From NCBI GenBank assembly GCA_029563075.1, contig JAKQTN010000067.1, forward strand, positions 1 to 64,000: a stretch of DNA of 64,000 nucleotides. The letters are read 5' to 3'. Of this stretch, positions 1-64,000 are shown piece after piece. A program made the position numbers and the translations under genes. The notes below the pieces were generated by a model. The model saw only the letters and a list, made by a program, of their open reading frames with translations. It was not told the DNA's origin and searched no databases. The DNA is from Pseudomonadota bacterium. GTDB lineage: Bacteria > Pseudomonadota > Gammaproteobacteria > Burkholderiales > Methylophilaceae. Numbering within the stretch: position 1 is the first letter of the stretch; each line of letters begins with the position of its first letter.

Positions 1-140
1 CGCCTGATTACACTTAATATCGCCACGTCGATCACTCCTATTCTCCTGCTCAGGTTGTGAGCAGAATAGTATCGCTACGTGGGTCAAATTTAGATGCATA
101 TTTCTATGCTAGATGGGTCAATATTCGATGCAATTTAACA
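1..140. mobile_element. Probable terminus of an IS21-family insertion sequence (partial; rest lies outside the window)
   Basis: Two direct ~19-bp repeats, tgggtcaaatttagatgca (80-98) and tgggtcaatattcgatgca (114-132), then ...caatttaaca ending at 140. The reverse complement TGTTAAATTGCATCGAATATTGACCCA resembles the TG-initiated multi-repeat ends of IS21 elements. Confidence 0.55.
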
Positions 141-333
141 AAGCGATATCTGATTTTTATGATGCACTATTTCATTACATCAATAATCGGGGCATGCTTT
201 TCGGGCAATCCTTTGAAGAGCTCATTTCCGAGAAAGTATCCCTCAAAGCACGCCAATTCAACACGCTCAAGAACACGGGCAATCTTTATAAAGAGGCAAA
301 AGATTATCACCGAGTATCTGACGGTTTCTAAAA

Positions 334-672
334 ATGAAAGATAACGACCTGCCTTTGCCGTCTATCCGTTGTCTTTCTAAAGAAGAGGCCGCGTCTTACC
401 TAGGCATAGGTGTGACGCTCCTGTCTGAACTTGATATTCCAACGGTGAAGTTTGGTCGCCGTCTGGTGTATGACAAGGTTGACTTGGATCTTTGGTTAGA
501 GGAATATAAGCAGCGAGGGCGGGCCGGAAAGGAGTTTATATGGCCCGTGAAACCGGAATCTACAAGCGAGACGATTCATCATGTTGGTGGATTAACGCAA
601 CACTCGCAAACGGCAAAAGAGTACGCCAAAGTTCTGGGACTGAAGACCGAGCCGAAGCTGAAGCGTTTCTAG
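334..672 (+). CDS. Excisionase-like / helix-turn-helix DNA-binding protein
   Basis: ORF with LSKEEAASYLGIGVTLLSEL..PTVKFGRRLVYDKVDLDLWLEEYK, typical of the MerR/excisionase HTH_17 fold. C-terminal 133 nt overlap the integrase ORF in another frame. Confidence 0.65.
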   Translation: MKDNDLPLPSIRCLSKEEAASYLGIGVTLLSELDIPTVKFGRRLVYDKVDLDLWLEEYKQRGRAGKEFIWPVKPESTSETIHHVGGLTQHSQTAKEYAKVLGLKTEPKLKRF

Positions 673-1601
673 CTAGAATCAAGCTAGATGCGTATAGGCA
701 AGTGCATTTTGGTGTAAAGCCCCATCGTTCATGGCAAGAAGCTGTTGTTCGGTATCTCGAAGTTAAAGCAACACTCAGAAGTTATCGTGATGTAAAAAGG
801 ATTTGTTTCCATTTACACCCTTACTTAGGCAGGCTGATGCTAAATCAGATTAACGGCGACGTAATTTGGTCAGTGGTTCAAGGTGAGCTTAAGAAGGGAA
901 ATAAAGCTGCAACGGTTAATCGTTATTTAGCGACTATTCGGAATTTATTAAGAACAGCGCGTGACGAATGGCAGTGGCTGGATCATATCCCTAAAATTCG
1001 ATTACTCACGGGTGAAGTAGAACGTGATCGATGGTTAACTAAAGAAGAGGCAGATCGGCTAATCGCTGTATGTCCTCCCCATTTGGCAGCTTTGGTTAAG
1101 TTTGCTTTAGCAACGGGGTGTCGTGCTCGGGAAATTTTAGGTTTGGAATGGAATCGGGTGGATTTAAATCGCCAGACTGCATGGATTAACCAAACTAAGA
1201 ATGGTACACCGAGAGGGGTTCCTTTAAATGCAGGTGCAATATCTGTTCTTCAGGCGCAAGTCGGAAAGCATTCTAGGTATTGTTTTACTTATGCTGGTGA
1301 GTCGATTCGATACAACATTTCGAATAGTGCTTGGCATACAGCATTAGAAAAAGCAGGCTTAGAAGATTTCAGATTCCACGATCTGCGCCACACTTGGGCT
1401 TCTTGGCATCGTCAAGCGGGAACAAGTTGTGATGAACTGAAAGAACTAGGGGGTTGGAAAACGCGTTCTATGGTTGATCGATATGCAAAATTTGCAACGG
1501 AACATTTAGCAAAAGCTGCAAATCGAATTGATCATTTCGGGCAAGATAACGTGATTGAATTGTCACGTTTTGGTCACGTTCACCAAGAAAAAAGGGCTTA
1601 G
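540..1601 (+). CDS. Tyrosine-type site-specific recombinase/integrase
   Basis: Catalytic motifs ATGCRAREILGLEW and HDLRHTWASWHRQAG...LGGWKTRSMVDRYAKF; adjacent to the tRNA-Phe 3' end. Confidence 0.93.
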   Translation: MARETGIYKRDDSSCWWINATLANGKRVRQSSGTEDRAEAEAFLARIKLDAYRQVHFGVKPHRSWQEAVVRYLEVKATLRSYRDVKRICFHLHPYLGRLMLNQINGDVIWSVVQGELKKGNKAATVNRYLATIRNLLRTARDEWQWLDHIPKIRLLTGEVERDRWLTKEEADRLIAVCPPHLAALVKFALATGCRAREILGLEWNRVDLNRQTAWINQTKNGTPRGVPLNAGAISVLQAQVGKHSRYCFTYAGESIRYNISNSAWHTALEKAGLEDFRFHDLRHTWASWHRQAGTSCDELKELGGWKTRSMVDRYAKFATEHLAKAANRIDHFGQDNVIELSRFGHVHQEKRA

Positions 1602-1626
1602 TTAAAAACTAAACCCTTATCAGTAC

Positions 1627-1702
<76 letters not shown>

Positions 1703-1914
1703 AGCGTGAAATAGTAGATAACTATTTGCAAGTCGCGCATTATAGCAAACTTAACCAAATATTGGCATAAGGAGGCACAATTAAATTAAAAACTAAGGTG
1801 GTCAAATCAAAATAATTGCACTATGATGATATTGACAGGTTGGAAATTGTCGCTGGCCATTCATTCACTAAGACCTGGTTTCATCAATCTAATAAAACAA
1901 AGAAGGAGAACTAA

Positions 1915-2415
1915 ATGGGCATGTTTTCATTTATTAAAGAAGCAGGAGAAAAATTATTTGGTATTGGGGAAGCAAAAGCGACTGAAGAAATTGCAAAAAA
2001 AGACCCGACGCCGGTGAACGTGGAGGCAGCCAATAAAGCAGCTGCAAATGCGATTGCCAATTATGTGGCAAAAATGAATTTAACGGCTGATGGCCTGACG
2101 ATTGGTTTTGATGGTGCCTCGGGTACTGTCATTGTGCAAGGCATGGCCGCAGATCAAGCTACCAAAGAGAAAATTTTGTTGTGCTGCGGTAATGTAGCTG
2201 GTGTTGAACACGTACAGGATCAGCTTGGCGTGATTCAAGCAGAGGCTGAGCCACAGTTTTACACGGTGGTGCGTGGAGATACGCTATCAAAAATCGCCAA
2301 AGAATTTTACGGCAATGCCAATGCGTATATGAAAATATTTGAAGCCAATAAGCCTATGTTGAGCCATCCGGACAAAATTTACCCTGGCCAGATGCTGCGT
2401 ATTCCACCACAGTAA
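1915..2415 (+). CDS. kbp: BON + LysM domain protein, Kbp/YgaU-like potassium-binding protein
   Basis: Starts MGMFSFIKEAGEKLFG; ends QFYTVVRGDTLSKIAKEFYGNANAYMKIFEANKPMLSHPDKIYPGQMLRIP, matching the known Kbp/YgaU C-terminus. Confidence 0.9.
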   Translation: MGMFSFIKEAGEKLFGIGEAKATEEIAKKDPTPVNVEAANKAAANAIANYVAKMNLTADGLTIGFDGASGTVIVQGMAADQATKEKILLCCGNVAGVEHVQDQLGVIQAEAEPQFYTVVRGDTLSKIAKEFYGNANAYMKIFEANKPMLSHPDKIYPGQMLRIPPQ

Positions 2416-2436
2416 TTTAAAATTAGGAGAAATGAT

Positions 2437-2727
2437 ATGAGTACATTTTTACGCGCTTTGTTAGTAGGTTTGTTTGCCGCAACTTTTACCGTGGCATGTA
2501 GTAAAAAAACAGAAGAGGCCGCAGACGCAGCCAAAACTGAAATGAGCGAAGCGGTGGATGCGACCAAGGACGCAGCGGCAACTGCTGCAACTGAAGCAAA
2601 AGGCGCTGTGACAGACGCTGCGAAAGATGCGGCGGAGGCTACATCAGAGGCAGTCGCTGAGGCCAAGGAAGAGGCGGTTGATGCTGTGCAAGCAGCAAAA
2701 GATGCTGCAGCCGCCGCCGCAAAATAA
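2437..2727 (+). CDS. Small Ala-rich lipoprotein with tandem 11-residue repeats
   Basis: Signal peptide with lipobox (TVAC), then Ala/Lys/Glu-rich helical repeats; RBS aggag upstream. Confidence 0.8.
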
Positions 2728-2746
2728 TTCTTTTTTCCGGCTTAAT

Positions 2747-2778
2747 ACCCGTAAAGCCAATCGGTTTTGCGGGTTTTT
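2747..2778 (+). terminator. Rho-independent terminator
   Basis: cccgtaaag..ccaatcgg..ttttgcggg followed by ttttt. Confidence 0.6.
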
Positions 2779-2795
2779 CATTTAAAATTGTCAGC

Positions 2796-3836
2796 ATGAT
2801 GAGATATGAGATATTGCCATTGGATGGCGGTTTAAATGCAGTGCTTCAGCAAAAAATTGACCAAAAAACCAAGCCGCTTGGCGCACTTGGCCGACTGGAA
2901 GAAATCGCCCTGAAAGTAGGGCAAATTCAAAACACATTAACACCTCAACTCAGCCAACCAACCATGTTGGTTTTTGCAGGCGATCATGGCATCGCGGAAA
3001 GTGGCGTCAGTCCTTATCCGCAAGCTGTGACTGCACAAATGGTGCACAATTTCCTAGCGGGCGGGGCAGGTATTAACGTATTCGCCAAACAGGGCAACAT
3101 GCAATTGCGAATCGTGGATGCGGGCGTGAATTATCAGTTTGAATCTCATCCGGATTTAACAGATGCCAAAATTAGCATGGGCACATGCAATTTTTTGCAA
3201 GAACCAGCGATGACCATGGCCCAGTGTAAGCAAGCGCTCACTGTTGGCGTGGAGCTTGCTAAAAAAGAGGTTGATGCTGGTTGTAATGTGCTTGGTTTTG
3301 GTGAAATGGGCATCGCCAATACATCATCGGCAAGTTGTCTGATGAGTGTATTGTGCGATTTGTCTTTGGAATCATGTGTAGGCCGCGGCACTGGACTGGA
3401 TGATAATGGGCTGGCCAGAAAGGCAGAGGTTCTTAAACAGGCGATAGCGATACATCAGATTAATGACAAGGATGTATTGGGCGCGCTCGCCACTTTTGGC
3501 GGTTTTGAGATCGCCATGATGACAGGTGCGATGCTAGGCGCGGCTAAACACAAGGCAGTATTATTGGTTGACGGGTTTATTGCCACGGCCGCGCTACTTG
3601 TGGCGAGCAAGTTGCAGCCTAATGTCCTGCAGTATTGCATATTTTCACACTGTTCAGGCGAGGCTGGGCATCGCAAGCTGTTAGATTATTTAGATGCCAA
3701 ACCTTTGTTAGATTTAGGCATGCGGTTAGGCGAAGGTACTGGCGCGGCGTTGGCTTATCCGCTTATTCAAGCGGCAGTTAATTTTTTGAATGACATGGCA
3801 TCATTTGAAAGTGCTAGTGTAAGCGAAAAATGTTAG
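2796..3836 (+). CDS. cobT: Nicotinate-nucleotide--dimethylbenzimidazole phosphoribosyltransferase
   Basis: [48 protein letters not shown] motifs. Confidence 0.96.
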
Positions 3837-4636
3837 CCATTGCTAAAAATGAATGGCGCTTCTTTTTGTTGGCCATCGGTTTTTTAACGCGTATTCCGGT
3901 ATCCAGCATTGCCAATTTTCAAGTGAATGACCTTAATCATGCGGTTAAATATTTTCCGCTGATTGGCATCATTGTCGGTTTGGTTGGCGCCTTTAGTTTT
4001 TATCTAAGCAGTTTTATTTTTCCGCAAACGATAGCTGTATTAATCAGCATGGCCTGCACCATTTATCTGACAGGTGCATTTCATGAAGATGGCTTGGCAG
4101 ATAGTGCCGATGGCTTGGGCGGAGGGTGGGATCGTGAGCAAATACTCACTATCATGCAAGACTCGCGGCTTGGCACTTATGGCGCAGTCGCTCTGTTTTT
4201 AATGCTGTTTGCAAAATTCCAAACACTTGCATTACTACACCCGGCCTTTATTCCATCTGTGCTAATTGCAGGCCATGCGCTCAGTCGTTTATGCGCAGTG
4301 TGGCTGATGGCGACTGCAGAGTACGTTAAACCGGAAGGAAAATCAAAGCCGCTGGCCACCAAAATCAGGCTGGGAGGCCTAGTAGTAGCTAATCTGTTTG
4401 GCTTGTTGCCGGTATTAGCGACGACTGCTTTATTGGTAGTGAGTAATCACTCATATTTGATAGTCGTTGAATATGTGATGATGGCATTTTTGCCTGTGCT
4501 GGCAAGCTGGCTATGGTGGCGTGCCAAGCTATTGAAAAATCTGGGAGGATATACGGGCGATTGTCTAGGAGCCGCGCAACAAATCACGGAATTGGCATTT
4601 TATTTGGGCGTGCTGGCCTGGAGCGTGCAACTTTGA
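3830..4636 (+). CDS. cobS: Adenosylcobinamide-GDP ribazoletransferase
   Basis: [42 protein letters not shown]; multi-pass membrane protein; overlaps cobT. Confidence 0.95.
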
Positions 4637-5199
4637 GGCTTTATCTAATCCGCCATACTTCATTGCAAATTAACTCTGGCATTTGCTACGGGCAGAGCGA
4701 TATAGATGTTGCCGCCAGCTTTGTAGATGAAGTAATCCAACTGAAAACGAAACTTGCTGAGGTGAGTTTTGCTGCCGTCTATACCAGCCCGCTGCAACGC
4801 TGTTCTAAACTTGCGCAAGCACTTAATTTAGGTGAATATATTGAAGACCATCGTTTGCTGGAGCTTAATTTTGGCGATTGGGAAATGAGCGTCTGGGATG
4901 ATATCCCGCGTCATATTTTTGATGGTTGGGCGCACGATTATGCCAACAAAGCACCGCCTAACGGCGAAACGTTCAGTCAGTTACAGCAACGCGGATTGCA
5001 TTTTTTAGAAGAAATTTTGCAACAACACGCTGGTCAGAATGTCGCTGTTGTGACGCATGGAGGCATGATCCGCGCGCTATTGGCGCATGTGCTCAATATG
5101 GAGCTGAAAGGTTTATTCCGCTTTTCGATAGATCACGCCAGCGTGACACAGTTGGATTTTAGTGCAGAAGTACCTAGGATTTGCTTCGTCAATCTCTAG
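4633..5199 (+). CDS. cobC: Alpha-ribazole phosphatase / histidine phosphatase family
   Basis: [10 protein letters not shown] (phosphohistidine motif), YTSPLQRCSKLA, VVTHGGMIRALLAH; probable TTG start overlapping the cobS stop. Confidence 0.82.
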   Translation: MRLYLIRHTSLQINSGICYGQSDIDVAASFVDEVIQLKTKLAEVSFAAVYTSPLQRCSKLAQALNLGEYIEDHRLLELNFGDWEMSVWDDIPRHIFDGWAHDYANKAPPNGETFSQLQQRGLHFLEEILQQHAGQNVAVVTHGGMIRALLAHVLNMELKGLFRFSIDHASVTQLDFSAEVPRICFVNL

Positions 5200-5399
5200 A
5201 CGACATTAATCGTATTATCAAGGCATTCTACAATTTGCCCTTTGCGGATTTTAGCGGTTTTGCGCAATTCAATGTTGCCATCCACTTTTACAATGCCGTC
5301 CGCCACCATCATCTTGCCCTGACCACCGCTTTGGGCGATACCCACAAGTTTGAGCAAGTTGCAAAGCTCGATAAACTCACCTTTTAATTCAAAATCCAT
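5196..5399 (-). CDS. RNA-binding S4 domain protein (YbcJ-like)
   Basis: FIELCNLLKLVGIAQSGGQGKMMVADGIVKVDGNIELRKTAKIRKGQ. Confidence 0.85.
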   Translation of the reverse strand: MDFELKGEFIELCNLLKLVGIAQSGGQGKMMVADGIVKVDGNIELRKTAKIRKGQIVECLDNTINVV

Positions 5400-5401
5400 T
5401 C

Positions 5402-5935
5402 TTAGCCCTTTAATTTGAGTGGCAAGCCAGCGGCAATAAATACCGCTGAATTTGCTATTTCTGCAACAGCCTGGTTTAAGCGGCCTTGTTCGTCCTGAAA
5501 CTGGCGGTTGATTTCACCCAAAGGCACGATGCCCATGCCCACTTCATTGCTGACCAAAATTATAGTTTCAGTAAGTGTGGGTAAAAGCGTTAAAAAAGCC
5601 TCACGTTCCAGTTGCCAGCTAGAATCTCTTGGTGGGCTACAGTCGTCGCATATCCACTGTGCCAGCCATACGGTCAGACAATCGACAATCAAACAATGGT
5701 TTGCCTTGGCCAAGCGGGTAAGGGTTTGCGCGAGGCGATGTGGTTCTTCTACTAACGTCCAACTGGCCGGGCGCCTATCTTTGTGATGCTGCACCCGCGT
5801 TTTAAACTCATCATCAAACACTTGTGCGGTAGCAATATAGGTAACCGGCAAGCCGCTTTCTGTGGCCAGTTTTTCGGCATAGCTGCTTTTGCCGGAGCGC
5901 GCACCGCCTAAAACCAATGTGATGTTATTTGTCAT
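5402..5935 (-). CDS. cobU: Bifunctional adenosylcobinamide kinase/guanylyltransferase
   Basis: LVLGGARSGKSSYAEKLA P-loop; HKDRRPASWTLVEEP; VSNEVGMGIVPLGEINRQFQDEQGRLNQ. Confidence 0.95.
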   Translation of the reverse strand: MTNNITLVLGGARSGKSSYAEKLATESGLPVTYIATAQVFDDEFKTRVQHHKDRRPASWTLVEEPHRLAQTLTRLAKANHCLIVDCLTVWLAQWICDDCSPPRDSSWQLEREAFLTLLPTLTETIILVSNEVGMGIVPLGEINRQFQDEQGRLNQAVAEIANSAVFIAAGLPLKLKG

Positions 5936-5943
5936 ATTTTAAT

Positions 5944-5976
5944 AAAAAAGCCGCTTAAATTTTAAGCGGCTTTTAT
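5944..5976. terminator. Rho-independent terminator between the BtuM-like gene and cobU
   Basis: aaaaaagccgcttaaattttaagcggctttta near-symmetrical hairpin with A/T flanks. Confidence 0.8.
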
Positions 5977-5989
5977 TGTTGTTAAGACA

Positions 5990-6583
5990 TTAAACTTTCG
6001 ATGTTTGCACAGGATTAATGCTGCGAAACAGTGCAACACTCAACCAGACAATAGCAAAGTACATTGCCGCAAAGCCTATCCAGCTTGGCAAATATTCCCA
6101 GCCATGTTTCATGGATTCAACCAGACCTTGCGCAGGGAAGCGGCCAGAGAACAGATAATAAGTTTGGGTGGAAATCACAAATGCCACAAACGTGGTAAGC
6201 ATGCCCACTACAGCATAAGGAATTAGAGCAAAAGAATCTTGTTTTTTGCTCAACCACAAACCACCCAGCCACATAGCGCCATAACTTGGAATTAACCCCC
6301 AATAGCCATTTGTGAGGCAAAAGCCTTGTGCAGGGTCGAGTGCAGCAGCGCCAAAATCAATGCAGGTTGCCAATACAAAAAATGCCGCAAACCAACCAGC
6401 ACGCTTCAACCACAAGCCGCCCAGCAGAAACAACACCAAACTTGCGTCGGGCAGATTAAAAGGCGTAAGCGTATGGCTACCGCGGGTGAGTAGCATAAAA
6501 AACGCAATACCTGCGGCGATTAATATAGGTTTGGTGATTTGTGACATATTCATAATTTTCTCCAGCTTCATGGTTGTCATCAT
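5990..6583 (-). CDS. Membrane protein, candidate BtuM-type solitary ECF S-component for cobalamin uptake
   Basis: About 6 hydrophobic segments, ~190 aa, conserved-looking GFCLTNGYWG Cys segment; immediately downstream of a riboswitch-controlled btuB-like gene. Confidence 0.7.
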   Translation of the reverse strand: MMTTMKLEKIMNMSQITKPILIAAGIAFFMLLTRGSHTLTPFNLPDASLVLFLLGGLWLKRAGWFAAFFVLATCIDFGAAALDPAQGFCLTNGYWGLIPSYGAMWLGGLWLSKKQDSFALIPYAVVGMLTTFVAFVISTQTYYLFSGRFPAQGLVESMKHGWEYLPSWIGFAAMYFAIVWLSVALFRSINPVQTSKV

Positions 6584-6592
6584 AACATTTTT

Positions 6593-8554
6593 TTAAAAAT
6601 CTGCTTTAAAACCTACGCGCCAGGTACGCGCAAAATCCACAGGATAAATCGCATCATCGGCTACTTGGATTGAGTTTTCATGTTCAAAAATATTATTAAC
6701 TGCTGCAAACAACTGTACTTTTTTGTAACGATAACTTACCGCAATATTAGTAGATTCGTAATGACCTTGTTTTTGTGTTGCGTTGTTTGTAAAGTCGTTA
6801 AATGCATAAGTAGATTCGCGCCAAGCGTGACTTAAATTAATATTGCCTGCATCTAAAAACTTATAATTTAGGTTTGCAGTTACTGCGTGTTTAGGTACGC
6901 CCGGTAAATCTTTGTTTTTTACTTCTATTAAAAAAACAGGTACAACTTCTTTGTCCACTATAGCGCGGGTGTAAGTGTAAATCAAACCTGCACTAAGCCT
7001 GTCTGTAAAGCTAATATGATCTTGTATTTCTAGCCCATATTTATGAGATTTATCAATATTGGTGTTTTGGAAAATAATGGGTACTAAATAAATTTCATTA
7101 TCCAAATTCGCGTAAAAAGCGCTTACTTTAAAGCGATTGTTGGGCAGCGTATGGTTTAAGCCCAGATTAAATGTTTTTGAACGCATCGGCTTGATAAAGC
7201 CATTAAATGTCGTAGTAACAACAGGAAATAATGAAAAGTCTTGCGCAAAGAAACGGTCAATATCAGGCGCTTGAAAAGCGCGGTTGTAGTTGGCAAACAC
7301 GCTAGTTTCTGGGTTGATTTGATAATTCGCACCAATATCCCATGCGCTTAGATGTTCGCTGTCATTTAGGCTTTGACCAGCATCAGGGTTAAATTTGTAG
7401 CGCACTTTTTCACCTCTTGCGCCAGCAGAAAGCGTCAAGCCTTCTAGTAGCCAGGTTGGGTGGTATTCTGCGCTGGCAAAATAAGCCTTATTGTCTTTGC
7501 TGGTGATGTTGCTACTGTTTTTTCGGTCGCCTTTATATACCTGAATGCCAGCAATCGCACTTAGCTGATCTCCTATATAACGAACATTTAACTCATTTGC
7601 TTCGTAATCATACTTAAAGGCGCTAAAAAAATTCACGAACTCTGACGTTTTATCTTCTCGAAAATGCGTTGCTGAAACCCGCCATTGCTCGGCAATGTCG
7701 TACTCTGCGCCTACTTGCCACTGGTTTGTATCTAAGGCCTGATGCGTATAGGTTTGGCTAAATGGTCGTTGGGTAACCTGTCTCGGGTTGTCCTTAAATT
7801 CAGCTTCTATTAGCGCGTTGACATAGCGCGTATCATTGCGTGAACTGGTGGCCTGCGCAAAAAGGCGCAAATATTCAGTAGGCTTGATTTTTATTTTTAC
7901 GTTTTGGCTATTGCTGGTAAATTGGTCTTTGTAACCAGTTTCGTCTTTTTTGCTGAAACCGTCATGGCTGTCGTGTGCCAAGTTGGCTGAAATATCAATC
8001 AGTTCGTTGGAAAAACCCGCACTGGCATAATGATTTTTTTGCCCAAAATTTCCCAAAGAGCTAACAATTGTAGCGCCTGTTTTAGCTTTGGTATAAATTT
8101 GAATCGCACCTGCGGTGGCGCCGTCACCATATATTACCGATCCACTGCCTTTGCTAATTTCGATGCGCTCGATATTTCCAAGCGGAATGCCAGCTAAAAG
8201 CTGTGAGGATAAATCGATATTATTCAGGCGCTGTCCGTCCACGGTAATCACCACATTTTGGTGGCCATTTTCGCCGCCATAACCGCGCAAATTGATAGAA
8301 GGTGTTGCTTTGTTGCCAAAATTTGGTAGTAAATTTAGCGATGTTTGCTGTGCTAAATAATCATAGAGCGTGGCTGCGCCTGAAGCTTCAATTTGTTTTG
8401 CAGTATGGATTTCAGATGCATAAGTGGTTTCGGTATCTTTGTGTTCAAAGCGGTTTGCTTTTACTGTAACGTCTTCGAGCTGTATATTTTCAGCCGCAAA
8501 AACAGGTGATGTGAAAGCCAAGCCGATTAGGCTGGCAATGGTAGATTTTTTCAT
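6593..8554 (-). CDS. btuB: TonB-dependent outer-membrane receptor, BtuB-like cobalamin receptor
   Basis: Signal peptide, plug domain (VTVDGQRLNNIDLSSQLLAGIPLGNIERIEISKGSGSVIYGDGATAGAIQI), C-terminal ...FARTWRVGFKADF; preceded by a cobalamin riboswitch. Confidence 0.85.
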   Translation of the reverse strand: MKKSTIASLIGLAFTSPVFAAENIQLEDVTVKANRFEHKDTETTYASEIHTAKQIEASGAATLYDYLAQQTSLNLLPNFGNKATPSINLRGYGGENGHQNVVITVDGQRLNNIDLSSQLLAGIPLGNIERIEISKGSGSVIYGDGATAGAIQIYTKAKTGATIVSSLGNFGQKNHYASAGFSNELIDISANLAHDSHDGFSKKDETGYKDQFTSNSQNVKIKIKPTEYLRLFAQATSSRNDTRYVNALIEAEFKDNPRQVTQRPFSQTYTHQALDTNQWQVGAEYDIAEQWRVSATHFREDKTSEFVNFFSAFKYDYEANELNVRYIGDQLSAIAGIQVYKGDRKNSSNITSKDNKAYFASAEYHPTWLLEGLTLSAGARGEKVRYKFNPDAGQSLNDSEHLSAWDIGANYQINPETSVFANYNRAFQAPDIDRFFAQDFSLFPVVTTTFNGFIKPMRSKTFNLGLNHTLPNNRFKVSAFYANLDNEIYLVPIIFQNTNIDKSHKYGLEIQDHISFTDRLSAGLIYTYTRAIVDKEVVPVFLIEVKNKDLPGVPKHAVTANLNYKFLDAGNINLSHAWRESTYAFNDFTNNATQKQGHYESTNIAVSYRYKKVQLFAAVNNIFEHENSIQVADDAIYPVDFARTWRVGFKADF

Positions 8555-8700
8555 TATATTTTCCCTAAATTACATGCGACCCCGCATGTGGAATTTTAAA
8601 AACCAGGGAATAAAGAAGGGAAAAACTGACAAAAATGCACTCAAGCATAACAGAGCTGCAGCTTTGACACCGCCACCCCGCGGTATTCTCTAGCGTATAG

Positions 8701-8884
8701 GTTGCGAGGCCGGTCTCCGGGCTTGTGGGGATTTGTTTTGCGCCTTCCCAAGCTCGCGCTCAGTGGCTGATTGCAAAACTACACTCACTTACCGTTGCGG
8801 GGGCAGCATAGGCATTGTTAATGGATTAACGCACCTATTTCCCAGTTTCACCATGCTTAAAGAAAATAAACATTGGCACCTGAC
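8701..8884 (-). promoter_or_regulatory. Cobalamin (AdoCbl) riboswitch
   Basis: Reverse complement has ggtgaaactgggaa, tgcccccgcaacggtaag (B12 box), gccactg, and aagcccggagaccggcc; lies upstream of the btuB-like gene. Boundaries approximate. Confidence 0.92.
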
Positions 8885-9023
8885 AACTAACCGCGATTAT
8901 AACGATTTATACGGCAAGCTCAATTGAATTTTTATGCCACAAGTAGGCAAAACATGTTAAATTACTTTGAATAGCCCACGTTAGCTATTGACTATAATGA
9001 ATTTTTTCATTTATAGTGGGATT

Positions 9024-9230
9024 ATGGAAGCGGATTTAAAAAGTTTGCAAGAAAAAATTACCAAGCTGATCACTTTGTGCAGTACGTTGCGTGAAGAGAA
9101 TATTCAGTTGCGTGGTGATTTATCACAAGCGCAGCAGGATGCTGACGCATTAAAGAGTAACATGCAGCTTGCGAGTGATAAGCTTGAGGTTTTGTTTGAG
9201 TCCATGCCAGGAAGCTTAGAGGCGTCATGA
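9024..9230 (+). CDS. Small coiled-coil protein, ZapB-like / TIGR02449-type
   Basis: MEADLKSLQEKITKLITLCSTLREENIQLRGDL heptad pattern; overlaps and precedes zapA. Confidence 0.7.
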   Translation: MEADLKSLQEKITKLITLCSTLREENIQLRGDLSQAQQDADALKSNMQLASDKLEVLFESMPGSLEAS

Positions 9231-9532
9231 GTGCTGCAAAACCTGTTGATGTGCTGATCATGGGGCGTGAGTTCACGGTTTCGTGTACCGACGAAGAGCG
9301 TCAAGGCTTGATGGACGCAGTGGATTACCTGGACAAAAAAATGCGCGAGATCCGCGACTCAGGAAAGGTTGTCGGTGCAGAGCGCATTGCAATTATGGCG
9401 GCGCTCAACCTCTCGCATGAACTGCTCAACACAAAAACTGGCGGTGTTGACATCGGCGATTATAAGCGTAGGATTAGCCTCATGCAGAATCAAATTGATG
9501 AAGCGATGGCAGCACAGGCTAAGCTCATATAA
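9227..9532 (+). CDS. zapA: Cell division protein ZapA
   Basis: VDVLIMGREFTVSCTDEERQGLMDAVDYLDKKMREIRDSGKVVGAERIAIMAALNLSHELL. Confidence 0.93.
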   Translation: MSAAKPVDVLIMGREFTVSCTDEERQGLMDAVDYLDKKMREIRDSGKVVGAERIAIMAALNLSHELLNTKTGGVDIGDYKRRISLMQNQIDEAMAAQAKLI

Positions 9533-9584
9533 CTAGTTTTTTCATCAGTCCGTCACAACGCCGCTTTATTATCAAGTTTGTTTT

Positions 9585-9773
9585 CTGTGGTGTTGCTTGA
9601 GTCATAAATTCCTTGAACTAGTCTTTGTTATAGGTTTCGGCTCATCAAGCGTAGTGTGCGCGCTCTAAATTGGGTGTTCTTTTAAGATGCCCTTGGCGAG
9701 TGTACCTAAAGCGCTTTAAGTTGTTACCACCTGAACTTTTTGGTTCAGGATAGCGGCTCAGGCAACACCACAG
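9585..9773 (+). ncRNA. ssrS: 6S RNA
   Basis: Closing stem ctgtggtgttgcttgag / ctcaggcaacaccacag; interior ccacctgaac..ttggttcagg as in 6S RNAs; located directly after zapA; ~189 nt. Confidence 0.9.
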
Positions 9774-9943
9774 CAAATAAATTTTGTTTTTACGATAACT
9801 TTCTTTGTTGTTTTTGGCTTGTTGTACTAGGTGTTCTGCCTGTGCCTTAACGCCTCGAAATTTCTCGTAAAATTCCAAACCTACATTCAATCAAGTGACG
9901 TGCCTTGACTCAATTTGAAAAAGATTTTATTTCGTGACAATAA

Positions 9944-10303
9944 CTATCTTAGCTCGTGATATTTCAAATCCGCCAAACTCACAATCTCCAGACATTTTTC
10001 ATGGCAGGCTTCTAAAATCACGGGCGGCGCAAAACCAGCTTCCGATGCCTCAAGCCAACGAGCAGCGCACACGCACCAGCGATCGCCTGCGCTTAAGCCA
10101 TCAAAACCATATTCAGGACGTGGTGTGCTTAAATCATTACCACTAGAAAAAGAAAATGCCAGAAACTCTTCTGTAACTTGGCAGCAAACGGTATGACTGC
10201 CAATGTCTTCACTGCCAGTTTCACAGCAACCCGTGCGCGTAAAGCCAGTGAGTGGATTCAAACTGCAAGTTTGTAGGCTTGTGCCTAGTACATTACGTGC
10301 CAT
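9944..10303 (-). CDS. DUF2237 family protein
   Basis: MARNVLGTSLQTCSLNPLTGFTRTGCCETGSEDIGSHTVCCQVTEEFL...GDRWCVCAARW. Confidence 0.88.
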   Translation of the reverse strand: MARNVLGTSLQTCSLNPLTGFTRTGCCETGSEDIGSHTVCCQVTEEFLAFSFSSGNDLSTPRPEYGFDGLSAGDRWCVCAARWLEASEAGFAPPVILEACHEKCLEIVSLADLKYHELR

Positions 10304-10372
10304 GGTTTTATTCCAAATAGATTAATTTCAATTATCATACCCAAATTATGAAATTGAGAAAATTGAATTGAT

Positions 10373-10831
10373 ATGCGTTATTGGCTAATGAAATCAGAAC
10401 CTGCAGACGTGTCTATAGATGATTTGGCGGCCATGCCCAATCAAACGGTAGATTGGTACGGCGTGCGCAATTACCAGGCGCGGAATTTCATGCGCGATCA
10501 AATGAGCGTTGGTGATGGTGTGCTTTTTTATCACTCAAACTGCGAAACGCCGGGTATTGCGGGTATTTGTGAAGTGAGTTCTAGCGCGTATCCAGACCGT
10601 TTTCAGTTTGTTAAAGGGCACAAATATTATGATGAAAAATCTACGCAAGAAAACCCACGTTGGATGAATGTCGATGTGAAGCTTGTGCACAAAACGCGGC
10701 TACTAAGCTTAAAAGAAATGCGTGAAATGCCGGAATTGGCTAATTTAAGAATTTTGCAACGTGGGAACAGGCTTTCCATTACGCCGGTTGATCCCAAAGA
10801 TTGGGAATTTATAATAGGTAAACTTAAGTAG
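10373..10831 (+). CDS. EVE domain-containing protein
   Basis: RYWLMKSEPADVSIDDLA...DWYGVRNYQARNFMRDQMSVGDGVLFYHSN. Confidence 0.92.
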   Translation: MRYWLMKSEPADVSIDDLAAMPNQTVDWYGVRNYQARNFMRDQMSVGDGVLFYHSNCETPGIAGICEVSSSAYPDRFQFVKGHKYYDEKSTQENPRWMNVDVKLVHKTRLLSLKEMREMPELANLRILQRGNRLSITPVDPKDWEFIIGKLK

Positions 10832-10844
10832 AGTTTGCTCGAAG

Positions 10845-10871
10845 AAAAAAGCCCCGAATTTCGGGGCTTTT
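10845..10871. terminator. Rho-independent terminator (bidirectional)
   Basis: aaaaaagccccgaatttcggggctttt between convergent genes. Confidence 0.88.
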
Positions 10872-10904
10872 ATAAATCAGTTACAACTTTACTTCAATTT
10901 TGTA

Positions 10905-12053
10905 TTACTTTAGTTTGGTATCCAGGCTACCCATTGATTTAGGATAAATGACTACGCCCCAAGGTAGGTTTTTCACTTCAACCTGCTTAGTCACTTCCAG
11001 TTTTTCGGCGTCGATCACAAAAATCGCATCCGATTTACCACATGCCAACAAAATCTGTTTGTCATCTGGCGTAAAGCTAAAATGCCAGCAGCGATTTCCT
11101 GTGGGAATATCCTTAATCTTTTCATAAGTTTTTGCATCAAATACTTGCAGCACTTTTGCCTTGTTAGCCGCTACAAAAATGCGTTCGCCTTTATGGTCGA
11201 AAGAAATGCCATAAGGCGTTTCCGCAGTGTCCACCGTGCGTATAAAATTAAAATCTTTATCTAACACCATGAATTTATTGCCATATTCCAGCGTTGAAAG
11301 ATAAGTGTTGCCGTCAGGCGAAATTTTAATGCCGCGTGGGCGATCGCCATGTTCATGGGTTTTGATGGTTTTCAGCAGTTCTCCGCTTGCAATGTCATGC
11401 ACTGTTACGGTGTTATCCGCTTCATTGGTAATCACCAACTTGCTGTTGTCCGCTGAAAATTCAATTCCTTCAGTTTCTGGGCCGCCCGTAATTTCACGCA
11501 CTTTTTCTCCCTTGGTTAAATCCACCACGGCGATTTTGGCTGGGATTTTCTCTTCATCGTCATCATCTTCAGCTGATTTTTCACCTGGCTTCGGAGGTGG
11601 GCCTGCTTTTGCACTTGGCTCAGATGAAATATAAGCAAAATTACCGTTTACGCGCACAAACTCCGGATTTTTGCCAATTTCAACTTGTTTCACTTCATCG
11701 GTTGTTGTATCAATCACAGAAATGCTGCCGTTTTCGCGCGTCGCAACGATGAGTTTTTTGCCGTCATCTGTTAAGCCAAGACCACGCGGACCGGCCGCTT
11801 TCACGTCAATTGTTTTCACAACTTGCATCGTGGCTAAGTCAATGACGCTTACACCTGCGTCTTGGCTTGTGACATAGGCAACCCCTGCAGCGGAAACACT
11901 ATCGCTAGGAGCAGCGCTGGAATTGGCATCTGGAGCTGGTTTTTCTGCAGTCTCTTTGCTGCAAGCGCCAAGACTGGTTATGAGCGCTAGCATTAATATG
12001 CTGGTATAGGTTTTGTTAAATGTTGGTACAAATTTCATCAAAAGAGTCTCCAA
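10905..12053 (-). CDS. YVTN/YncE-type beta-propeller lipoprotein, resembling PQQ-catabolism-associated beta-propellers (TIGR03866)
   Basis: Lipobox SLGAC; repeated VIDLATMQVVKTI..GLTDDGKKLIVATRENGSISVID blades; terminal LPWGVVIYPKSMGSLD. Confidence 0.75.
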   Translation of the reverse strand: METLLMKFVPTFNKTYTSILMLALITSLGACSKETAEKPAPDANSSAAPSDSVSAAGVAYVTSQDAGVSVIDLATMQVVKTIDVKAAGPRGLGLTDDGKKLIVATRENGSISVIDTTTDEVKQVEIGKNPEFVRVNGNFAYISSEPSAKAGPPPKPGEKSAEDDDDEEKIPAKIAVVDLTKGEKVREITGGPETEGIEFSADNSKLVITNEADNTVTVHDIASGELLKTIKTHEHGDRPRGIKISPDGNTYLSTLEYGNKFMVLDKDFNFIRTVDTAETPYGISFDHKGERIFVAANKAKVLQVFDAKTYEKIKDIPTGNRCWHFSFTPDDKQILLACGKSDAIFVIDAEKLEVTKQVEVKNLPWGVVIYPKSMGSLDTKLK

Positions 12054-12122
12054 AGTTTTTTCGCCTGTTTGGCAAATTATTGTTTATTAGGTTCAATCCC
12101 CAATGGCTTAATTTAAGCAAAA

Positions 12123-12142
12123 AATATACTAATCAGTATATT
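12123..12142. promoter_or_regulatory. Candidate operator: perfect inverted repeat
   Basis: aatatact-aatc-agtatatt, 8-bp arms, ~70 bp upstream of the start at 12053 (minus strand). Confidence 0.45.
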
Positions 12143-12235
12143 ATAGTAATGTTTTTATAAAACAATGAGTTATTTTCTCACAGCAAATCATAATTGGTTG
12201 TTAACAGCCAATGGTGGTGGTTGTAGATTTAAGAA

Positions 12236-13747
12236 TCACCCTAAAAATAGTTTATACGCCGGGTTTTCAGTTTCATCCCAATACGGATAACCAAGGTTTT
12301 GCAGAAACTCTGCAAATTCGGCCTGTTCGTTCGGCGGCACTTGCATGCCCACCAGCACACGGCCAAAATCCGCACCATGGTTGCGATAGTGGAACAGGCT
12401 GATATTCCAATCGTGGCCCATGGTGTCCAAGAATTTCATTAATGCACCAGGTTTTTCTGGGAACTCAAACCGGAATACCACTTCATGCTCCGCTTGCGGC
12501 GCATGCCCCCCGACTAGATGGCGAAGATGCAGCTTGGCGACTTCGTTATCGGTTAAATCCAGTGCCGGTAAGCCTTGTGCCTGCAAATCGGCTACCAGTC
12601 TGGCAGATTCCGCAGGGTCTGTAATCGCTACACCCACAAAAATATGTGCTTCTTTAGGGTCAGAGTAACGATAGTTAAATTCTGTAATATTGCGGTTACC
12701 CAGCAGGCGACAGAACGCTTTAAATGCGCCCGGCTTCTCGGGTATCGTTACTGCTAAAACAGCTTCACGCTTTTCGCCGACCTCGGCGCGTTCCGCCACA
12801 AAACGCAAGCGGTCAAAATTCATGTTGGCACCAGAAGCAACGGCTGCCAATGTTTTGTTGTGCAGGTTTTCACGTTCGGCATAGGCCTTAAGCCCTGCCA
12901 CGGCGAGCGCCCCTGCAGGCTCCAATATGCTGCGCGTATCTTCAAACACATCTTTAATAGCAGCGCAGATGGCGTCGTTATCCACCACAATCATTTCATC
13001 TACAAATTGTTGTGCGAGTTTAAATGTATGTTCGCCCACTTGCTTTACAGCGGCGCCATCGGCAAACAGTCCTACTTGTTCCAGCACTACTCGCTCACCC
13101 TGTTTGAGCGATTCCGTCATCGCTTCTGCGTCTTTAGCCTCAACGCCGATGATTTTAATTTCCGGGCGCACCGCTTTAACATAGGCTGCAACACCAGCCA
13201 GCAAGCCGCCGCCGCCCACGCAGCAAAAAATTGCTTCAATGGGTTGCGGGTATTGCTGCAGAATTTCCATCCCAATCGTACCTTGTCCCGCGATGACATC
13301 AGGGTCGTCGTAGGGGTGCACAAAAGTAAGCTGTTCGGATTTTTCCAGCTCAAGTGCATGTACATAAGCGTCGGAATAACTATCGCCAAACAGCACCACT
13401 TCAGCGCCTCTGGCCTTAACCGCATTCACTTTGATGAGTGGGGTGGTGGTCGGCATTACAATCACGGCTCTGCAGCCCAATTTCTGTGCGGCTAGCGCTA
13501 CGCCTTGCGCATGGTTACCTGCGCTGGCGGCGATTACCCCGCGTTTCAGCACGTCCGCAGGCAGGTTCGCCATTTTGTTGTAGGCTCCGCGCAACTTGAA
13601 CGAGAATACAGGCTGCATATCCTCGCGCTTAAGCAGTACCCGGTTATCAATGCGTGCGGATAAATTGGGCTGAAACTCCAGCGGCGTCTTTTTTGCCACG
13701 TCGTAAACACGCGAGTTTTCTATTTTTTGCCTGTAATTGATAGACAT
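12236..13747 (-). CDS. ilvA: Threonine ammonia-lyase, biosynthetic
   Basis: FSFKLRGAYNKMA PLP motif, SAGNHAQGVALAA, two C-terminal ACT-like regulatory repeats. Confidence 0.95.
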   Translation of the reverse strand: MSINYRQKIENSRVYDVAKKTPLEFQPNLSARIDNRVLLKREDMQPVFSFKLRGAYNKMANLPADVLKRGVIAASAGNHAQGVALAAQKLGCRAVIVMPTTTPLIKVNAVKARGAEVVLFGDSYSDAYVHALELEKSEQLTFVHPYDDPDVIAGQGTIGMEILQQYPQPIEAIFCCVGGGGLLAGVAAYVKAVRPEIKIIGVEAKDAEAMTESLKQGERVVLEQVGLFADGAAVKQVGEHTFKLAQQFVDEMIVVDNDAICAAIKDVFEDTRSILEPAGALAVAGLKAYAERENLHNKTLAAVASGANMNFDRLRFVAERAEVGEKREAVLAVTIPEKPGAFKAFCRLLGNRNITEFNYRYSDPKEAHIFVGVAITDPAESARLVADLQAQGLPALDLTDNEVAKLHLRHLVGGHAPQAEHEVVFRFEFPEKPGALMKFLDTMGHDWNISLFHYRNHGADFGRVLVGMQVPPNEQAEFAEFLQNLGYPYWDETENPAYKLFLG

Positions 13748-13828
13748 GCCGGATTTTTAATTCACCTTTAGCGGTGTATAGTTATGGTTTGGCATCATTA
13801 TAAAGAATTTGTTAAGGGTTTACTCAAA

Positions 13829-14488
13829 ATGGCATATACACAAGATGAATTAAAGCAGCAAGTCGCAAAAGCAGCGGTGGAATACGTAAAAGAAGGCATC
13901 ATTGGCGTGGGCACCGGCTCTACAGCCAATTACTTTATTGAAGAGCTGGCAAAAGTAAAACACAAAATTGATGGCGCAGTGGCCAGCAGCGAGGTGACAG
14001 CTCAGCGTTTACGCGGCCATGGCATTGAAGTGTTTGATCTGAATAACATCGATGGTATGGATATTTACGTAGATGGCGCCGATGAAATTACAGAACATAT
14101 GCACATGCTTAAAGGCGGTGGCGGCGCGTTAACGCGCGAGAAGATTGTTGCGGCGGTGGCTAAAACTTTTATCTGCATATGTGATGAGAGTAAATACGTG
14201 CCAGTATTGGGCAAATTTCCATTGCCGGTAGAAGTGCTGCCAATGGCGCGCAGTCAAGTGGCGCGTGCTTTGGTGAAAATGGGCGGTCAGCCTGTGCTAC
14301 GTGATTTCACGACTGATAACGGCAATATCATTTTAGACGTACACAATCTGAAAATTGACGATCCGGTCAAGATGGAAGCTGACATTAACCAAATCGTCGG
14401 CGTGGTGACGAATGGTTTATTTGCGGCACGACCAGCAAACATCTTGCTTTTAGCGACTGCCGATGGTGTGAAAACCTTTAAGAAATAG
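13829..14488 (+). CDS. rpiA: Ribose-5-phosphate isomerase A
   Basis: [45 protein letters not shown]. Start chosen at the internal Met. Confidence 0.95.
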
Positions 14489-14501
14489 AGATATGGTGTA
14501 G

Positions 14502-14530
14502 AAAAAAAACCGCTTTCGAGCGGTTTTTTT
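14502..14530 (+). terminator. Rho-independent terminator
   Basis: aaaaaaaaccgctttcgagcggttttttt. Confidence 0.88.
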
Positions 14531-14615
14531 CATTAGCAAGACCGTCGACCTGCAAGCAGCATGGATATTGGTATACAGGGCGGTCGCTTTTGCTAATGAA
14601 TACGCGCGTATCGAA

Positions 14616-14888
14616 TCACTTTGTTGGCGGCACATACCCACTTGCGGTATCTGCACCTTCTCCAAAAAAATACTTCTCGGTCTGTTCAGCCAGATACTTA
14701 CGTGCGGCAGGGTCGGCCAAACTCAGGCGGTTTTCGTTCACCAGCATGGTTTGCTGTTTTAGCCATGCCGCCCAAGCCTCTTTGCTTACGTTCAGGTAGA
14801 TTTTTTTACCCAGCTCGCCCGGATAAGGCGGAAAGTCCATGCCTTCTGCTTCTTTACCTAGTTTTACACATTTCACCATTCTTGCCAT
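14616..14888 (-). CDS. yggX: Fe(2+)-trafficking / oxidative damage protection protein
   Basis: [52 protein letters not shown]. Confidence 0.95.
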
Positions 14889-14968
14889 TTTCGTTACTCA
14901 ATTTAGCTAAAAACAATATGATAGCGCATGTTAAAATTCGCGTGATTAATTAATTGCAAAGGTAAGCA

Positions 14969-15337
14969 ATGGAAAGCCCATTCAAAAGTAAAAACGGTTT
15001 GGAACGCATCGCCAAAGCGGCTGGTTATTCAATTGCCGGTTTAAAGGCGGCGTATAGGAATGAAGCTGCGATTCGGCAAGAAACCTGGCTGATGCTGGTG
15101 CTGATTCCACTGGGGTTTTATTTGGGACAGACGAATATCGAGCGCATTTTGCTTGTGGGCGTGACTTTACTGGTGTTTGTGGTGGAGTTGCTAAACTCGG
15201 CCATTGAGGCGGCGGTGGACCATACTTCTATCGACCATCATGCACTTGCCGCACGCGCCAAAGATATAGGCAGTGCGGCAGTGATGATGGCAATTATGCT
15301 GTTTTTGCTGGTTTGGGCGCTAATTCTTTTCGGTTAA
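14969..15337 (+). CDS. dgkA: Diacylglycerol kinase
   Basis: Small 3-TM protein with ELLNSAIEAAVD and AKDIGSAAVM motifs. Confidence 0.94.
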   Translation: MESPFKSKNGLERIAKAAGYSIAGLKAAYRNEAAIRQETWLMLVLIPLGFYLGQTNIERILLVGVTLLVFVVELLNSAIEAAVDHTSIDHHALAARAKDIGSAAVMMAIMLFLLVWALILFG

Positions 15338-17355
15338 AAATCAGCTCGCGCACCAATTAAAATAGACCTTTCTCCCGCAGGTGAAATATCTTTCAGGAAC
15401 GAGGCATGTTCGCGAATTTCGTCATCCAGCAAGTTGGTCGCCTTGGCAAATAATTCTACATTAAACTTGATAGGCAATTTGTAAGCCACCAGCGCAGTGA
15501 CATCCGTATAACTATCGGTTTTCAGCTCGTTATCCGCTGTATCGTTTTGTTTAAAGGCATGCATTGCGTCCAGCCGCGCGCTGAAATTGCCCAGTTTGTA
15601 GAGCAAGCCAGCACCCAGGCGCAGCGGCGCAATGCGCGGCAGATAATCGCTATTGGTTTTGTCGCGTGCATGTACATAGTCACCACGCACGGTTAAATCC
15701 AGATTGTCGGTAAGGCCAAATTTACCGTCAAACTCCAATCCTTTAAACACCGCACGCACTGCCCTGAATTCGGCGATTGGTAACAAGTCCACAGGGTCAA
15801 CATTGCCGGTGTCGAACAGTCCGATAAAGTTGCTGAACCGTGTGTAATACGCGCCAACATTCATGTAGTTGCGGCCGTCTTTCCAGCGCAGTTGTGCATC
15901 CAGACCGTTGGATTTTTCTTTATCAAAACCGCTATTTCCAACTTCAAACTGACCTGTAGCCACATGCGGGCCGTTGGCGTAAAGCTCGAAATAGCTGGGT
16001 GCGCGCTCGTTGTGCGATAAATTGCTGGTGAGCGACCAATAATCATCAATGCGGTACAAGCCGCCCAGCGCAAAACTATTGGGATTAAAGCTGTTATTTT
16101 GACCGGCGCCAAAAGTTGCGCTGTCTTTGGAATCTACCGTGGTATGCCCCATGCGGCCGCCAAAGGTGATTTTATGTTGATTGATGGGGAGTTCTTCGTA
16201 AACATACACCGCTTTATTTTGCGTATTGACGCTGGGCACAAATGCTTCTTCACCAATCGCCTCAAAATTGGTATTGCCAAACTGAAAACCAACCACGCCA
16301 TTTAATCCGAACATCGGGCTGTGACCTGCTTCCAGACTGCTTTCCAGGCCGCGGTTTTTGAAGGTGGTGCCAATAATGCCGTCTTCGAGTTCTTTGTGTT
16401 CGTAATCGGTATGCGCCATGCGGAATTTTGCGCGGTTGATGATGGTGTCTAAGTTTTTGAATTCGCTCGCCAAATCCCAGCGGTCGCTGTTCATGTCGAT
16501 ACGCACAGCTTCTTCCGCCACGGTGCCGTAGTTGTTATCCAGCGTGGAATAGGATAGGCCAACATAACCGTTATCGAATGTGAGCGATGCGCCTAACGCG
16601 CCACCATCGCCATCCGAGCTGCTGTTGACAAGCTTGCCACGATTCTCGCGTGGCGTACCGTCTGCTTCGCTTTTGCGACGACTTACTGAGAATCCCGGGA
16701 TATCCAAATCGCTGGTTTTGCGCGTGTAAACATCGCCGTGAATGGCGAATAAGTTATTGCCGATATCTACTACCGCAGCACCATTGCGGGTGCTGTCCGG
16801 TCCGCCAAAGCGCGATTCGGCACGTCCGGTAATGCCGTCTAGTTTTTCTTTGGGGATGCGGTGGTCAATTGCGTTCACCACGCCGCCCATGGCGCTGCCG
16901 CCATACAGCAAGGCCGCCGGGCCGCGCACGACATCGATCTGCTCGATAATCAGCGGATCTACGCCGACAGCATGGTCGAAGCTTAACGATGATGCATCCA
17001 ATACGCCAACGCCGTTTTGCATAATGCGCACACGCTCGGCATCCAAGCCGCGAATCACTGGCCGCGAAGCGTTGGGGCCGAAATGTGTTGCAGAAACACC
17101 TGGCAGGCCGTTCAAGGTTTCTCCCAGCGTGCCTTCACGGCGCAGGCTTAGCTCACGGCCGTTAAGTACGGAAACGGGCACAACCAGCTCATCGGAGCCC
17201 GCGCCCAATGGGTTGCCCGTGACAGGCACCGCGGGCAAATCAATCCTGGTGGTTTCTTCGGCAATGGCGTTGTTAATTAATAGGCTGGCAAGCGCCAGAA
17301 TAACGGGCTTAATGGCAAATGCCGCGCGCATTTGCGGATGCGTTGAATAACTCAT
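15334..17355 (-). CDS. TonB-dependent receptor, ZnuD-like
   Basis: RPVIRGLDAERVRIMQNGVGVLDASSLSFDHAVGVDPLIIEQIDVVRGPAALLYGGSAMGGVVNAIDHRIP plug; beta-barrel C-terminus ILIGARADF. Confidence 0.85.
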   Translation of the reverse strand: MSYSTHPQMRAAFAIKPVILALASLLINNAIAEETTRIDLPAVPVTGNPLGAGSDELVVPVSVLNGRELSLRREGTLGETLNGLPGVSATHFGPNASRPVIRGLDAERVRIMQNGVGVLDASSLSFDHAVGVDPLIIEQIDVVRGPAALLYGGSAMGGVVNAIDHRIPKEKLDGITGRAESRFGGPDSTRNGAAVVDIGNNLFAIHGDVYTRKTSDLDIPGFSVSRRKSEADGTPRENRGKLVNSSSDGDGGALGASLTFDNGYVGLSYSTLDNNYGTVAEEAVRIDMNSDRWDLASEFKNLDTIINRAKFRMAHTDYEHKELEDGIIGTTFKNRGLESSLEAGHSPMFGLNGVVGFQFGNTNFEAIGEEAFVPSVNTQNKAVYVYEELPINQHKITFGGRMGHTTVDSKDSATFGAGQNNSFNPNSFALGGLYRIDDYWSLTSNLSHNERAPSYFELYANGPHVATGQFEVGNSGFDKEKSNGLDAQLRWKDGRNYMNVGAYYTRFSNFIGLFDTGNVDPVDLLPIAEFRAVRAVFKGLEFDGKFGLTDNLDLTVRGDYVHARDKTNSDYLPRIAPLRLGAGLLYKLGNFSARLDAMHAFKQNDTADNELKTDSYTDVTALVAYKLPIKFNVELFAKATNLLDDEIREHASFLKDISPAGERSILIGARADF

Positions 17356-17412
17356 GATAAATACCTCAAAAAATGGCAAATAGCCAGCAACTAGGTTGCT
17401 GGAAGTGATGTG

Positions 17413-17727
17413 CTAGATGCGGATGATTTGAGGTGGCGCGCGCGCCGCGTAGGCGGTATGAAGATAAGATGAATAGTGGGAGTAATTGCTGACAGTGTTG
17501 ATAAAGCTCGCACATATTGCCGGTAATACAAAGGCTTCCGACGCGATGCCGCCTGCCACTTTGGCAAAGCTGATACATTGCGGACATTGCTCGCCATGGG
17601 TGTTTTTATCCTGCTGGCTTTGTTTGGTGATGTCTGTAGCATGGCTGATTTCGTGCGTGGCCGCGCCTATTTGCACGAAAGCAAACAAGAAAATTAAAAC
17701 AAAATGAACGGCAAAATGCTTAAGCAT
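17413..17727 (-). CDS. Small secreted or membrane-anchored Cys/His protein of unknown function
   Basis: Hydrophobic N-terminus, then ATHEISHAT..THGEQCPQCISFAKVAGGI; same strand, upstream of the ZnuD-like receptor. Confidence 0.6.
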   Translation of the reverse strand: MLKHFAVHFVLIFLFAFVQIGAATHEISHATDITKQSQQDKNTHGEQCPQCISFAKVAGGIASEAFVLPAICASFINTVSNYSHYSSYLHTAYAARAPPQIIRI

Positions 17728-17770
17728 GCGCTTTAAGATAACAGAAAATCGCGACAAATAGAAGAATATG

Positions 17771-18652
17771 CTATTTCTTCTTTGCTCTAGGATGTGCGGC
17801 ATCGTAGGTTTTGCTTAGATGCTGGAAATCGAGATGTGTGTACACCTGCGTGGTGCTGATGTTGGCATGCCCCAGCATTTCCTGCACGGCGCGCAAATCG
17901 CCGCTGGATTGCAGTACGTGCGTGGCAAAACTGTGGCGCAGCATATGCGGATGCACAGATGAGTTAATACCCTGCTTAACTGACCATTCTTTTAGCCGAT
18001 ACTGGATGTTTCGCGCCGAAATCCTTCTTCCCTGCAGCCCAATAAATACGGCTTTCTCAGAGGGGTTGTTTATTAGTATTTGCGAGCGTGTTTGTAACCA
18101 CTTTTGAATGGCTTCTATCGCGTGGCTGCCCAGCGGCACGATGCGCGTTTTGTTGCCTTTGCCGGTCACTATTACGGTGCCATCAGAAAAATCCAGCACA
18201 TCAATGTTCAGGTTTACAACTTCGCTTAGCCGCAAGCCAGAAGAATAAAATAGTTCCAAAATCGCGTGGTCGCGAATGCCTAATATGTCATCATCACTAA
18301 TATCTACTAGCTTTACCGCTTGCTCTATAGATAATGCCTGCGGCAAGGTTTTAGGTGATTTTGGCGCACGCAAGCCAATAACGGGATTATTGGTAAAGCC
18401 TTTGCGATTTACCAGGAAATCAAAAAAACCGCGCCAGCTTGAGAGCATGCGTGCAATGCTCTTGCCGCCCAGGCCTTTGCTGTGCAGGCTGGCGATAAAG
18501 CGGCGTATGTGGTTGGTTTGTAGTGCGCATAAAGCGGTGGAATCAGCCAATTTGATGAGCTGTGTAATATCTCTGGCGTAATTCTCGCGGGTGAGCGGGC
18601 TTAAGCCGCGCTCGAAGTTTAAGAATTCAAGATATTCTTTTAATAATTCCAC
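17771..18652 (-). CDS. xerC: Tyrosine recombinase XerC
   Basis: FYSSGLRLSEVVNL, GKGNKTRIVPLG, HPHMLRHSFATHVLQSSGDLRAVQEMLGHANISTTQVYTHLDFQHL; dapF-DUF484-xerC order. Confidence 0.95.
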   Translation of the reverse strand: MELLKEYLEFLNFERGLSPLTRENYARDITQLIKLADSTALCALQTNHIRRFIASLHSKGLGGKSIARMLSSWRGFFDFLVNRKGFTNNPVIGLRAPKSPKTLPQALSIEQAVKLVDISDDDILGIRDHAILELFYSSGLRLSEVVNLNIDVLDFSDGTVIVTGKGNKTRIVPLGSHAIEAIQKWLQTRSQILINNPSEKAVFIGLQGRRISARNIQYRLKEWSVKQGINSSVHPHMLRHSFATHVLQSSGDLRAVQEMLGHANISTTQVYTHLDFQHLSKTYDAAHPRAKKK

Positions 18653-18661
18653 ATTATTAAT

Positions 18662-19309
18662 TTAATCTAAATGCCGCGATAAAGCGGCGCTTAAAATCTC
18701 GCCGATTTTTGTGAGGAAATCGGTGCCCATCCCGGCATAAAAACGGCTGGCATCATCGCTGGCAAGCGCCAAAAAACCAATGGTTTGTTGCAGGCGCAAG
18801 GGAATCAGTGCGATTGAAGCTGCCGGCTCGATAAACCAGTCCTCGGCCACGATCTCAGGCTGCGTGCCGCAATAGGGCTGGCTGAGCGTTGCAACCCATG
18901 TCTTGGCTTCTTCAGATACTTCGCTAAAGACCAGATTTGCATGGTTAGCCGGGTCGAGCGGTCTGGCCCAGATACGTAAGCAGGTATCCGCCAAATCAAA
19001 GTGTTCGGGCAAGAGTGCGCTGACTAATTGCTCAATCTCATCAAAACTTCTGGCTTTGTGCAACTCGACATTCAGCGCGTGAATTTTATTGGCAATGGCA
19101 TCGTTATCTTTGGCATTGAGCACAAGCTCTGCAAAACGTTCTTCCAAGGCATTGATTTTGTCGCGCTGCGCCAGTTGCTGGCGTTCTGCCAATGAAATCG
19201 TGCCGCTGCCATGCGGGCTGGGCAGGTGAATCTCTGCCAGCAAACTGGCATTTTGTTCAAAAAATTCCGGATGATTTTTTAGGTAGTTTTTAATTTCATC
19301 TTCTTGCAT
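18662..19309 (-). CDS. DUF484 family protein
   Basis: EDEIKNYLKNHPEFFEQNASLLAEIHLPSPHGSGTISLAERQQLAQRDKI. Confidence 0.92.
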   Translation of the reverse strand: MQEDEIKNYLKNHPEFFEQNASLLAEIHLPSPHGSGTISLAERQQLAQRDKINALEERFAELVLNAKDNDAIANKIHALNVELHKARSFDEIEQLVSALLPEHFDLADTCLRIWARPLDPANHANLVFSEVSEEAKTWVATLSQPYCGTQPEIVAEDWFIEPAASIALIPLRLQQTIGFLALASDDASRFYAGMGTDFLTKIGEILSAALSRHLD

Positions 19310-19334
19310 GTGAGTCCCTGTTTTTAACCATTTT

Positions 19335-20192
19335 TTAAATTTGAATTTCGCCTTCAAACACAATTTCCGCCGGGCCTGTCATCATGACAGGCTGGCCTTC
19401 ACCCTGCCATTCAATGTTAAGTTTTCCGCCGCGCGTGTGAACCAGCACGGGTGATTGTAACAGCCCAAGCTGAATACCACTGACAACCGCGGCGCAAGCG
19501 CCCGTGCCGCAGGAGAGCGTTTCGCCGCTACCGCGTTCATACACGCGCAATTTGATTTCATGCGCGTTTACAACCTGCATAAAGCCTGTATTGACACGCT
19601 TTGGAAAGCTTGCATGCGATTCAATCTGCGGGCCAAACTCGGCCACGTTCGCGCTTTCTACATCCTCTACCAAAGTCACGGCGTGCGGGTTGCCCATCGA
19701 AAGCGCTGTTATGGAGATCGCACTTTTTGTTATGTCGCCTGTAGCGCCTCTGGTATTGACTTGCAGAGCGTATGTTTTTTGTCGAGTTTCTGCAATAAAC
19801 GGGATTTTTGCAGGCTCAAATATTGGCGCGCCCATATTCACGGTGACTTGATTGTCGTCGCGAAGCATCGGCGTAATAACGCCGCAGCGGGTTTCAACCA
19901 CGATCTCACGTTTTCTGGTCAAGCCTTTTTCCGTCACAAAGCGCACAAAACAGCGCGCACCATTGCCACATTGTTCCACCTCGCCGCCATCGGCATTAAA
20001 GATGCGATAGCGAAAATCCACGTTGGGGGTCGCTGTTTTTTCTACGATGAGTAACTGGTCACAGCCCACGCCAAAATAGCGGTTGGCGATTGTTCTGATT
20101 TGCGCAGGGGCAAGCGAAACAGGCGAAGAATAGCCGTCAACCACGACGAAGTCGTTGCCTGCGCCCTGCATTTTGGTGAATTTGAGTAACAT
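19335..20192 (-). CDS. dapF: Diaminopimelate epimerase
   Basis: [46 protein letters not shown]. Confidence 0.97.
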
Positions 20193-20353
20193 ATTCTTAA
20201 CAATTTAAACTTACAGTATTCTAGCAAATTTGCGCCAACTATTTGATTTTAAGTGTACAATGCGCGGCTCTTATAGTGATTAACAATATCTGCTTTAGCC
20301 TTTAGTCGATATTGTTTTCTCTTTTTTAAATTTTTAGTTTTCCAAGGCGCATA

Positions 20354-21517
20354 ATGAACGAATATCTTTTTACTTCAGAGTCTGTTTCTGAAGGCCATCC
20401 AGACAAACTCGCAGACCAGGTATCCGATAGTATTTTAGACGCTATTCTGGCTCAGGATCCAACCGCACGTGTGGCTGCTGAAACCCTTGCCAATACTGGC
20501 TTAATCGTGCTGGCAGGTGAAATCACCACAACAGCAAATGTCGATTACATCAAAGTCGCGCGCGATGCCATTAAACGTATCGGTTACGACAATACCGAAT
20601 ACGGCATTGATTATAAAGGCTGCGCAGTGCTGGTGGCTTACGACAAACAGTCACCTGACATTGCCCAAGGCGTGGACAACGCCAATGACGATCCATTAGA
20701 CCAGGGAGCGGGTGACCAGGGTTTGATGTTTGGTTATGCGGTCAATGAAACACCACAACTCATGCCGCTGCCGATCTGGTTGAGCCACCGAATCATGGAG
20801 CGCCAGGCGCAATTGCGTAAAGATGGCCGCCTGCCATGGCTGCGGCCGGATGCGAAATCACAAGTGACCGTGCAGTACGTGGATGGCAAGCCGCATAAGA
20901 TCGACACGGTGCTGGTTTCTACGCAGCACGCGCCGGAAATGAGCCTGGAAGCCATTCGAGAAGCGACGATTGAAGAAATCATCAAACCGATGTTGCCCAA
21001 AGAGCTGATTAAAGGCGAAATTAAATATCTGGTAAACCCGACTGGCCGCTTTGTCGTCGGCGGCCCTCAAGGCGATTGCGGCCTCACCGGCCGTAAAATT
21101 ATTGTCGATACCTACGGTGGCGCAGCGCCTCACGGCGGCGGTGCTTTCTCCGGTAAAGACCCTTCCAAAGTAGACCGTTCAGCAGCCTATGCGGGTCGCT
21201 ACGTGGCCAAAAATATTGTGGCCGCAGGCTTGGCAGATAAATGCCTGGTGCAGGTGAGTTACGCCATCGGCGTGGCACGACCAACCAGTGTGATGGTGGA
21301 GACTTATGGTACGGGTAAAGTTTCAAATGAAGTGCTTACGAGCTTGGTATTAGAGCATTTTGATTTGCGCCCCAAAGGCATCGTGAAAATGCTGGATTTG
21401 TTACGCCCCATTTACAGCAAAACTGCGGCTTATGGTCACTTTGGCCGTGACGAGCCAGAGTTTACTTGGGAAAATACCGATAAAGCTGCAGCGCTTAAAG
21501 CAGCTGCAGGGCTGTAA
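20354..21517 (+). CDS. metK: S-adenosylmethionine synthase
   Basis: [51 protein letters not shown]. Confidence 0.98.
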
Positions 21518-21676
21518 GCTCCGAGCCGAAGGAATTTATCGGTAATTCGGTGAAGGCTAATGGTTGCGTCAAGCCGGTTGTTGATTGATAAAGCAGTCGC
21601 ATTAAAAGCCTTTATTTAATTCAATTGATTTGACAGTGTCATTGCTAGAATTGTGAAAACAATTCAGTAATGGCAT

Positions 21677-22888
21677 ATGTTAAAGATTATTTCTACAAAA
21701 CAAGTTCGTTTAGGTATGTTTATCTATGAGTTGAAAGGCGCTTGGATAGACCATCCGTTCTGGAACAAAGCTTTCAAATTGGAAGATATTTCCGATCTAA
21801 AAAAACTTCAAGCTAGTGTCGTAAAAGAAATTGTCATAGATACCTCGAAGGGTTTAGACGTGGCGAAGCTGGAAGTGCAAGAAGAAGCGCATCAAGTCGT
21901 TACGCCTGCAGCAGAACCGTCTCCCGAAAAAAAGCCTATGCCAACGCAAGTTCAGACTTCTACTTCAGAAGAGCTAGAACTTGCTAAAAAAGTAATTAAA
22001 GCGTCTAAAAAAGCCGTCACTTCGATGTTTCATGAGGTGCGCATGGGTAAAGCTGTCAATAATGAGGCTGCATTACAATTAGTGGATGACATTGCGGCCT
22101 CTATAGCACGGAATGGAGGTGCGCTTATTAGTTTGGTGCGCCTAAAAAATAAAGACGATTATACTTATATGCACTCAGTGGCTGTTTGTGCTTTGATGGT
22201 AGCGTTGGCCAAAGAACTTGGCTTGTCTGAAGCTGAAACCAGCCAGGCAGGGATGGCAGGCTTATTACACGATATAGGCAAGGCAGGTATACCGTTAGAT
22301 GTATTAAACAAACCAGGGGCGCTTACTGACGAAGAATTCACCACAGTTAAGTCACACCCAGAACGTGGGCATGCAATGCTGGTGCAATCAAATATCACAG
22401 ATGAAGTTATATTAGATGTGTGTTTGCATCATCATGAAAAAGTGAACGGGATGGGGTATCCCGATAAATTAAAAGCAGATCAAATCAGCTTGTTTGCAAA
22501 AATGGGTGCAGTTTGTGATGTGTATGACGCCGTGACTTCTAATCGTCCTTATAAGGATGGCTGGGAGCCAGGAGTTTCCTTGCAACGCATGGCGCAATGG
22601 GCAGACCACTTCGACAATACTGTTTTTGAAGCATTTGTTAAGAGTGTTGGTATTTATCCTATCGGCACCATGGTTAAGCTTAAATCCGGACGACTGGCAG
22701 TTGTGATAGACCAAAGCCAAAATTCATTATTGACACCCATTGTTAAAGTATTTTTTTCAACCCAATCCAAATCTCGTATTCCAGTTGAAGTGCTGGATTT
22801 GTCAAAACTAAGCGTTCAGGATGCAATTATCGGTCATGAAAACCCCGTGGCTTGGGGAATTCACGACATTAATGAGATTTGGAGCTAA
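21677..22888 (+). CDS. HD-GYP domain phosphodiesterase with N-terminal DUF3391
   Basis: GLLHDIGKAGIPLDVLNKPGALTDEEF, HHHEKVNGMGYP, VCDVYDAVTSNRPYK. Confidence 0.93.
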   Translation: MLKIISTKQVRLGMFIYELKGAWIDHPFWNKAFKLEDISDLKKLQASVVKEIVIDTSKGLDVAKLEVQEEAHQVVTPAAEPSPEKKPMPTQVQTSTSEELELAKKVIKASKKAVTSMFHEVRMGKAVNNEAALQLVDDIAASIARNGGALISLVRLKNKDDYTYMHSVAVCALMVALAKELGLSEAETSQAGMAGLLHDIGKAGIPLDVLNKPGALTDEEFTTVKSHPERGHAMLVQSNITDEVILDVCLHHHEKVNGMGYPDKLKADQISLFAKMGAVCDVYDAVTSNRPYKDGWEPGVSLQRMAQWADHFDNTVFEAFVKSVGIYPIGTMVKLKSGRLAVVIDQSQNSLLTPIVKVFFSTQSKSRIPVEVLDLSKLSVQDAIIGHENPVAWGIHDINEIWS

Positions 22889-22956
22889 TTAGCTTATTCT
22901 TGACCAACAATTATTACTGTTGGTAAGTAAAAAATATTCGCGTATAATTTCCGTGT

Positions 22957-23031
22957 TCCGAGGAGCGTTGCGAGAGCTGTATTTAAAATTACGTCCTCCC
23001 AGGCTCGGAAAATGTTTTAACGGCGCTCACC
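22957..23031 (+). promoter_or_regulatory. SAH (S-adenosylhomocysteine) riboswitch
   Basis: ttccgaggagcgttgcgag...aggctcggaaa...aacggcgctcacc matches the SAH riboswitch core; directly upstream of ahcY. Boundaries approximate. Confidence 0.93.
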
Positions 23032-23129
23032 ATTATTAACCGTGCCGGGCACGGGATACGGGTGAGATAAGCGTTTTAAAATCTCTTTTTTACCACAACC
23101 CCTTCCCTCCGGTCACACATTCAAGGAAA

Positions 23130-24545
23130 TTGAAAGTGAATATTGTGACTGATTTCAAAGACTACGTTGTAGCAGATATCAATTTGGCCGCTTTCGGCCG
23201 CAAAGAAATCGCGATTGCCGAAACAGAAATGCCAGGTTTGATGGCGATTCGTGAAGAATACGCAAAGGCGCAACCATTAAAAGGCGCGCGTATCACCGGC
23301 AGCCTGCACATGACGATTCAAACAGCCGTGCTAATCGAAACGCTCAAGGATTTAGGTGCAGAGGTACGCTGGGCCTCCTGCAATATCTATTCAACGCAAG
23401 ACCATGCGGCGGCGGCGATTGCTGCTGGCGGTACGCCTGTATTCGCCATCAAGGGAGAAACCTTAGCCGAATATTGGGATTACACTCACCGTATTTTTGA
23501 ATGGTCTGATGGCGGCTATAGCAACATGATTCTGGATGATGGCGGCGATGCGACTTTGCTTTTGCATTTGGGTACGCGTGCCGAGAAAGATTTGTCAGTG
23601 ATTGCAAACCCAACCAGCGAAGAAGAAATCTGCTTGTTCAATTCAATCAAAGCCAAATTAAAAACCGACCCAACATGGTATTCCACACGTTTGAGCAACA
23701 TCAAAGGCGTGACCGAGGAAACGACGACTGGCGTACATCGCCTGTACCAGATGCATAAAGAAGGCAAATTGGCTTTCCCGGCGATTAACGTCAATGATTC
23801 TGTCACTAAATCTAAATTTGATAATTTATATGGCTGCCGCGAGAGTTTAGTCGATGCGATTAAACGCGCGACCGACGTGATGATTGCGGGTAAAGTGGCA
23901 GTGGTGGCGGGTTATGGTGATGTGGGTAAAGGCTCTGCGCAGGCATTGCGCGCCTTGTCTGCGCAAGTTTGGGTAACTGAGATTGACCCGATCTGCGCAT
24001 TGCAAGCGGCGATGGAAGGTTACCGCGTGGTGACCATGGATTATGCCTGTGAGCATGCAGATATATTCGTGACTGCAACCGGCAATTATCATGTGATTAC
24101 GCATGACCACATGGTAAAAATGAAAGACCAGGCGATTGTGTGCAACATCGGCCATTTTGATAACGAAATTGACGTGGCTTCGCTCGAAAAATACGAGTGG
24201 GATGAGATCAAACCGCAAGTTGACCATGTTGTTTTCCCGGACGGCAAAAAAATTATCCTGCTGGCTAAAGGCAGGCTGGTAAACTTGGGTTGTGGTACAG
24301 GCCATCCAAGCTATGTAATGAGCTCAAGCTTTGCCAATCAAACCATTGCGCAAATCGAGCTGTTTACGCAGGCTGACAAATATCCGGTGGGCGTCTATAC
24401 TTTGCCTAAGCATCTGGATGAAAAAGTGGCTATTTTGCAACTGAAAAAACTGAATGCACAGTTGACCAGATTAACGGATCAGCAAGCGGCCTATATTGGT
24501 GTTTCAAAAGAAGGCCCATATAAAGCCGAGCATTATCGTTATTAA
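23130..24545 (+). CDS. ahcY: Adenosylhomocysteinase
   Basis: [48 protein letters not shown]-terminal YKAEHYRY. Start may be TTG 23130 or GTG 23136. Confidence 0.97.
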
Positions 24546-24560
24546 TAAGGGAGCGGACAC

Positions 24561-24905
24561 ATGAAATTGCTTGCGGGTTGGTTGTTGAATGCATTGGCCT
24601 TGTTGGGCGTTGCTTATCTCGTACCCGATATTCATGTGTCCAGCCTGATGGTTGCGCTAATGGCTGCAGTGGTGATTGGTCTGGCTAACATGTTGATTAA
24701 GCCGATTCTGGTGATATTGACTTTGCCTGTCACCATACTGACCTTGGGCCTGTTTATTTTCGTGATCAATGGCGTGCTGTTTTGGGGGGTAGGGCACTTT
24801 CTGCAGGGCTTTGAAGTTAAGACGCTGACGGCGGGCATTATTGGCGCGTTGGCTTACAGCGTAATCTCCTGGATATTGAGCGCGATTGTCATCGAAAAAG
24901 ATTAA
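24561..24905 (+). CDS. Phage holin family (PF04020-like) small integral membrane protein
   Basis: Four hydrophobic segments; KPILVILTLPVTILTLGLFIFVINGVLFWGV signature. Confidence 0.85.
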   Translation: MKLLAGWLLNALALLGVAYLVPDIHVSSLMVALMAAVVIGLANMLIKPILVILTLPVTILTLGLFIFVINGVLFWGVGHFLQGFEVKTLTAGIIGALAYSVISWILSAIVIEKD

Positions 24906-24928
24906 GAAAATAAAGTAAATAAAAAATA

Positions 24929-25780
24929 ATGAACAAGCATATTCCGTTAAGTTTTGAATTTTTCCCGCCTAAAACGGCTGAGGGCATTGCTAACCTGCGT
25001 GAAACACGGGTGCAGCTGGCCAAGTTCAATCCCGAGTTTTTTTCGGTGACATTCGGTGCGGGCGGCTCAACGCGCGACAGAACCATGGAAACCGTATTTG
25101 AAATTCAGGCAGAAGGCCATCAGGCCGCGCCGCATATTTCTTGCATTTCTTCCAGCAAGGAAGAGATTCGCGAATTATTGACTGCATACAAAAATAAAGG
25201 CATTAAGCGCTTGGTAACGCTGCGCGGGGATGTGCCATCGGGCGAAGTGAGCGTGGGCGATTTTAAATACGCCAACGAGCTGGTGACATTTATCCGCCAG
25301 GAAACGGGTGACTGGTTTCATCTGGAAGTTGCTGCCTATCCTGAGTTTCATCCTGAAGCGTTATCCGCCGCCAAGGATCTGGCCAATTTTAAACGTAAGG
25401 TAGAAGCGGGCGCTGATGCTGCCATTACGCAATACTTTTACAATGCTGATGCTTACTTCAGGTTTGTGGAAAGTTGTACGGCTGAAGGGATTGCAATACC
25501 GATCGTGCCGGGAGTGATGCCGATTTACAATTACACGCAGCTGGCACGTTTTTCTGGTGTGTGCGGCGCGGAGATTCCACGCTGGTTACGCTTGCGTTTA
25601 GAGGCCTATGCTGATGATTTGCCTTCGCTGCGCGCTTTTGGCATAGATGTGGTGAGTGAGCTTTGCGAGCGCCTGCTGGCCTGGGGCGTGCCTAGCCTGC
25701 ACTTTTATACCTTGAATCAGGCAGGCATTATTTCCAATATCATTAACAATATTGAGCAGAAGGCTGCCGATAAAAACTAG
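24929..25780 (+). CDS. metF: Methylenetetrahydrofolate reductase
   Basis: SFEFFPPKT, SVTFGAGGSTRDRT, LRGDVP, HFYTLNQ. Confidence 0.96.
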   Translation: MNKHIPLSFEFFPPKTAEGIANLRETRVQLAKFNPEFFSVTFGAGGSTRDRTMETVFEIQAEGHQAAPHISCISSSKEEIRELLTAYKNKGIKRLVTLRGDVPSGEVSVGDFKYANELVTFIRQETGDWFHLEVAAYPEFHPEALSAAKDLANFKRKVEAGADAAITQYFYNADAYFRFVESCTAEGIAIPIVPGVMPIYNYTQLARFSGVCGAEIPRWLRLRLEAYADDLPSLRAFGIDVVSELCERLLAWGVPSLHFYTLNQAGIISNIINNIEQKAADKN

Positions 25781-26235
25781 TGAAAAGTCAGTCCGCGCGG
25801 ATTAAACAGCGCATCTTCTACAAACAGGTAATCTTTCTCGCGCCCTTTGTTCCATAGCGCAATCATGGTAATCCAGCGCATTTCTTCTATATTGATGTGT
25901 TCCTGTTTGAGCGCCATTGCGCGGTCAACAATTAAATCACGCTCTACGTCATTAATAATATTGGCCTGTTGAATAAACAGGATGAAGCCAATACTTTCGG
26001 TACTGATCTTTTTAAGCTCGGTAGCGGAAAACATGCGTAAGCTGGTATCTTTGTGACAATAAAACGCAGGTGGCTCGGTTAGCATGGTTTTCATTTCGTG
26101 AAACCAGTCTACTGCCCCTGAAATATCCGACTGGTCAAAGCCGGCTGCAGAAAGCTCCTGCGCCATGACCTCGTTGTCTGGAAAGGCATGATTGGCAAAA
26201 TAGTTTTCAAACATGAATACTAATACTTCAAACAT
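25777..26235 (-). CDS. smg: DUF494 family protein Smg
   Basis: MFEVLVFMFENYFANHAFPDNEVMAQELSAAGFDQSDISGAVDWF. Confidence 0.92.
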   Translation of the reverse strand: MFEVLVFMFENYFANHAFPDNEVMAQELSAAGFDQSDISGAVDWFHEMKTMLTEPPAFYCHKDTSLRMFSATELKKISTESIGFILFIQQANIINDVERDLIVDRAMALKQEHINIEEMRWITMIALWNKGREKDYLFVEDALFNPRGLTFH

Positions 26236-26280
26236 AGCAACTCCCCTCCCGTTATTAAATCTATTCTTATCCCTGATCAC

Positions 26281-27390
26281 TCATACCAGACGCTGAAATT
26301 TTCCGCCAGCCAGTGTAGTAACCCTGCTTTCTAACTCCAGCATCAGTAGCATGGAGGAAAGTGCTTCGGTCGTCAATCCCGTCATTGACAGCAGCGCCTC
26401 GAAATTGATCGGGTCAAATCCCATACAAGCCAATACGGTATTGGATTCTGCGGCTGTTTGGCCCATGTTGTCCATTAGCCCGGATGGGCTAACAACAGAC
26501 AACACATTTTTCAGTTCTTCGAGAATGTCTGTGGTATTTTCGACTAGTTTTGCCCCTTGCTTGATGAGCTGATGACAACCTTTGGTCACTGGCGAGTGAA
26601 TGGATCCGGGAATCGCAAATACTTCGCGCCCTTGTTCAGTCGCCAAGCGCGCCGTAATGAGAGAGCCGCTGTCTATATTGGCTTCTACCACTAGGCAGCC
26701 TAAACTCAGGCCGCTGATTAGACGATTGCGGCGCGGAAAGTTTTGCGCTTTGGAAGGCGTGCCGAGCGGAAACTCGGAGAGAATCAAACCGCGTTCGGCG
26801 ATTTTGTGCGCCAGATCACGATGCCTGGCAGGGTAAACAATATCCAGGCCCGTGCCAACCACTGCAACGGTCGCGCCATTGGCTTTAAGTGCGCCACGGT
26901 GTGCTGCGCCATCAATGCCCAGCGCCATGCCGCTTACAACACATAGGCCATGATTGCACAGGCTTTCGGCAAAATCTTCGGCGTTCTTTTCGCCTTGAGG
27001 CGTGGCGCTACGGCTGCCTACCATGGCGATAGAAGGGTGGTTGAGCCAATGCAGATTGCCAATGGCATAGAGCACCGCAGGCGGGTTGCTGATTTCCAGA
27101 AGTTGTTTGGGGTAGGCGTTGTCGGCAAGCGTGACTAGGTGTGTGCGGTCTTTCTTAAGCCAGTCCAGTGTGGATGAAATCGCAGCAATATCCACACCCT
27201 GGTTGATTTTTTGCGCGATTTCATCATCAACGATTTCACGCAACTGGCTTTGGCTGGCATTAAAAATGGCCTCTGGAGAACCGAATTTTGCCAGTAGCTG
27301 GCAAAGCGTTGCATTACCTAAGCCGGGTATTTGATTAAGCGTAATCCACTGTGCCGTTTCATCATGTAGTCTATCTTTAATAGACGGCAT
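26281..27390 (-). CDS. dprA: DNA-processing protein DprA
   Basis: MVGSRSATPQGEKNAEDFA, SGMALGIDGAAHRGAL, GSLITARLATEQGREVFAIPGSI. Confidence 0.96.
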   Translation of the reverse strand: MPSIKDRLHDETAQWITLNQIPGLGNATLCQLLAKFGSPEAIFNASQSQLREIVDDEIAQKINQGVDIAAISSTLDWLKKDRTHLVTLADNAYPKQLLEISNPPAVLYAIGNLHWLNHPSIAMVGSRSATPQGEKNAEDFAESLCNHGLCVVSGMALGIDGAAHRGALKANGATVAVVGTGLDIVYPARHRDLAHKIAERGLILSEFPLGTPSKAQNFPRRNRLISGLSLGCLVVEANIDSGSLITARLATEQGREVFAIPGSIHSPVTKGCHQLIKQGAKLVENTTDILEELKNVLSVVSPSGLMDNMGQTAAESNTVLACMGFDPINFEALLSMTGLTTEALSSMLLMLELESRVTTLAGGKFQRLV

Positions 27391-27408
27391 TGTTAAATCA
27401 ATGCTTCC

Positions 27409-28563
27409 CTAAGGCGTATGCACTGAATCAAGCGTGTAGATAGCGTCTGACGCGCTCATGATCAAGCCATAGGATACTCTGTCAAAAGTTCTGAAAATCA
27501 TCAGCAGGCCTACACGCTCATCTGGCAGCTTTACTTGGCCTGGCTCCAGCACCACTTTTGTTTGCGGAGGTTCTTTTTCGAAGTTAACGATTTTTTTACC
27601 ATCCGGGTCAGTTGTCACATCAAAATTAAGCTGTTTTAATTTTTTTTCTTCGGCTACGACTTTGTTGGAAGCCTGGTCTTTATACTCCGGATCTCTGATC
27701 ACTTTGCCATAGCGGCTGATTGCCAGTACATGGCCTTCTTCCAGACCGTCATTTTTGCCGCGATTGATTGAAACGACCGTATTTGGCCCGCCTTCCGCTA
27801 CCCCGCCGTAAATACGCATGATGCGGCCTCTAATGTCAGCTTCAGGCGCATGCGGCACAAAGCTGCTCTTAAACTCGTCTGGTGCGACAACCAGGCGGTC
27901 TTTGGTAAAAATCTCTTCTTTGGCTTTTACAATATCTCCCGTTGCCGGCGCGCCGTAACGCGCGATATTCACGTCACCCAAATAGATGGCTTCCGTGCCG
28001 AGCACTTCATTGGTGTCGGGATCTCTCAATGCTTCGCCTGGGCGGTAAATGTCCCAGTGTACGCCTTCACCTTCCTGGATATTGCTAATATACACGCGAG
28101 TACCAGGGCTTAAAATAACGCGGTTGTCCTGGCCAGATATAATGCGCGGCGCATCGTCGAGCTTGCCGTTCTCGATCAGCAAGGGCTGGCTTAAGAATGG
28201 ATCGATAACACTGGGTGCTATGGTGTGAATGGCTTCTTTTTCAAGCGGTTCGATACGAACGCCGGGCTCCAGCGTGACGGTTTCGCGCAATAAACGCAGC
28301 TGCGGGCTGGCGCCGCTCTTGTCTAGCACAATCACGTCCCCGGGATAAATCCAGTGCGGATTCTTGATTTGCGCACGGTTCATTTTCCAGACTTTTGGCC
28401 ATTGCCAAGGGTCTTTCAAAAATTTGCCGGAAATTCCCCACAGGGTATCGCCTTTTACCACCACATAGCGATCCGGGTGATTTTTTTGCAGTTGAATATC
28501 TTCTGCATTTGCATTCAAGCTTAAACATGCAAGCACAAGCAGCGTTATAATATGTCGATTCAT
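27409..28563 (-). CDS. LysM peptidoglycan-binding domain protein
   Basis: Signal peptide; [49 protein letters not shown]. Confidence 0.9.
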
Positions 28564-28668
28564 GCGTTGACCTCGGTCAAAATAGCGGGATTTATCCGCG
28601 AAATTGCATTAAATTTATCATGTAATTCATTCAACAATCAAGCTTTTTTGCTAAAAAACAACGACTTT

Positions 28669-29169
28669 ATGGCAACTTTGACAATACTTAATTATCCAGA
28701 CCCGCGTTTGCACACGGTGGCTAAACCTGTGCAGGAGGTGAATGACGAAATCCACCAGCTGGTAAATGACATGGCAGAAACCATGTATGCCGCGCCAGGC
28801 ATAGGTTTGGCGGCGACACAGGTAAACCGGCATATCCAGTTGATCGTGATTGATTCCAGCAAAGAGCAAAATGATTTGCTGGTGTTGATTAACCCAAAAA
28901 TTGTTGTAAAAAGTGGCACACAGGATTACGAGGAAGGCTGTTTATCGGTGCCTGGTGTGTATGAAATGGTCACTAGAGCTGAAAAAATCACCGTTGAAGC
29001 CTTGGATAAACAAGGTAAAAAGTTTAAATTAAATGCCGAAGGCCTGCTGGCGGTGTGTATTCAGCACGAGATAGACCATCTGCTGGGTAAGGTGTTCGTC
29101 GAATATCTGTCGCCACTCAAGCGCAATCGCATCAAGACCAAAATGATTAAGCAAAACCGCCAAAAGTAG
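28669..29169 (+). CDS. def: Peptide deformylase
   Basis: [36 protein letters not shown]. Confidence 0.96.
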
Positions 29170-29173
29170 CTAT

Positions 29174-30121
29174 TTGAAGGGCAGCCAAACATTGAAGATT
29201 ATTTTCGCGGGTACGCCCGAATTTGCAGTTCCTGCGTTAGCGGCGTTAATACAGGCCGGGCACGAAATCGTCATGGTGCTCACGCAACCGGATCGTCCTG
29301 CCGGGCGTGGTATGCAGCTAAAAGCCAGTCCGGTCAAACAGCTTGCCTTGCAGCACAATCTAAACGTGTTTCAGCCGGAAAGCCTGAAGCCTGCGGAAGT
29401 GCAGGCACAGATCGAGGCCGTGAATGCTGATGTCATGATTGTGGCAGCGTATGGGTTGATTATTCCGACCAGCGTGTTGAATATGCCGAAATTCGGCTGC
29501 TATAACATCCATGCTTCACTGTTGCCACGCTGGCGCGGCGCAGCGCCGATTCATCGTGCGTTGTTAGCTGGTGACAAAGAAACGGGCGTGACCATCATGG
29601 AGGTGGTGCCCGCGCTGGATGCCGGCGCGATGGTGGGCAAAGGTGTGGTGCCGATTCGTGACACTGATACTACGCAAACCCTGCACGACGCGCTTGCCAG
29701 AATGGGCGCGGAGTTAATGGTGCAGGCCATGAGCGAATTGGCCAAAGATGGTGCGTTACCCAGCGTTCAGCAGGACGAAAGTTTGGTCACTTACGCACAT
29801 AAATTAGGAAAATCCGAATCCGCAATCGATTGGCAAAATAGCGCGGCCGAGATTTCACGTCAAGTGCGCGCGTTTAATCCATTCCCTGTTGCCACGGCGC
29901 AATTCCGCGGCGAAACCTGCCGCATCTGGTTTGCGACGGCTTTAAATCAAAAGAATAATGCAAAATGTGGTGAAATAGTGGCCCTGGGAGCCAATATCCA
30001 TGCGGCTTGCGGGCAGGCTGTTCTAGAAATCCACGAGCTGCAGATGCCCGGCGGCAAGCGCCAGACGGCGAAACAGTTTATACAAGGTCAGCATGTGAAG
30101 CTTGGTGAAATATTCAGTTAA
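29174..30121 (+). CDS. fmt: Methionyl-tRNA formyltransferase
   Basis: KIIFAGTPEFAVPALAAL, NIHASLLPRWRGAAPIHRAL. Confidence 0.97.
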   Translation: MKGSQTLKIIFAGTPEFAVPALAALIQAGHEIVMVLTQPDRPAGRGMQLKASPVKQLALQHNLNVFQPESLKPAEVQAQIEAVNADVMIVAAYGLIIPTSVLNMPKFGCYNIHASLLPRWRGAAPIHRALLAGDKETGVTIMEVVPALDAGAMVGKGVVPIRDTDTTQTLHDALARMGAELMVQAMSELAKDGALPSVQQDESLVTYAHKLGKSESAIDWQNSAAEISRQVRAFNPFPVATAQFRGETCRIWFATALNQKNNAKCGEIVALGANIHAACGQAVLEIHELQMPGGKRQTAKQFIQGQHVKLGEIFS

Positions 30122-30188
30122 GTCTTGAACTTTCAGCACGTTAACAGCATATTACACAAGCTAACCCTTTAACCATCAGGAGAACAAC

Positions 30189-31052
30189 ATGTTAGGTAAC
30201 TGGATTAAAACTTTTGTACTCATGGCAGGCATCACCGCCTTATTCGGCGCGGTTGGCGCAGCGATGGGCGGTCAGGGCGGCATGCTGATGGCACTCTTAT
30301 TTGCGGGTGGTATGAACGTATATGCATACTGGTTTTCGGACAAAGCAGTGCTTAAAATGTACGGCGCGCAAGAAGTCACGCCCGACAATAGCGAATATCG
30401 CGGCTATTACAACATGGTAAAAGAGCTGGCCGAGAACGCGCAGCTGCCCATGCCTAAAGTGTACGTGATCAACGAGCAGCAACCTAACGCCTTCGCCACC
30501 GGCCGCAATCCGGAGCATGCTGCGGTGGCTGCCACGGTGGGCATTATGCAAACTTTAAGCGAGCGTGAACTGCGCGGTGTGATGGCACACGAGCTGGCGC
30601 ATGTAAAACATCGCGATACATTAATTTCTACCATTTCCGCCACCATGGCGGGTGCGATTTCCGCTATTGCCCTGTTCGGCATGTTTTTTGGCGGTGGCCG
30701 TGGTAGTGATGGCGAGCGCAGCGTAAGCCCGATTGTCAGCATGCTGATGATGTTTCTGGCACCGATGGCGGCCGGGCTGATTCAAATGGCCATCTCGCGC
30801 AGTCGTGAGTTTGAAGCCGATAGAATGGGCGCGGAAATCAGCAAAGATCCTAAATCTTTAGCTGGTGCGCTTACCAAAATTCATAATTACGCGCATCAAA
30901 TCCCCAACCAAACGGCCGAGATGCATCCGGAGACAGGGCAGATGATGATTATTAATCCATTATCAGGCGTTTCGTTTGATAGTTTGTTTAGTACGCATCC
31001 GAAGACGGAGGAGAGAGTGGCGAGATTGATGGCAATGGCGAGTCAGTTTTAG
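30189..31052 (+). CDS. htpX: M48 family protease HtpX
   Basis: [45 protein letters not shown]. Confidence 0.97.
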
Positions 31053-31154
31053 TTTCGAATAGGTATATAGTTTGAATGAGATATATTCCGTTTAATCAAG
31101 GCATTGCTTATCTAATAGCTTTTCTAACTTGGGTGATGCCAGTTTCAGTCTTCG

Positions 31155-31445
31155 GTGATAACCCATATTTTTGGTAGTTCTGCATCTCTGATACTCTTCC
31201 TAATCGCTGTTGTTGGCGGTCTTGCTAGCTTCGTCGTTTGGGTTAATGATGCTAACCATAATTTAATTGCGGCAATCTCAGGCGTACTCGCAGGGATTGT
31301 TGCTGGTGGAGCAATTGTTTATTTTAGAGATATTTTTTTTGAGCATGGTAAATTTTATAACAGAATAAGTATCTTACTTTTGGCAATCAGCATTGTTCCT
31401 GGGCTAGTTTTGTTTTGCATCTTAAAACGCTATAAAGAGCAGTAG
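31155..31445 (+). CDS. Hypothetical membrane protein
   Basis: Three hydrophobic segments; GTG start; possibly frameshifted relative to the upstream ORF at 31076. Confidence 0.45.
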   Translation: MITHIFGSSASLILFLIAVVGGLASFVVWVNDANHNLIAAISGVLAGIVAGGAIVYFRDIFFEHGKFYNRISILLLAISIVPGLVLFCILKRYKEQ

Positions 31446-31472
31446 TTTCTCTATTTTTTCGCCTTTAGGCGA

Positions 31473-31506
31473 GTTTCTTTCTTTTGTTCGTGCAAAAGAA
31501 AGAAAC
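31473..31506. repeat. Perfect 14-bp inverted repeat (hairpin), candidate dispersed intergenic repeat
   Basis: gtttctttcttttg-ttcgtg-caaaagaaagaaac. Confidence 0.7.
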
Positions 31507-31736
31507 CAAAGAAAATCACGCCCCATTGCCGCTTATTTCCTTCGGTCTTAGCGCCGCATCTGGGCGGCTGCGGAACTCGCCTTCTAAAATCATTCAGGCT
31601 CAGACAGTCCTCGCCGCTTATCCATCTGTGGGCTCAAGCCGAAGGCGCAGCAAAGGGGGTTGTAAAGCATTTAAGTGGCACCGTTGCTGGCTAATTGAAG
31701 TAAAATCTACGCAATCTAAAAAACCTTGAGCATCCT

Positions 31737-33020
31737 TTGTATATTTCCCAACAAATCGCCGCAAATGCAGTAGCCCAAGTATTATCTGGCCGTAACCTTA
31801 CGCTGGCATTGCCGGATGCGCTTAAAGGTTACCCCACGGCAACGCCGCAACAACGCGGTGCGGCGGCTGATTTAAGTTATGGCACATTGCGGTTTTATGG
31901 TGAAGTGAGCGCTTACTTGACGCAGTTGCTAGAAAAACCGTTGAGCAATCAGCACATTACCGCGCTGTTGCTGGTGGCGATATATCAGCTGCTGCATGAC
32001 AAGGCCGATGATTTTACCGTGGTGAATCAGGCCGTAAAGGCTGCGAGTTATGCCAAGCCAAAGTGGGCGAAAGGTTTGGTGAACGGCGTGTTGCGTAATT
32101 TTCTACGGCAAAAAGATGCGCTTGCCGAGAAAATGAAAGTGGATGAAGTCGCCATTTATTCTTATCCAAAGTGGTGGATTAAAAAGCTTAGAAGCCAATA
32201 TCCAAAATCTTGGCGGAGCATTTTAGGAACAGGTAATGAGCATCCTCCCATGACGTTACGGGTGAATATCAGAAAAACCAATGCACAGGAATATTGCCAG
32301 CTATTAGCGCGCAAGAATATTGAGGCTTTACCGTTAGGCGCGCAGGCCGTGATGCTCACTAAACCGTTGCCTGTGGAGCAGGTATCGGGCTTTGCAGATG
32401 GCGTGGTTTCGGTGCAGGATTATGGCGCGCAGCTGGCAGCGCATTTGCTGGAAGTTCAACCTGGCATGCGCGTGCTGGATGCCTGCAGCGCGCCCGGCGG
32501 CAAAACCGGCCATATTTTAGAGCTAGCGGATGTGGACTTAACCGCGCTGGATAACGATGCTGGCCGTTTGAACCGCGTGGAAAGCAATTTGAAACGGCTT
32601 AACTTAAGCGCGAATTTGCAGCTGGGCGATGCGAGCACCTGGAAAACCGAAAAGTCATTTGACCGCATTCTGGCCGATGTGCCATGTACCGCGTCTGGTA
32701 TCGTGCGCAGGCATGTGGATATTAAATGGTTGCGGCGCGAGCCGGATATCGCCTCATTTTGCGCACAACAGGCGCTCATTTTGGCTAATTTGTGGCAATT
32801 ATTGGCAAAAGGCGGTAAATTACTCTATATAACGTGTTCAATTTTTAATGAAGAAAATCAGCAGCAAATTGACGATTTTTTGCAAAAAAATAACGATGCA
32901 ACTCAGTTACCGCTTTTATTGACTAATGAGATTGATAAGAACATTCAAATTGCAAATGGTCAACTTATCCCTTCCAGCCAGCACGATGGCCTTTTTTATG
33001 CGTTATTGCAAAAAACTTAG
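31737..33020 (+). CDS. rsmB: 16S rRNA (cytosine(967)-C(5))-methyltransferase
   Basis: NusB-like N-terminus; VLDACSAPGGKTGHILEL; LADVPCTASGIVRRHVDIKW; YITCSIFNEEN. Confidence 0.95.
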   Translation: MYISQQIAANAVAQVLSGRNLTLALPDALKGYPTATPQQRGAAADLSYGTLRFYGEVSAYLTQLLEKPLSNQHITALLLVAIYQLLHDKADDFTVVNQAVKAASYAKPKWAKGLVNGVLRNFLRQKDALAEKMKVDEVAIYSYPKWWIKKLRSQYPKSWRSILGTGNEHPPMTLRVNIRKTNAQEYCQLLARKNIEALPLGAQAVMLTKPLPVEQVSGFADGVVSVQDYGAQLAAHLLEVQPGMRVLDACSAPGGKTGHILELADVDLTALDNDAGRLNRVESNLKRLNLSANLQLGDASTWKTEKSFDRILADVPCTASGIVRRHVDIKWLRREPDIASFCAQQALILANLWQLLAKGGKLLYITCSIFNEENQQQIDDFLQKNNDATQLPLLLTNEIDKNIQIANGQLIPSSQHDGLFYALLQKT

Positions 33021-33579
33021 CTATTTATGGAGCTTGGGTCTGCTTTTGCTCCTGCTGGGCATGTTTTCGCTTGCAATTGCGGCTGAGAGCAGTATTAGAA
33101 TTAAAAGCGCAGAACTGCAGTTGCTGGAAGATTTTTACAGCCTAAGCGCAGATGCGGAAATGAGCTTCGATAAAGAAATCGAGGAGGCGGTGAATAAAGG
33201 CGTGCCGCTTAGTTTTTTAATCGAGTTTCAAATTGTGAGGCCGCGTAAATACTGGTTTGACGATGAAATTGTGACCACGTCTCAGGAGGTGACTTTGAGT
33301 TATCATGCATTGAGCCGCCAATATTTGGTGAATCGCGATGCACATCAGCAGTCTTTTGAGAGTTTGAACGAGGCCGCACAAGCGTTGGTTCAGATAGATG
33401 AATGGAAAGTGGTAGAAAAGACAGACTTGGAAAAAGGTGAAACTTACAGGGCGGCCATGTTGATACGCCTAGACCAGACCAAGCTGCCCAAGGCGATTCA
33501 AGTGGATACGATTGGCTCTGAAAAGTGGAACCTGACTTCGCAAAAATTCGAGTGGACGTTAAAAGAGCTCAATAAATGA
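32998..33579 (+). CDS. DUF4390 domain protein
   Basis: Signal sequence; IRIKSAELQLLEDFYSLSADAEMSFDKEIEEAVNKGVPLSFLIEFQI; overlaps rsmB. Confidence 0.88.
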   Translation: MRYCKKLSYLWSLGLLLLLLGMFSLAIAAESSIRIKSAELQLLEDFYSLSADAEMSFDKEIEEAVNKGVPLSFLIEFQIVRPRKYWFDDEIVTTSQEVTLSYHALSRQYLVNRDAHQQSFESLNEAAQALVQIDEWKVVEKTDLEKGETYRAAMLIRLDQTKLPKAIQVDTIGSEKWNLTSQKFEWTLKELNK

Positions 33580-33598
33580 TGCTTTTGATGTGTGATTT

Positions 33599-35863
33599 AT
33601 GAGATATATTTTATTTGTAAGCGTGGCGTTGGGTATCGTGTTGTTGTACCTGCTTTCGCTTGCAAGTGCCAATACTGCCGCATCCGGTGATTATTACAAA
33701 ATTCTGTTATACCTGAACATCACTCTGGCGGGCGTTCTGGTTATACTCATTGGTGTTCAGCTATGGCTTTTGGCAAAAAAAATCAAAAGCAGGGTGATGG
33801 GCAGCCGCCTCACTTTGCGCCTTTTGGGCACGTTTGCGTTAATGGCGATTATTCCCGGCCTCATTGTATATCTGGTTTCGGTGAATTTTTTAACGCGTTC
33901 GATTGAATCCTGGTTCAATGTAAAAGTTGAGTCCGCCCTCGATGGCGGCTTGAGTTTGGGGCAGCGCGCGCTGGATATCATGCTGGCAGATGTTGAGGAG
34001 AAGGCCGAGAATATAGCAACCAGCCTGGCTTTTCAGCCGACGCGGAGTCACTATAGCCTTTTGAACGATTTGCGGGAAAAGTCTGGCATACAGGATGCAA
34101 CACTGCTTACGCCACAAGGCCGTATTTTATCGGTATCTAGTAGCGATCCGAACAGTTTCCTGCCTGAATTGCCCAGCATTCCGCAATTACGCCAGGCACA
34201 AAGTCGCGTGTACGGCAAAATCGAGCCGATTCCCAATAAAGGGCTTTATTTGCGCGTATTGGCGCCAGTGAATGTGCAGGAGATTGCAGGTGAAACGCGA
34301 ATTCTGCAATTATTGCAGCCCGTGCCTAAGTCGCTGTCCAACACGGCTGAGGCGGTGCAGGAGGTATATCGCGATTATCAGGAGCTTTCCTATAGTCGCA
34401 ATTCGTTGAAAGACATTTTTGCGCTTACGCTTACTCTGGTGCTGATGCTCGCCATGTTGTCCGCATTGGCAATCGCCTTTGTGCTAAGCCGCAGGTTGAC
34501 GCAACCGCTAACTGTACTGGCAGAAGGCACACGTGCCATTGCCAGCGGCGATTACAGCACCATGTTGCCGGAGCATGGCAAAGATGAGCTGGGCATATTG
34601 GTGAAATCATTTAACAGTATGACGCGCCAGCTTGGCGATGCCACGCGGGCGACCGAGAGAAACAGGGCGCGTGTCGAGGCGGCACGTGGCTATCTGGAAA
34701 CTATTTTGGCACATTTGTCTTCAGGCGTGCTGGCGATCAATGAAAAGGCCGAGCTACGCACATATAACGTGGCGGCAAGCAATATTCTGGGTGTAAGCCT
34801 TACCCCATTTGAAAATAAGCCGTTTGCAAAAATCGCAGAAAGCCAGACTTTTTTGGCTGAATTTATTCAGTTATTGCAATCTCATTTTGAAATCACCAAA
34901 GCCAAAGAGCAGGAAAAGCAGGAGTTGACCAGACAAATCGAGATTGTACGGCCGCAAGGCAAGCAATTGCTGTTAGTGCGCGCCACACGCTTGCCAGATA
35001 GTGCGGGCAGCGGTTTTGTGGTGGTGTTCGATGATGTGACTACCATGGTACAGGCGCAACGCGATGCGGCATGGGGTGAAGTGGCGCGCCGGCTGGCGCA
35101 TGAAATCAAGAATCCGCTGACGCCGATTCAGCTTTCAGCCGAGCGTTTGCAGCATAAACTCCATGCAAAATTAAATGAAGAGGATGCCAGCGTGCTGCAA
35201 CGTGCAACCGATACCATTGTCAACCAGGTGAGCGCCATGAAAAGCATGGTGAATGAATTCAGTGAGTATGCACGCGCGCCTTCGGCTACTTTAATCAAGC
35301 TGAATCTCAACCGGCTGATAAAAGATGTCTCGGCGCTTTATGAAGGCGCCAGGGAGGATAGTGCGCATGCCAGAATCATATTTAGCCTGGCGCCCGACAT
35401 GCCGGACATGAAGGGTGATGCAACCATGCTGCGGCAGGTGCTGCATAATTTGATGCAGAACGCGCAGGATGCGCTCATGCACACAGAAAATCCGGAAATT
35501 CTGGTGCAAACCAAGTTTGATGAAACTTCCATACAACTCGTGGTAAAGGATAATGGGCAGGGCTTCCCGCTAGATCTGCTAAGCCATGCGTTCGAGCCTT
35601 ATGTGACGACCAAGGCGCATGGCACTGGCTTGGGCTTGGCAATCGTTAAAAAAATGATTGAAGAACATTCTGGCCAGATTAAAATAGAAAACAACCCAAC
35701 AGGCGGCGCGTGTATTACTATTGTGTTACCAATTGAAAGATCAGTCGATAAAAATGAAGCCAAAATGAACAACGAAAATAATGTAAAAGGTGCGAAGAAA
35801 CAAGCAACTCAAAAGCCGGCAACGAATAATAGAAATAAACAGAAAATGGTAAGGGAAGTGTAA
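33599..35863 (+). CDS. ntrY: NtrY-like sensor histidine kinase
   Basis: N-terminal TMs, HAMP, PAS, H-box RRLAHEIKNPLTPIQLSAERL, G-box GTGLGLAIVKKMIEEHSG. Confidence 0.93.
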   Translation: MRYILFVSVALGIVLLYLLSLASANTAASGDYYKILLYLNITLAGVLVILIGVQLWLLAKKIKSRVMGSRLTLRLLGTFALMAIIPGLIVYLVSVNFLTRSIESWFNVKVESALDGGLSLGQRALDIMLADVEEKAENIATSLAFQPTRSHYSLLNDLREKSGIQDATLLTPQGRILSVSSSDPNSFLPELPSIPQLRQAQSRVYGKIEPIPNKGLYLRVLAPVNVQEIAGETRILQLLQPVPKSLSNTAEAVQEVYRDYQELSYSRNSLKDIFALTLTLVLMLAMLSALAIAFVLSRRLTQPLTVLAEGTRAIASGDYSTMLPEHGKDELGILVKSFNSMTRQLGDATRATERNRARVEAARGYLETILAHLSSGVLAINEKAELRTYNVAASNILGVSLTPFENKPFAKIAESQTFLAEFIQLLQSHFEITKAKEQEKQELTRQIEIVRPQGKQLLLVRATRLPDSAGSGFVVVFDDVTTMVQAQRDAAWGEVARRLAHEIKNPLTPIQLSAERLQHKLHAKLNEEDASVLQRATDTIVNQVSAMKSMVNEFSEYARAPSATLIKLNLNRLIKDVSALYEGAREDSAHARIIFSLAPDMPDMKGDATMLRQVLHNLMQNAQDALMHTENPEILVQTKFDETSIQLVVKDNGQGFPLDLLSHAFEPYVTTKAHGTGLGLAIVKKMIEEHSGQIKIENNPTGGACITIVLPIERSVDKNEAKMNNENNVKGAKKQATQKPATNNRNKQKMVREV

Positions 35864-35865
35864 AC

Positions 35866-37134
35866 ATGGCGTCACGAAATATTTTGGTAGTGGATGATGA
35901 GATCGGCATTCGCGAATTATTAAGTGAGATATTGCTTGATGAAGGGCATCAGGTACTGCTTGCTGAAAATGCGCAGACCGCACGTGATGCACGCTTGAAA
36001 CAGCGTCCGGATATGGTGCTGCTGGATATCTGGATGCCGGACTGTGATGGCATCAGCTTGCTGAAAGAATGGGGGAATGCCGGTTTGCTGACGATGCCGG
36101 TGGTGATGATGTCGGGCCACGGTACGATTGATACCGCAGTGGAAGCCACGCGTATTGGGGCGTTCGATTTCCTGGAAAAGCCGATTGCCTTGCAGAAATT
36201 GCTTAAAACGGTCGCTGCTGCACTCAAGCATGCGGAAAATTTGCCTAAAACTGAAATGAATCTGGCCAGCTTTGGTAAAAGCCTGGTGATCAATGAGCTG
36301 AAGCAGCGTCTGGAGCAAATTTCGCGTACCAAAAACGCCTTATTGCTGATTGGCAAAAAAGGCGGCAGTGTCGAGATGTGCGCGCGGTTCTTACATTTGG
36401 CTGGCACGCCCTGGCTAGGCTTAACCGAATACGAAAAACTGGCCACTGCGCCATTGGAGTTGTTAGAACAGGCGCATGACGGCATTGTGTTTATAGACGA
36501 AGTCTCAGCGCTCAATAAAACCGAACAAAAAGGCCTGCAATTGTTGCTGGCGAAAGCCGAAAAATACCAGACGCGTGTGGTGTGTGCAAGCTCCTTAAGC
36601 TTGCCGCAACTTGCCGAGAATGCGCAGTTTGATAACGCATTGTTGCAGACACTTTCAACCAGTACGCTCAAAGTGCCTGCCTTGAATGATCACCGCGAGG
36701 ATATTCCAGACCTTGCCACAGCCATGGCGAATTTGCTGGTAGAAACTTCTGGCGCGCAATACAAAAGCTTTGATATTGCGGCCTTGAACGCCTTAAGAAA
36801 TGCCGACTGGCCCGGCGATTTGGTTGAGTTGGATGCTGTAGTGCAGAACCTGGTGTTGAGCAGTTTGGAAGAAAAAATCACGCTCAGCGATGTGCATCGT
36901 GTGCTGGAGCAGTTCAGCAGCAGCCCTGAAAATCAGGCATCTAAGCTGCAATCATTGCCGGTGAATCTTGCGCTGCCGCTGCGTGAGGCGCGCGACGATT
37001 TTGAGCGTTTCTATTTTCAACATCACATGGCCATGATTAACAATAACATGAGTAAACTGGCGGAGATCTCAGGCCTGGAGCGCACTCACTTATACCGCAA
37101 ACTCAAACAGCTGGGCATTAAAATAAAAGGCTAG
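35866..37134 (+). CDS. ntrX: NtrX-like response regulator with degenerate AAA+ domain and Fis-type HTH
   Basis: Receiver domain (VLLDIWMPDCDG, MMSGHGTID, FLEKP); C-terminal NNNMSKLAEISGLERTHLYRKLKQLGI; no canonical Walker A or GAFTGA seen. Confidence 0.88.
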   Translation: MASRNILVVDDEIGIRELLSEILLDEGHQVLLAENAQTARDARLKQRPDMVLLDIWMPDCDGISLLKEWGNAGLLTMPVVMMSGHGTIDTAVEATRIGAFDFLEKPIALQKLLKTVAAALKHAENLPKTEMNLASFGKSLVINELKQRLEQISRTKNALLLIGKKGGSVEMCARFLHLAGTPWLGLTEYEKLATAPLELLEQAHDGIVFIDEVSALNKTEQKGLQLLLAKAEKYQTRVVCASSLSLPQLAENAQFDNALLQTLSTSTLKVPALNDHREDIPDLATAMANLLVETSGAQYKSFDIAALNALRNADWPGDLVELDAVVQNLVLSSLEEKITLSDVHRVLEQFSSSPENQASKLQSLPVNLALPLREARDDFERFYFQHHMAMINNNMSKLAEISGLERTHLYRKLKQLGIKIKG

Positions 37135-37143
37135 CTTGCCAAG

Positions 37144-37911
37144 TTAACTGGCAAGGGTCAAAACTACCGGCGTGTGGTCAGAAGGACGCTCGAGCTTGCG
37201 CGGCGATTTATCTATCATGCAGCTTTGACAGGCGTCTTTCAGCGCATCGCTGACTAAAATATGGTCGATACGCATGCCTAAATTGCGCCTGAAACCTGCC
37301 ATGCGGTAATCCCACCAGCTAAAGTGGCCTTCGGCCTGCTCAAACAATCTGAAGCTGTCGTGCAGTCCTAACTGAGTAAGCTTTTCAAAAGCCTCGCGCT
37401 CGCGTGGCGATACTAATACTTGCCCGAGCCACGCTGCCGGGTCATGGCAATCACGGTCGTCGGGCGCGATATTGTAGTCCCCCAGTAAAACCAGATTCGG
37501 GTACTTTTTTAGCTCCTCTGCAAGCCAGTAGGTAAGCGCTTCCAGCCAGCGCATTTTATAGATGTATTTTTCAGAACCTACCGCCTGGCCATTCGGGATA
37601 TACACACAAACCACTCGCACAGCATTGATAGTCGCGCTAATCACACGCCTTTGCTCATCCTCGAAGTTTGCTATGCCATGCGAAATATCAGTTAGGTCAT
37701 GGCGGGTTAAAATCGCCACGCCGTTATAGGTTTTTTGCCCGCTATGCACCGCCTCATAGCCTGCCTGTTTTAATTCGGTGTATGGGAATTTAATGTCTTC
37801 CTGCTTGGTTTCCTGCAGGCACAGCACGTCCGGCTGGTTGTCGCGCACCCAATCCAATACATGCGGTAAGCGCACATTCAGTGAATTAACATTCCAGGTC
37901 GCTAATTTCAT
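37144..37911 (-). CDS. xth: Exodeoxyribonuclease III
   Basis: MKLATWNVNSLNVRLPHVLDWV, LQETKQED, GDYNIAP, RIDHILVS, SDHTPVV. Confidence 0.95.
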   Translation of the reverse strand: MKLATWNVNSLNVRLPHVLDWVRDNQPDVLCLQETKQEDIKFPYTELKQAGYEAVHSGQKTYNGVAILTRHDLTDISHGIANFEDEQRRVISATINAVRVVCVYIPNGQAVGSEKYIYKMRWLEALTYWLAEELKKYPNLVLLGDYNIAPDDRDCHDPAAWLGQVLVSPREREAFEKLTQLGLHDSFRLFEQAEGHFSWWDYRMAGFRRNLGMRIDHILVSDALKDACQSCMIDKSPRKLERPSDHTPVVLTLAS

Positions 37912-39935
37912 TCGCCCATGCCGTTATGTCTGAGAAGCGCGTCAATACTGGGTTCTCGGCCACGGAATGCCACGAATGATTCCATTGCCGGGCGTGATCC
38001 GCCCTGTGCTAAAATCTCGTTCCAGAATTTTTGCCCGGCCTCTGCGCTAAGTACGCCATTTTCTTCAAAGAAGCTGTACGCATCGGCTGACAGCACTTCT
38101 GCCCATTTGTAGCTGTAATAACCTGCAGCGTAGCCGCCCGCGAAGATGTGCGAGAAACTGTTTGGGAAGCGGTTCCAGCTCGGCGGGCGTACCACCGAGA
38201 CTTTGTCGCGAATTTCTTCAAGCAAGGACAACGGTGTTTTGCTGCCATTTGCATCAAATGCGCTGTGCAGCGTGATGTCGAATAGTGAAAATTCCATTTG
38301 ACGCACGGTTTGCATGCCCGCCTGAAAGTTTTTGGCCGCGACCATTTTATCGAATAACTCACGCGGCAGTTGCGCACCTGTGTCGACATGCTGTGTCATA
38401 TGGCGCAATACGTCCCATTCCCAGCAGAAGTTTTCCATAAACTGGCTGGGCAGCTCCACCGCGTCCCATTCCACACCTTTGATACCGGAAACACTGTAAT
38501 CATTTACCTGTGTGAGCATGTGGTGCAAGCCGTGGCCGAACTCGTGGAATAGAGTGATTACTTCGTCATGCGTAAATAAAGCAGGCTTTCCAGCTACCGG
38601 TGCAGAGAAGTTGCAGGTTAAATAGGCAACAGGGGTAGTCAGCTTGTCACCCACAATGCGGCGCGTAATCGCTTCATCCATCCAGGCGCCGCCGCGTTTG
38701 TTATTGCGGGCATACAGATCTAAATAAAATTGACCAATCAGCTTTCCGGCCTGATCGGTAATCTCGTAGAAATGCGCATCTTTGTGCCAGGTTGGCGCAT
38801 TCGATTTTTTTACAAATACACCAAAAATAGTTTCAACCACCTTGAAAAGCCCTGTTAAAACTTTATCTTCTGGAAAATACTGCTTTACTTCTAAATCAGA
38901 AAAAGCATATTTATCTTCGCGCAGCTTTTCCGATACATAAGCCACATCCCAGGCCTGCATGGCACTAATATTGAGCTTTTCTGCGTAAGCGACCAATTCG
39001 CGCATGTCCTGCTCGGCGTAAGGTTTGGCGCGGCTTGCGAGCGTATTTAAGAACTCAATGACTTGTTTGGGGGTATCCGCCATTTTGGTGGCGAGTGATA
39101 GCTCTGCGAAATTATTAAAGTCCAGCAGTTTTGCAGCTTCATCGCGTAGTTTTAGAATTTGCGAAATGATGGGTGTATTGTCAAACTCGGGTTTGCCGAA
39201 TTCGCTCGCACGCGTGGCGTAGGCGCGGTACAGGGTTTCGCGTAAGTTACGATTATCCGCATACTGCAATACCGGCATGTAACTGGGGAAGTGCAGGGTA
39301 AATTTATAGCCAACTTTCTTGTTTGCTTCAGCGGCCTCTTTTGCAGCCTGCAATACATCATCCGGAATCCCGGCCAGTTCTGCCGGATTTTCTATGTAAA
39401 GTGCGTATTCGTTGGTGGTATCGAGAACGTTTTCTTCAAACTTGGCGGCAAGTTTAGAGAGTTCTTCATTAATGGCTTTGAAGCGCGCCTTTTTGTCAGC
39501 CGGCAATTCTGCGCCGCCGAGTTTGAAATCGCGTACTTCGTTATCGATGATTTTTTGCTGGGCATTACTCAGTTTGGCAAAATCGGTACTATTTCTAATT
39601 GCACGATATTTAGCATAAAGTCGCCCATCCTGTGCCAAATCGCTGTAAAAATCGGTTAACTTCGCTAAATTATCATTATAAGCTTCCCGTAATTCCGGGC
39701 TGTTCACCACGGCATTCATATGCCCCACTTGTGACCAGGCGCGAGATATTTTTTCATCCAGGTCTTCCAGCTTCAGCGCGAAATTATCCCAAGTGGGGGT
39801 TTCATCAATGTTTGCCAGTACCTCAATGGTTTGTTTGCCTTCGCTTAACAGAATATCTAGCGCCGGCGAAACGTGTTCAGGTTTTATCTCATTAAATCTG
39901 GGTAAGCCTGCAAAATGCAGCAACGGATTTGACAC
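37908..39935 (-). CDS. prlC: Oligopeptidase A (M3 metallopeptidase)
   Basis: LFHEFGHGLHHMLT zinc motif, GVEWDAVELPSQFMENFCWE. Confidence 0.95.
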   Translation of the reverse strand: MSNPLLHFAGLPRFNEIKPEHVSPALDILLSEGKQTIEVLANIDETPTWDNFALKLEDLDEKISRAWSQVGHMNAVVNSPELREAYNDNLAKLTDFYSDLAQDGRLYAKYRAIRNSTDFAKLSNAQQKIIDNEVRDFKLGGAELPADKKARFKAINEELSKLAAKFEENVLDTTNEYALYIENPAELAGIPDDVLQAAKEAAEANKKVGYKFTLHFPSYMPVLQYADNRNLRETLYRAYATRASEFGKPEFDNTPIISQILKLRDEAAKLLDFNNFAELSLATKMADTPKQVIEFLNTLASRAKPYAEQDMRELVAYAEKLNISAMQAWDVAYVSEKLREDKYAFSDLEVKQYFPEDKVLTGLFKVVETIFGVFVKKSNAPTWHKDAHFYEITDQAGKLIGQFYLDLYARNNKRGGAWMDEAITRRIVGDKLTTPVAYLTCNFSAPVAGKPALFTHDEVITLFHEFGHGLHHMLTQVNDYSVSGIKGVEWDAVELPSQFMENFCWEWDVLRHMTQHVDTGAQLPRELFDKMVAAKNFQAGMQTVRQMEFSLFDITLHSAFDANGSKTPLSLLEEIRDKVSVVRPPSWNRFPNSFSHIFAGGYAAGYYSYKWAEVLSADAYSFFEENGVLSAEAGQKFWNEILAQGGSRPAMESFVAFRGREPSIDALLRHNGMGE

Positions 39936-39968
39936 AAAAATTCCTTCTAATTAATTAATCTCAAGCAC

Positions 39969-40325
39969 CTAGTTTATTAAACGTAAACAAAAGGGGTAGC
40001 GATAAGTCTCGCCCTTGCTAGTGGAGATGGCGGCGATAATGCAAAAAACAATGTTGAACAGCCAAACAATTCCGATGAGCAAAAAACCAATAAGAACGGC
40101 TACCAGAACCCAGGAAACAAACTGTGCAATCAACATGGTGATTTGAAAATTAAGCGCTTCTTTAGCCTGGTCGGCGATGTAGGCGCTATCGTCTTTTTTG
40201 AGTATCCAGACGAGCAGTCCTGGAATGAACGAAAATACAGTGCCGCCCAAGTGGGTGACGGTGGCGATATTTTTGTCATCATTGCTAGGGTTTAAATTGT
40301 CAGGCTTGGTAACCTCAGTAGACAT
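39969..40325 (-). CDS. DUF4870 domain membrane protein
   Basis: ATVTHLGGTVFSFIPGLLVWILKKDDSAYIADQAKEALNFQIT; C-terminal YRYPFCLRLIN. Confidence 0.9.
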   Translation of the reverse strand: MSTEVTKPDNLNPSNDDKNIATVTHLGGTVFSFIPGLLVWILKKDDSAYIADQAKEALNFQITMLIAQFVSWVLVAVLIGFLLIGIVWLFNIVFCIIAAISTSKGETYRYPFCLRLIN

Positions 40326-40341
40326 GGTGATTCCTTTCAAA

Positions 40342-42087
40342 TTAAAGCAGATTAAATTTAGCGACAAGTGGTTCAATTTTTTCCAGATCTGATAACCCCA
40401 ATACCTTGCGGGCATCACTATTTAGCTTGGTAATCTGGCTATGCAATACTTGCTGTTTCACGCTCAATATATTGGATGGGTGCATGGAAAGTTGGCGCAA
40501 GCCCATCCCAATCAACAATCTGGTAAGTTTTGCGTCACCGGCCATTTCGCCACATACGGCAACTGATTTGCCTAATTTAGCTCCGGCTTTAATGGTAATC
40601 GAAATCAGCTTCAATACCGATGGATGTAGTGGATTATACAAGTGCGCCACCGCGTCATCGGTACGGTCAATAGCAAGCGTATATTGAATCAGGTCGTTCG
40701 TACCGATGGATAAAAAATCCAGCTCTTTGGCAAACGCTTCGGCATTGATGGCGGCCGCAGGCACCTCAATCATGCCGCCTAGCGCGATATTTTCCTCGAA
40801 CGCTATACTTTGTTTGCGTAACGATAATTTTGCGCGTTCAAGCAAAAGTTTGGTCTGGCGCAACTCGGCCAGCGTAGAAAGCATTGGAATTAGTATTTTG
40901 ATGTTGCCATAATGAGAGGCGCGCAACATGGCGCGCAATTGCGTATGAAAAATCTGTGGCTCTGACAGACATAGCCGCACCGCGCGTAATCCCAACGCTG
41001 GGTTGGCACACTCAGAAACGCTATCAGGATTCATTTGTTTATCCGCGCCCAAATCCAGCGTGCGGATGGTCACTGGCAAACCATGCATGGCTTCAGCCAC
41101 TTTTTTGTATGCCTGAAATTGCTCTTCCTCATCCGGCATTTCGCGTTTATTCATAAATAAGAATTCGGTACGATACAGCCCGATGCCAGTTGCGCCTGAG
41201 GCTTTTACTGCATCCACGTCTTCCGGTACCTCAATGTTGGCGTACAGGTCAATGGTGGTGCCATCCATGGTGACCGCTTTGGCGGATTTGATGCGTTTGA
41301 GTTTTTGCTGTTCCAGCATCCACTGGTTCTGGCGGAGCTCGTATTCAGCCAAGATATCCTTGGACGGATTGACAATGACAACCCCAAGGCTGCCATCCAC
41401 TATGATGAGCTCGCCATCGTTGATTAAATCGCGCGCGCGCTGCAAAGCGACAATAGAAGGGATATTGAGGCTGCGCGCCAGAATGGCTGTATGCGAGGTG
41501 ATGCCGCCTACATCGGTAATAAATGCCGCAAAATGGTGCTGCTTGAATTGGATGGCATCTGCGGGCGAAATGTCATGCGCAACCAGAATGGTCACGCTTT
41601 CCTGCTGCTGTATTTTATTGGTCTGATTGGGTGCCTGGCTGGGGTGTCCAAGCAGCACCTTAATCACGCGTTCGACCACCTGTACCACATCATGCTTGCG
41701 CTCACGCAGGTATTCATCCTCAATGGCATCAAACTGCTCAACAATGTCGTCCATCTGCTGCTTGATTGCCCATTCGGCATTGCAGCGTTCTTTGCGGATG
41801 ATGTCCTTCGGCACTTCAGAAAGTGATTTGTCGGACAGAATCATCAAGTGGGTATTGATAAAAGCGCCAAGTTCGGCAGGCGCGTTTTTTGAGAGCGTGC
41901 CGCGTATCGTTTCCAGATCTTTTTTTACGATAAGTACAGCGTCGCTAAAACGCGCGATCTCGTTGCCGACCAGTTGTTCCGGCAGTTGGTAATGCACCAC
42001 CTCCAGCAAGGCATTGGAAACCAGATGCGCATGCCCGATGGCAATGCCGCTGGATACGCCGATACCGTGTATGCTGAAGCTGGACAA
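40342..42087 (-). CDS. ptsI: PTS phosphoenolpyruvate-protein phosphotransferase (EI)
   Basis: GGITSHTAILARSLNIPSIV, GIGLYRTEFLFM, DFLSIGTNDLIQYTLAIDR. Confidence 0.97.
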   Translation of the reverse strand: MSSFSIHGIGVSSGIAIGHAHLVSNALLEVVHYQLPEQLVGNEIARFSDAVLIVKKDLETIRGTLSKNAPAELGAFINTHLMILSDKSLSEVPKDIIRKERCNAEWAIKQQMDDIVEQFDAIEDEYLRERKHDVVQVVERVIKVLLGHPSQAPNQTNKIQQQESVTILVAHDISPADAIQFKQHHFAAFITDVGGITSHTAILARSLNIPSIVALQRARDLINDGELIIVDGSLGVVIVNPSKDILAEYELRQNQWMLEQQKLKRIKSAKAVTMDGTTIDLYANIEVPEDVDAVKASGATGIGLYRTEFLFMNKREMPDEEEQFQAYKKVAEAMHGLPVTIRTLDLGADKQMNPDSVSECANPALGLRAVRLCLSEPQIFHTQLRAMLRASHYGNIKILIPMLSTLAELRQTKLLLERAKLSLRKQSIAFEENIALGGMIEVPAAAINAEAFAKELDFLSIGTNDLIQYTLAIDRTDDAVAHLYNPLHPSVLKLISITIKAGAKLGKSVAVCGEMAGDAKLTRLLIGMGLRQLSMHPSNILSVKQQVLHSQITKLNSDARKVLGLSDLEKIEPLVAKFNLL

Positions 42088-42090
42088 AAT

Positions 42091-42360
42091 CTATTCGCCC
42101 TCGCCGAAATAATCGTTAATCAGCGCTTGTAATGCAGTCATCGCCGCCTGCTCATCTGCGCCACTGGTTTCAAGCATGATGGTAGAGCCTTTGGCGGCGG
42201 CCAGCATCATCACACCCATAATGCTTTTGGCATTCACTCTGCGACCATTCTTTTCTACCCAGATATCGCTGCTAAATTGGCTGGCTGTTTGCGTGAGTTT
42301 GCTGCTGGCGCGTGCATGCAGCCCAAGCTTGTTGATGATTTCTATTTCTTGTTTAATCAT
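42091..42360 (-). CDS. ptsH: HPr family phosphocarrier
   Basis: IINKLGLHARASSKL, VNAKSIMGVMMLAAAKGS. Confidence 0.95.
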   Translation of the reverse strand: MIKQEIEIINKLGLHARASSKLTQTASQFSSDIWVEKNGRRVNAKSIMGVMMLAAAKGSTIMLETSGADEQAAMTALQALINDYFGEGE

Positions 42361-42382
42361 GATATTTGTTCATTATTGGTTT

Positions 42383-42805
42383 TCAATCATTTATTTGTTT
42401 GTCATTGTGGTCGCAGCCGCTTTTAGTAAAATGCACCACGCCATCACGTCCGCCACTAATCGCTTTTTCCAGACAGAATTTAATGGGTTTGTCGCGATAA
42501 TTAAGCACGCGGACCAGCATAGGTAAATTAACACCTGCAACGCCTTCGACTTGATTAGGCGAGAGTAGTTTAATCACTAAATTACAGGGTGAAGCGCCGT
42601 ATATGTCGGACAGGATCAGTACGCCTTCACCAGTATCAAGCTGTTTAACCAATTGCTGGGCATGCGGCAATAAATCGGTCGGGTCGTCATCCGTGCCGAC
42701 AGCAAAATGCATCAATTGCGGCGGCTTCTTGCCCAGCACGTGACTCATGCAATGAATGAGGCTTTCGCCCAGATTGCCGTGCGCAATAATTAAAATTCCA
42801 ATCAT
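42383..42805 (-). CDS. PTS sugar transporter EIIA, mannose family
   Basis: IGILIIAHGNLGESLIH (active-site His), LILSDIYGASPCNL. Confidence 0.93.
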   Translation of the reverse strand: MIGILIIAHGNLGESLIHCMSHVLGKKPPQLMHFAVGTDDDPTDLLPHAQQLVKQLDTGEGVLILSDIYGASPCNLVIKLLSPNQVEGVAGVNLPMLVRVLNYRDKPIKFCLEKAISGGRDGVVHFTKSGCDHNDKQIND

Positions 42806-42851
42806 GCTGATTTACCTTTTTAAATCAATACCTAACGTTTCATGAAGTTCG

Positions 42852-43706
42852 CTATCTGTCCAGATCGCGATGGCGAATAATCACTTTTTGTTTTTGCTGT
42901 TTGAAGTATGCGTTTAATTGCTCTACAAAATACACAGATCGATGCTGGCCGCCAGTGCAACCAATTGCAACGGTAAGGTAGCTGCGATGGTCATGATCAA
43001 AGCTGGGAAGCCATTTTTCAACATAATGCTGGATGTCGGTCAGCATTTCAATCACAACAGGCTGTTTTTCTAAAAACACTTTCACAGCTTCGTCTTTGCC
43101 TGTCATCGGCCGTAAAACGGGGTCGTAATGCGGGTTGGGCAGGCTGCGCACATCAAATACAAAATCTGCATCTAGAGGAATGCCATTCTTAAAGCCAAAC
43201 GAAGTGAACAGCAATACCAGGCCTTTGCTTTCCTGGTTATTATCAGTTTGCAGAATGAGCTCCCGAATGTGTTTGCGCAGCGTGTTGGCACTTAGATTGC
43301 TGGTGTCAATATGATGTCCCAGCCCGACCAATCCCGCTAACAGGTCACGCTCATGCAAGATGCTTTCGGCCAGCGTAGTGTTAGCATCGCTCAGCGGATG
43401 TTTGCGCCGCGTTTCTGAAAAGCGCTTGACCAGGATTTCTACAGATGATTCTAAAAAAAGTACCTGTACCGATATGCCGCTGTTCTTAAGCATCTCAATG
43501 GCGTTGGGAAGCGTTTCCAGTGCGGCGCTGCGGCTATCAATGCTGATGGCGACTTTGTTCTGGTTGGCTGCGTCCAGATGGTGAGAAATCTGGGGTAACA
43601 GCGTTGCAGGTAGATTGTCAATGCAGTAAAAGCCGCTGTCCTCCAGTACCCGTAGCGCGATACTTTTGCCTGAGCCGGAAAGGCCGGTAACAATGATGAG
43701 TTCCAA
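42852..43706 (-). CDS. rapZ: RNase adapter protein RapZ
   Basis: IIVTGLSGSGKSIALRVLEDSGFYCIDNLP, IGCTGGQHRSVYFVE. Confidence 0.97.
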   Translation of the reverse strand: MELIIVTGLSGSGKSIALRVLEDSGFYCIDNLPATLLPQISHHLDAANQNKVAISIDSRSAALETLPNAIEMLKNSGISVQVLFLESSVEILVKRFSETRRKHPLSDANTTLAESILHERDLLAGLVGLGHHIDTSNLSANTLRKHIRELILQTDNNQESKGLVLLFTSFGFKNGIPLDADFVFDVRSLPNPHYDPVLRPMTGKDEAVKVFLEKQPVVIEMLTDIQHYVEKWLPSFDHDHRSYLTVAIGCTGGQHRSVYFVEQLNAYFKQQKQKVIIRHRDLDR

Positions 43707-43709
43707 AAC

Positions 43710-44696
43710 TTAGCCTTTCTTTCTTTCGGATTTTGCTTTGGGGGTTAAATTTTTTTGGCTTTCTTTTTGCATCATTTGTTTATGCCGTTTGCTAAATTGC
43801 TGTGCAGCGTTTACCCCGCGGATTAGCAGCATGTGGTTGCGCACAGCAACTTCTACTAAAACTGCAATATTGCGACCTGCAGCAATGGGGATCACCACTT
43901 TGCTAATATCGACTTCTAGCACGCGTTCATGCTGTGTTTTTATGTTCAGCCTGTCTAGTTCCTGCGGGTTTTGTATATCTGCCAATTGTAACTGAATGAT
44001 TAGATCGAGCGGCTTGCTAGGCTTAACCGCATTATCGCCAAATAAAGCGCGAATATTCAATATACCAAGCCCGCGTACCTCCAAGAAATCCTGAAGTAAC
44101 GCTGGACAACGACCCTCGACACGCTCTGGCGAGATACGATAAAAATCGACAATATCATCGGCAATCAAACGATGTCCGCGCGAGATAAGCTCTAACGCCA
44201 GTTCACTCTTGCCTATAGCGGCGTTACCTTTAATCAGGACGCCAAAGCCCTGCACTTCCATGAACACACCATGCAAACTAGTGGATTCTGCCATGGCCTG
44301 TTGCAGATAGTGGCTTAACACATCCATTAACTGCGGACTCTGCATGGACGAAGTAAACAGCGGCGTATTGTGGGTGTCAGCTGCGCTTATGAGTGCTTTA
44401 GGCGGTTTCTCGCCATTCGCTACCACCACGGCGGCCAGATCAGCGGAGTATAAGTTAGCAATGGCTTGCTGCATGGCAATAATGCTTAGACTGCGCAAGT
44501 AATCCATTTCTGCGCAGCCCAGCACTTGCACGCGGTTGGGGTGTACAAAATTGAGATGCCCAATCAGCGCTAATGAAGGTTTAGTGACTTTTTCTGAAAG
44601 GAGTTGGTTGGTGCCGCCATCAAGCCCTGCAACCCAGTTGAGTTTGAGCTTGTGGCGGGTTTCCTTAAATAGCTCAGATACGTTTATTTGAGCCAT
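43710..44696 (-). CDS. hprK: HPr kinase/phosphorylase
   Basis: GVLIKGNAAIGKSELALELISRGHRLIADD, EVRGLGILNIRALFG. Confidence 0.96.
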   Translation of the reverse strand: MAQINVSELFKETRHKLKLNWVAGLDGGTNQLLSEKVTKPSLALIGHLNFVHPNRVQVLGCAEMDYLRSLSIIAMQQAIANLYSADLAAVVVANGEKPPKALISAADTHNTPLFTSSMQSPQLMDVLSHYLQQAMAESTSLHGVFMEVQGFGVLIKGNAAIGKSELALELISRGHRLIADDIVDFYRISPERVEGRCPALLQDFLEVRGLGILNIRALFGDNAVKPSKPLDLIIQLQLADIQNPQELDRLNIKTQHERVLEVDISKVVIPIAAGRNIAVLVEVAVRNHMLLIRGVNAAQQFSKRHKQMMQKESQKNLTPKAKSERKKG

Positions 44697-44711
44697 AGGA
44701 GAAGATTAAAG

Positions 44712-45038
44712 TTAATTAACGGACTGGTGTTTAACCGCGCCATTGGTTTTATGATGATTGCCATTTTTTTCTTTGTGTTTCACTACCTGACGGTCCAGCT
44801 TATCCGTTAGCATATCAATCGCGCTGTACATGTTCTCATCTGCGCACTCGGCATGCAAATCGTTGCCAGGTACGTGTAATGTAGCCTCCACCTTTTGGGC
44901 GAGCTTTTCTACACTCATAGTAACTTTTACATCAATCACATGATCAAAGTGATTGCTGATTCTTGTCAGTTTGCTTTGCACATAATCGCGCAAGGCTGGG
45001 GTAATTTCTAAGTGATGCCCAGTTAATTGTAAATTCAT
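44712..45038 (-). CDS. hpf: Ribosome hibernation-promoting factor
   Basis: MNLQLTGHHLEITPALRDYVQSKLTRISNHFDHVIDVKVTMSVEK. Confidence 0.95.
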   Translation of the reverse strand: MNLQLTGHHLEITPALRDYVQSKLTRISNHFDHVIDVKVTMSVEKLAQKVEATLHVPGNDLHAECADENMYSAIDMLTDKLDRQVVKHKEKNGNHHKTNGAVKHQSVN

Positions 45039-45172
45039 GACTTGCTCCTTTTTGAAATTGTCCTAGAGATTTATCGGCCAAATAAGTAGGCCACTTAAAC
45101 CCTGTCGAACAATTTTAGTGTACACCTTTGGTGGTCGTGTGCAACTAGCCCAAGTGGATATTTACAGTTTTA

Positions 45173-46753
45173 TTACAAAGATTTTCGCAAGTTGGCTGGC
45201 GGAATGTTCAGCGACTCCCGGTATTTTGCAATGGTGCGGCGCGCTACGACAATGCCCTGTTTAGCCAAAATTTCGCTGAACTGGCTGTCAGACAGCGGTT
45301 TTTTTATGTTTTCTTCTGCGACCATTTGCTTAATCAGTGCGCGAATCGCCGTGGCGGAGCACTCGCCACCCGCATCGGTTGCCACATGGCTGCCAAAAAA
45401 GTATTTCAGCTCATATACACCGCGTGGCGTGAGCATGTATTTGTGCGTCGTGACGCGCGAAATGGTCGATTCGTGCAATTCAAGTTCTTCGGCAATCTCG
45501 CGCAATACCAGTGGCCGCATGGCGATTTCACCATGCTCAAAAAAGTTGCGCTGCCGGTCTACGATAGCCTGCGAAACACGCAGAATGGTTGAAAATCGCT
45601 GCTGGATATTTTTAATCATCCATTTGGCTTCCTGCATTTGCGTCTGCAAATACTGATTCGAGTTTTCGCGGTTGCGCTTCAAAATATCGGCATACACCTG
45701 GTTAATACGCAGCTTGGGAATGACGCCGTCATTGAGCGTTGCAATCCAGATTCCTTTGACTTTTTTAACAATCACTTCGTGCTGTATGAAGTGATCGGAG
45801 CCAAGCTGAGCATACTTGCTGCCTGGGCGTGGGTTTTGCTGTTTGATGAGATTCTGCGCACCTTTTAAGGTGGCTTCATCGCAGTTGAGCAGCTTGCGTA
45901 GTTTGATGAAATCTTTATTGGCCAATAAGGCTAAATGCTGTGCTACGATGGTTTTTGCGACCCCCAGATATTCAGTCTCTTTTGGCAATACATTCAGCTG
46001 TAACAGGATGCACTCTTGTAGGTTGGTTGCACCAATGCCGGGCGGATCTAAATTCTGGATATGCTTCAGCGCGGTTTGCAGCTCGACTAACTCTATTTCT
46101 AGTTCGAGTGGAAGCGATTCTTCCAACTCTTCCAGCGATTCTTCTAAATAACCATCTTCGTTAATGCTATCAATCAGCAGAAATACCAAATTTTGATCGC
46201 GCTCAGAAAGCGGCATGAGTTTTAGCTGGTTTAGCAGGTGTTCGCGCAAGCTTTCGGAAACAATTTCCTGGCGTGTATAGTCGCCGTCATCATCGTCGCT
46301 GTTGCTTTGGCGGCTGCCTTCATCCCAATTGCTGGCGCTGCCATATTCTTCGTAATCTTCGTCGAAATCGGTGGCAGAAAAATCCTCTCCGGTACTTGAT
46401 ATTTCCAGGGGTTTTTCTTCTGTGGCATCTGACGTTGTACTGGTAGTTTCTAGGTAATCAATATTGCTGAAAGGCTCAAAATCGTCACTGTCAATTTGCG
46501 AGGATTGTTCACCATCGGCGCCAATCGGATCGCTATTAACATCATTTTGCTGTTCTGGGAGTGTACTTTCATCCTCGAAATCGGCGTCAGGGTTATCACT
46601 CTCAACCAGTTCCAGCAATGGATTTTCCTGCAGAATCGTATCAAGCTCTTGATTGAGTTCAAGCGAAGAGAGCTGCAGCAGGCGAATGGATTGCTGCAGC
46701 TGCGGCGTGAGCGCCAGGTTCTGAGAAATTCTTAATTGTAAATTTTGCTTCAT
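45173..46753 (-). CDS. rpoN: RNA polymerase sigma-54 factor
   Basis: LALTPQLQQSIRLLQLSSLEL; RPLVLREIAEELELHESTISRVTTHKYMLTPRGVYELKYFF; ARRTIAKYRESLNIP (RpoN box). Confidence 0.98.
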   Translation of the reverse strand: MKQNLQLRISQNLALTPQLQQSIRLLQLSSLELNQELDTILQENPLLELVESDNPDADFEDESTLPEQQNDVNSDPIGADGEQSSQIDSDDFEPFSNIDYLETTSTTSDATEEKPLEISSTGEDFSATDFDEDYEEYGSASNWDEGSRQSNSDDDDGDYTRQEIVSESLREHLLNQLKLMPLSERDQNLVFLLIDSINEDGYLEESLEELEESLPLELEIELVELQTALKHIQNLDPPGIGATNLQECILLQLNVLPKETEYLGVAKTIVAQHLALLANKDFIKLRKLLNCDEATLKGAQNLIKQQNPRPGSKYAQLGSDHFIQHEVIVKKVKGIWIATLNDGVIPKLRINQVYADILKRNRENSNQYLQTQMQEAKWMIKNIQQRFSTILRVSQAIVDRQRNFFEHGEIAMRPLVLREIAEELELHESTISRVTTHKYMLTPRGVYELKYFFGSHVATDAGGECSATAIRALIKQMVAEENIKKPLSDSQFSEILAKQGIVVARRTIAKYRESLNIPPANLRKSL

Positions 46754-46763
46754 AGCGACGTTA

Positions 46764-47486
46764 TCAAAGCCTAAAGTCTTTACCTAAATACACTTCGCGC
46801 ACAGCTTCATTCTGGACGATCTCGTAGGGCGGGCCTGATGCGAAAACGGTACCATCATTGACAATATAAGCCCTGTCACAAATGCCTAAAGTCTCGCGCA
46901 CGTTATGGTCAGTAATCAGCACGCCGATGTTTTTGGCGCTTAAAAAACGGATAATTTTTTGAATGTCCAACACAGCAATCGGATCGATGCCGGCAAAAGG
47001 TTCGTCCAATAGAATAAAACTTGGGTTGGTGGCCAGGCAGCGCGCAATCTCGACACGTCGCCGCTCACCGCCGGAAAGGCTTATCGCGGTGCTGTTGCGG
47101 ATATGCACGATGTGCAGCTCTTGTAGCAATGATTCCAGTTGCTTGTGCATTTCTACTTCGCTCAGGTCCTGTAGCTCCAGTATCGCCATAATATTTTCGG
47201 TCACGGTCAGCTTGCGAAATACGGATGGTTCCTGTGGCAAATAAGCCAAACCCAAACGCGCGCGGCTATGAATAGGTAAACGGCTTAAATCCTTGCCATC
47301 CAGCAGGATACGTCCCGCATCCAATGGTACCAAGCCCACCATCATGTAAAAGCTGGTAGTTTTGCCCGCACCATTCGGGCCAAGCAGGCCAACCACTTCA
47401 CCGCTTTTGATTTGCAGCGAAATATCCTGCACCACCGTACGGGCTTTGTAAGATTTACGTAGATTTTCTACAACGAGTTCGCTCAT
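46764..47486 (-). CDS. lptB: LPS export ABC transporter ATP-binding protein
   Basis: [47 protein letters not shown]. Confidence 0.97.
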
Positions 47487-47508
47487 ATTGTTCTTTAATT
47501 ATTTACTC

Positions 47509-48165
47509 TTATTGGTCTGGCTGCAGTTCGAGTTTATTGGTAAATCTTAATACTTTGTTAGCGCTCGGCGTGTTGCTGGCGGAGTTTGGTGCGGCAGGTT
47601 GCGGCGCTTCAGATTTAGGGCCCTCTGGTTTGGGTGCTGCAGGTTTGTTCTTTGGCTGAATAATCGCTTTTACGCGACCGCTGGAAGTGCCGCTTTCAGA
47701 CTTGGCGCCGCCGATGACTTCGGCATATTCCGCATTGGCGTCGTAGCTGATATAGTCGCCATATACAATATCTTCGCCACGCTTTACCCATGCTTTGGTA
47801 TACAGCTGCACTTTATCCATGCGGCCGTCATACTCGATGCGTTGCGCACTGCCTTCCATGTATTCATTCTTGCCTTCACGTTTTTGTTTGAAGGTGGTAG
47901 GGTTGCCGGTAGAGGTGCTATGTTGAAAGCCTTCTTTGTCCTCGCGCACGATGAGCTTATCGGCACGAATCACTAGTGTTCCCTGCGTTAAAATCACGTT
48001 GCCGGAGTAGGTGCTGGTCTTTTTGGCATCATTGACGGTTACCGTATCCGCTTCCAGTTCAATCGGCTTGTCGCGGTCAGCCGCTTCAGCAAGCGCATCC
48101 AGGTGAAAGCACAGGCCGATACAAAACCCGATGCTTAATAAACTTGAGCGAATGAGGTGATTCAT
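47509..48165 (-). CDS. lptA: Lipopolysaccharide transport periplasmic protein LptA
   Basis: KPIELEADTVTVNDAKKTSTYSGNVILTQGTLVIRADKLIV; Pro/Ala-rich tail. Confidence 0.92.
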   Translation of the reverse strand: MNHLIRSSLLSIGFCIGLCFHLDALAEAADRDKPIELEADTVTVNDAKKTSTYSGNVILTQGTLVIRADKLIVREDKEGFQHSTSTGNPTTFKQKREGKNEYMEGSAQRIEYDGRMDKVQLYTKAWVKRGEDIVYGDYISYDANAEYAEVIGGAKSESGTSSGRVKAIIQPKNKPAAPKPEGPKSEAPQPAAPNSASNTPSANKVLRFTNKLELQPDQ

Positions 48166-48881
48166 TGTTTACTCCGCGATTTTTTCTTTGAAGGTGGCTG
48201 CTTTTGCTGTTCAGTAACAGGCGCTGGTTTTAACGACTTTTTAACTGTCGTTTGAGAGGAGGTGACTGGCTTCACGTTTTGTGGCTTCGCGACCTTAGGT
48301 TTCACAACAGCAGGTCGTTCATAATGTACTTTTACCTTATGTAGGAGTTTGACCGTCTGGGTTTTTTTATCATAGATCATGCCAGTGGCAGTAATCACCG
48401 TTTTGGGCGCTTGCTTAATCACGACAGGGCTATCGGTCTTTACCAGATCCTGATTGGGTAAAATAATTAATTTTTCGGTCAAGACTTGCATTTCGCCTTT
48501 GCCTTCAAAAGCCTGACGCACCACCTTGACATTATCGACCAGCTCGACTTCCTCGCCATTGCTGGAAACATAGCCGCGCAAAGCCTCTATTTGCGTGTAA
48601 GGCTTATTGGTGGTGTATTGCGTAAAGCGCGGGCGTTGCAGCACTGTACTGTCATCGTCTGGATAATGCACCATCTCGGTGGCTGCAAGAACATAGCGTA
48701 GTTTTCCTGTTTCATCAGTCTGCGTGTTAACAAAGTTGTTCATTATATAGTCCGGGTCGTGACGGTTGCTACCATCGATTTTTGGGCCTTGCTGTTCCAC
48801 AGTGAGGTTAATCCAAAACGTAACTAACGCTAGTAATATCGCTAAACCTAGCGGGAAAAATATGGTGGGACGACCAAGCAT
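48162..48881 (-). CDS. lptC: LPS export protein LptC
   Basis: N-terminal TM; DPDYIMNNFVNTQTDETGKLRYVLAATEMVHYPDDDST; overlaps lptA; Lys-rich tail. Confidence 0.9.
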   Translation of the reverse strand: MLGRPTIFFPLGLAILLALVTFWINLTVEQQGPKIDGSNRHDPDYIMNNFVNTQTDETGKLRYVLAATEMVHYPDDDSTVLQRPRFTQYTTNKPYTQIEALRGYVSSNGEEVELVDNVKVVRQAFEGKGEMQVLTEKLIILPNQDLVKTDSPVVIKQAPKTVITATGMIYDKKTQTVKLLHKVKVHYERPAVVKPKVAKPQNVKPVTSSQTTVKKSLKPAPVTEQQKQPPSKKKSRSKQ

Positions 48882-48929
48882 TAATTAAAAAATCCCATTC
48901 ATTAATAAAGATTCATCTGCTATCGAACA

Positions 48930-49463
48930 TTATTTGAAAAATGGCGCCATTTGCGCTTCCAAAGTGCCCTGCGCCTGCATGATCAATTCGCATACCTCGC
49001 GCACCGCGCCGCGTCCAGCAGGTGCCGTCGTAATATAGTGTGCATGAGGCTTCAGCAGGTGATGACCGGAAGGCACGGTAAGCGCCAGGCCGCAACGCAG
49101 CATGGCTGGCGCATCTACTACATCATCCCCCATAAACGCGACTTCATTTGCTTGTAAATGCATTTTTTGCAGCAAATCGTTAAAAGCTTCCAGTTTGTCT
49201 TCTACACCTTGGTAAAAATGTGCGATGCCAGTGGTTTCTGCACGTTTTTTTACCACATTGCTGGTGCGGCCAGTAATAATCGCCATCTCGACACCCGTGT
49301 TTCTGAGCAGTTTCATCCCTAAGCCATCTATGCTGCTAAAGGTTTTATACTCTTGTCCGTCATCGCCAATGCCCAGACCGCTGTCTGTCATCACACCGTC
49401 TACGTCAAACACCACGCATTTGATCTTTTTTGCGCGGGTCAAGATATCTTCAGAAATGGTCAT
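48930..49463 (-). CDS. kdsC: 3-deoxy-D-manno-octulosonate 8-phosphate phosphatase
   Basis: VVFDVDGVMTDSGLGIGDDGQEYKTFSSIDGLGMKLL, FMGDDVVDAPAM. Confidence 0.95.
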   Translation of the reverse strand: MTISEDILTRAKKIKCVVFDVDGVMTDSGLGIGDDGQEYKTFSSIDGLGMKLLRNTGVEMAIITGRTSNVVKKRAETTGIAHFYQGVEDKLEAFNDLLQKMHLQANEVAFMGDDVVDAPAMLRCGLALTVPSGHHLLKPHAHYITTAPAGRGAVREVCELIMQAQGTLEAQMAPFFK

Positions 49464-50470
49464 TACACTACTTTTGCTTTCAGTAAATCATGCATATTAA
49501 ATGCGCCTACCAGCTTGCCGGCATCATCCACCACCAGTAAACCATTAATCTTTTTCTGCTCCATCATCTCCACGGCTTCAATCGCCAGCTGATTGGCATG
49601 AATCGTGTTGGGGTTGGCGTGCATCACATCACTAATTCTGGCGCTACTGGCATTAATGCCAGTAGCAAATGCACGGCGTAAATCACCATCGGTAAAAATA
49701 CCCTTGAGCTGGCCTGCCACATTAATAATGGCGGTTAGACCCAAGCCTTTTCTGGTCATTTCGGCCAACGCAACAGATAACAATACATCATCCCTTACAC
49801 TCGGGATGGTATCGCCGGTGCGCATCACATCTTTTACGCGCGTTAGCAAGCGCCTGCCAATGCTGCCGCCCGGGTGCGAGCGCGCAAAATCTTCAGCCGA
49901 GAAATCGCGGCAGTCCAGCACACACACGGCCAGCGCGTCACCTAAAGCCAATGCGGCCGTCGTACTGGCAGTGGGCGATAAGCCCAATGGGCATGCCTCT
50001 TGCGAGACTTCGGCACTTAAATGTATATCAGACTCTTTAGCCAGCGTAGAGTTTGCGGCGCCGGTAATGCTGATAATTTTTGCACCTAGACGCTTGATCG
50101 TAGGCACGATATTGAGCAGCTCATCACTTTCGCCGGAGTTAGAAAGCGCAATCACAATATCGCCTTTAGTAATCATGCCAAGGTCGCCGTGGCTGGCTTC
50201 AGCCGGGTGCATGAAAAATGCAGGAGTGCCGGTGCTGGCAAGCGTCGCTGCGATTTTTCCGCCCACATGACCGGATTTACCCATGCCGCTCACCACAACA
50301 CGGCCCTGGCAATGTAAAATGAGCTGTACTGCGGCTTCAAAATTGGCATCAAGCCGGTTTGCCAAAGCCTCGATCTCTCGCGCTTCAATGCTTAATACAT
50401 TGCGTGCCAACTGTAATGTGCTTGCTTTTGGCGCATGCCCGCGTTGTGATTGCAGTAATGTAGGTGTCAT
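49463..50470 (-). CDS. kdsD: Arabinose-5-phosphate isomerase (SIS + CBS)
   Basis: VVVSGMGKSGHVGGKIAATLASTGTPAFFMHPAEASHGDLGMI; CBS pair. Start moved to the internal Met. Confidence 0.95.
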   Translation of the reverse strand: MTPTLLQSQRGHAPKASTLQLARNVLSIEAREIEALANRLDANFEAAVQLILHCQGRVVVSGMGKSGHVGGKIAATLASTGTPAFFMHPAEASHGDLGMITKGDIVIALSNSGESDELLNIVPTIKRLGAKIISITGAANSTLAKESDIHLSAEVSQEACPLGLSPTASTTAALALGDALAVCVLDCRDFSAEDFARSHPGGSIGRRLLTRVKDVMRTGDTIPSVRDDVLLSVALAEMTRKGLGLTAIINVAGQLKGIFTDGDLRRAFATGINASSARISDVMHANPNTIHANQLAIEAVEMMEQKKINGLLVVDDAGKLVGAFNMHDLLKAKVV

Positions 50471-50616
50471 AGCTACTAAGTATAAAAGGGAATCTGTCGC
50501 GAATAAAGCAAAAAACGCGGGTTTTTGGGTAAAATGATGAAAGTAGGCACAATTTTTGCCTAAACACATCAACAGCAAGAACGAATTTAATCAAAAAATA
50601 ACGATAAAAGGTCTAA

Positions 50617-52593
50617 ATGTTTGATTCCTTAACCAGTGTTTTACTTCTGCTCACCAGCGCCGTGCTTGCGAAGGCGCTCTTCCATGCGCTACGTTTGCCG
50701 ACCATGCTGGCTTATTTTGCGGTGGGCATATTACTTGGTCCATATAGTTTGGATTTGCTGCCAAATTCTCAGGATGGACGTCATGTAGCAGAGTTCGGCA
50801 TTGTGTTTCTAATGTTTAGCATCGGTTTAGAGTTTAGCCTGCCAAAGCTTTATGCAATGCGTAAAACCCTGTTTGGCTTGGGCGGCTCGCAAGTAATTAT
50901 TACCATGGCGGTAGCCATGCTGTTGGGCTGGTCGTTCGGTTTAAGTTTGACTACCGCTTTCGTGATTGGCGGCGCGCTCACCATGTCCTCGACCGCCATT
51001 GTTTCTAAAATCCTGTTAGAACGTGTAGATTTAAATTCACGGCACGGCCGCTTAAGCATCGGTATTCTGCTGTTTCAAGATCTGGCCGTGATTCCCATTT
51101 TGGTGCTGATTCCCGCTTTGGGTATGCAAACGGGCAACTTGAGCGCCACACTAGGATTGTCACTGATTAAGTCTGCAATACTGTTGTTTGTATTGTTCAA
51201 GTTTGGCAAAAGCATTTTTGATTTCTGGTTCAGTCTGGTGGCACGTCAACGCTCGCGCGAATTGTTTGTGATGAATGTGCTCATGGTGACTCTGTTGTTG
51301 GCATTTGCCACCAATATTGCCGGCCTGTCGTATGCATTGGGCGCGTTTATTGCGGGCATGCTGATTTCAGAAACGCGCTATCGCTACCAGGTGGAATCTG
51401 ACATCGCTTCCTTCCGCGATATTTTACTGGGGCTGTTTTTTATCAGTGTCGGCATGTTGTTGGATTTTCGTTTTGTTATCAGTCACATAGACTTGGTGCT
51501 TTTGCTTTTGGTTGGCTTTGTACTGTTTAAGGCGATAGTGATCGCTGCATTAACGCGTGTATTCGGCTTTGAAACTGGTGTGGGTATTCGCACCGGCATT
51601 ATATTGGCGCAGGCAGGTGAGTTCAGTTTTGTGATTTTGGCATTAGGTCTAGAACAAAAGTTGATTGGCGGTGATGAACTGCAATTAGTGCTGGCGGCAT
51701 CGCTTATCTCAATGGTGATTGCACCCTTTATTATTCAATACAACGGCCGCATTGCTCGCAAACTGGTGAAAAGCTACACGCGCAGAAGTAGTCAGGTAGT
51801 AGAAGAGATTGGCAGCGTGAGCAAGGATTTGAAAGACCATGTCATTATTTGCGGTTATGGGCGTAGCGGCCAGTATCTGGGGCGCTTTTTGAAGGAAGAG
51901 CATATTCCTTTCATCGCGCTGGATATTGACCCTACGCGCGTGCATGAAGCCGCCACTGCAGGTGAGCATGTGATGTATGGCGATGCAGGCCGCCGTGTGG
52001 TGTTAGAGGCTGCAGGCGGCGCACGCGCCAAGGCATTGGTTGTAAGTTATTCTGATTTGCGCGCTTCAATGAAAGTGCTGCATGTGGCGCAAGAGAGTTA
52101 TCCCAATCTGCCCGTAATTGTGCGCACTTATGACGAGGCGCACATGGATGAGTTTCGTGCGGCCGGCGCGACAGAAGTGGTGCCCGAAGTGCTGGAAGGC
52201 AGCCTCATGCTGGCTTCCCATGCGCTGGTGTTACTAGGCGTACCTTTGAACAAGGTGATTAAGCGCATTCGGCTATTTCGTGAAGAGCGCTATAAAATGT
52301 TTAAAGGTTATTTTCGGGGCGTTTCAGATGTCGATACCGATAATACTGATGCGCAGCAGGTCAGGCTACATTCCGTCGAGATTAACAAAAACTCATACGC
52401 CAGAAAACTGCGGTTGGATCATATCGACCTCGCCAGATTCAATGTAGAAGTGCATTTAATGCGCCGCCCAAATATGCTGGAAGATATTCCTCCCAGGCCG
52501 GATATTGTGCTGGAAGAAGGCGATGTGCTGGTACTGCTGGGGAACCCGGAAGATTTAATTGCAGCAGAAATCTACTTGATTTCCGGCAAATAA
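50617..52593 (+). CDS. Monovalent cation:proton antiporter-2 (Kef-type) with RCK/TrkA domains
   Basis: FGIVFLMFSIGLEFSLPKL, multiple TMs, HVIICGYGRSGQYLGRFL Rossmann motif. Confidence 0.93.
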   Translation: MFDSLTSVLLLLTSAVLAKALFHALRLPTMLAYFAVGILLGPYSLDLLPNSQDGRHVAEFGIVFLMFSIGLEFSLPKLYAMRKTLFGLGGSQVIITMAVAMLLGWSFGLSLTTAFVIGGALTMSSTAIVSKILLERVDLNSRHGRLSIGILLFQDLAVIPILVLIPALGMQTGNLSATLGLSLIKSAILLFVLFKFGKSIFDFWFSLVARQRSRELFVMNVLMVTLLLAFATNIAGLSYALGAFIAGMLISETRYRYQVESDIASFRDILLGLFFISVGMLLDFRFVISHIDLVLLLLVGFVLFKAIVIAALTRVFGFETGVGIRTGIILAQAGEFSFVILALGLEQKLIGGDELQLVLAASLISMVIAPFIIQYNGRIARKLVKSYTRRSSQVVEEIGSVSKDLKDHVIICGYGRSGQYLGRFLKEEHIPFIALDIDPTRVHEAATAGEHVMYGDAGRRVVLEAAGGARAKALVVSYSDLRASMKVLHVAQESYPNLPVIVRTYDEAHMDEFRAAGATEVVPEVLEGSLMLASHALVLLGVPLNKVIKRIRLFREERYKMFKGYFRGVSDVDTDNTDAQQVRLHSVEINKNSYARKLRLDHIDLARFNVEVHLMRRPNMLEDIPPRPDIVLEEGDVLVLLGNPEDLIAAEIYLISGK

Positions 52594-52615
52594 ACATTCG
52601 GGCTAGGTAATCATT

Positions 52616-53683
52616 TTGGCAAAACAAAAAATTATTGTAGTAGGCGGCGGAATCATGGGCTGCATGACCGCCATGGAGCTTGCTCGCCGCGGCCATCGGG
52701 TTACAGTTGTAGAGCGCAACCAGATTGCGGCTCAAACTTCGGGCGAATCGTCATGGGCGGGCGCCGGTATCGTGTTTCCGCTATTGCCCTGGTTCTATAA
52801 AGATGAAGTGAATCAGCTTGCGCTTGCGGGCGCAAGTTTGTATCCGGAGATCTGCCGGCAGCTTTACCGCGAAACCGGCATAGACCCGGAATGCATCAAG
52901 AGCGGCATGCTCATTCAACCGCCTTTTGACAGGGCGATGGCGCTCACGTGGTGTGCAGAACATCATGTATCCATCGAGCAGAAAGCAGACGGTTTGTTGC
53001 TGCCAGAGGTTGCGCAAGTACGTAATCCGCGATTGCTGCAAGCGCTCAAGCAATGGCTGATTCAGCACGATGTAACGCTCATCGAGCACACCCAGCTGGC
53101 ACCAATTAACGAAATTCAATTAGAAAAAACCGGCCAGATCAATGCCTGGAGAGCCAATACCGGCGAGCTGCTTGAGGCAGATCAATTTGTGGTCACTTCA
53201 GGCGCATGGAGCTTTGAGCTGCTCAAAGAAACCTCACTCAAGCTCAACATCAAGCCCATGCGCGGGCAGATTCTGCTCTTCCAGTTGCCCGCCCAAACAT
53301 TGCAAAACATCATCTACAGGGACGGGTTTTATCTCGTACCGCGCAGTGATGGTCATTTGTTGGCCGGCAGCACGCTGGAGGATGTGGGCTTCGATACGGG
53401 CACGACAGAAGCGATGAAACAGGAGATGCAGGCAAAGGCCGAAGCGATTATGCCAAGCTTAAAACATGCACCCATCATCAAGCACTGGAGCGGCTTGCGG
53501 CCAGGCACGCCGGATAATGTGCCTACTATCGCAGCACACCCCACCATTAAAAATCTTTACCTCAACACCGGGCATTTCAGGTATGGCGTCACCATGGCGC
53601 CTGCGAGCGCGCAGCTGGTCGCGGCATTGATGATGGGTGAAACGCCGCAGATGGCTGCTGCGGCTTATGCTTGCGGCGCCTAA
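52616..53683 (+). CDS. FAD-dependent amino-acid oxidase, ThiO/glycine oxidase-like
   Basis: IIVVGGGIMGCMTAMELARRGHRVTVVE, SGESSWAGAGIVFPL, HWSGLRPGTPDNVPTI. Confidence 0.85.
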   Translation: MAKQKIIVVGGGIMGCMTAMELARRGHRVTVVERNQIAAQTSGESSWAGAGIVFPLLPWFYKDEVNQLALAGASLYPEICRQLYRETGIDPECIKSGMLIQPPFDRAMALTWCAEHHVSIEQKADGLLLPEVAQVRNPRLLQALKQWLIQHDVTLIEHTQLAPINEIQLEKTGQINAWRANTGELLEADQFVVTSGAWSFELLKETSLKLNIKPMRGQILLFQLPAQTLQNIIYRDGFYLVPRSDGHLLAGSTLEDVGFDTGTTEAMKQEMQAKAEAIMPSLKHAPIIKHWSGLRPGTPDNVPTIAAHPTIKNLYLNTGHFRYGVTMAPASAQLVAALMMGETPQMAAAAYACGA

Positions 53684-53730
53684 CCGGTGATTGTGCTGGT
53701 TGAGGTCGGAGCAAGAAATAGCGATGTTAC

Positions 53731-55107
53731 TTATTCATTTCTGCGACCCAACCACCATAGCCAGACAAACCCTAACATTCCAGCTAGTAAAGATGCCGCC
53801 AATACACCGGTCTTGGCCATTAACAGATATTCTGGCTGATCTGCGAAACCCAGCTCTGAAATAAATATCGACATTGTGAAGCCGATGCCACCGAGAACTG
53901 ATACGGCGGCAATCTGGCTAAAGCGGGTGCCGCCTGGCAACTGCCCTATACCTAAACGTAAGGCCAGCCAGCAGACGCCGGTGATCCCAATAAACTTGCC
54001 GAATAGCAGTCCGAATGTAACGCCCAGCATTACCGGATGCGTCAAGGTCTCGGCCAGGGAGCCAGCCTGTAACGGGATGCCCGCATTAAACAAAGCAAAA
54101 ATCGGAATCACCATAAAAGCGACTGGCAAATGCCAGATTTGCTCTAAGCGCTGAAGCGGTGTCTGTACACCCAGAACGCTTTCTTCCAGATTCTGTACTA
54201 CGGAATGCAGTTTCTCGTTTGTCATCACACGGTCGTCTTGCTGACGGCTGGCAATGAAACGATCAATTTGCTGATTAACCCGATCAGCAAATAAACTGGG
54301 GTCGTATTTAGATCTTGCAGGCACCGTAAATGCGCCTAACACGCCAGCCAGCGTAGCGTGTACGCCTGATTGCAGCAGCGCATACCACAACAATACCGCT
54401 ACCAAGAAGTAAGGGATGATTTTACGAATGCCGGCAAAATTGAATGTCAACAGTACCACTACCAATGCAGCCGCTAGCAGCAGCCAATCCATCGCCAATG
54501 CTTGTGTATAGAACAATGCGATGACGAGCACGGCGCCAAGATCATCCGCAATGGCCAGTGCTATCAGAAAGGTGATAAGCGCCTTGGGGACACGGCTAGC
54601 CAATAGCACCAATGCACCTACCGCGAATGCAATGTCGGTAGCCATCGGTATCCCCCAGCCGCGCGCAGCATCACCCTCTGGATTAAACGCCAGGTAAATG
54701 AGGGCGGGTATCACCATGCCGCCAATGGCTGCAATGATGGGCAAAGCTGCCTGACGCAAATCCGACAACTCACCTACCAGAATCTCGCGCTTGAGCTCCA
54801 GACCTACCACAAAGAAAAAAAGCGCCATCAGGCCATCGTTCACCCAATGGTGCAAACTCATCTTGATTTCCCAGCTGCCGATACTGACGTTCACCGGGGT
54901 GTGAATAAAATGCAGGTATGGTTCGGCAAACAATCCATTCGCCAAAAATAGCGCGATAATCGCTGTACCCATCAGCAGCATGCCGCTTGTGGTCTGGCGG
55001 TGTATAAATTCATCCAGCGGTGTTAATACACGGCTGAAAGCATGCTCCCATGGGGCATAGATGACGCCTTTTGCTTTAATGGGTGAAGGTTGGTGCTGGT
55101 TTGTCAT
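53731..55107 (-). CDS. nhaA: Na+/H+ antiporter NhaA
   Basis: HHWVNDGLMALFFFVVGLELKRE, GWGIPMATDIAFAVGAL, LAIADDLGAVLVIALFYT. Confidence 0.96.
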   Translation of the reverse strand: MTNQHQPSPIKAKGVIYAPWEHAFSRVLTPLDEFIHRQTTSGMLLMGTAIIALFLANGLFAEPYLHFIHTPVNVSIGSWEIKMSLHHWVNDGLMALFFFVVGLELKREILVGELSDLRQAALPIIAAIGGMVIPALIYLAFNPEGDAARGWGIPMATDIAFAVGALVLLASRVPKALITFLIALAIADDLGAVLVIALFYTQALAMDWLLLAAALVVVLLTFNFAGIRKIIPYFLVAVLLWYALLQSGVHATLAGVLGAFTVPARSKYDPSLFADRVNQQIDRFIASRQQDDRVMTNEKLHSVVQNLEESVLGVQTPLQRLEQIWHLPVAFMVIPIFALFNAGIPLQAGSLAETLTHPVMLGVTFGLLFGKFIGITGVCWLALRLGIGQLPGGTRFSQIAAVSVLGGIGFTMSIFISELGFADQPEYLLMAKTGVLAASLLAGMLGFVWLWWLGRRNE

Positions 55108-55145
55108 AATCTTTATTTACCGTAACTTAAAGACCTTTTTGATGA

Positions 55146-55622
55146 TTATTCTGCAAGCCAGTCGCCTGATTTTCCGCCATGTTTTTCCAGCAATTTTATA
55201 TCGCTCATCAGCATGCCCCTATCCAGCCCTTTGCACATATCGTAAATGGTTAGCAAGCACACACTCACAGCGGTAAGCGCTTCCATCTCCACGCCGGTTT
55301 GGCCTGTGGTTTCGCAAGTGGCGGTGCAGGTAATCGCAGTATGCTTTTCATCCACTTCAAACGTTATGGCGACTTTGGTTAAGGCAATCGGGTGGCATAG
55401 TGGAATTAAATCAGACGTCTTTTTGCTGGCCTGAATCGCAGCAATGCGCGCAATACCAAGCACGTCACCCTTTTTGGCGTTACCTTGTTGAATGAGTCGC
55501 AGCGTGGCAGGCGACATTTGAATCACACCGCTGGCAACCGCGACACGCCTTGTAGATGCTTTATCGCCGACATCGACCATGTGCGCTTGGCCGCTATTGT
55601 CGAAATGAGTCAGTTTGCCCAT
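55146..55622 (-). CDS. moaC: Cyclic pyranopterin monophosphate synthase MoaC
   Basis: [59 protein letters not shown]. Confidence 0.97.
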
Positions 55623-55663
55623 ACAATTACTTTCTATGAATTATTTTCTAATTATAATTTGGC

Positions 55664-57214
55664 GTGAACTTGCCGCCTAAAGACACTATCATAGCAATAA
55701 TGAAATTAAAGACCATAATAATTGTGACATTGCTGGCCGCAAATGCAGCGTTTGCTGAAAATGCTGCAAACAAGCCACAACAGAATTCAACATTGCCCAA
55801 GCCAGCTTTGTCCGCCAAGCCTTATGCAGGCCCGGCCAATCTGGACACCAGCCTGCCCGATCTGGGGGATGTTTCGCAAACCGTATTATCGCCGCTGGAT
55901 GAGCAGCGCATTGCCGAGCAGATTATGCGCGAAGTGGCGGTGAGCGACGAGGTGGTGCAGGATGTTGAGGTGACCGATTATGTGCAGGCGCTGGGCAATA
56001 AGCTCACCGCCGCCAGCCCGGATAAACAGCAGAAGTTTAATTTTTTTGTAGTGCAGGATAACTCGATTAATGCTTTTGCTATGCCAGGCGGCGTGATAGG
56101 CGTACATACTGGGCTGATATTGGCTTCGAATAGCGAATCGGAATTGGCAAGTGTGCTGGGACATGAGATTGGCCATGTGACGCAAAGACATTTGGCCAGA
56201 ATGCTGGCGCAGCAAAAGTACGATACTTTTAAAAATATTGCGGGCATCGCGCTGGCTTTGCTGGTATCGCGCGCCAACCCGGAACTGACCAACGGCGCGA
56301 TGGCAACCGCGTCGGCTATCGGTGTGCAGCGCCAGTTAGATTATACGCGCGAGCATGAGCGTGAGGCAGACCGCGTGGGTTTGAGTATTTTAGACAGTGC
56401 AGGTTTTGATACACGCGCCATGCCTGCATTTTTTAATACGCTGCAGCGTGGCACGCGGTTTGTGGAGGGCAGCGCGCCCAGCTTTTTGCGCACGCACCCG
56501 CTTACAGCGGAGCGTATCGCGGATGTGTCTAACCGTGTAGAAACCATGCCGTACAAGCAGGTGACCGATAGCCTGGAATTTAACCTGGTACGTGCCAAGC
56601 TGCGCGCAGCAAACGGCCTGACACAGACCGCGATAGACCAGTTTGAAGATAATATAAAAGAACGGCGATTCGCCAGCGAAGCCGCCGAGCATTATGGTCT
56701 GGCGGTGGCGATGTTACGCAAAAACGATTTAACCGGTGCCGCCAACCAGGTGAAATGGCTAAAGGCCAATGCGCCAAAAAATGCCTATATTGAGAATTTA
56801 GGTGCGCGACTGGAAGTGGCGCGCAACAATCCGCAAGCCGCAGCCAGCCAATATGCAAAAGCGTTGGCGCTGTTTCCCGCCCATCGCTCGCTGATTTATG
56901 GCTATTCCGAGCATTTTTTAGCGATTAACCAGCCAGATCAAGCCATTAAACTGGTACAGAGTAAGCAGGCACAGTACCCCAGCGATGCTTATTTCTATGA
57001 GATTCTGGCTAAAGCCTACACAGCAAAAAACAAAAATCTGTTACGCTTTCAGGCGCAAGGGGAATCATATTACCGGCAGTATAATTTGGCCAAAGCCATC
57101 GAGCAGATGGAGTTTGCGGTAAAAGCCAAAGACGGCAATTTTTATGAGCATTCGATTGTAGAAGCGCGCTTGAAAGAGCTGCGCCGTAAGCAGGAAAACG
57201 AGAAAACAAGTTAA
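55664..57214 (+). CDS. bepA: M48 metalloprotease with TPR region, BepA-like
   Basis: GHEIGHVTQRHLARM, EREADRVGLSILDSAGFDTRAMPAFF; signal sequence; TPR-like C-terminus. Confidence 0.92.
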   Translation: MNLPPKDTIIAIMKLKTIIIVTLLAANAAFAENAANKPQQNSTLPKPALSAKPYAGPANLDTSLPDLGDVSQTVLSPLDEQRIAEQIMREVAVSDEVVQDVEVTDYVQALGNKLTAASPDKQQKFNFFVVQDNSINAFAMPGGVIGVHTGLILASNSESELASVLGHEIGHVTQRHLARMLAQQKYDTFKNIAGIALALLVSRANPELTNGAMATASAIGVQRQLDYTREHEREADRVGLSILDSAGFDTRAMPAFFNTLQRGTRFVEGSAPSFLRTHPLTAERIADVSNRVETMPYKQVTDSLEFNLVRAKLRAANGLTQTAIDQFEDNIKERRFASEAAEHYGLAVAMLRKNDLTGAANQVKWLKANAPKNAYIENLGARLEVARNNPQAAASQYAKALALFPAHRSLIYGYSEHFLAINQPDQAIKLVQSKQAQYPSDAYFYEILAKAYTAKNKNLLRFQAQGESYYRQYNLAKAIEQMEFAVKAKDGNFYEHSIVEARLKELRRKQENEKTS

Positions 57215-57657
57215 TGCAACGCAGAGATTTTTTAACTATTCTGGCAGGCGCCGCGGCTACTGCATTCATGCTGCCAATCCATGCGCTGGCAGCGGTGTGG
57301 AATAAAGCCGCGTTCGAAGCGGCAAAACTTAACGAGGCGACTGCCCATTTGGCAATTAATGGCGAAATTCCAAGCAAAGACATTGAAATTATCGCGCCGG
57401 ACCGCGCGGAAAATGGCGCAATCGTGCAGATCGCAATCACCAGCCGCATCCCCAATACCGAGGCGATGAGCGTGCTGGTGGAGCATAATCCGACTGCACT
57501 CATTGGCAATTTTATGTTCAGCAATGGCGCGTTGCCTTATCTAGTCACGCGCATCAAAATGGCCGAAACCAGCTATGTCAAGATTATTGTAAAAGCAGGC
57601 GAAAAGTACTACACCAATAGCAAGGCGGTTGAAGTGCTAGAGAACGGGTGTGGTTAA
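57214..57657 (+). CDS. soxY: Thiosulfate oxidation carrier protein SoxY-like
   Basis: Tat-type signal MQRRDFLTILAG; C-terminal ENGCG with sulfur-carrier-type Cys; followed by soxZ. Confidence 0.88.
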   Translation: MQRRDFLTILAGAAATAFMLPIHALAAVWNKAAFEAAKLNEATAHLAINGEIPSKDIEIIAPDRAENGAIVQIAITSRIPNTEAMSVLVEHNPTALIGNFMFSNGALPYLVTRIKMAETSYVKIIVKAGEKYYTNSKAVEVLENGCG

Positions 57658-57974
57658 TGGAAGCAAATATGAAAATGCGCGCCAAACTGACTGGTGACGT
57701 GACAGAAGTGAAGGTAATTATTAATCACCCTATGGAAACCGGCCGCCGGAAAGATGATGCCGGGCAGCTGATTCCAGCCTATTTTATTCAACTGGTCACT
57801 GCTACTTTAAACGATCAGCCCGTGCTGGAGATGCAATGGGGCACAGGAATTTCTAAGAACCCTTATCTTACTTTTCACCTGAAAGGTGCAAAAGCAGGCG
57901 ATAAAATTACTGTCACCTGGCACGATAATCTTGGCAAGACAGCGTCAGGCGAAACCGCTGTCGTGCCTGCATAA
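57657..57974 (+). CDS. soxZ: Thiosulfate oxidation carrier complex protein SoxZ-like
   Basis: MRAKLTGDVTEVKVIINHPMETGRRKDDAGQLIPAYFIQLVTATLNDQPVLEMQWGTGISKNPYLTFHLKG. Confidence 0.92.
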   Translation: MEANMKMRAKLTGDVTEVKVIINHPMETGRRKDDAGQLIPAYFIQLVTATLNDQPVLEMQWGTGISKNPYLTFHLKGAKAGDKITVTWHDNLGKTASGETAVVPA

Positions 57975-57984
57975 CAACCTGCTA

Positions 57985-58173
57985 TTACTTGGTTTTGCAG
58001 GTGCTCATGCCTAACAGGGCATAAGCAGGACAAAAATTAATCAACGCGGTAGCCAACGGCACAACGCCTATCCATGCCCACATCGGGCCGCCGCCGATTA
58101 ATGCCCAAGCGATCAAAGCCAGCCCCACCACAATGCGTATCACGCGATCAATGCCACCCACATTTGCTTTCAT
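57985..58173 (-). CDS. DUF2892 domain membrane protein
   Basis: MKANVGGIDRVIRIVVGLALIAWALIGGGP..WIGVVPLATALINFCPAYALLGMSTC. Confidence 0.92.
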   Translation of the reverse strand: MKANVGGIDRVIRIVVGLALIAWALIGGGPMWAWIGVVPLATALINFCPAYALLGMSTCKTK

Positions 58174-58264
58174 TTTAATTCCTCTCAATAAAAAAGAAAC
58201 CGTCAATCCAGATATGTAACGATTATATTATGCTTTTTTATATCATGTTCAACTGTGATTTTAG

Positions 58265-59890
58265 TTACAGACGGTTAATGTTCAAAGCGACTGCTTCGGC
58301 CACTTTGATGCCATCCACGCCGGCTGATAAAATACCGCCCGCATAGCCTGCGCCTTCGCCACATGGGTACAGGCCTTTGGTGTTGATGCTTTGCAGGTTG
58401 TCATCATTGCGTTTAATGCGGATCGGCGACGAGGTGCGCGTTTCTACGCCGGTTAAGATGCCGTCCGCAAGGTCAAAACCTTTAATTTGTTTGGCAAACG
58501 CTGGAATCGCCTCGCGGATGGCTGTAATCGCGAATTCGGGTAGCGCAGAGTCCAGATTGGTAAGATGCACGCCCGGCGTGTAAGAGGGCATCACTTCGCC
58601 AAATTTGGTAGAAGGTTTGTTGGCTAAAAAGTCGCCAATCAATTGCCCGGGAGCCGCATAACTACTGCCTCCCAGGGCATAGGCTTTTGCCTCCAGTTCA
58701 CGCTGTAATGCCATGCCGGCGAGTGGATGGCCAGGGAAATCGATTTCCGGCGTAATGCCGACCACGATGCCCGCATTGGCGTTGCGCTCGTTACGCGAAT
58801 ACTGGCTCATGCCGTTAGTGACTACGCGGCCTTGTTCGGATGCTGCCGCGACCACTGTGCCGCCCGGGCACATGCAAAAGCTGTAAACGCTGCGCCCGTT
58901 GCTGGCATGATGCACCAGCTTGTAATCGGCCGCGCCCAAAATGGGGTGCTGTGCATTTGCGCCATGGCGTGCGCGGTCAATGAGCGATTGCGGATGCTCG
59001 ATGCGAAAGCCAATTGAAAATGGTTTGGCTTCGATATAAATGCCTTTTTTGTGAATCATCTCGAATGTATCGCGTGCGCTATGGCCAACTGCCAGGATCA
59101 GGTGATTGGTGGCGATGCGTTCGCCTGTTTGCAGCACCACGCCTTGCACCTCCCCGTTCTCGATTTCAATATCATCCACACGGCTTTCAAAACGAATCTC
59201 GCCGCCAAGCGATTCAATCGTTTTGCGCATTTCTTCCACCATGCCGACCAGCCTGAATGTGCCGATATGCGGATGGCTGACGTACATAATTTCTTCTGGC
59301 GCGCCTGCTTTTACAAACTCCTGCAAGACTTTGCGGCCGTAATGTTTGGGGTCTTTAATCTGGCTGTAAAGTTTGCCATCCGAGAACGTGCCCGCGCCTC
59401 CTTCACCGAATTGCACGTTGGATTCCGGATTGAGCTTGGATTTACGCCAAAAATCCCAGGTGTCCTTGGTGCGCTCGCGTACGCGCTTGCCACGCTCAAG
59501 CACAATCGGCTTAAAGCCGGATTGCGCCAGAATAAGCGCTGCAAAAATCCCGGCAGGGCCGAAACCCACGATGACAGGACGCGACTTTAACTCGACAGGT
59601 GCAGTAGCCACAAATTGATAACTGGTATCAGGCGCCGGCTTTACATGCGGGTCTTTGGCAAATCTGGCTAACAATTTAGCCTCGTTATTCACGCTGACAT
59701 CCAGCGAGTACACCAATAAAATCGCGTTGGCTTTGCGTGCGTCCACGCCGCGTTTGAAAATCGAAAACTCGATCAGGTCAGATTGGTTAATCGCCAGCTT
59801 TTTGATTAATGCAGCTTTGATTTCGCTGTTTGAATGCCCCTTGTCTGTCGCGCTGGTTAAAGGCAGTTTAATTTCAGTGACTCTAAGCAT
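58265..59890 (-). CDS. FAD-dependent dehydrogenase (COG2509-type)
   Basis: PVIVGFGPAGIFAALILAQSGFKPIVLERGKRVRERTKDTWDFWR, FGEGGAGTFSDGKLYSQIKD, GEGAGYAGGILSAGVDGI. Confidence 0.93.
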   Translation of the reverse strand: MLRVTEIKLPLTSATDKGHSNSEIKAALIKKLAINQSDLIEFSIFKRGVDARKANAILLVYSLDVSVNNEAKLLARFAKDPHVKPAPDTSYQFVATAPVELKSRPVIVGFGPAGIFAALILAQSGFKPIVLERGKRVRERTKDTWDFWRKSKLNPESNVQFGEGGAGTFSDGKLYSQIKDPKHYGRKVLQEFVKAGAPEEIMYVSHPHIGTFRLVGMVEEMRKTIESLGGEIRFESRVDDIEIENGEVQGVVLQTGERIATNHLILAVGHSARDTFEMIHKKGIYIEAKPFSIGFRIEHPQSLIDRARHGANAQHPILGAADYKLVHHASNGRSVYSFCMCPGGTVVAAASEQGRVVTNGMSQYSRNERNANAGIVVGITPEIDFPGHPLAGMALQRELEAKAYALGGSSYAAPGQLIGDFLANKPSTKFGEVMPSYTPGVHLTNLDSALPEFAITAIREAIPAFAKQIKGFDLADGILTGVETRTSSPIRIKRNDDNLQSINTKGLYPCGEGAGYAGGILSAGVDGIKVAEAVALNINRL

Positions 59891-59902
59891 GGATTCTGAT
59901 CG

Positions 59903-60508
59903 TTAAAGTTCTAAATTCAATTGTAATAATTTGCGCAGCATCGGCACGGTAATCGGCTTATGGGTCGTTAGCGACCATTCGTCCAGCGCATCCAATGTCG
60001 CCATTAAGGTAGGTAAATCGCGGCGCAAGTAGCGCAGACAGTAGTCGACCACTTCATCGGGCAGCTTCATGCCGCGCTCTTTGGCGTGCTGTTTGAGCGC
60101 GGTGGCTTTTTCATCGTCATTCAGCGGTTGCAGTTGATACACCAGTCCCCAAGCCAGGCGCGTGGCGAGGTCGTCACGCAAGCCCATTTGTGCAGGCGCG
60201 TGCAGGCCTGCAGTAATCAGTATACCGCCGGTTTCCTTAAGCTGGTTGTAGGTATTAAATAATTCAATCTGCGCTTCGTTATCGAGTAAATGCACATCGT
60301 CTGCAACCCGCCCCCCTATTGCCTTGCAGGCCGATAATAAATGGCTTTTTCCACTGCCGGCTTCGCCCCACAAGTAGATAAAACGTGGTTGTGCCTGGCT
60401 GCTTAGTGTAGCGTTCAGGCTGGCAATCGCTTCTGCGTTACGTCCCGCCACAAAGTTTTGCAGCGATGGCGCGGCAGCGGGCTTGATGTCGAGAAGGAGT
60501 TGCTTCAT
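59903..60508 (-). CDS. hda: DnaA regulatory inactivator Hda
   Basis: FIYLWGEAGSGKSHLLSACKA; DnaA-like AAA; DLPTLMATLDALDEWSLTTHKPITVPMLRKLL. Confidence 0.92.
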   Translation of the reverse strand: MKQLLLDIKPAAAPSLQNFVAGRNAEAIASLNATLSSQAQPRFIYLWGEAGSGKSHLLSACKAIGGRVADDVHLLDNEAQIELFNTYNQLKETGGILITAGLHAPAQMGLRDDLATRLAWGLVYQLQPLNDDEKATALKQHAKERGMKLPDEVVDYCLRYLRRDLPTLMATLDALDEWSLTTHKPITVPMLRKLLQLNLEL

Positions 60509-60514
60509 GCTTCT

Positions 60515-61615
60515 CTATTTTAAATAGGTATCGCTACCCAGATAACTTTCCCGGGTGTGGCGCAAACCAACCGCAATCGCCGCACTCACTGGCAGTGCAA
60601 GCAGCACGCCCGCGAAGCCGAATAGCTGACCGCCGGCCAGCAAGGCGAAAATCACAATGACAGGATGCAGACCGATGCGATGGCCCACCAGTTTTGGCGT
60701 GAGCACCATGCCTTCTAGCAACTGGCCGATGCCAAATACCAGCAAAACAGGGATGACCTGCCCAATGCTGGTAAATTGCAATGACGCGACAAGCAGCGCC
60801 AATGCCAGGCCCAGCACTATGCCTAAATAAGGCACAAAACCCAGCAAGCCTGCAATCAAGCCAATCGGCAACGCCATGTCGAGTCCCGCGATCCACAGGC
60901 CAATGGTGTAAAACAGGCTCATGGCGAGCATCACCATCAGTTGTCCGCGCAGAAATTCGGCAAGCACCTGGTCGATTTCCTTGGCAACGGTAACGGTTTT
61001 ATCGTGCCAGTCACGCGGCACCAATTGGCCGATACTTGCAATAAAGCCATCCCAGTCGCGCAGCAGATAAAACAGCACTATTGGCAGCAACAGGGTATTG
61101 GCGACTATGCCAATCAAGGCTAGGCCGTGACTACCAGCAGTTTGTAGTATGCTGCCGAGGATGTCTCCCGCAGATTTCCAGTTTTTTGTGATAAGTTCCT
61201 GAATTTGCGCACTGTTTACATCGAAATGAATGCCGAATCTGGCGTGCAGCCAGGGTTCAATTGAATCGCGAATACGGCCGATGAAGACGGGGAGTCGCTC
61301 CGCGATGAGCAAAGATTCTTTTTGCAAGAGCGGGATTAATATTAAAAATAGTAAAAATATGGCAGCGAATATCGCCAACATCATCAATGCCGTGGCAAGT
61401 GTGCGGCCGAGTCTGAACTTGCCCATGCCCCATACACTGAGCTTGTCTACCAGTGGGTCGCAGATATAGGCCAATATCGCCGCGATTAAAAAGGGCGTGA
61501 GCACTGGCAGCAGCAAATAAATGAAAAATGCAAAAAGCGCAGCGAGGATTAACCAGCGATTGTTGGCTAAAAAATTATTGCTAGAATTGTGGTTTGCAGT
61601 GTTTTTTTGGTTCAT
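60515..61615 (-). CDS. AI-2E/PerM family transporter
   Basis: FLIAAILAYICDPLVDKLSVWGMGKFRLGRTLAT, FVPYLGIVLGLALALLVA, PKLVGHRIGLHPVIVIFALLAGGQLFGFAGVLLALPVSA. Confidence 0.93.
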   Translation of the reverse strand: MNQKNTANHNSSNNFLANNRWLILAALFAFFIYLLLPVLTPFLIAAILAYICDPLVDKLSVWGMGKFRLGRTLATALMMLAIFAAIFLLFLILIPLLQKESLLIAERLPVFIGRIRDSIEPWLHARFGIHFDVNSAQIQELITKNWKSAGDILGSILQTAGSHGLALIGIVANTLLLPIVLFYLLRDWDGFIASIGQLVPRDWHDKTVTVAKEIDQVLAEFLRGQLMVMLAMSLFYTIGLWIAGLDMALPIGLIAGLLGFVPYLGIVLGLALALLVASLQFTSIGQVIPVLLVFGIGQLLEGMVLTPKLVGHRIGLHPVIVIFALLAGGQLFGFAGVLLALPVSAAIAVGLRHTRESYLGSDTYLK

Positions 61616-61709
61616 TAGGCATAGTGCGTTAAAATGCTATTTGGCAAATTATACTTAAATTAACCCACAGCGTTGTAATTAACCCCAAGATTTAGAATCG
61701 AGCACAGCT

Positions 61710-62759
61710 TTGACTACAAATACATCAGATAAAACTTCCATTAGTTACCGCGATGCGGGTGTTGATATCGAAGCAGGCGATGCGCTTGTGGAGCAAATCA
61801 AGCCATTCGCCAAGCGTACCATGCGTCCTGAAGTGCTGGGTGGTATCGGCGGCTTTGGTTCGTTATTTGCCGTGCCGCAAAAATTCAAAGAGCCGGTGCT
61901 GGTTTCTGGCACTGATGGCGTAGGTACTAAATTAAAATTGGCGTTCGAGCTGAATAAGCACGATACTGTGGGTATTGATCTGGTGGCGATGAGCGTGAAC
62001 GATATCCTCGTACAGGGCGCCGAGCCGTTATTTTTCCTGGATTACTTTGCTTGCGGCAAGCTGGAAGTCGGCACGGCTGCGCAGGTGATCAAGGGCATTG
62101 CCGAAGGCTGCGAGCAATCGGGATGCGCGCTGGTTGGCGGGGAAACCGCCGAGATGCCAGGCATGTACCCGGCCGGTGAATACGATTTGGCAGGCTTTGC
62201 AGTGGGCTGTGTGGATAAAGCCAACATCATCGATGGCACAACGATCGCAGCAGGCGATGTGGTGCTGGGTCTGGCTTCCAGCGGTGCGCATTCCAATGGG
62301 TACTCGCTGATTCGCAAGCTGATCGAAAAATCAGGCATTGATTTTGAATCGGATTTCCATGGCCGTAAGTTCAAGGACGTGGTGATGGCGCCGACCAGAA
62401 TTTATGTGAAATCGCTGCTTAAGCTGATCTGGACGATGCCGGTGAAAGGCATGGCGCATATCACCGGCGGCGGTATTACCGAGAACGTGCCGCGTGTATT
62501 GCCAGGTGGCCTCACCGCTGAAATCACCAAAGGTAGTTGGACAATGCCGCCTTTGTTTACTTGGCTGCAAGCACAGGGTAATGTGGCTGAAGACGAGATG
62601 TACCGTACTTTTAACTGCGGTATCGGCATGGTGGTGATTGTGGCAAAAGAATATGCGGATGCAGCCCAGTCTTTGTTGATTGAAGCAGGTGAAACAGTGT
62701 CAGTGATTGGCCATATTCGTGAGCAGCAGGCAGGTGAAGCGCCTACGGTCGTTGTTTAG
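61710..62759 (+). CDS. purM: Phosphoribosylformylglycinamidine cyclo-ligase
   Basis: [59 protein letters not shown]. Confidence 0.98.
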
Positions 62760-62848
62760 GGCTTCCTTAATAGCATACAGACAACGCATCGTGTCATGAT
62801 GCGTTAAATGAACTAACACAATTTTGGCTCTGCCTACGAAAGAAGTGC

Positions 62849-63556
62849 ATGTTGAGATTATCGCAATTCATTATTTTGTTGCTGTTGCCAATATGTTTTT
62901 TGGGCGCAAGCCCGGCGCAGGCCTATCCAAAAAGTATCCAGCTTGAATACGATGTCGCCCGCAACGGCAAGCAATTCGCCAAGGTGAAAGAAAGCTTCAC
63001 GCAAAATGGCAAACAGTATCGCATTAAATCCGTGACTAAAGGACTTGGCGTTTATGCCTTAATGGGTGAGCGCGTGCTTACCAGCACGGGCGCGGTTACC
63101 AGTCAGGGTTTGAAGCCAAGTCATTTCGAGTTGCATCAGGGGCATAGCGCCAAGAAGACTTTGATTGCGGATTTTAATTGGGCAAAAAATATGCTCAGTA
63201 TGCAGGTAAAAGGTGAGCGCAGAACCGAAGCCTTAAACAAGGGCACGCAAGATCTGGCGAGCTACGTTTATCAATTTATGTTTACGCCACCTAAAAAGGA
63301 TGAGGTCAATGTGACGCTGACAACGGGCAAGAAACTGCATCAATATCAATATAAAGTGATTGCGCGCGGCTTGAAACTGGACATTGCAAAAACAAGCTAT
63401 AAAGCATTGCATATCTCAAACGAGGCTGCGGCAGGGGCTGAGAAAAAACAGCTGTGGCTGGCCGAAGATCAGTATTATCTGCCGGTGCGCTATAAGCTTA
63501 CGGATGAAGACGGCAGTAATTTCGAGCAAACGCTAACCAACATTCATGTGGAGTAA
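62849..63556 (+). CDS. DUF3108 domain periplasmic protein
   Basis: Signal peptide; YPKSIQLEYDVARNGKQFAKVKESFTQNGKQYRIKSVTKGLGVYAL. Confidence 0.85.
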   Translation: MLRLSQFIILLLLPICFLGASPAQAYPKSIQLEYDVARNGKQFAKVKESFTQNGKQYRIKSVTKGLGVYALMGERVLTSTGAVTSQGLKPSHFELHQGHSAKKTLIADFNWAKNMLSMQVKGERRTEALNKGTQDLASYVYQFMFTPPKKDEVNVTLTTGKKLHQYQYKVIARGLKLDIAKTSYKALHISNEAAAGAEKKQLWLAEDQYYLPVRYKLTDEDGSNFEQTLTNIHVE

Positions 63557-64000
63557 GCTTGAACAGGTGCTGAACGACCCGAGCCACAAGCGGCTGGGAC
63601 TTGCTTTGGCTGTATCAGTTGTGCTGCATTTTTTTTTATTGGGAAAACTTGATTTAACGCTGCCTGACTTAAAAAAGGAAATGCATCTGATCGAGGCAAG
63701 CATTCAGATGCCTAAGGCGGTCGTTAAAACAGTAGAAACACCAATTCCAGAAGATGTAGTCATTCCAGAACCAACGCCACCGGTCAAGCCGCCTGAACCT
63801 GTTGAGCCTCCAGAAGCTGAAATGCCGAATCAAGTGAATGAGGCGGCGGTGACGGATGCGGCACCAGACCCGGAGCCTGTAACTGAAAACCCGCCGCAGC
63901 CGCAAACTGAAAGCAGCGAACCAGATCCGCCACAAGAAGAGCCGCAGTTGGGAGATGCAGGTTTGGTGATTAACGAAAATGCGTATCAATATGTGGAAAC
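63546..64000 (+). CDS. N-terminal TM plus Pro/Glu-rich periplasmic protein (partial; possible second DUF3108 protein)
   Basis: Open frame from ATG 63546 (MWSKLEQVLNDPSHKRLGLALAVSVVLHFFLLGKL...PEPTPPVKPPEPVEPPEAE...) runs off the window end; overlaps the preceding gene by 11 bp. Confidence 0.7.
   Translation, partial: MWSKLEQVLNDPSHKRLGLALAVSVVLHFFLLGKLDLTLPDLKKEMHLIEASIQMPKAVVKTVETPIPEDVVIPEPTPPVKPPEPVEPPEAEMPNQVNEAAVTDAAPDPEPVTENPPQPQTESSEPDPPQEEPQLGDAGLVINENAYQYVE

What the first reader, a model, noticed from the sequence alone, without database searches (positions are those of the whole stretch)
35866..37134. NtrX-like regulator with a dismantled sigma-54 activator (AAA+) domain
The receiver and Fis-type HTH look intact, but the central domain reads LLLIGKKGGSVEM where a GxxGxGKE Walker A is expected, replacing the catalytic Lys by Val. 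The stretch from Walker A to the Walker B-like GIVFIDEVSAL is only ~48 residues, versus ~75 in canonical family members, and no GAFTGA loop is present. It probably cannot hydrolyse ATP or remodel sigma-54 holoenzyme, so it may act as a classical DNA-binding regulator or repressor. Other NtrX proteins (e.g. Neisseria) are known to lack GAFTGA, but loss of the P-loop as well looks more extreme. rpoN is present in the same window.
Basis: partly seen in the sequence, partly recalled or inferred. Interest (0 to 1): 0.62.

Follow-up and report, generated by a model that had tools for sequence, protein, structure and literature searches.

The report
NtrX regulator with dead ATPase domain
This bacterial gene switch carries a broken motor domain that can almost certainly no longer burn ATP; the breakage is real, but it is the normal state of this protein across a whole group of bacteria (the Betaproteobacteria) and was already known in outline, so it is an instructive but largely ordinary case of a protein domain decaying stepwise.

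Summary
The 422-aa ORF at 35866-37134 is NtrX, downstream of rsmB, a DUF4390 (PlrP) gene and ntrY. Its receiver and Fis-type HTH are intact. Its central AAA+ domain lacks the Walker A lysine, the L1/GAFTGA segment, both arginine fingers and the sensor II arginine. Twelve species of the genus share this, so it is not a sequencing error. It is also not unusual. Of 47 surveyed loci of the same order that keep the domain, 46 lack the P-loop lysine and none has GAFTGA; none of 90 closer orthologues has the lysine. Alpha NtrX lost only the L1 motif. Gamma NtrX lost L1 and usually an arginine finger. Beta NtrX lost everything catalytic. Some beta lineages, in at least three places on the tree, have no AAA+ domain at all. 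The remnant still folds as AAA+ and is under purifying selection. Beta-type NtrX persists in genomes with no detectable rpoN. Best reading: a phosphorylation-controlled, sigma-54-independent DNA-binding regulator in which a pseudo-AAA+ domain serves as scaffold. Beta NtrX lacking a working AAA+ domain is already published. Added here: the graded decay, repeated full excision, and that most surveyed beta families keep a folded pseudo-domain.

The parts
35866..37134 (+). ntrX (plrR-type), 422 aa response regulator
35875..36219 (+). receiver domain (residues 4-118); D10, D11, D54, S83, K105 present
   Evidence: PF00072 E 1.3e-26; residues invariant in 46 orthologues and in 12 species of the genus
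36262..36684 (+). pseudo-AAA+ core (residues 133-273), shortened
   Evidence: PF14532 E 4e-41; AlphaFold model pLDDT mostly 84-93 here; Foldseek match to NtrC1 AAA+ 1ny6
36352..36375 (+). P-loop remnant GKKGGSVE (residues 163-170), no lysine
36427..36429 (+). site of the L1/GAFTGA-helix deletion (between residues 187 and 188 in the alignment); interval 171-206 is 35 residues against 53-54 in gamma and alpha NtrX
36481..36501 (+). Walker B-like GIVFIDE (residues 206-212); the D is not conserved in orthologues
   Evidence: D211 in 21 of 90 close orthologues, 2 of 47 order loci
36628..36657 (+). arginine-finger region FDNALLQTLS (residues 255-264), both Arg lost
36685..36909 (+). AAA+ lid (residues 274-348); sensor II Arg replaced by Val320; lineage-specific invariant H276, N308, R311
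   Evidence: PF25601 E 5e-11
36910..36963 (+). fast-evolving linker (residues 349-366), low pLDDT
36964..37131 (+). Fis-type HTH (residues 367-422), ERTHLYRKLK recognition region
   Evidence: PF02954; invariant columns
33599..35863 (+). ntrY (plrS-type) sensor kinase, cognate of NtrX
   Evidence: HAMP, HisKA, HATPase_c and NtrY_N matches
32926..33579 (+). DUF4390 gene (plrP homologue); the true start is probably downstream of the listed ORF start
   Evidence: PF14334 E 3e-50
31737..33020 (+). rsmB, 16S rRNA m5C methyltransferase, head of the conserved cluster
   Evidence: PF01189 E 1.4e-51

Best explanation
The protein is the betaproteobacterial NtrX (PlrR-type), the output of the RsmB-PlrP-NtrY-NtrX locus. 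NtrY phosphorylates D54 of the receiver. The phosphorylated protein binds DNA as a dimer through its Fis-type HTH and regulates sigma-70-type promoters by ordinary activation or repression. The central domain is a folded pseudo-AAA+ module. It cannot hydrolyse ATP, form the ATP-bridged ring or contact sigma-54, and it is kept as a structural spacer, dimerisation or regulatory scaffold. Shown by sequence: loss of every catalytic and sigma-54-contact element, intact receiver and HTH, purifying selection on the remnant, retention without detectable rpoN, and full removal of the domain in sister lineages that keep receiver and HTH. Inferred: phosphorylation by NtrY, dimeric DNA binding, promoter type, and the scaffold role.
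For: No orthologue keeps the full catalytic set: P-loop Lys 0/90 close orthologues and 1/47 across the order; first Arg finger 0/47; sensor II Arg 1/47; GAFTGA 0/119 NtrX with a central domain. The same lesion is in 12 species of the genus. pN/pS is about 0.15 in the AAA core and 0.12 in the lid, against 0.51 in the linker and 0.05 in the receiver, so the dead domain is not drifting freely. AlphaFold keeps the alpha/beta core and lid, and Foldseek superposes it on NtrC1 AAA+ 1ny6_A (TMt 0.75, 2.3 A). Complete excision with receiver and HTH retained is seen in 15 tree rows placed in at least three positions. Beta-type NtrX with a partial domain occurs without a sigma-54 DNA-binding domain in G375 (single contig, 100% complete), G327 and G529; the excised form does so in G318, G362, G386, G461, G479 and G510. 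Literature: beta NtrX is described as lacking the AAA+ domain and PlrR as receiver plus DNA-binding domain (PMC13001219). Several bEBPs without GAFTGA regulate sigma-70 promoters, some without ATP hydrolysis (PMC10274813).
Against: No biochemistry was done. Walker B here still reads IDE and P-loop glycines remain, so weak nucleotide binding cannot be excluded. dS is near saturation in the genus set, so absolute omega is rough; only the contrast between domains is firm. rpoN absence rests on one Pfam model in draft genomes, and a truncated rpoN without the DNA-binding domain would be missed. No target promoters were identified.
Confidence: 0.85

Rival explanations
1. The remnant domain has become a ligand sensor: it binds a nucleotide or second messenger in the old cleft without hydrolysis, and this tunes DNA binding, as c-di-GMP does in VpsR and FleQ.
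For: VpsR and FleQ are among the best structural matches of the full model. P-loop glycine G166 and the acidic residue at 212 are conserved in the 90 close orthologues. The domain is under purifying selection, with new invariant residues R148, P196, H276, N308 and R311.
Against: Repeated complete excision of the domain in sister lineages argues against an indispensable sensing role. No known ligand-binding motif was recognised. The cleft has lost the lysine, the sensor II Arg and the Arg fingers.
Confidence: 0.15
2. The domain is a passive relic on its way to deletion: only foldability is selected, and it could be removed without effect.
For: Graded loss across alpha, gamma and beta NtrX, and at least three placements of full excision on the tree. 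The AAA core evolves about three times faster than the receiver.
Against: pN/pS of about 0.15 and lineage-specific invariant positions. The partial form persists over most families sampled in the order.
Confidence: 0.3
3. It is still a sigma-54 activator that works through partner NtrC-family subunits in mixed rings.
For: Six intact NtrC-family proteins and rpoN are in the same genome.
Against: The arginine-finger and sensor II residues needed between subunits are gone. Orthologues persist without detectable rpoN. The whole AAA+ domain is dispensable in sister lineages.
Confidence: 0.02
4. Sequencing or assembly error, or a recent pseudogene in this genome.
For: None found.
Against: The same state in 12 species of the genus, open frames, and strong codon-level constraint.
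Confidence: 0.01

Closest known systems
Betaproteobacterial NtrX / Bordetella PlrR (PlrSR-PlrP system, PMC13001219)
   Same: Same locus order rsmB-plrP-ntrY-ntrX, same receiver and Fis HTH, and described as lacking a functional AAA+ domain
   Different: Members of the complete-excision group seen here keep only receiver, linker and HTH; the paper describes PlrR as receiver plus DNA-binding domain. The window protein keeps a folded, shortened pseudo-AAA+ domain
PDB 3co5 (isolated Sigma54_activ_2 domain; Neisseria gonorrhoeae by my recollection)
   Same: Same shortened domain, P-loop without Lys (GEAGSPFE), no L1 segment; aligned over 138 residues, E 5e-17
   Different: Different lineage; only the isolated domain is solved
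Alphaproteobacterial NtrX (Brucella, PDB 5m7n/5m7o/5m7p)
   Same: Best full-length match (E 2e-55; top Foldseek hits); also lacks GAFTGA
   Different: Alpha NtrX keep P-loop Lys, Walker B, both Arg fingers and sensor II, and the Brucella PDB set includes complexes with ATP and ADP
bEBPs without GAFTGA that act at sigma-70 promoters (R. capsulatus and Caulobacter NtrC; VpsR)
   Same: NtrC-family architecture with the sigma-54 contact loop missing (PMC10274813)
   Different: In the window protein the P-loop, Arg fingers and sensor II are lost as well. The paper predicts that Caulobacter NtrC still uses ATP

Membership tests
NtrX (betaproteobacterial, PlrR-type) | Encoded directly after ntrY in a rsmB-DUF4390-ntrY-ntrX cluster | tested here: met
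NtrX (betaproteobacterial, PlrR-type) | Intact receiver with phospho-acceptor Asp and Fis-type HTH | tested here: met
NtrX (betaproteobacterial, PlrR-type) | Best NCBIfam match is the NtrX equivalog model | tested here: inconclusive
   NF051870 NtrX is top hit (265.7 bits) but below its cut-off of 600, as expected for a shortened domain
NtrX (betaproteobacterial, PlrR-type) | Groups with other order-level NtrYX in a tree that leaves out the AAA+ domain | tested here: met
   64 rows of the order against 13 gamma rows, split supported at 100
Sigma-54 activator (functional bEBP) | Walker A lysine | tested here: not met
   Val169; 0/90 close orthologues have Lys
Sigma-54 activator (functional bEBP) | GAFTGA L1 loop | tested here: not met
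Sigma-54 activator (functional bEBP) | Arginine fingers and sensor II arginine | tested here: not met
Sigma-54 activator (functional bEBP) | AAA+ fold of the central domain | tested here: met
   AlphaFold plus Foldseek, 1ny6_A TMt 0.75
Sigma-54 activator (functional bEBP) | ATP hydrolysis and sigma-54 dependence | not testable with these tools
   needs biochemistry; orthologues occur without detectable rpoN

The most novel reading that the evidence does not exclude
NtrX records a stepwise conversion of a sigma-54 activator into a classical response regulator: L1 lost first, then an arginine finger, then the whole ATPase site with the L1 helix, then the entire domain, removed independently at least three times. 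In lineages such as Methylotenera the catalytically dead AAA+ domain has been re-used, under selection, as a non-enzymatic scaffold or sensor with its own invariant residues.
Probability: 0.4. Interest if true: 0.5.

Novelty: new member of a known kind. Interest (0 to 1): 0.3.

Why it matters
Genome annotation calls these proteins sigma-54-dependent regulators (Pfam Sigma54_activ_2), which is very probably wrong for the betaproteobacterial form, including homologues that matter for respiration and persistence in Neisseria and Bordetella. The series of intact, partly dead, dead and excised domains within one orthologous, syntenic regulator gives a natural experiment on how an ATP-driven activator becomes an ordinary DNA-binding one. 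It also corrects the published shorthand that beta NtrX simply lack the domain: most families sampled here keep a folded pseudo-domain.

Tried and rejected
Sequencing error or pseudogene: rejected. rpoN proximity as functional evidence: rejected, rpoN lies in its usual lpt-rpoN-hprK-rapZ cluster, and some NtrX-bearing genomes lack a sigma-54 DNA-binding domain. Mixed rings with intact paralogues: considered, judged very unlikely. Promoter scan upstream of ntrX: one sigma-70-like match at 35658-35685, not above shuffles. Repeat search for an operator: no inverted repeat of 14 nt or more around the gene. NCBIfam equivalog cut-off not reached. The Atack 2013 Neisseria NtrX paper is not in the library, and Bonato 2016 (Herbaspirillum NtrX) was only seen as a citation, so how far they already described the domain loss could not be checked. 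Regex motif calls under-counted the intact P-loops and finger/sensor motifs of gamma NtrX; the alignment-based counts replace them.

Full report
What was checked. The ORF 35866-37134 (+) encodes 422 aa. It has a receiver (PF00072), a Sigma54_activ_2 domain (PF14532, E 4e-41), an AAA lid (PF25601) and a Fis HTH (PF02954); the ordinary PF00158 model matches only its second half. It follows rsmB, a DUF4390 gene and ntrY. The genome has six intact NtrC-family proteins, which served as internal controls in the alignment.

The lesion. Against those paralogues the window protein has Val169 in place of the P-loop Lys. It lacks the segment that carries the L1/GAFTGA loop, lacks about ten residues after Walker B, and has lost both arginine fingers (FDNALLQTLS) and the sensor II arginine (WPGDLVEL). 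Walker B still reads IDE here, but the Asp is not conserved in orthologues (21 of 90 close ones, 2 of 47 order loci). The receiver catalytic residues are invariant in the genus and across 46 orthologues, and most of the HTH recognition region is too.

It is general, not peculiar. Thirteen of the other 14 genomes of the genus searched carry a close orthologue, two of them cut by contig ends. The exception, G002 (87% complete), has only distant receiver matches. Eighty further loci came from Methylophilaceae and other Betaproteobacteria. Sampling the class and order through the neighbouring DUF4390 gene (181 of 274 class genomes; 237 of 250 order genomes) and taking NtrX from 133 loci gave a graded series. 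Alpha NtrX (13): no GAFTGA, everything else intact in 12. Gamma NtrX (59): no GAFTGA, P-loop Lys in 49, first Arg finger in 46, second Arg finger in 9, Walker B Asp in 20. Order-level beta NtrX with a domain (47): P-loop Lys in 1 (L227), first Arg finger in 0, sensor II Arg in 1, interval between P-loop and Walker B 35 residues instead of 53-54.

Complete excision. Fourteen loci of the order in the set have NtrX of only 194-266 aa: receiver, variable linker and Fis HTH, with nothing between. On a tree built without the AAA+ columns (NtrY plus receiver plus HTH, 77 rows, quick IQ-TREE with SH-aLRT support only), the short form needs three changes and the starred branches force three. The gamma full-length forms are one side of a fully supported branch. 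The most economical reading is one partial decay at the base of the order followed by at least three excisions; direction is inferred, and gene transfer was not tested.

Selection and structure. In 12 species of the genus, pN/pS is 0.05 in the receiver, 0.15 in the AAA core, 0.12 in the lid, 0.51 in the linker and 0.08 in the HTH; dS is near saturation, so only the contrast is trustworthy. AlphaFold gives mean pLDDT 83, with the AAA core at about 84-93 and a disordered linker at 353-362. Foldseek ranks Brucella NtrX first and superposes the central domain on active-state NtrC1 AAA+ (1ny6_A, TMt 0.75, 2.3 A). The domain is therefore predicted to be a folded pseudo-AAA+ rather than a degenerate stretch. 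A solved isolated domain of the same short type exists (3co5).

Sigma-54. In 47 order genomes biased to small size, 12 had no Sigma54_DBD match. Among them, G375 (single contig, 100% complete), G327 and G529 carry the partial-domain NtrX, and G318, G362, G386, G461, G479 and G510 carry the excised form. NtrX is thus kept where no sigma-54 is detectable. The rpoN of the window sits in the usual lptC-lptA-...-hprK-rapZ cluster and is no argument for a link.

Mechanism. The most likely mechanism is phosphorylation of D54 by NtrY, modulated through PlrP (supported genetically for the Bordetella homologues, PMC13001219), followed by dimeric DNA binding through the Fis HTH and sigma-70-type control. 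Sequence supports the loss of ATPase, ring assembly and sigma-54 contact. The phosphorylation, DNA binding, promoter type and scaffold role are inferred.

Known or new. That betaproteobacterial NtrX lack the AAA+ domain of alpha NtrX is in the literature (PMC13001219 introduction), and bEBPs without GAFTGA acting at sigma-70 promoters are known (PMC10274813). An Azoarcus Tn-Seq study reports ntrX as putatively essential (PMC9769520). The window protein is an ordinary member of this group. Two primary papers that may already contain part of them (Atack 2013; Bonato 2016) could not be read.

Noticed in passing
L227 (G370): Only one of the 47 domain-bearing order-level NtrX sampled keeps a P-loop lysine (GEPGVGKS); either an early-branching holdout or a reversion.
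   Followed up: no
L194 (G484:C1:156706-157047 and flanks): A 194-aa NtrX-like protein (receiver plus Fis HTH) in a genome sampled without DUF4390 or a sigma-54 DNA-binding domain; the six genomes of that family (f212) sampled all lack a DUF4390 match, a possible exception to the reported PlrP-NtrYX linkage.
   Followed up: partly
G002 (same genus, 1.4 Mb, 87% complete): The only genome of the genus searched with no NtrX orthologue: either missing sequence or loss in a reduced genome.
   Followed up: no
gamma loci L120-L179: Gamma NtrX mostly keep the P-loop but have His or Gln at the second arginine finger (FREDLYYHLN/QLN), suggesting they too are probably poor ATPases while still able to bind nucleotide.
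   Followed up: partly
window 45173-46753 (-): rpoN lies about 8 kb downstream of ntrX with lptC, lptA, hprK and rapZ; the spacing looks similar in some other Methylophilaceae (G401, G476, G440).
   Followed up: partly
window 35658-35685 (+): A sigma-70-like site in the 3' end of ntrY, the position where Bordetella has an internal promoter for plrR; not above chance in the scan.
   Followed up: partly
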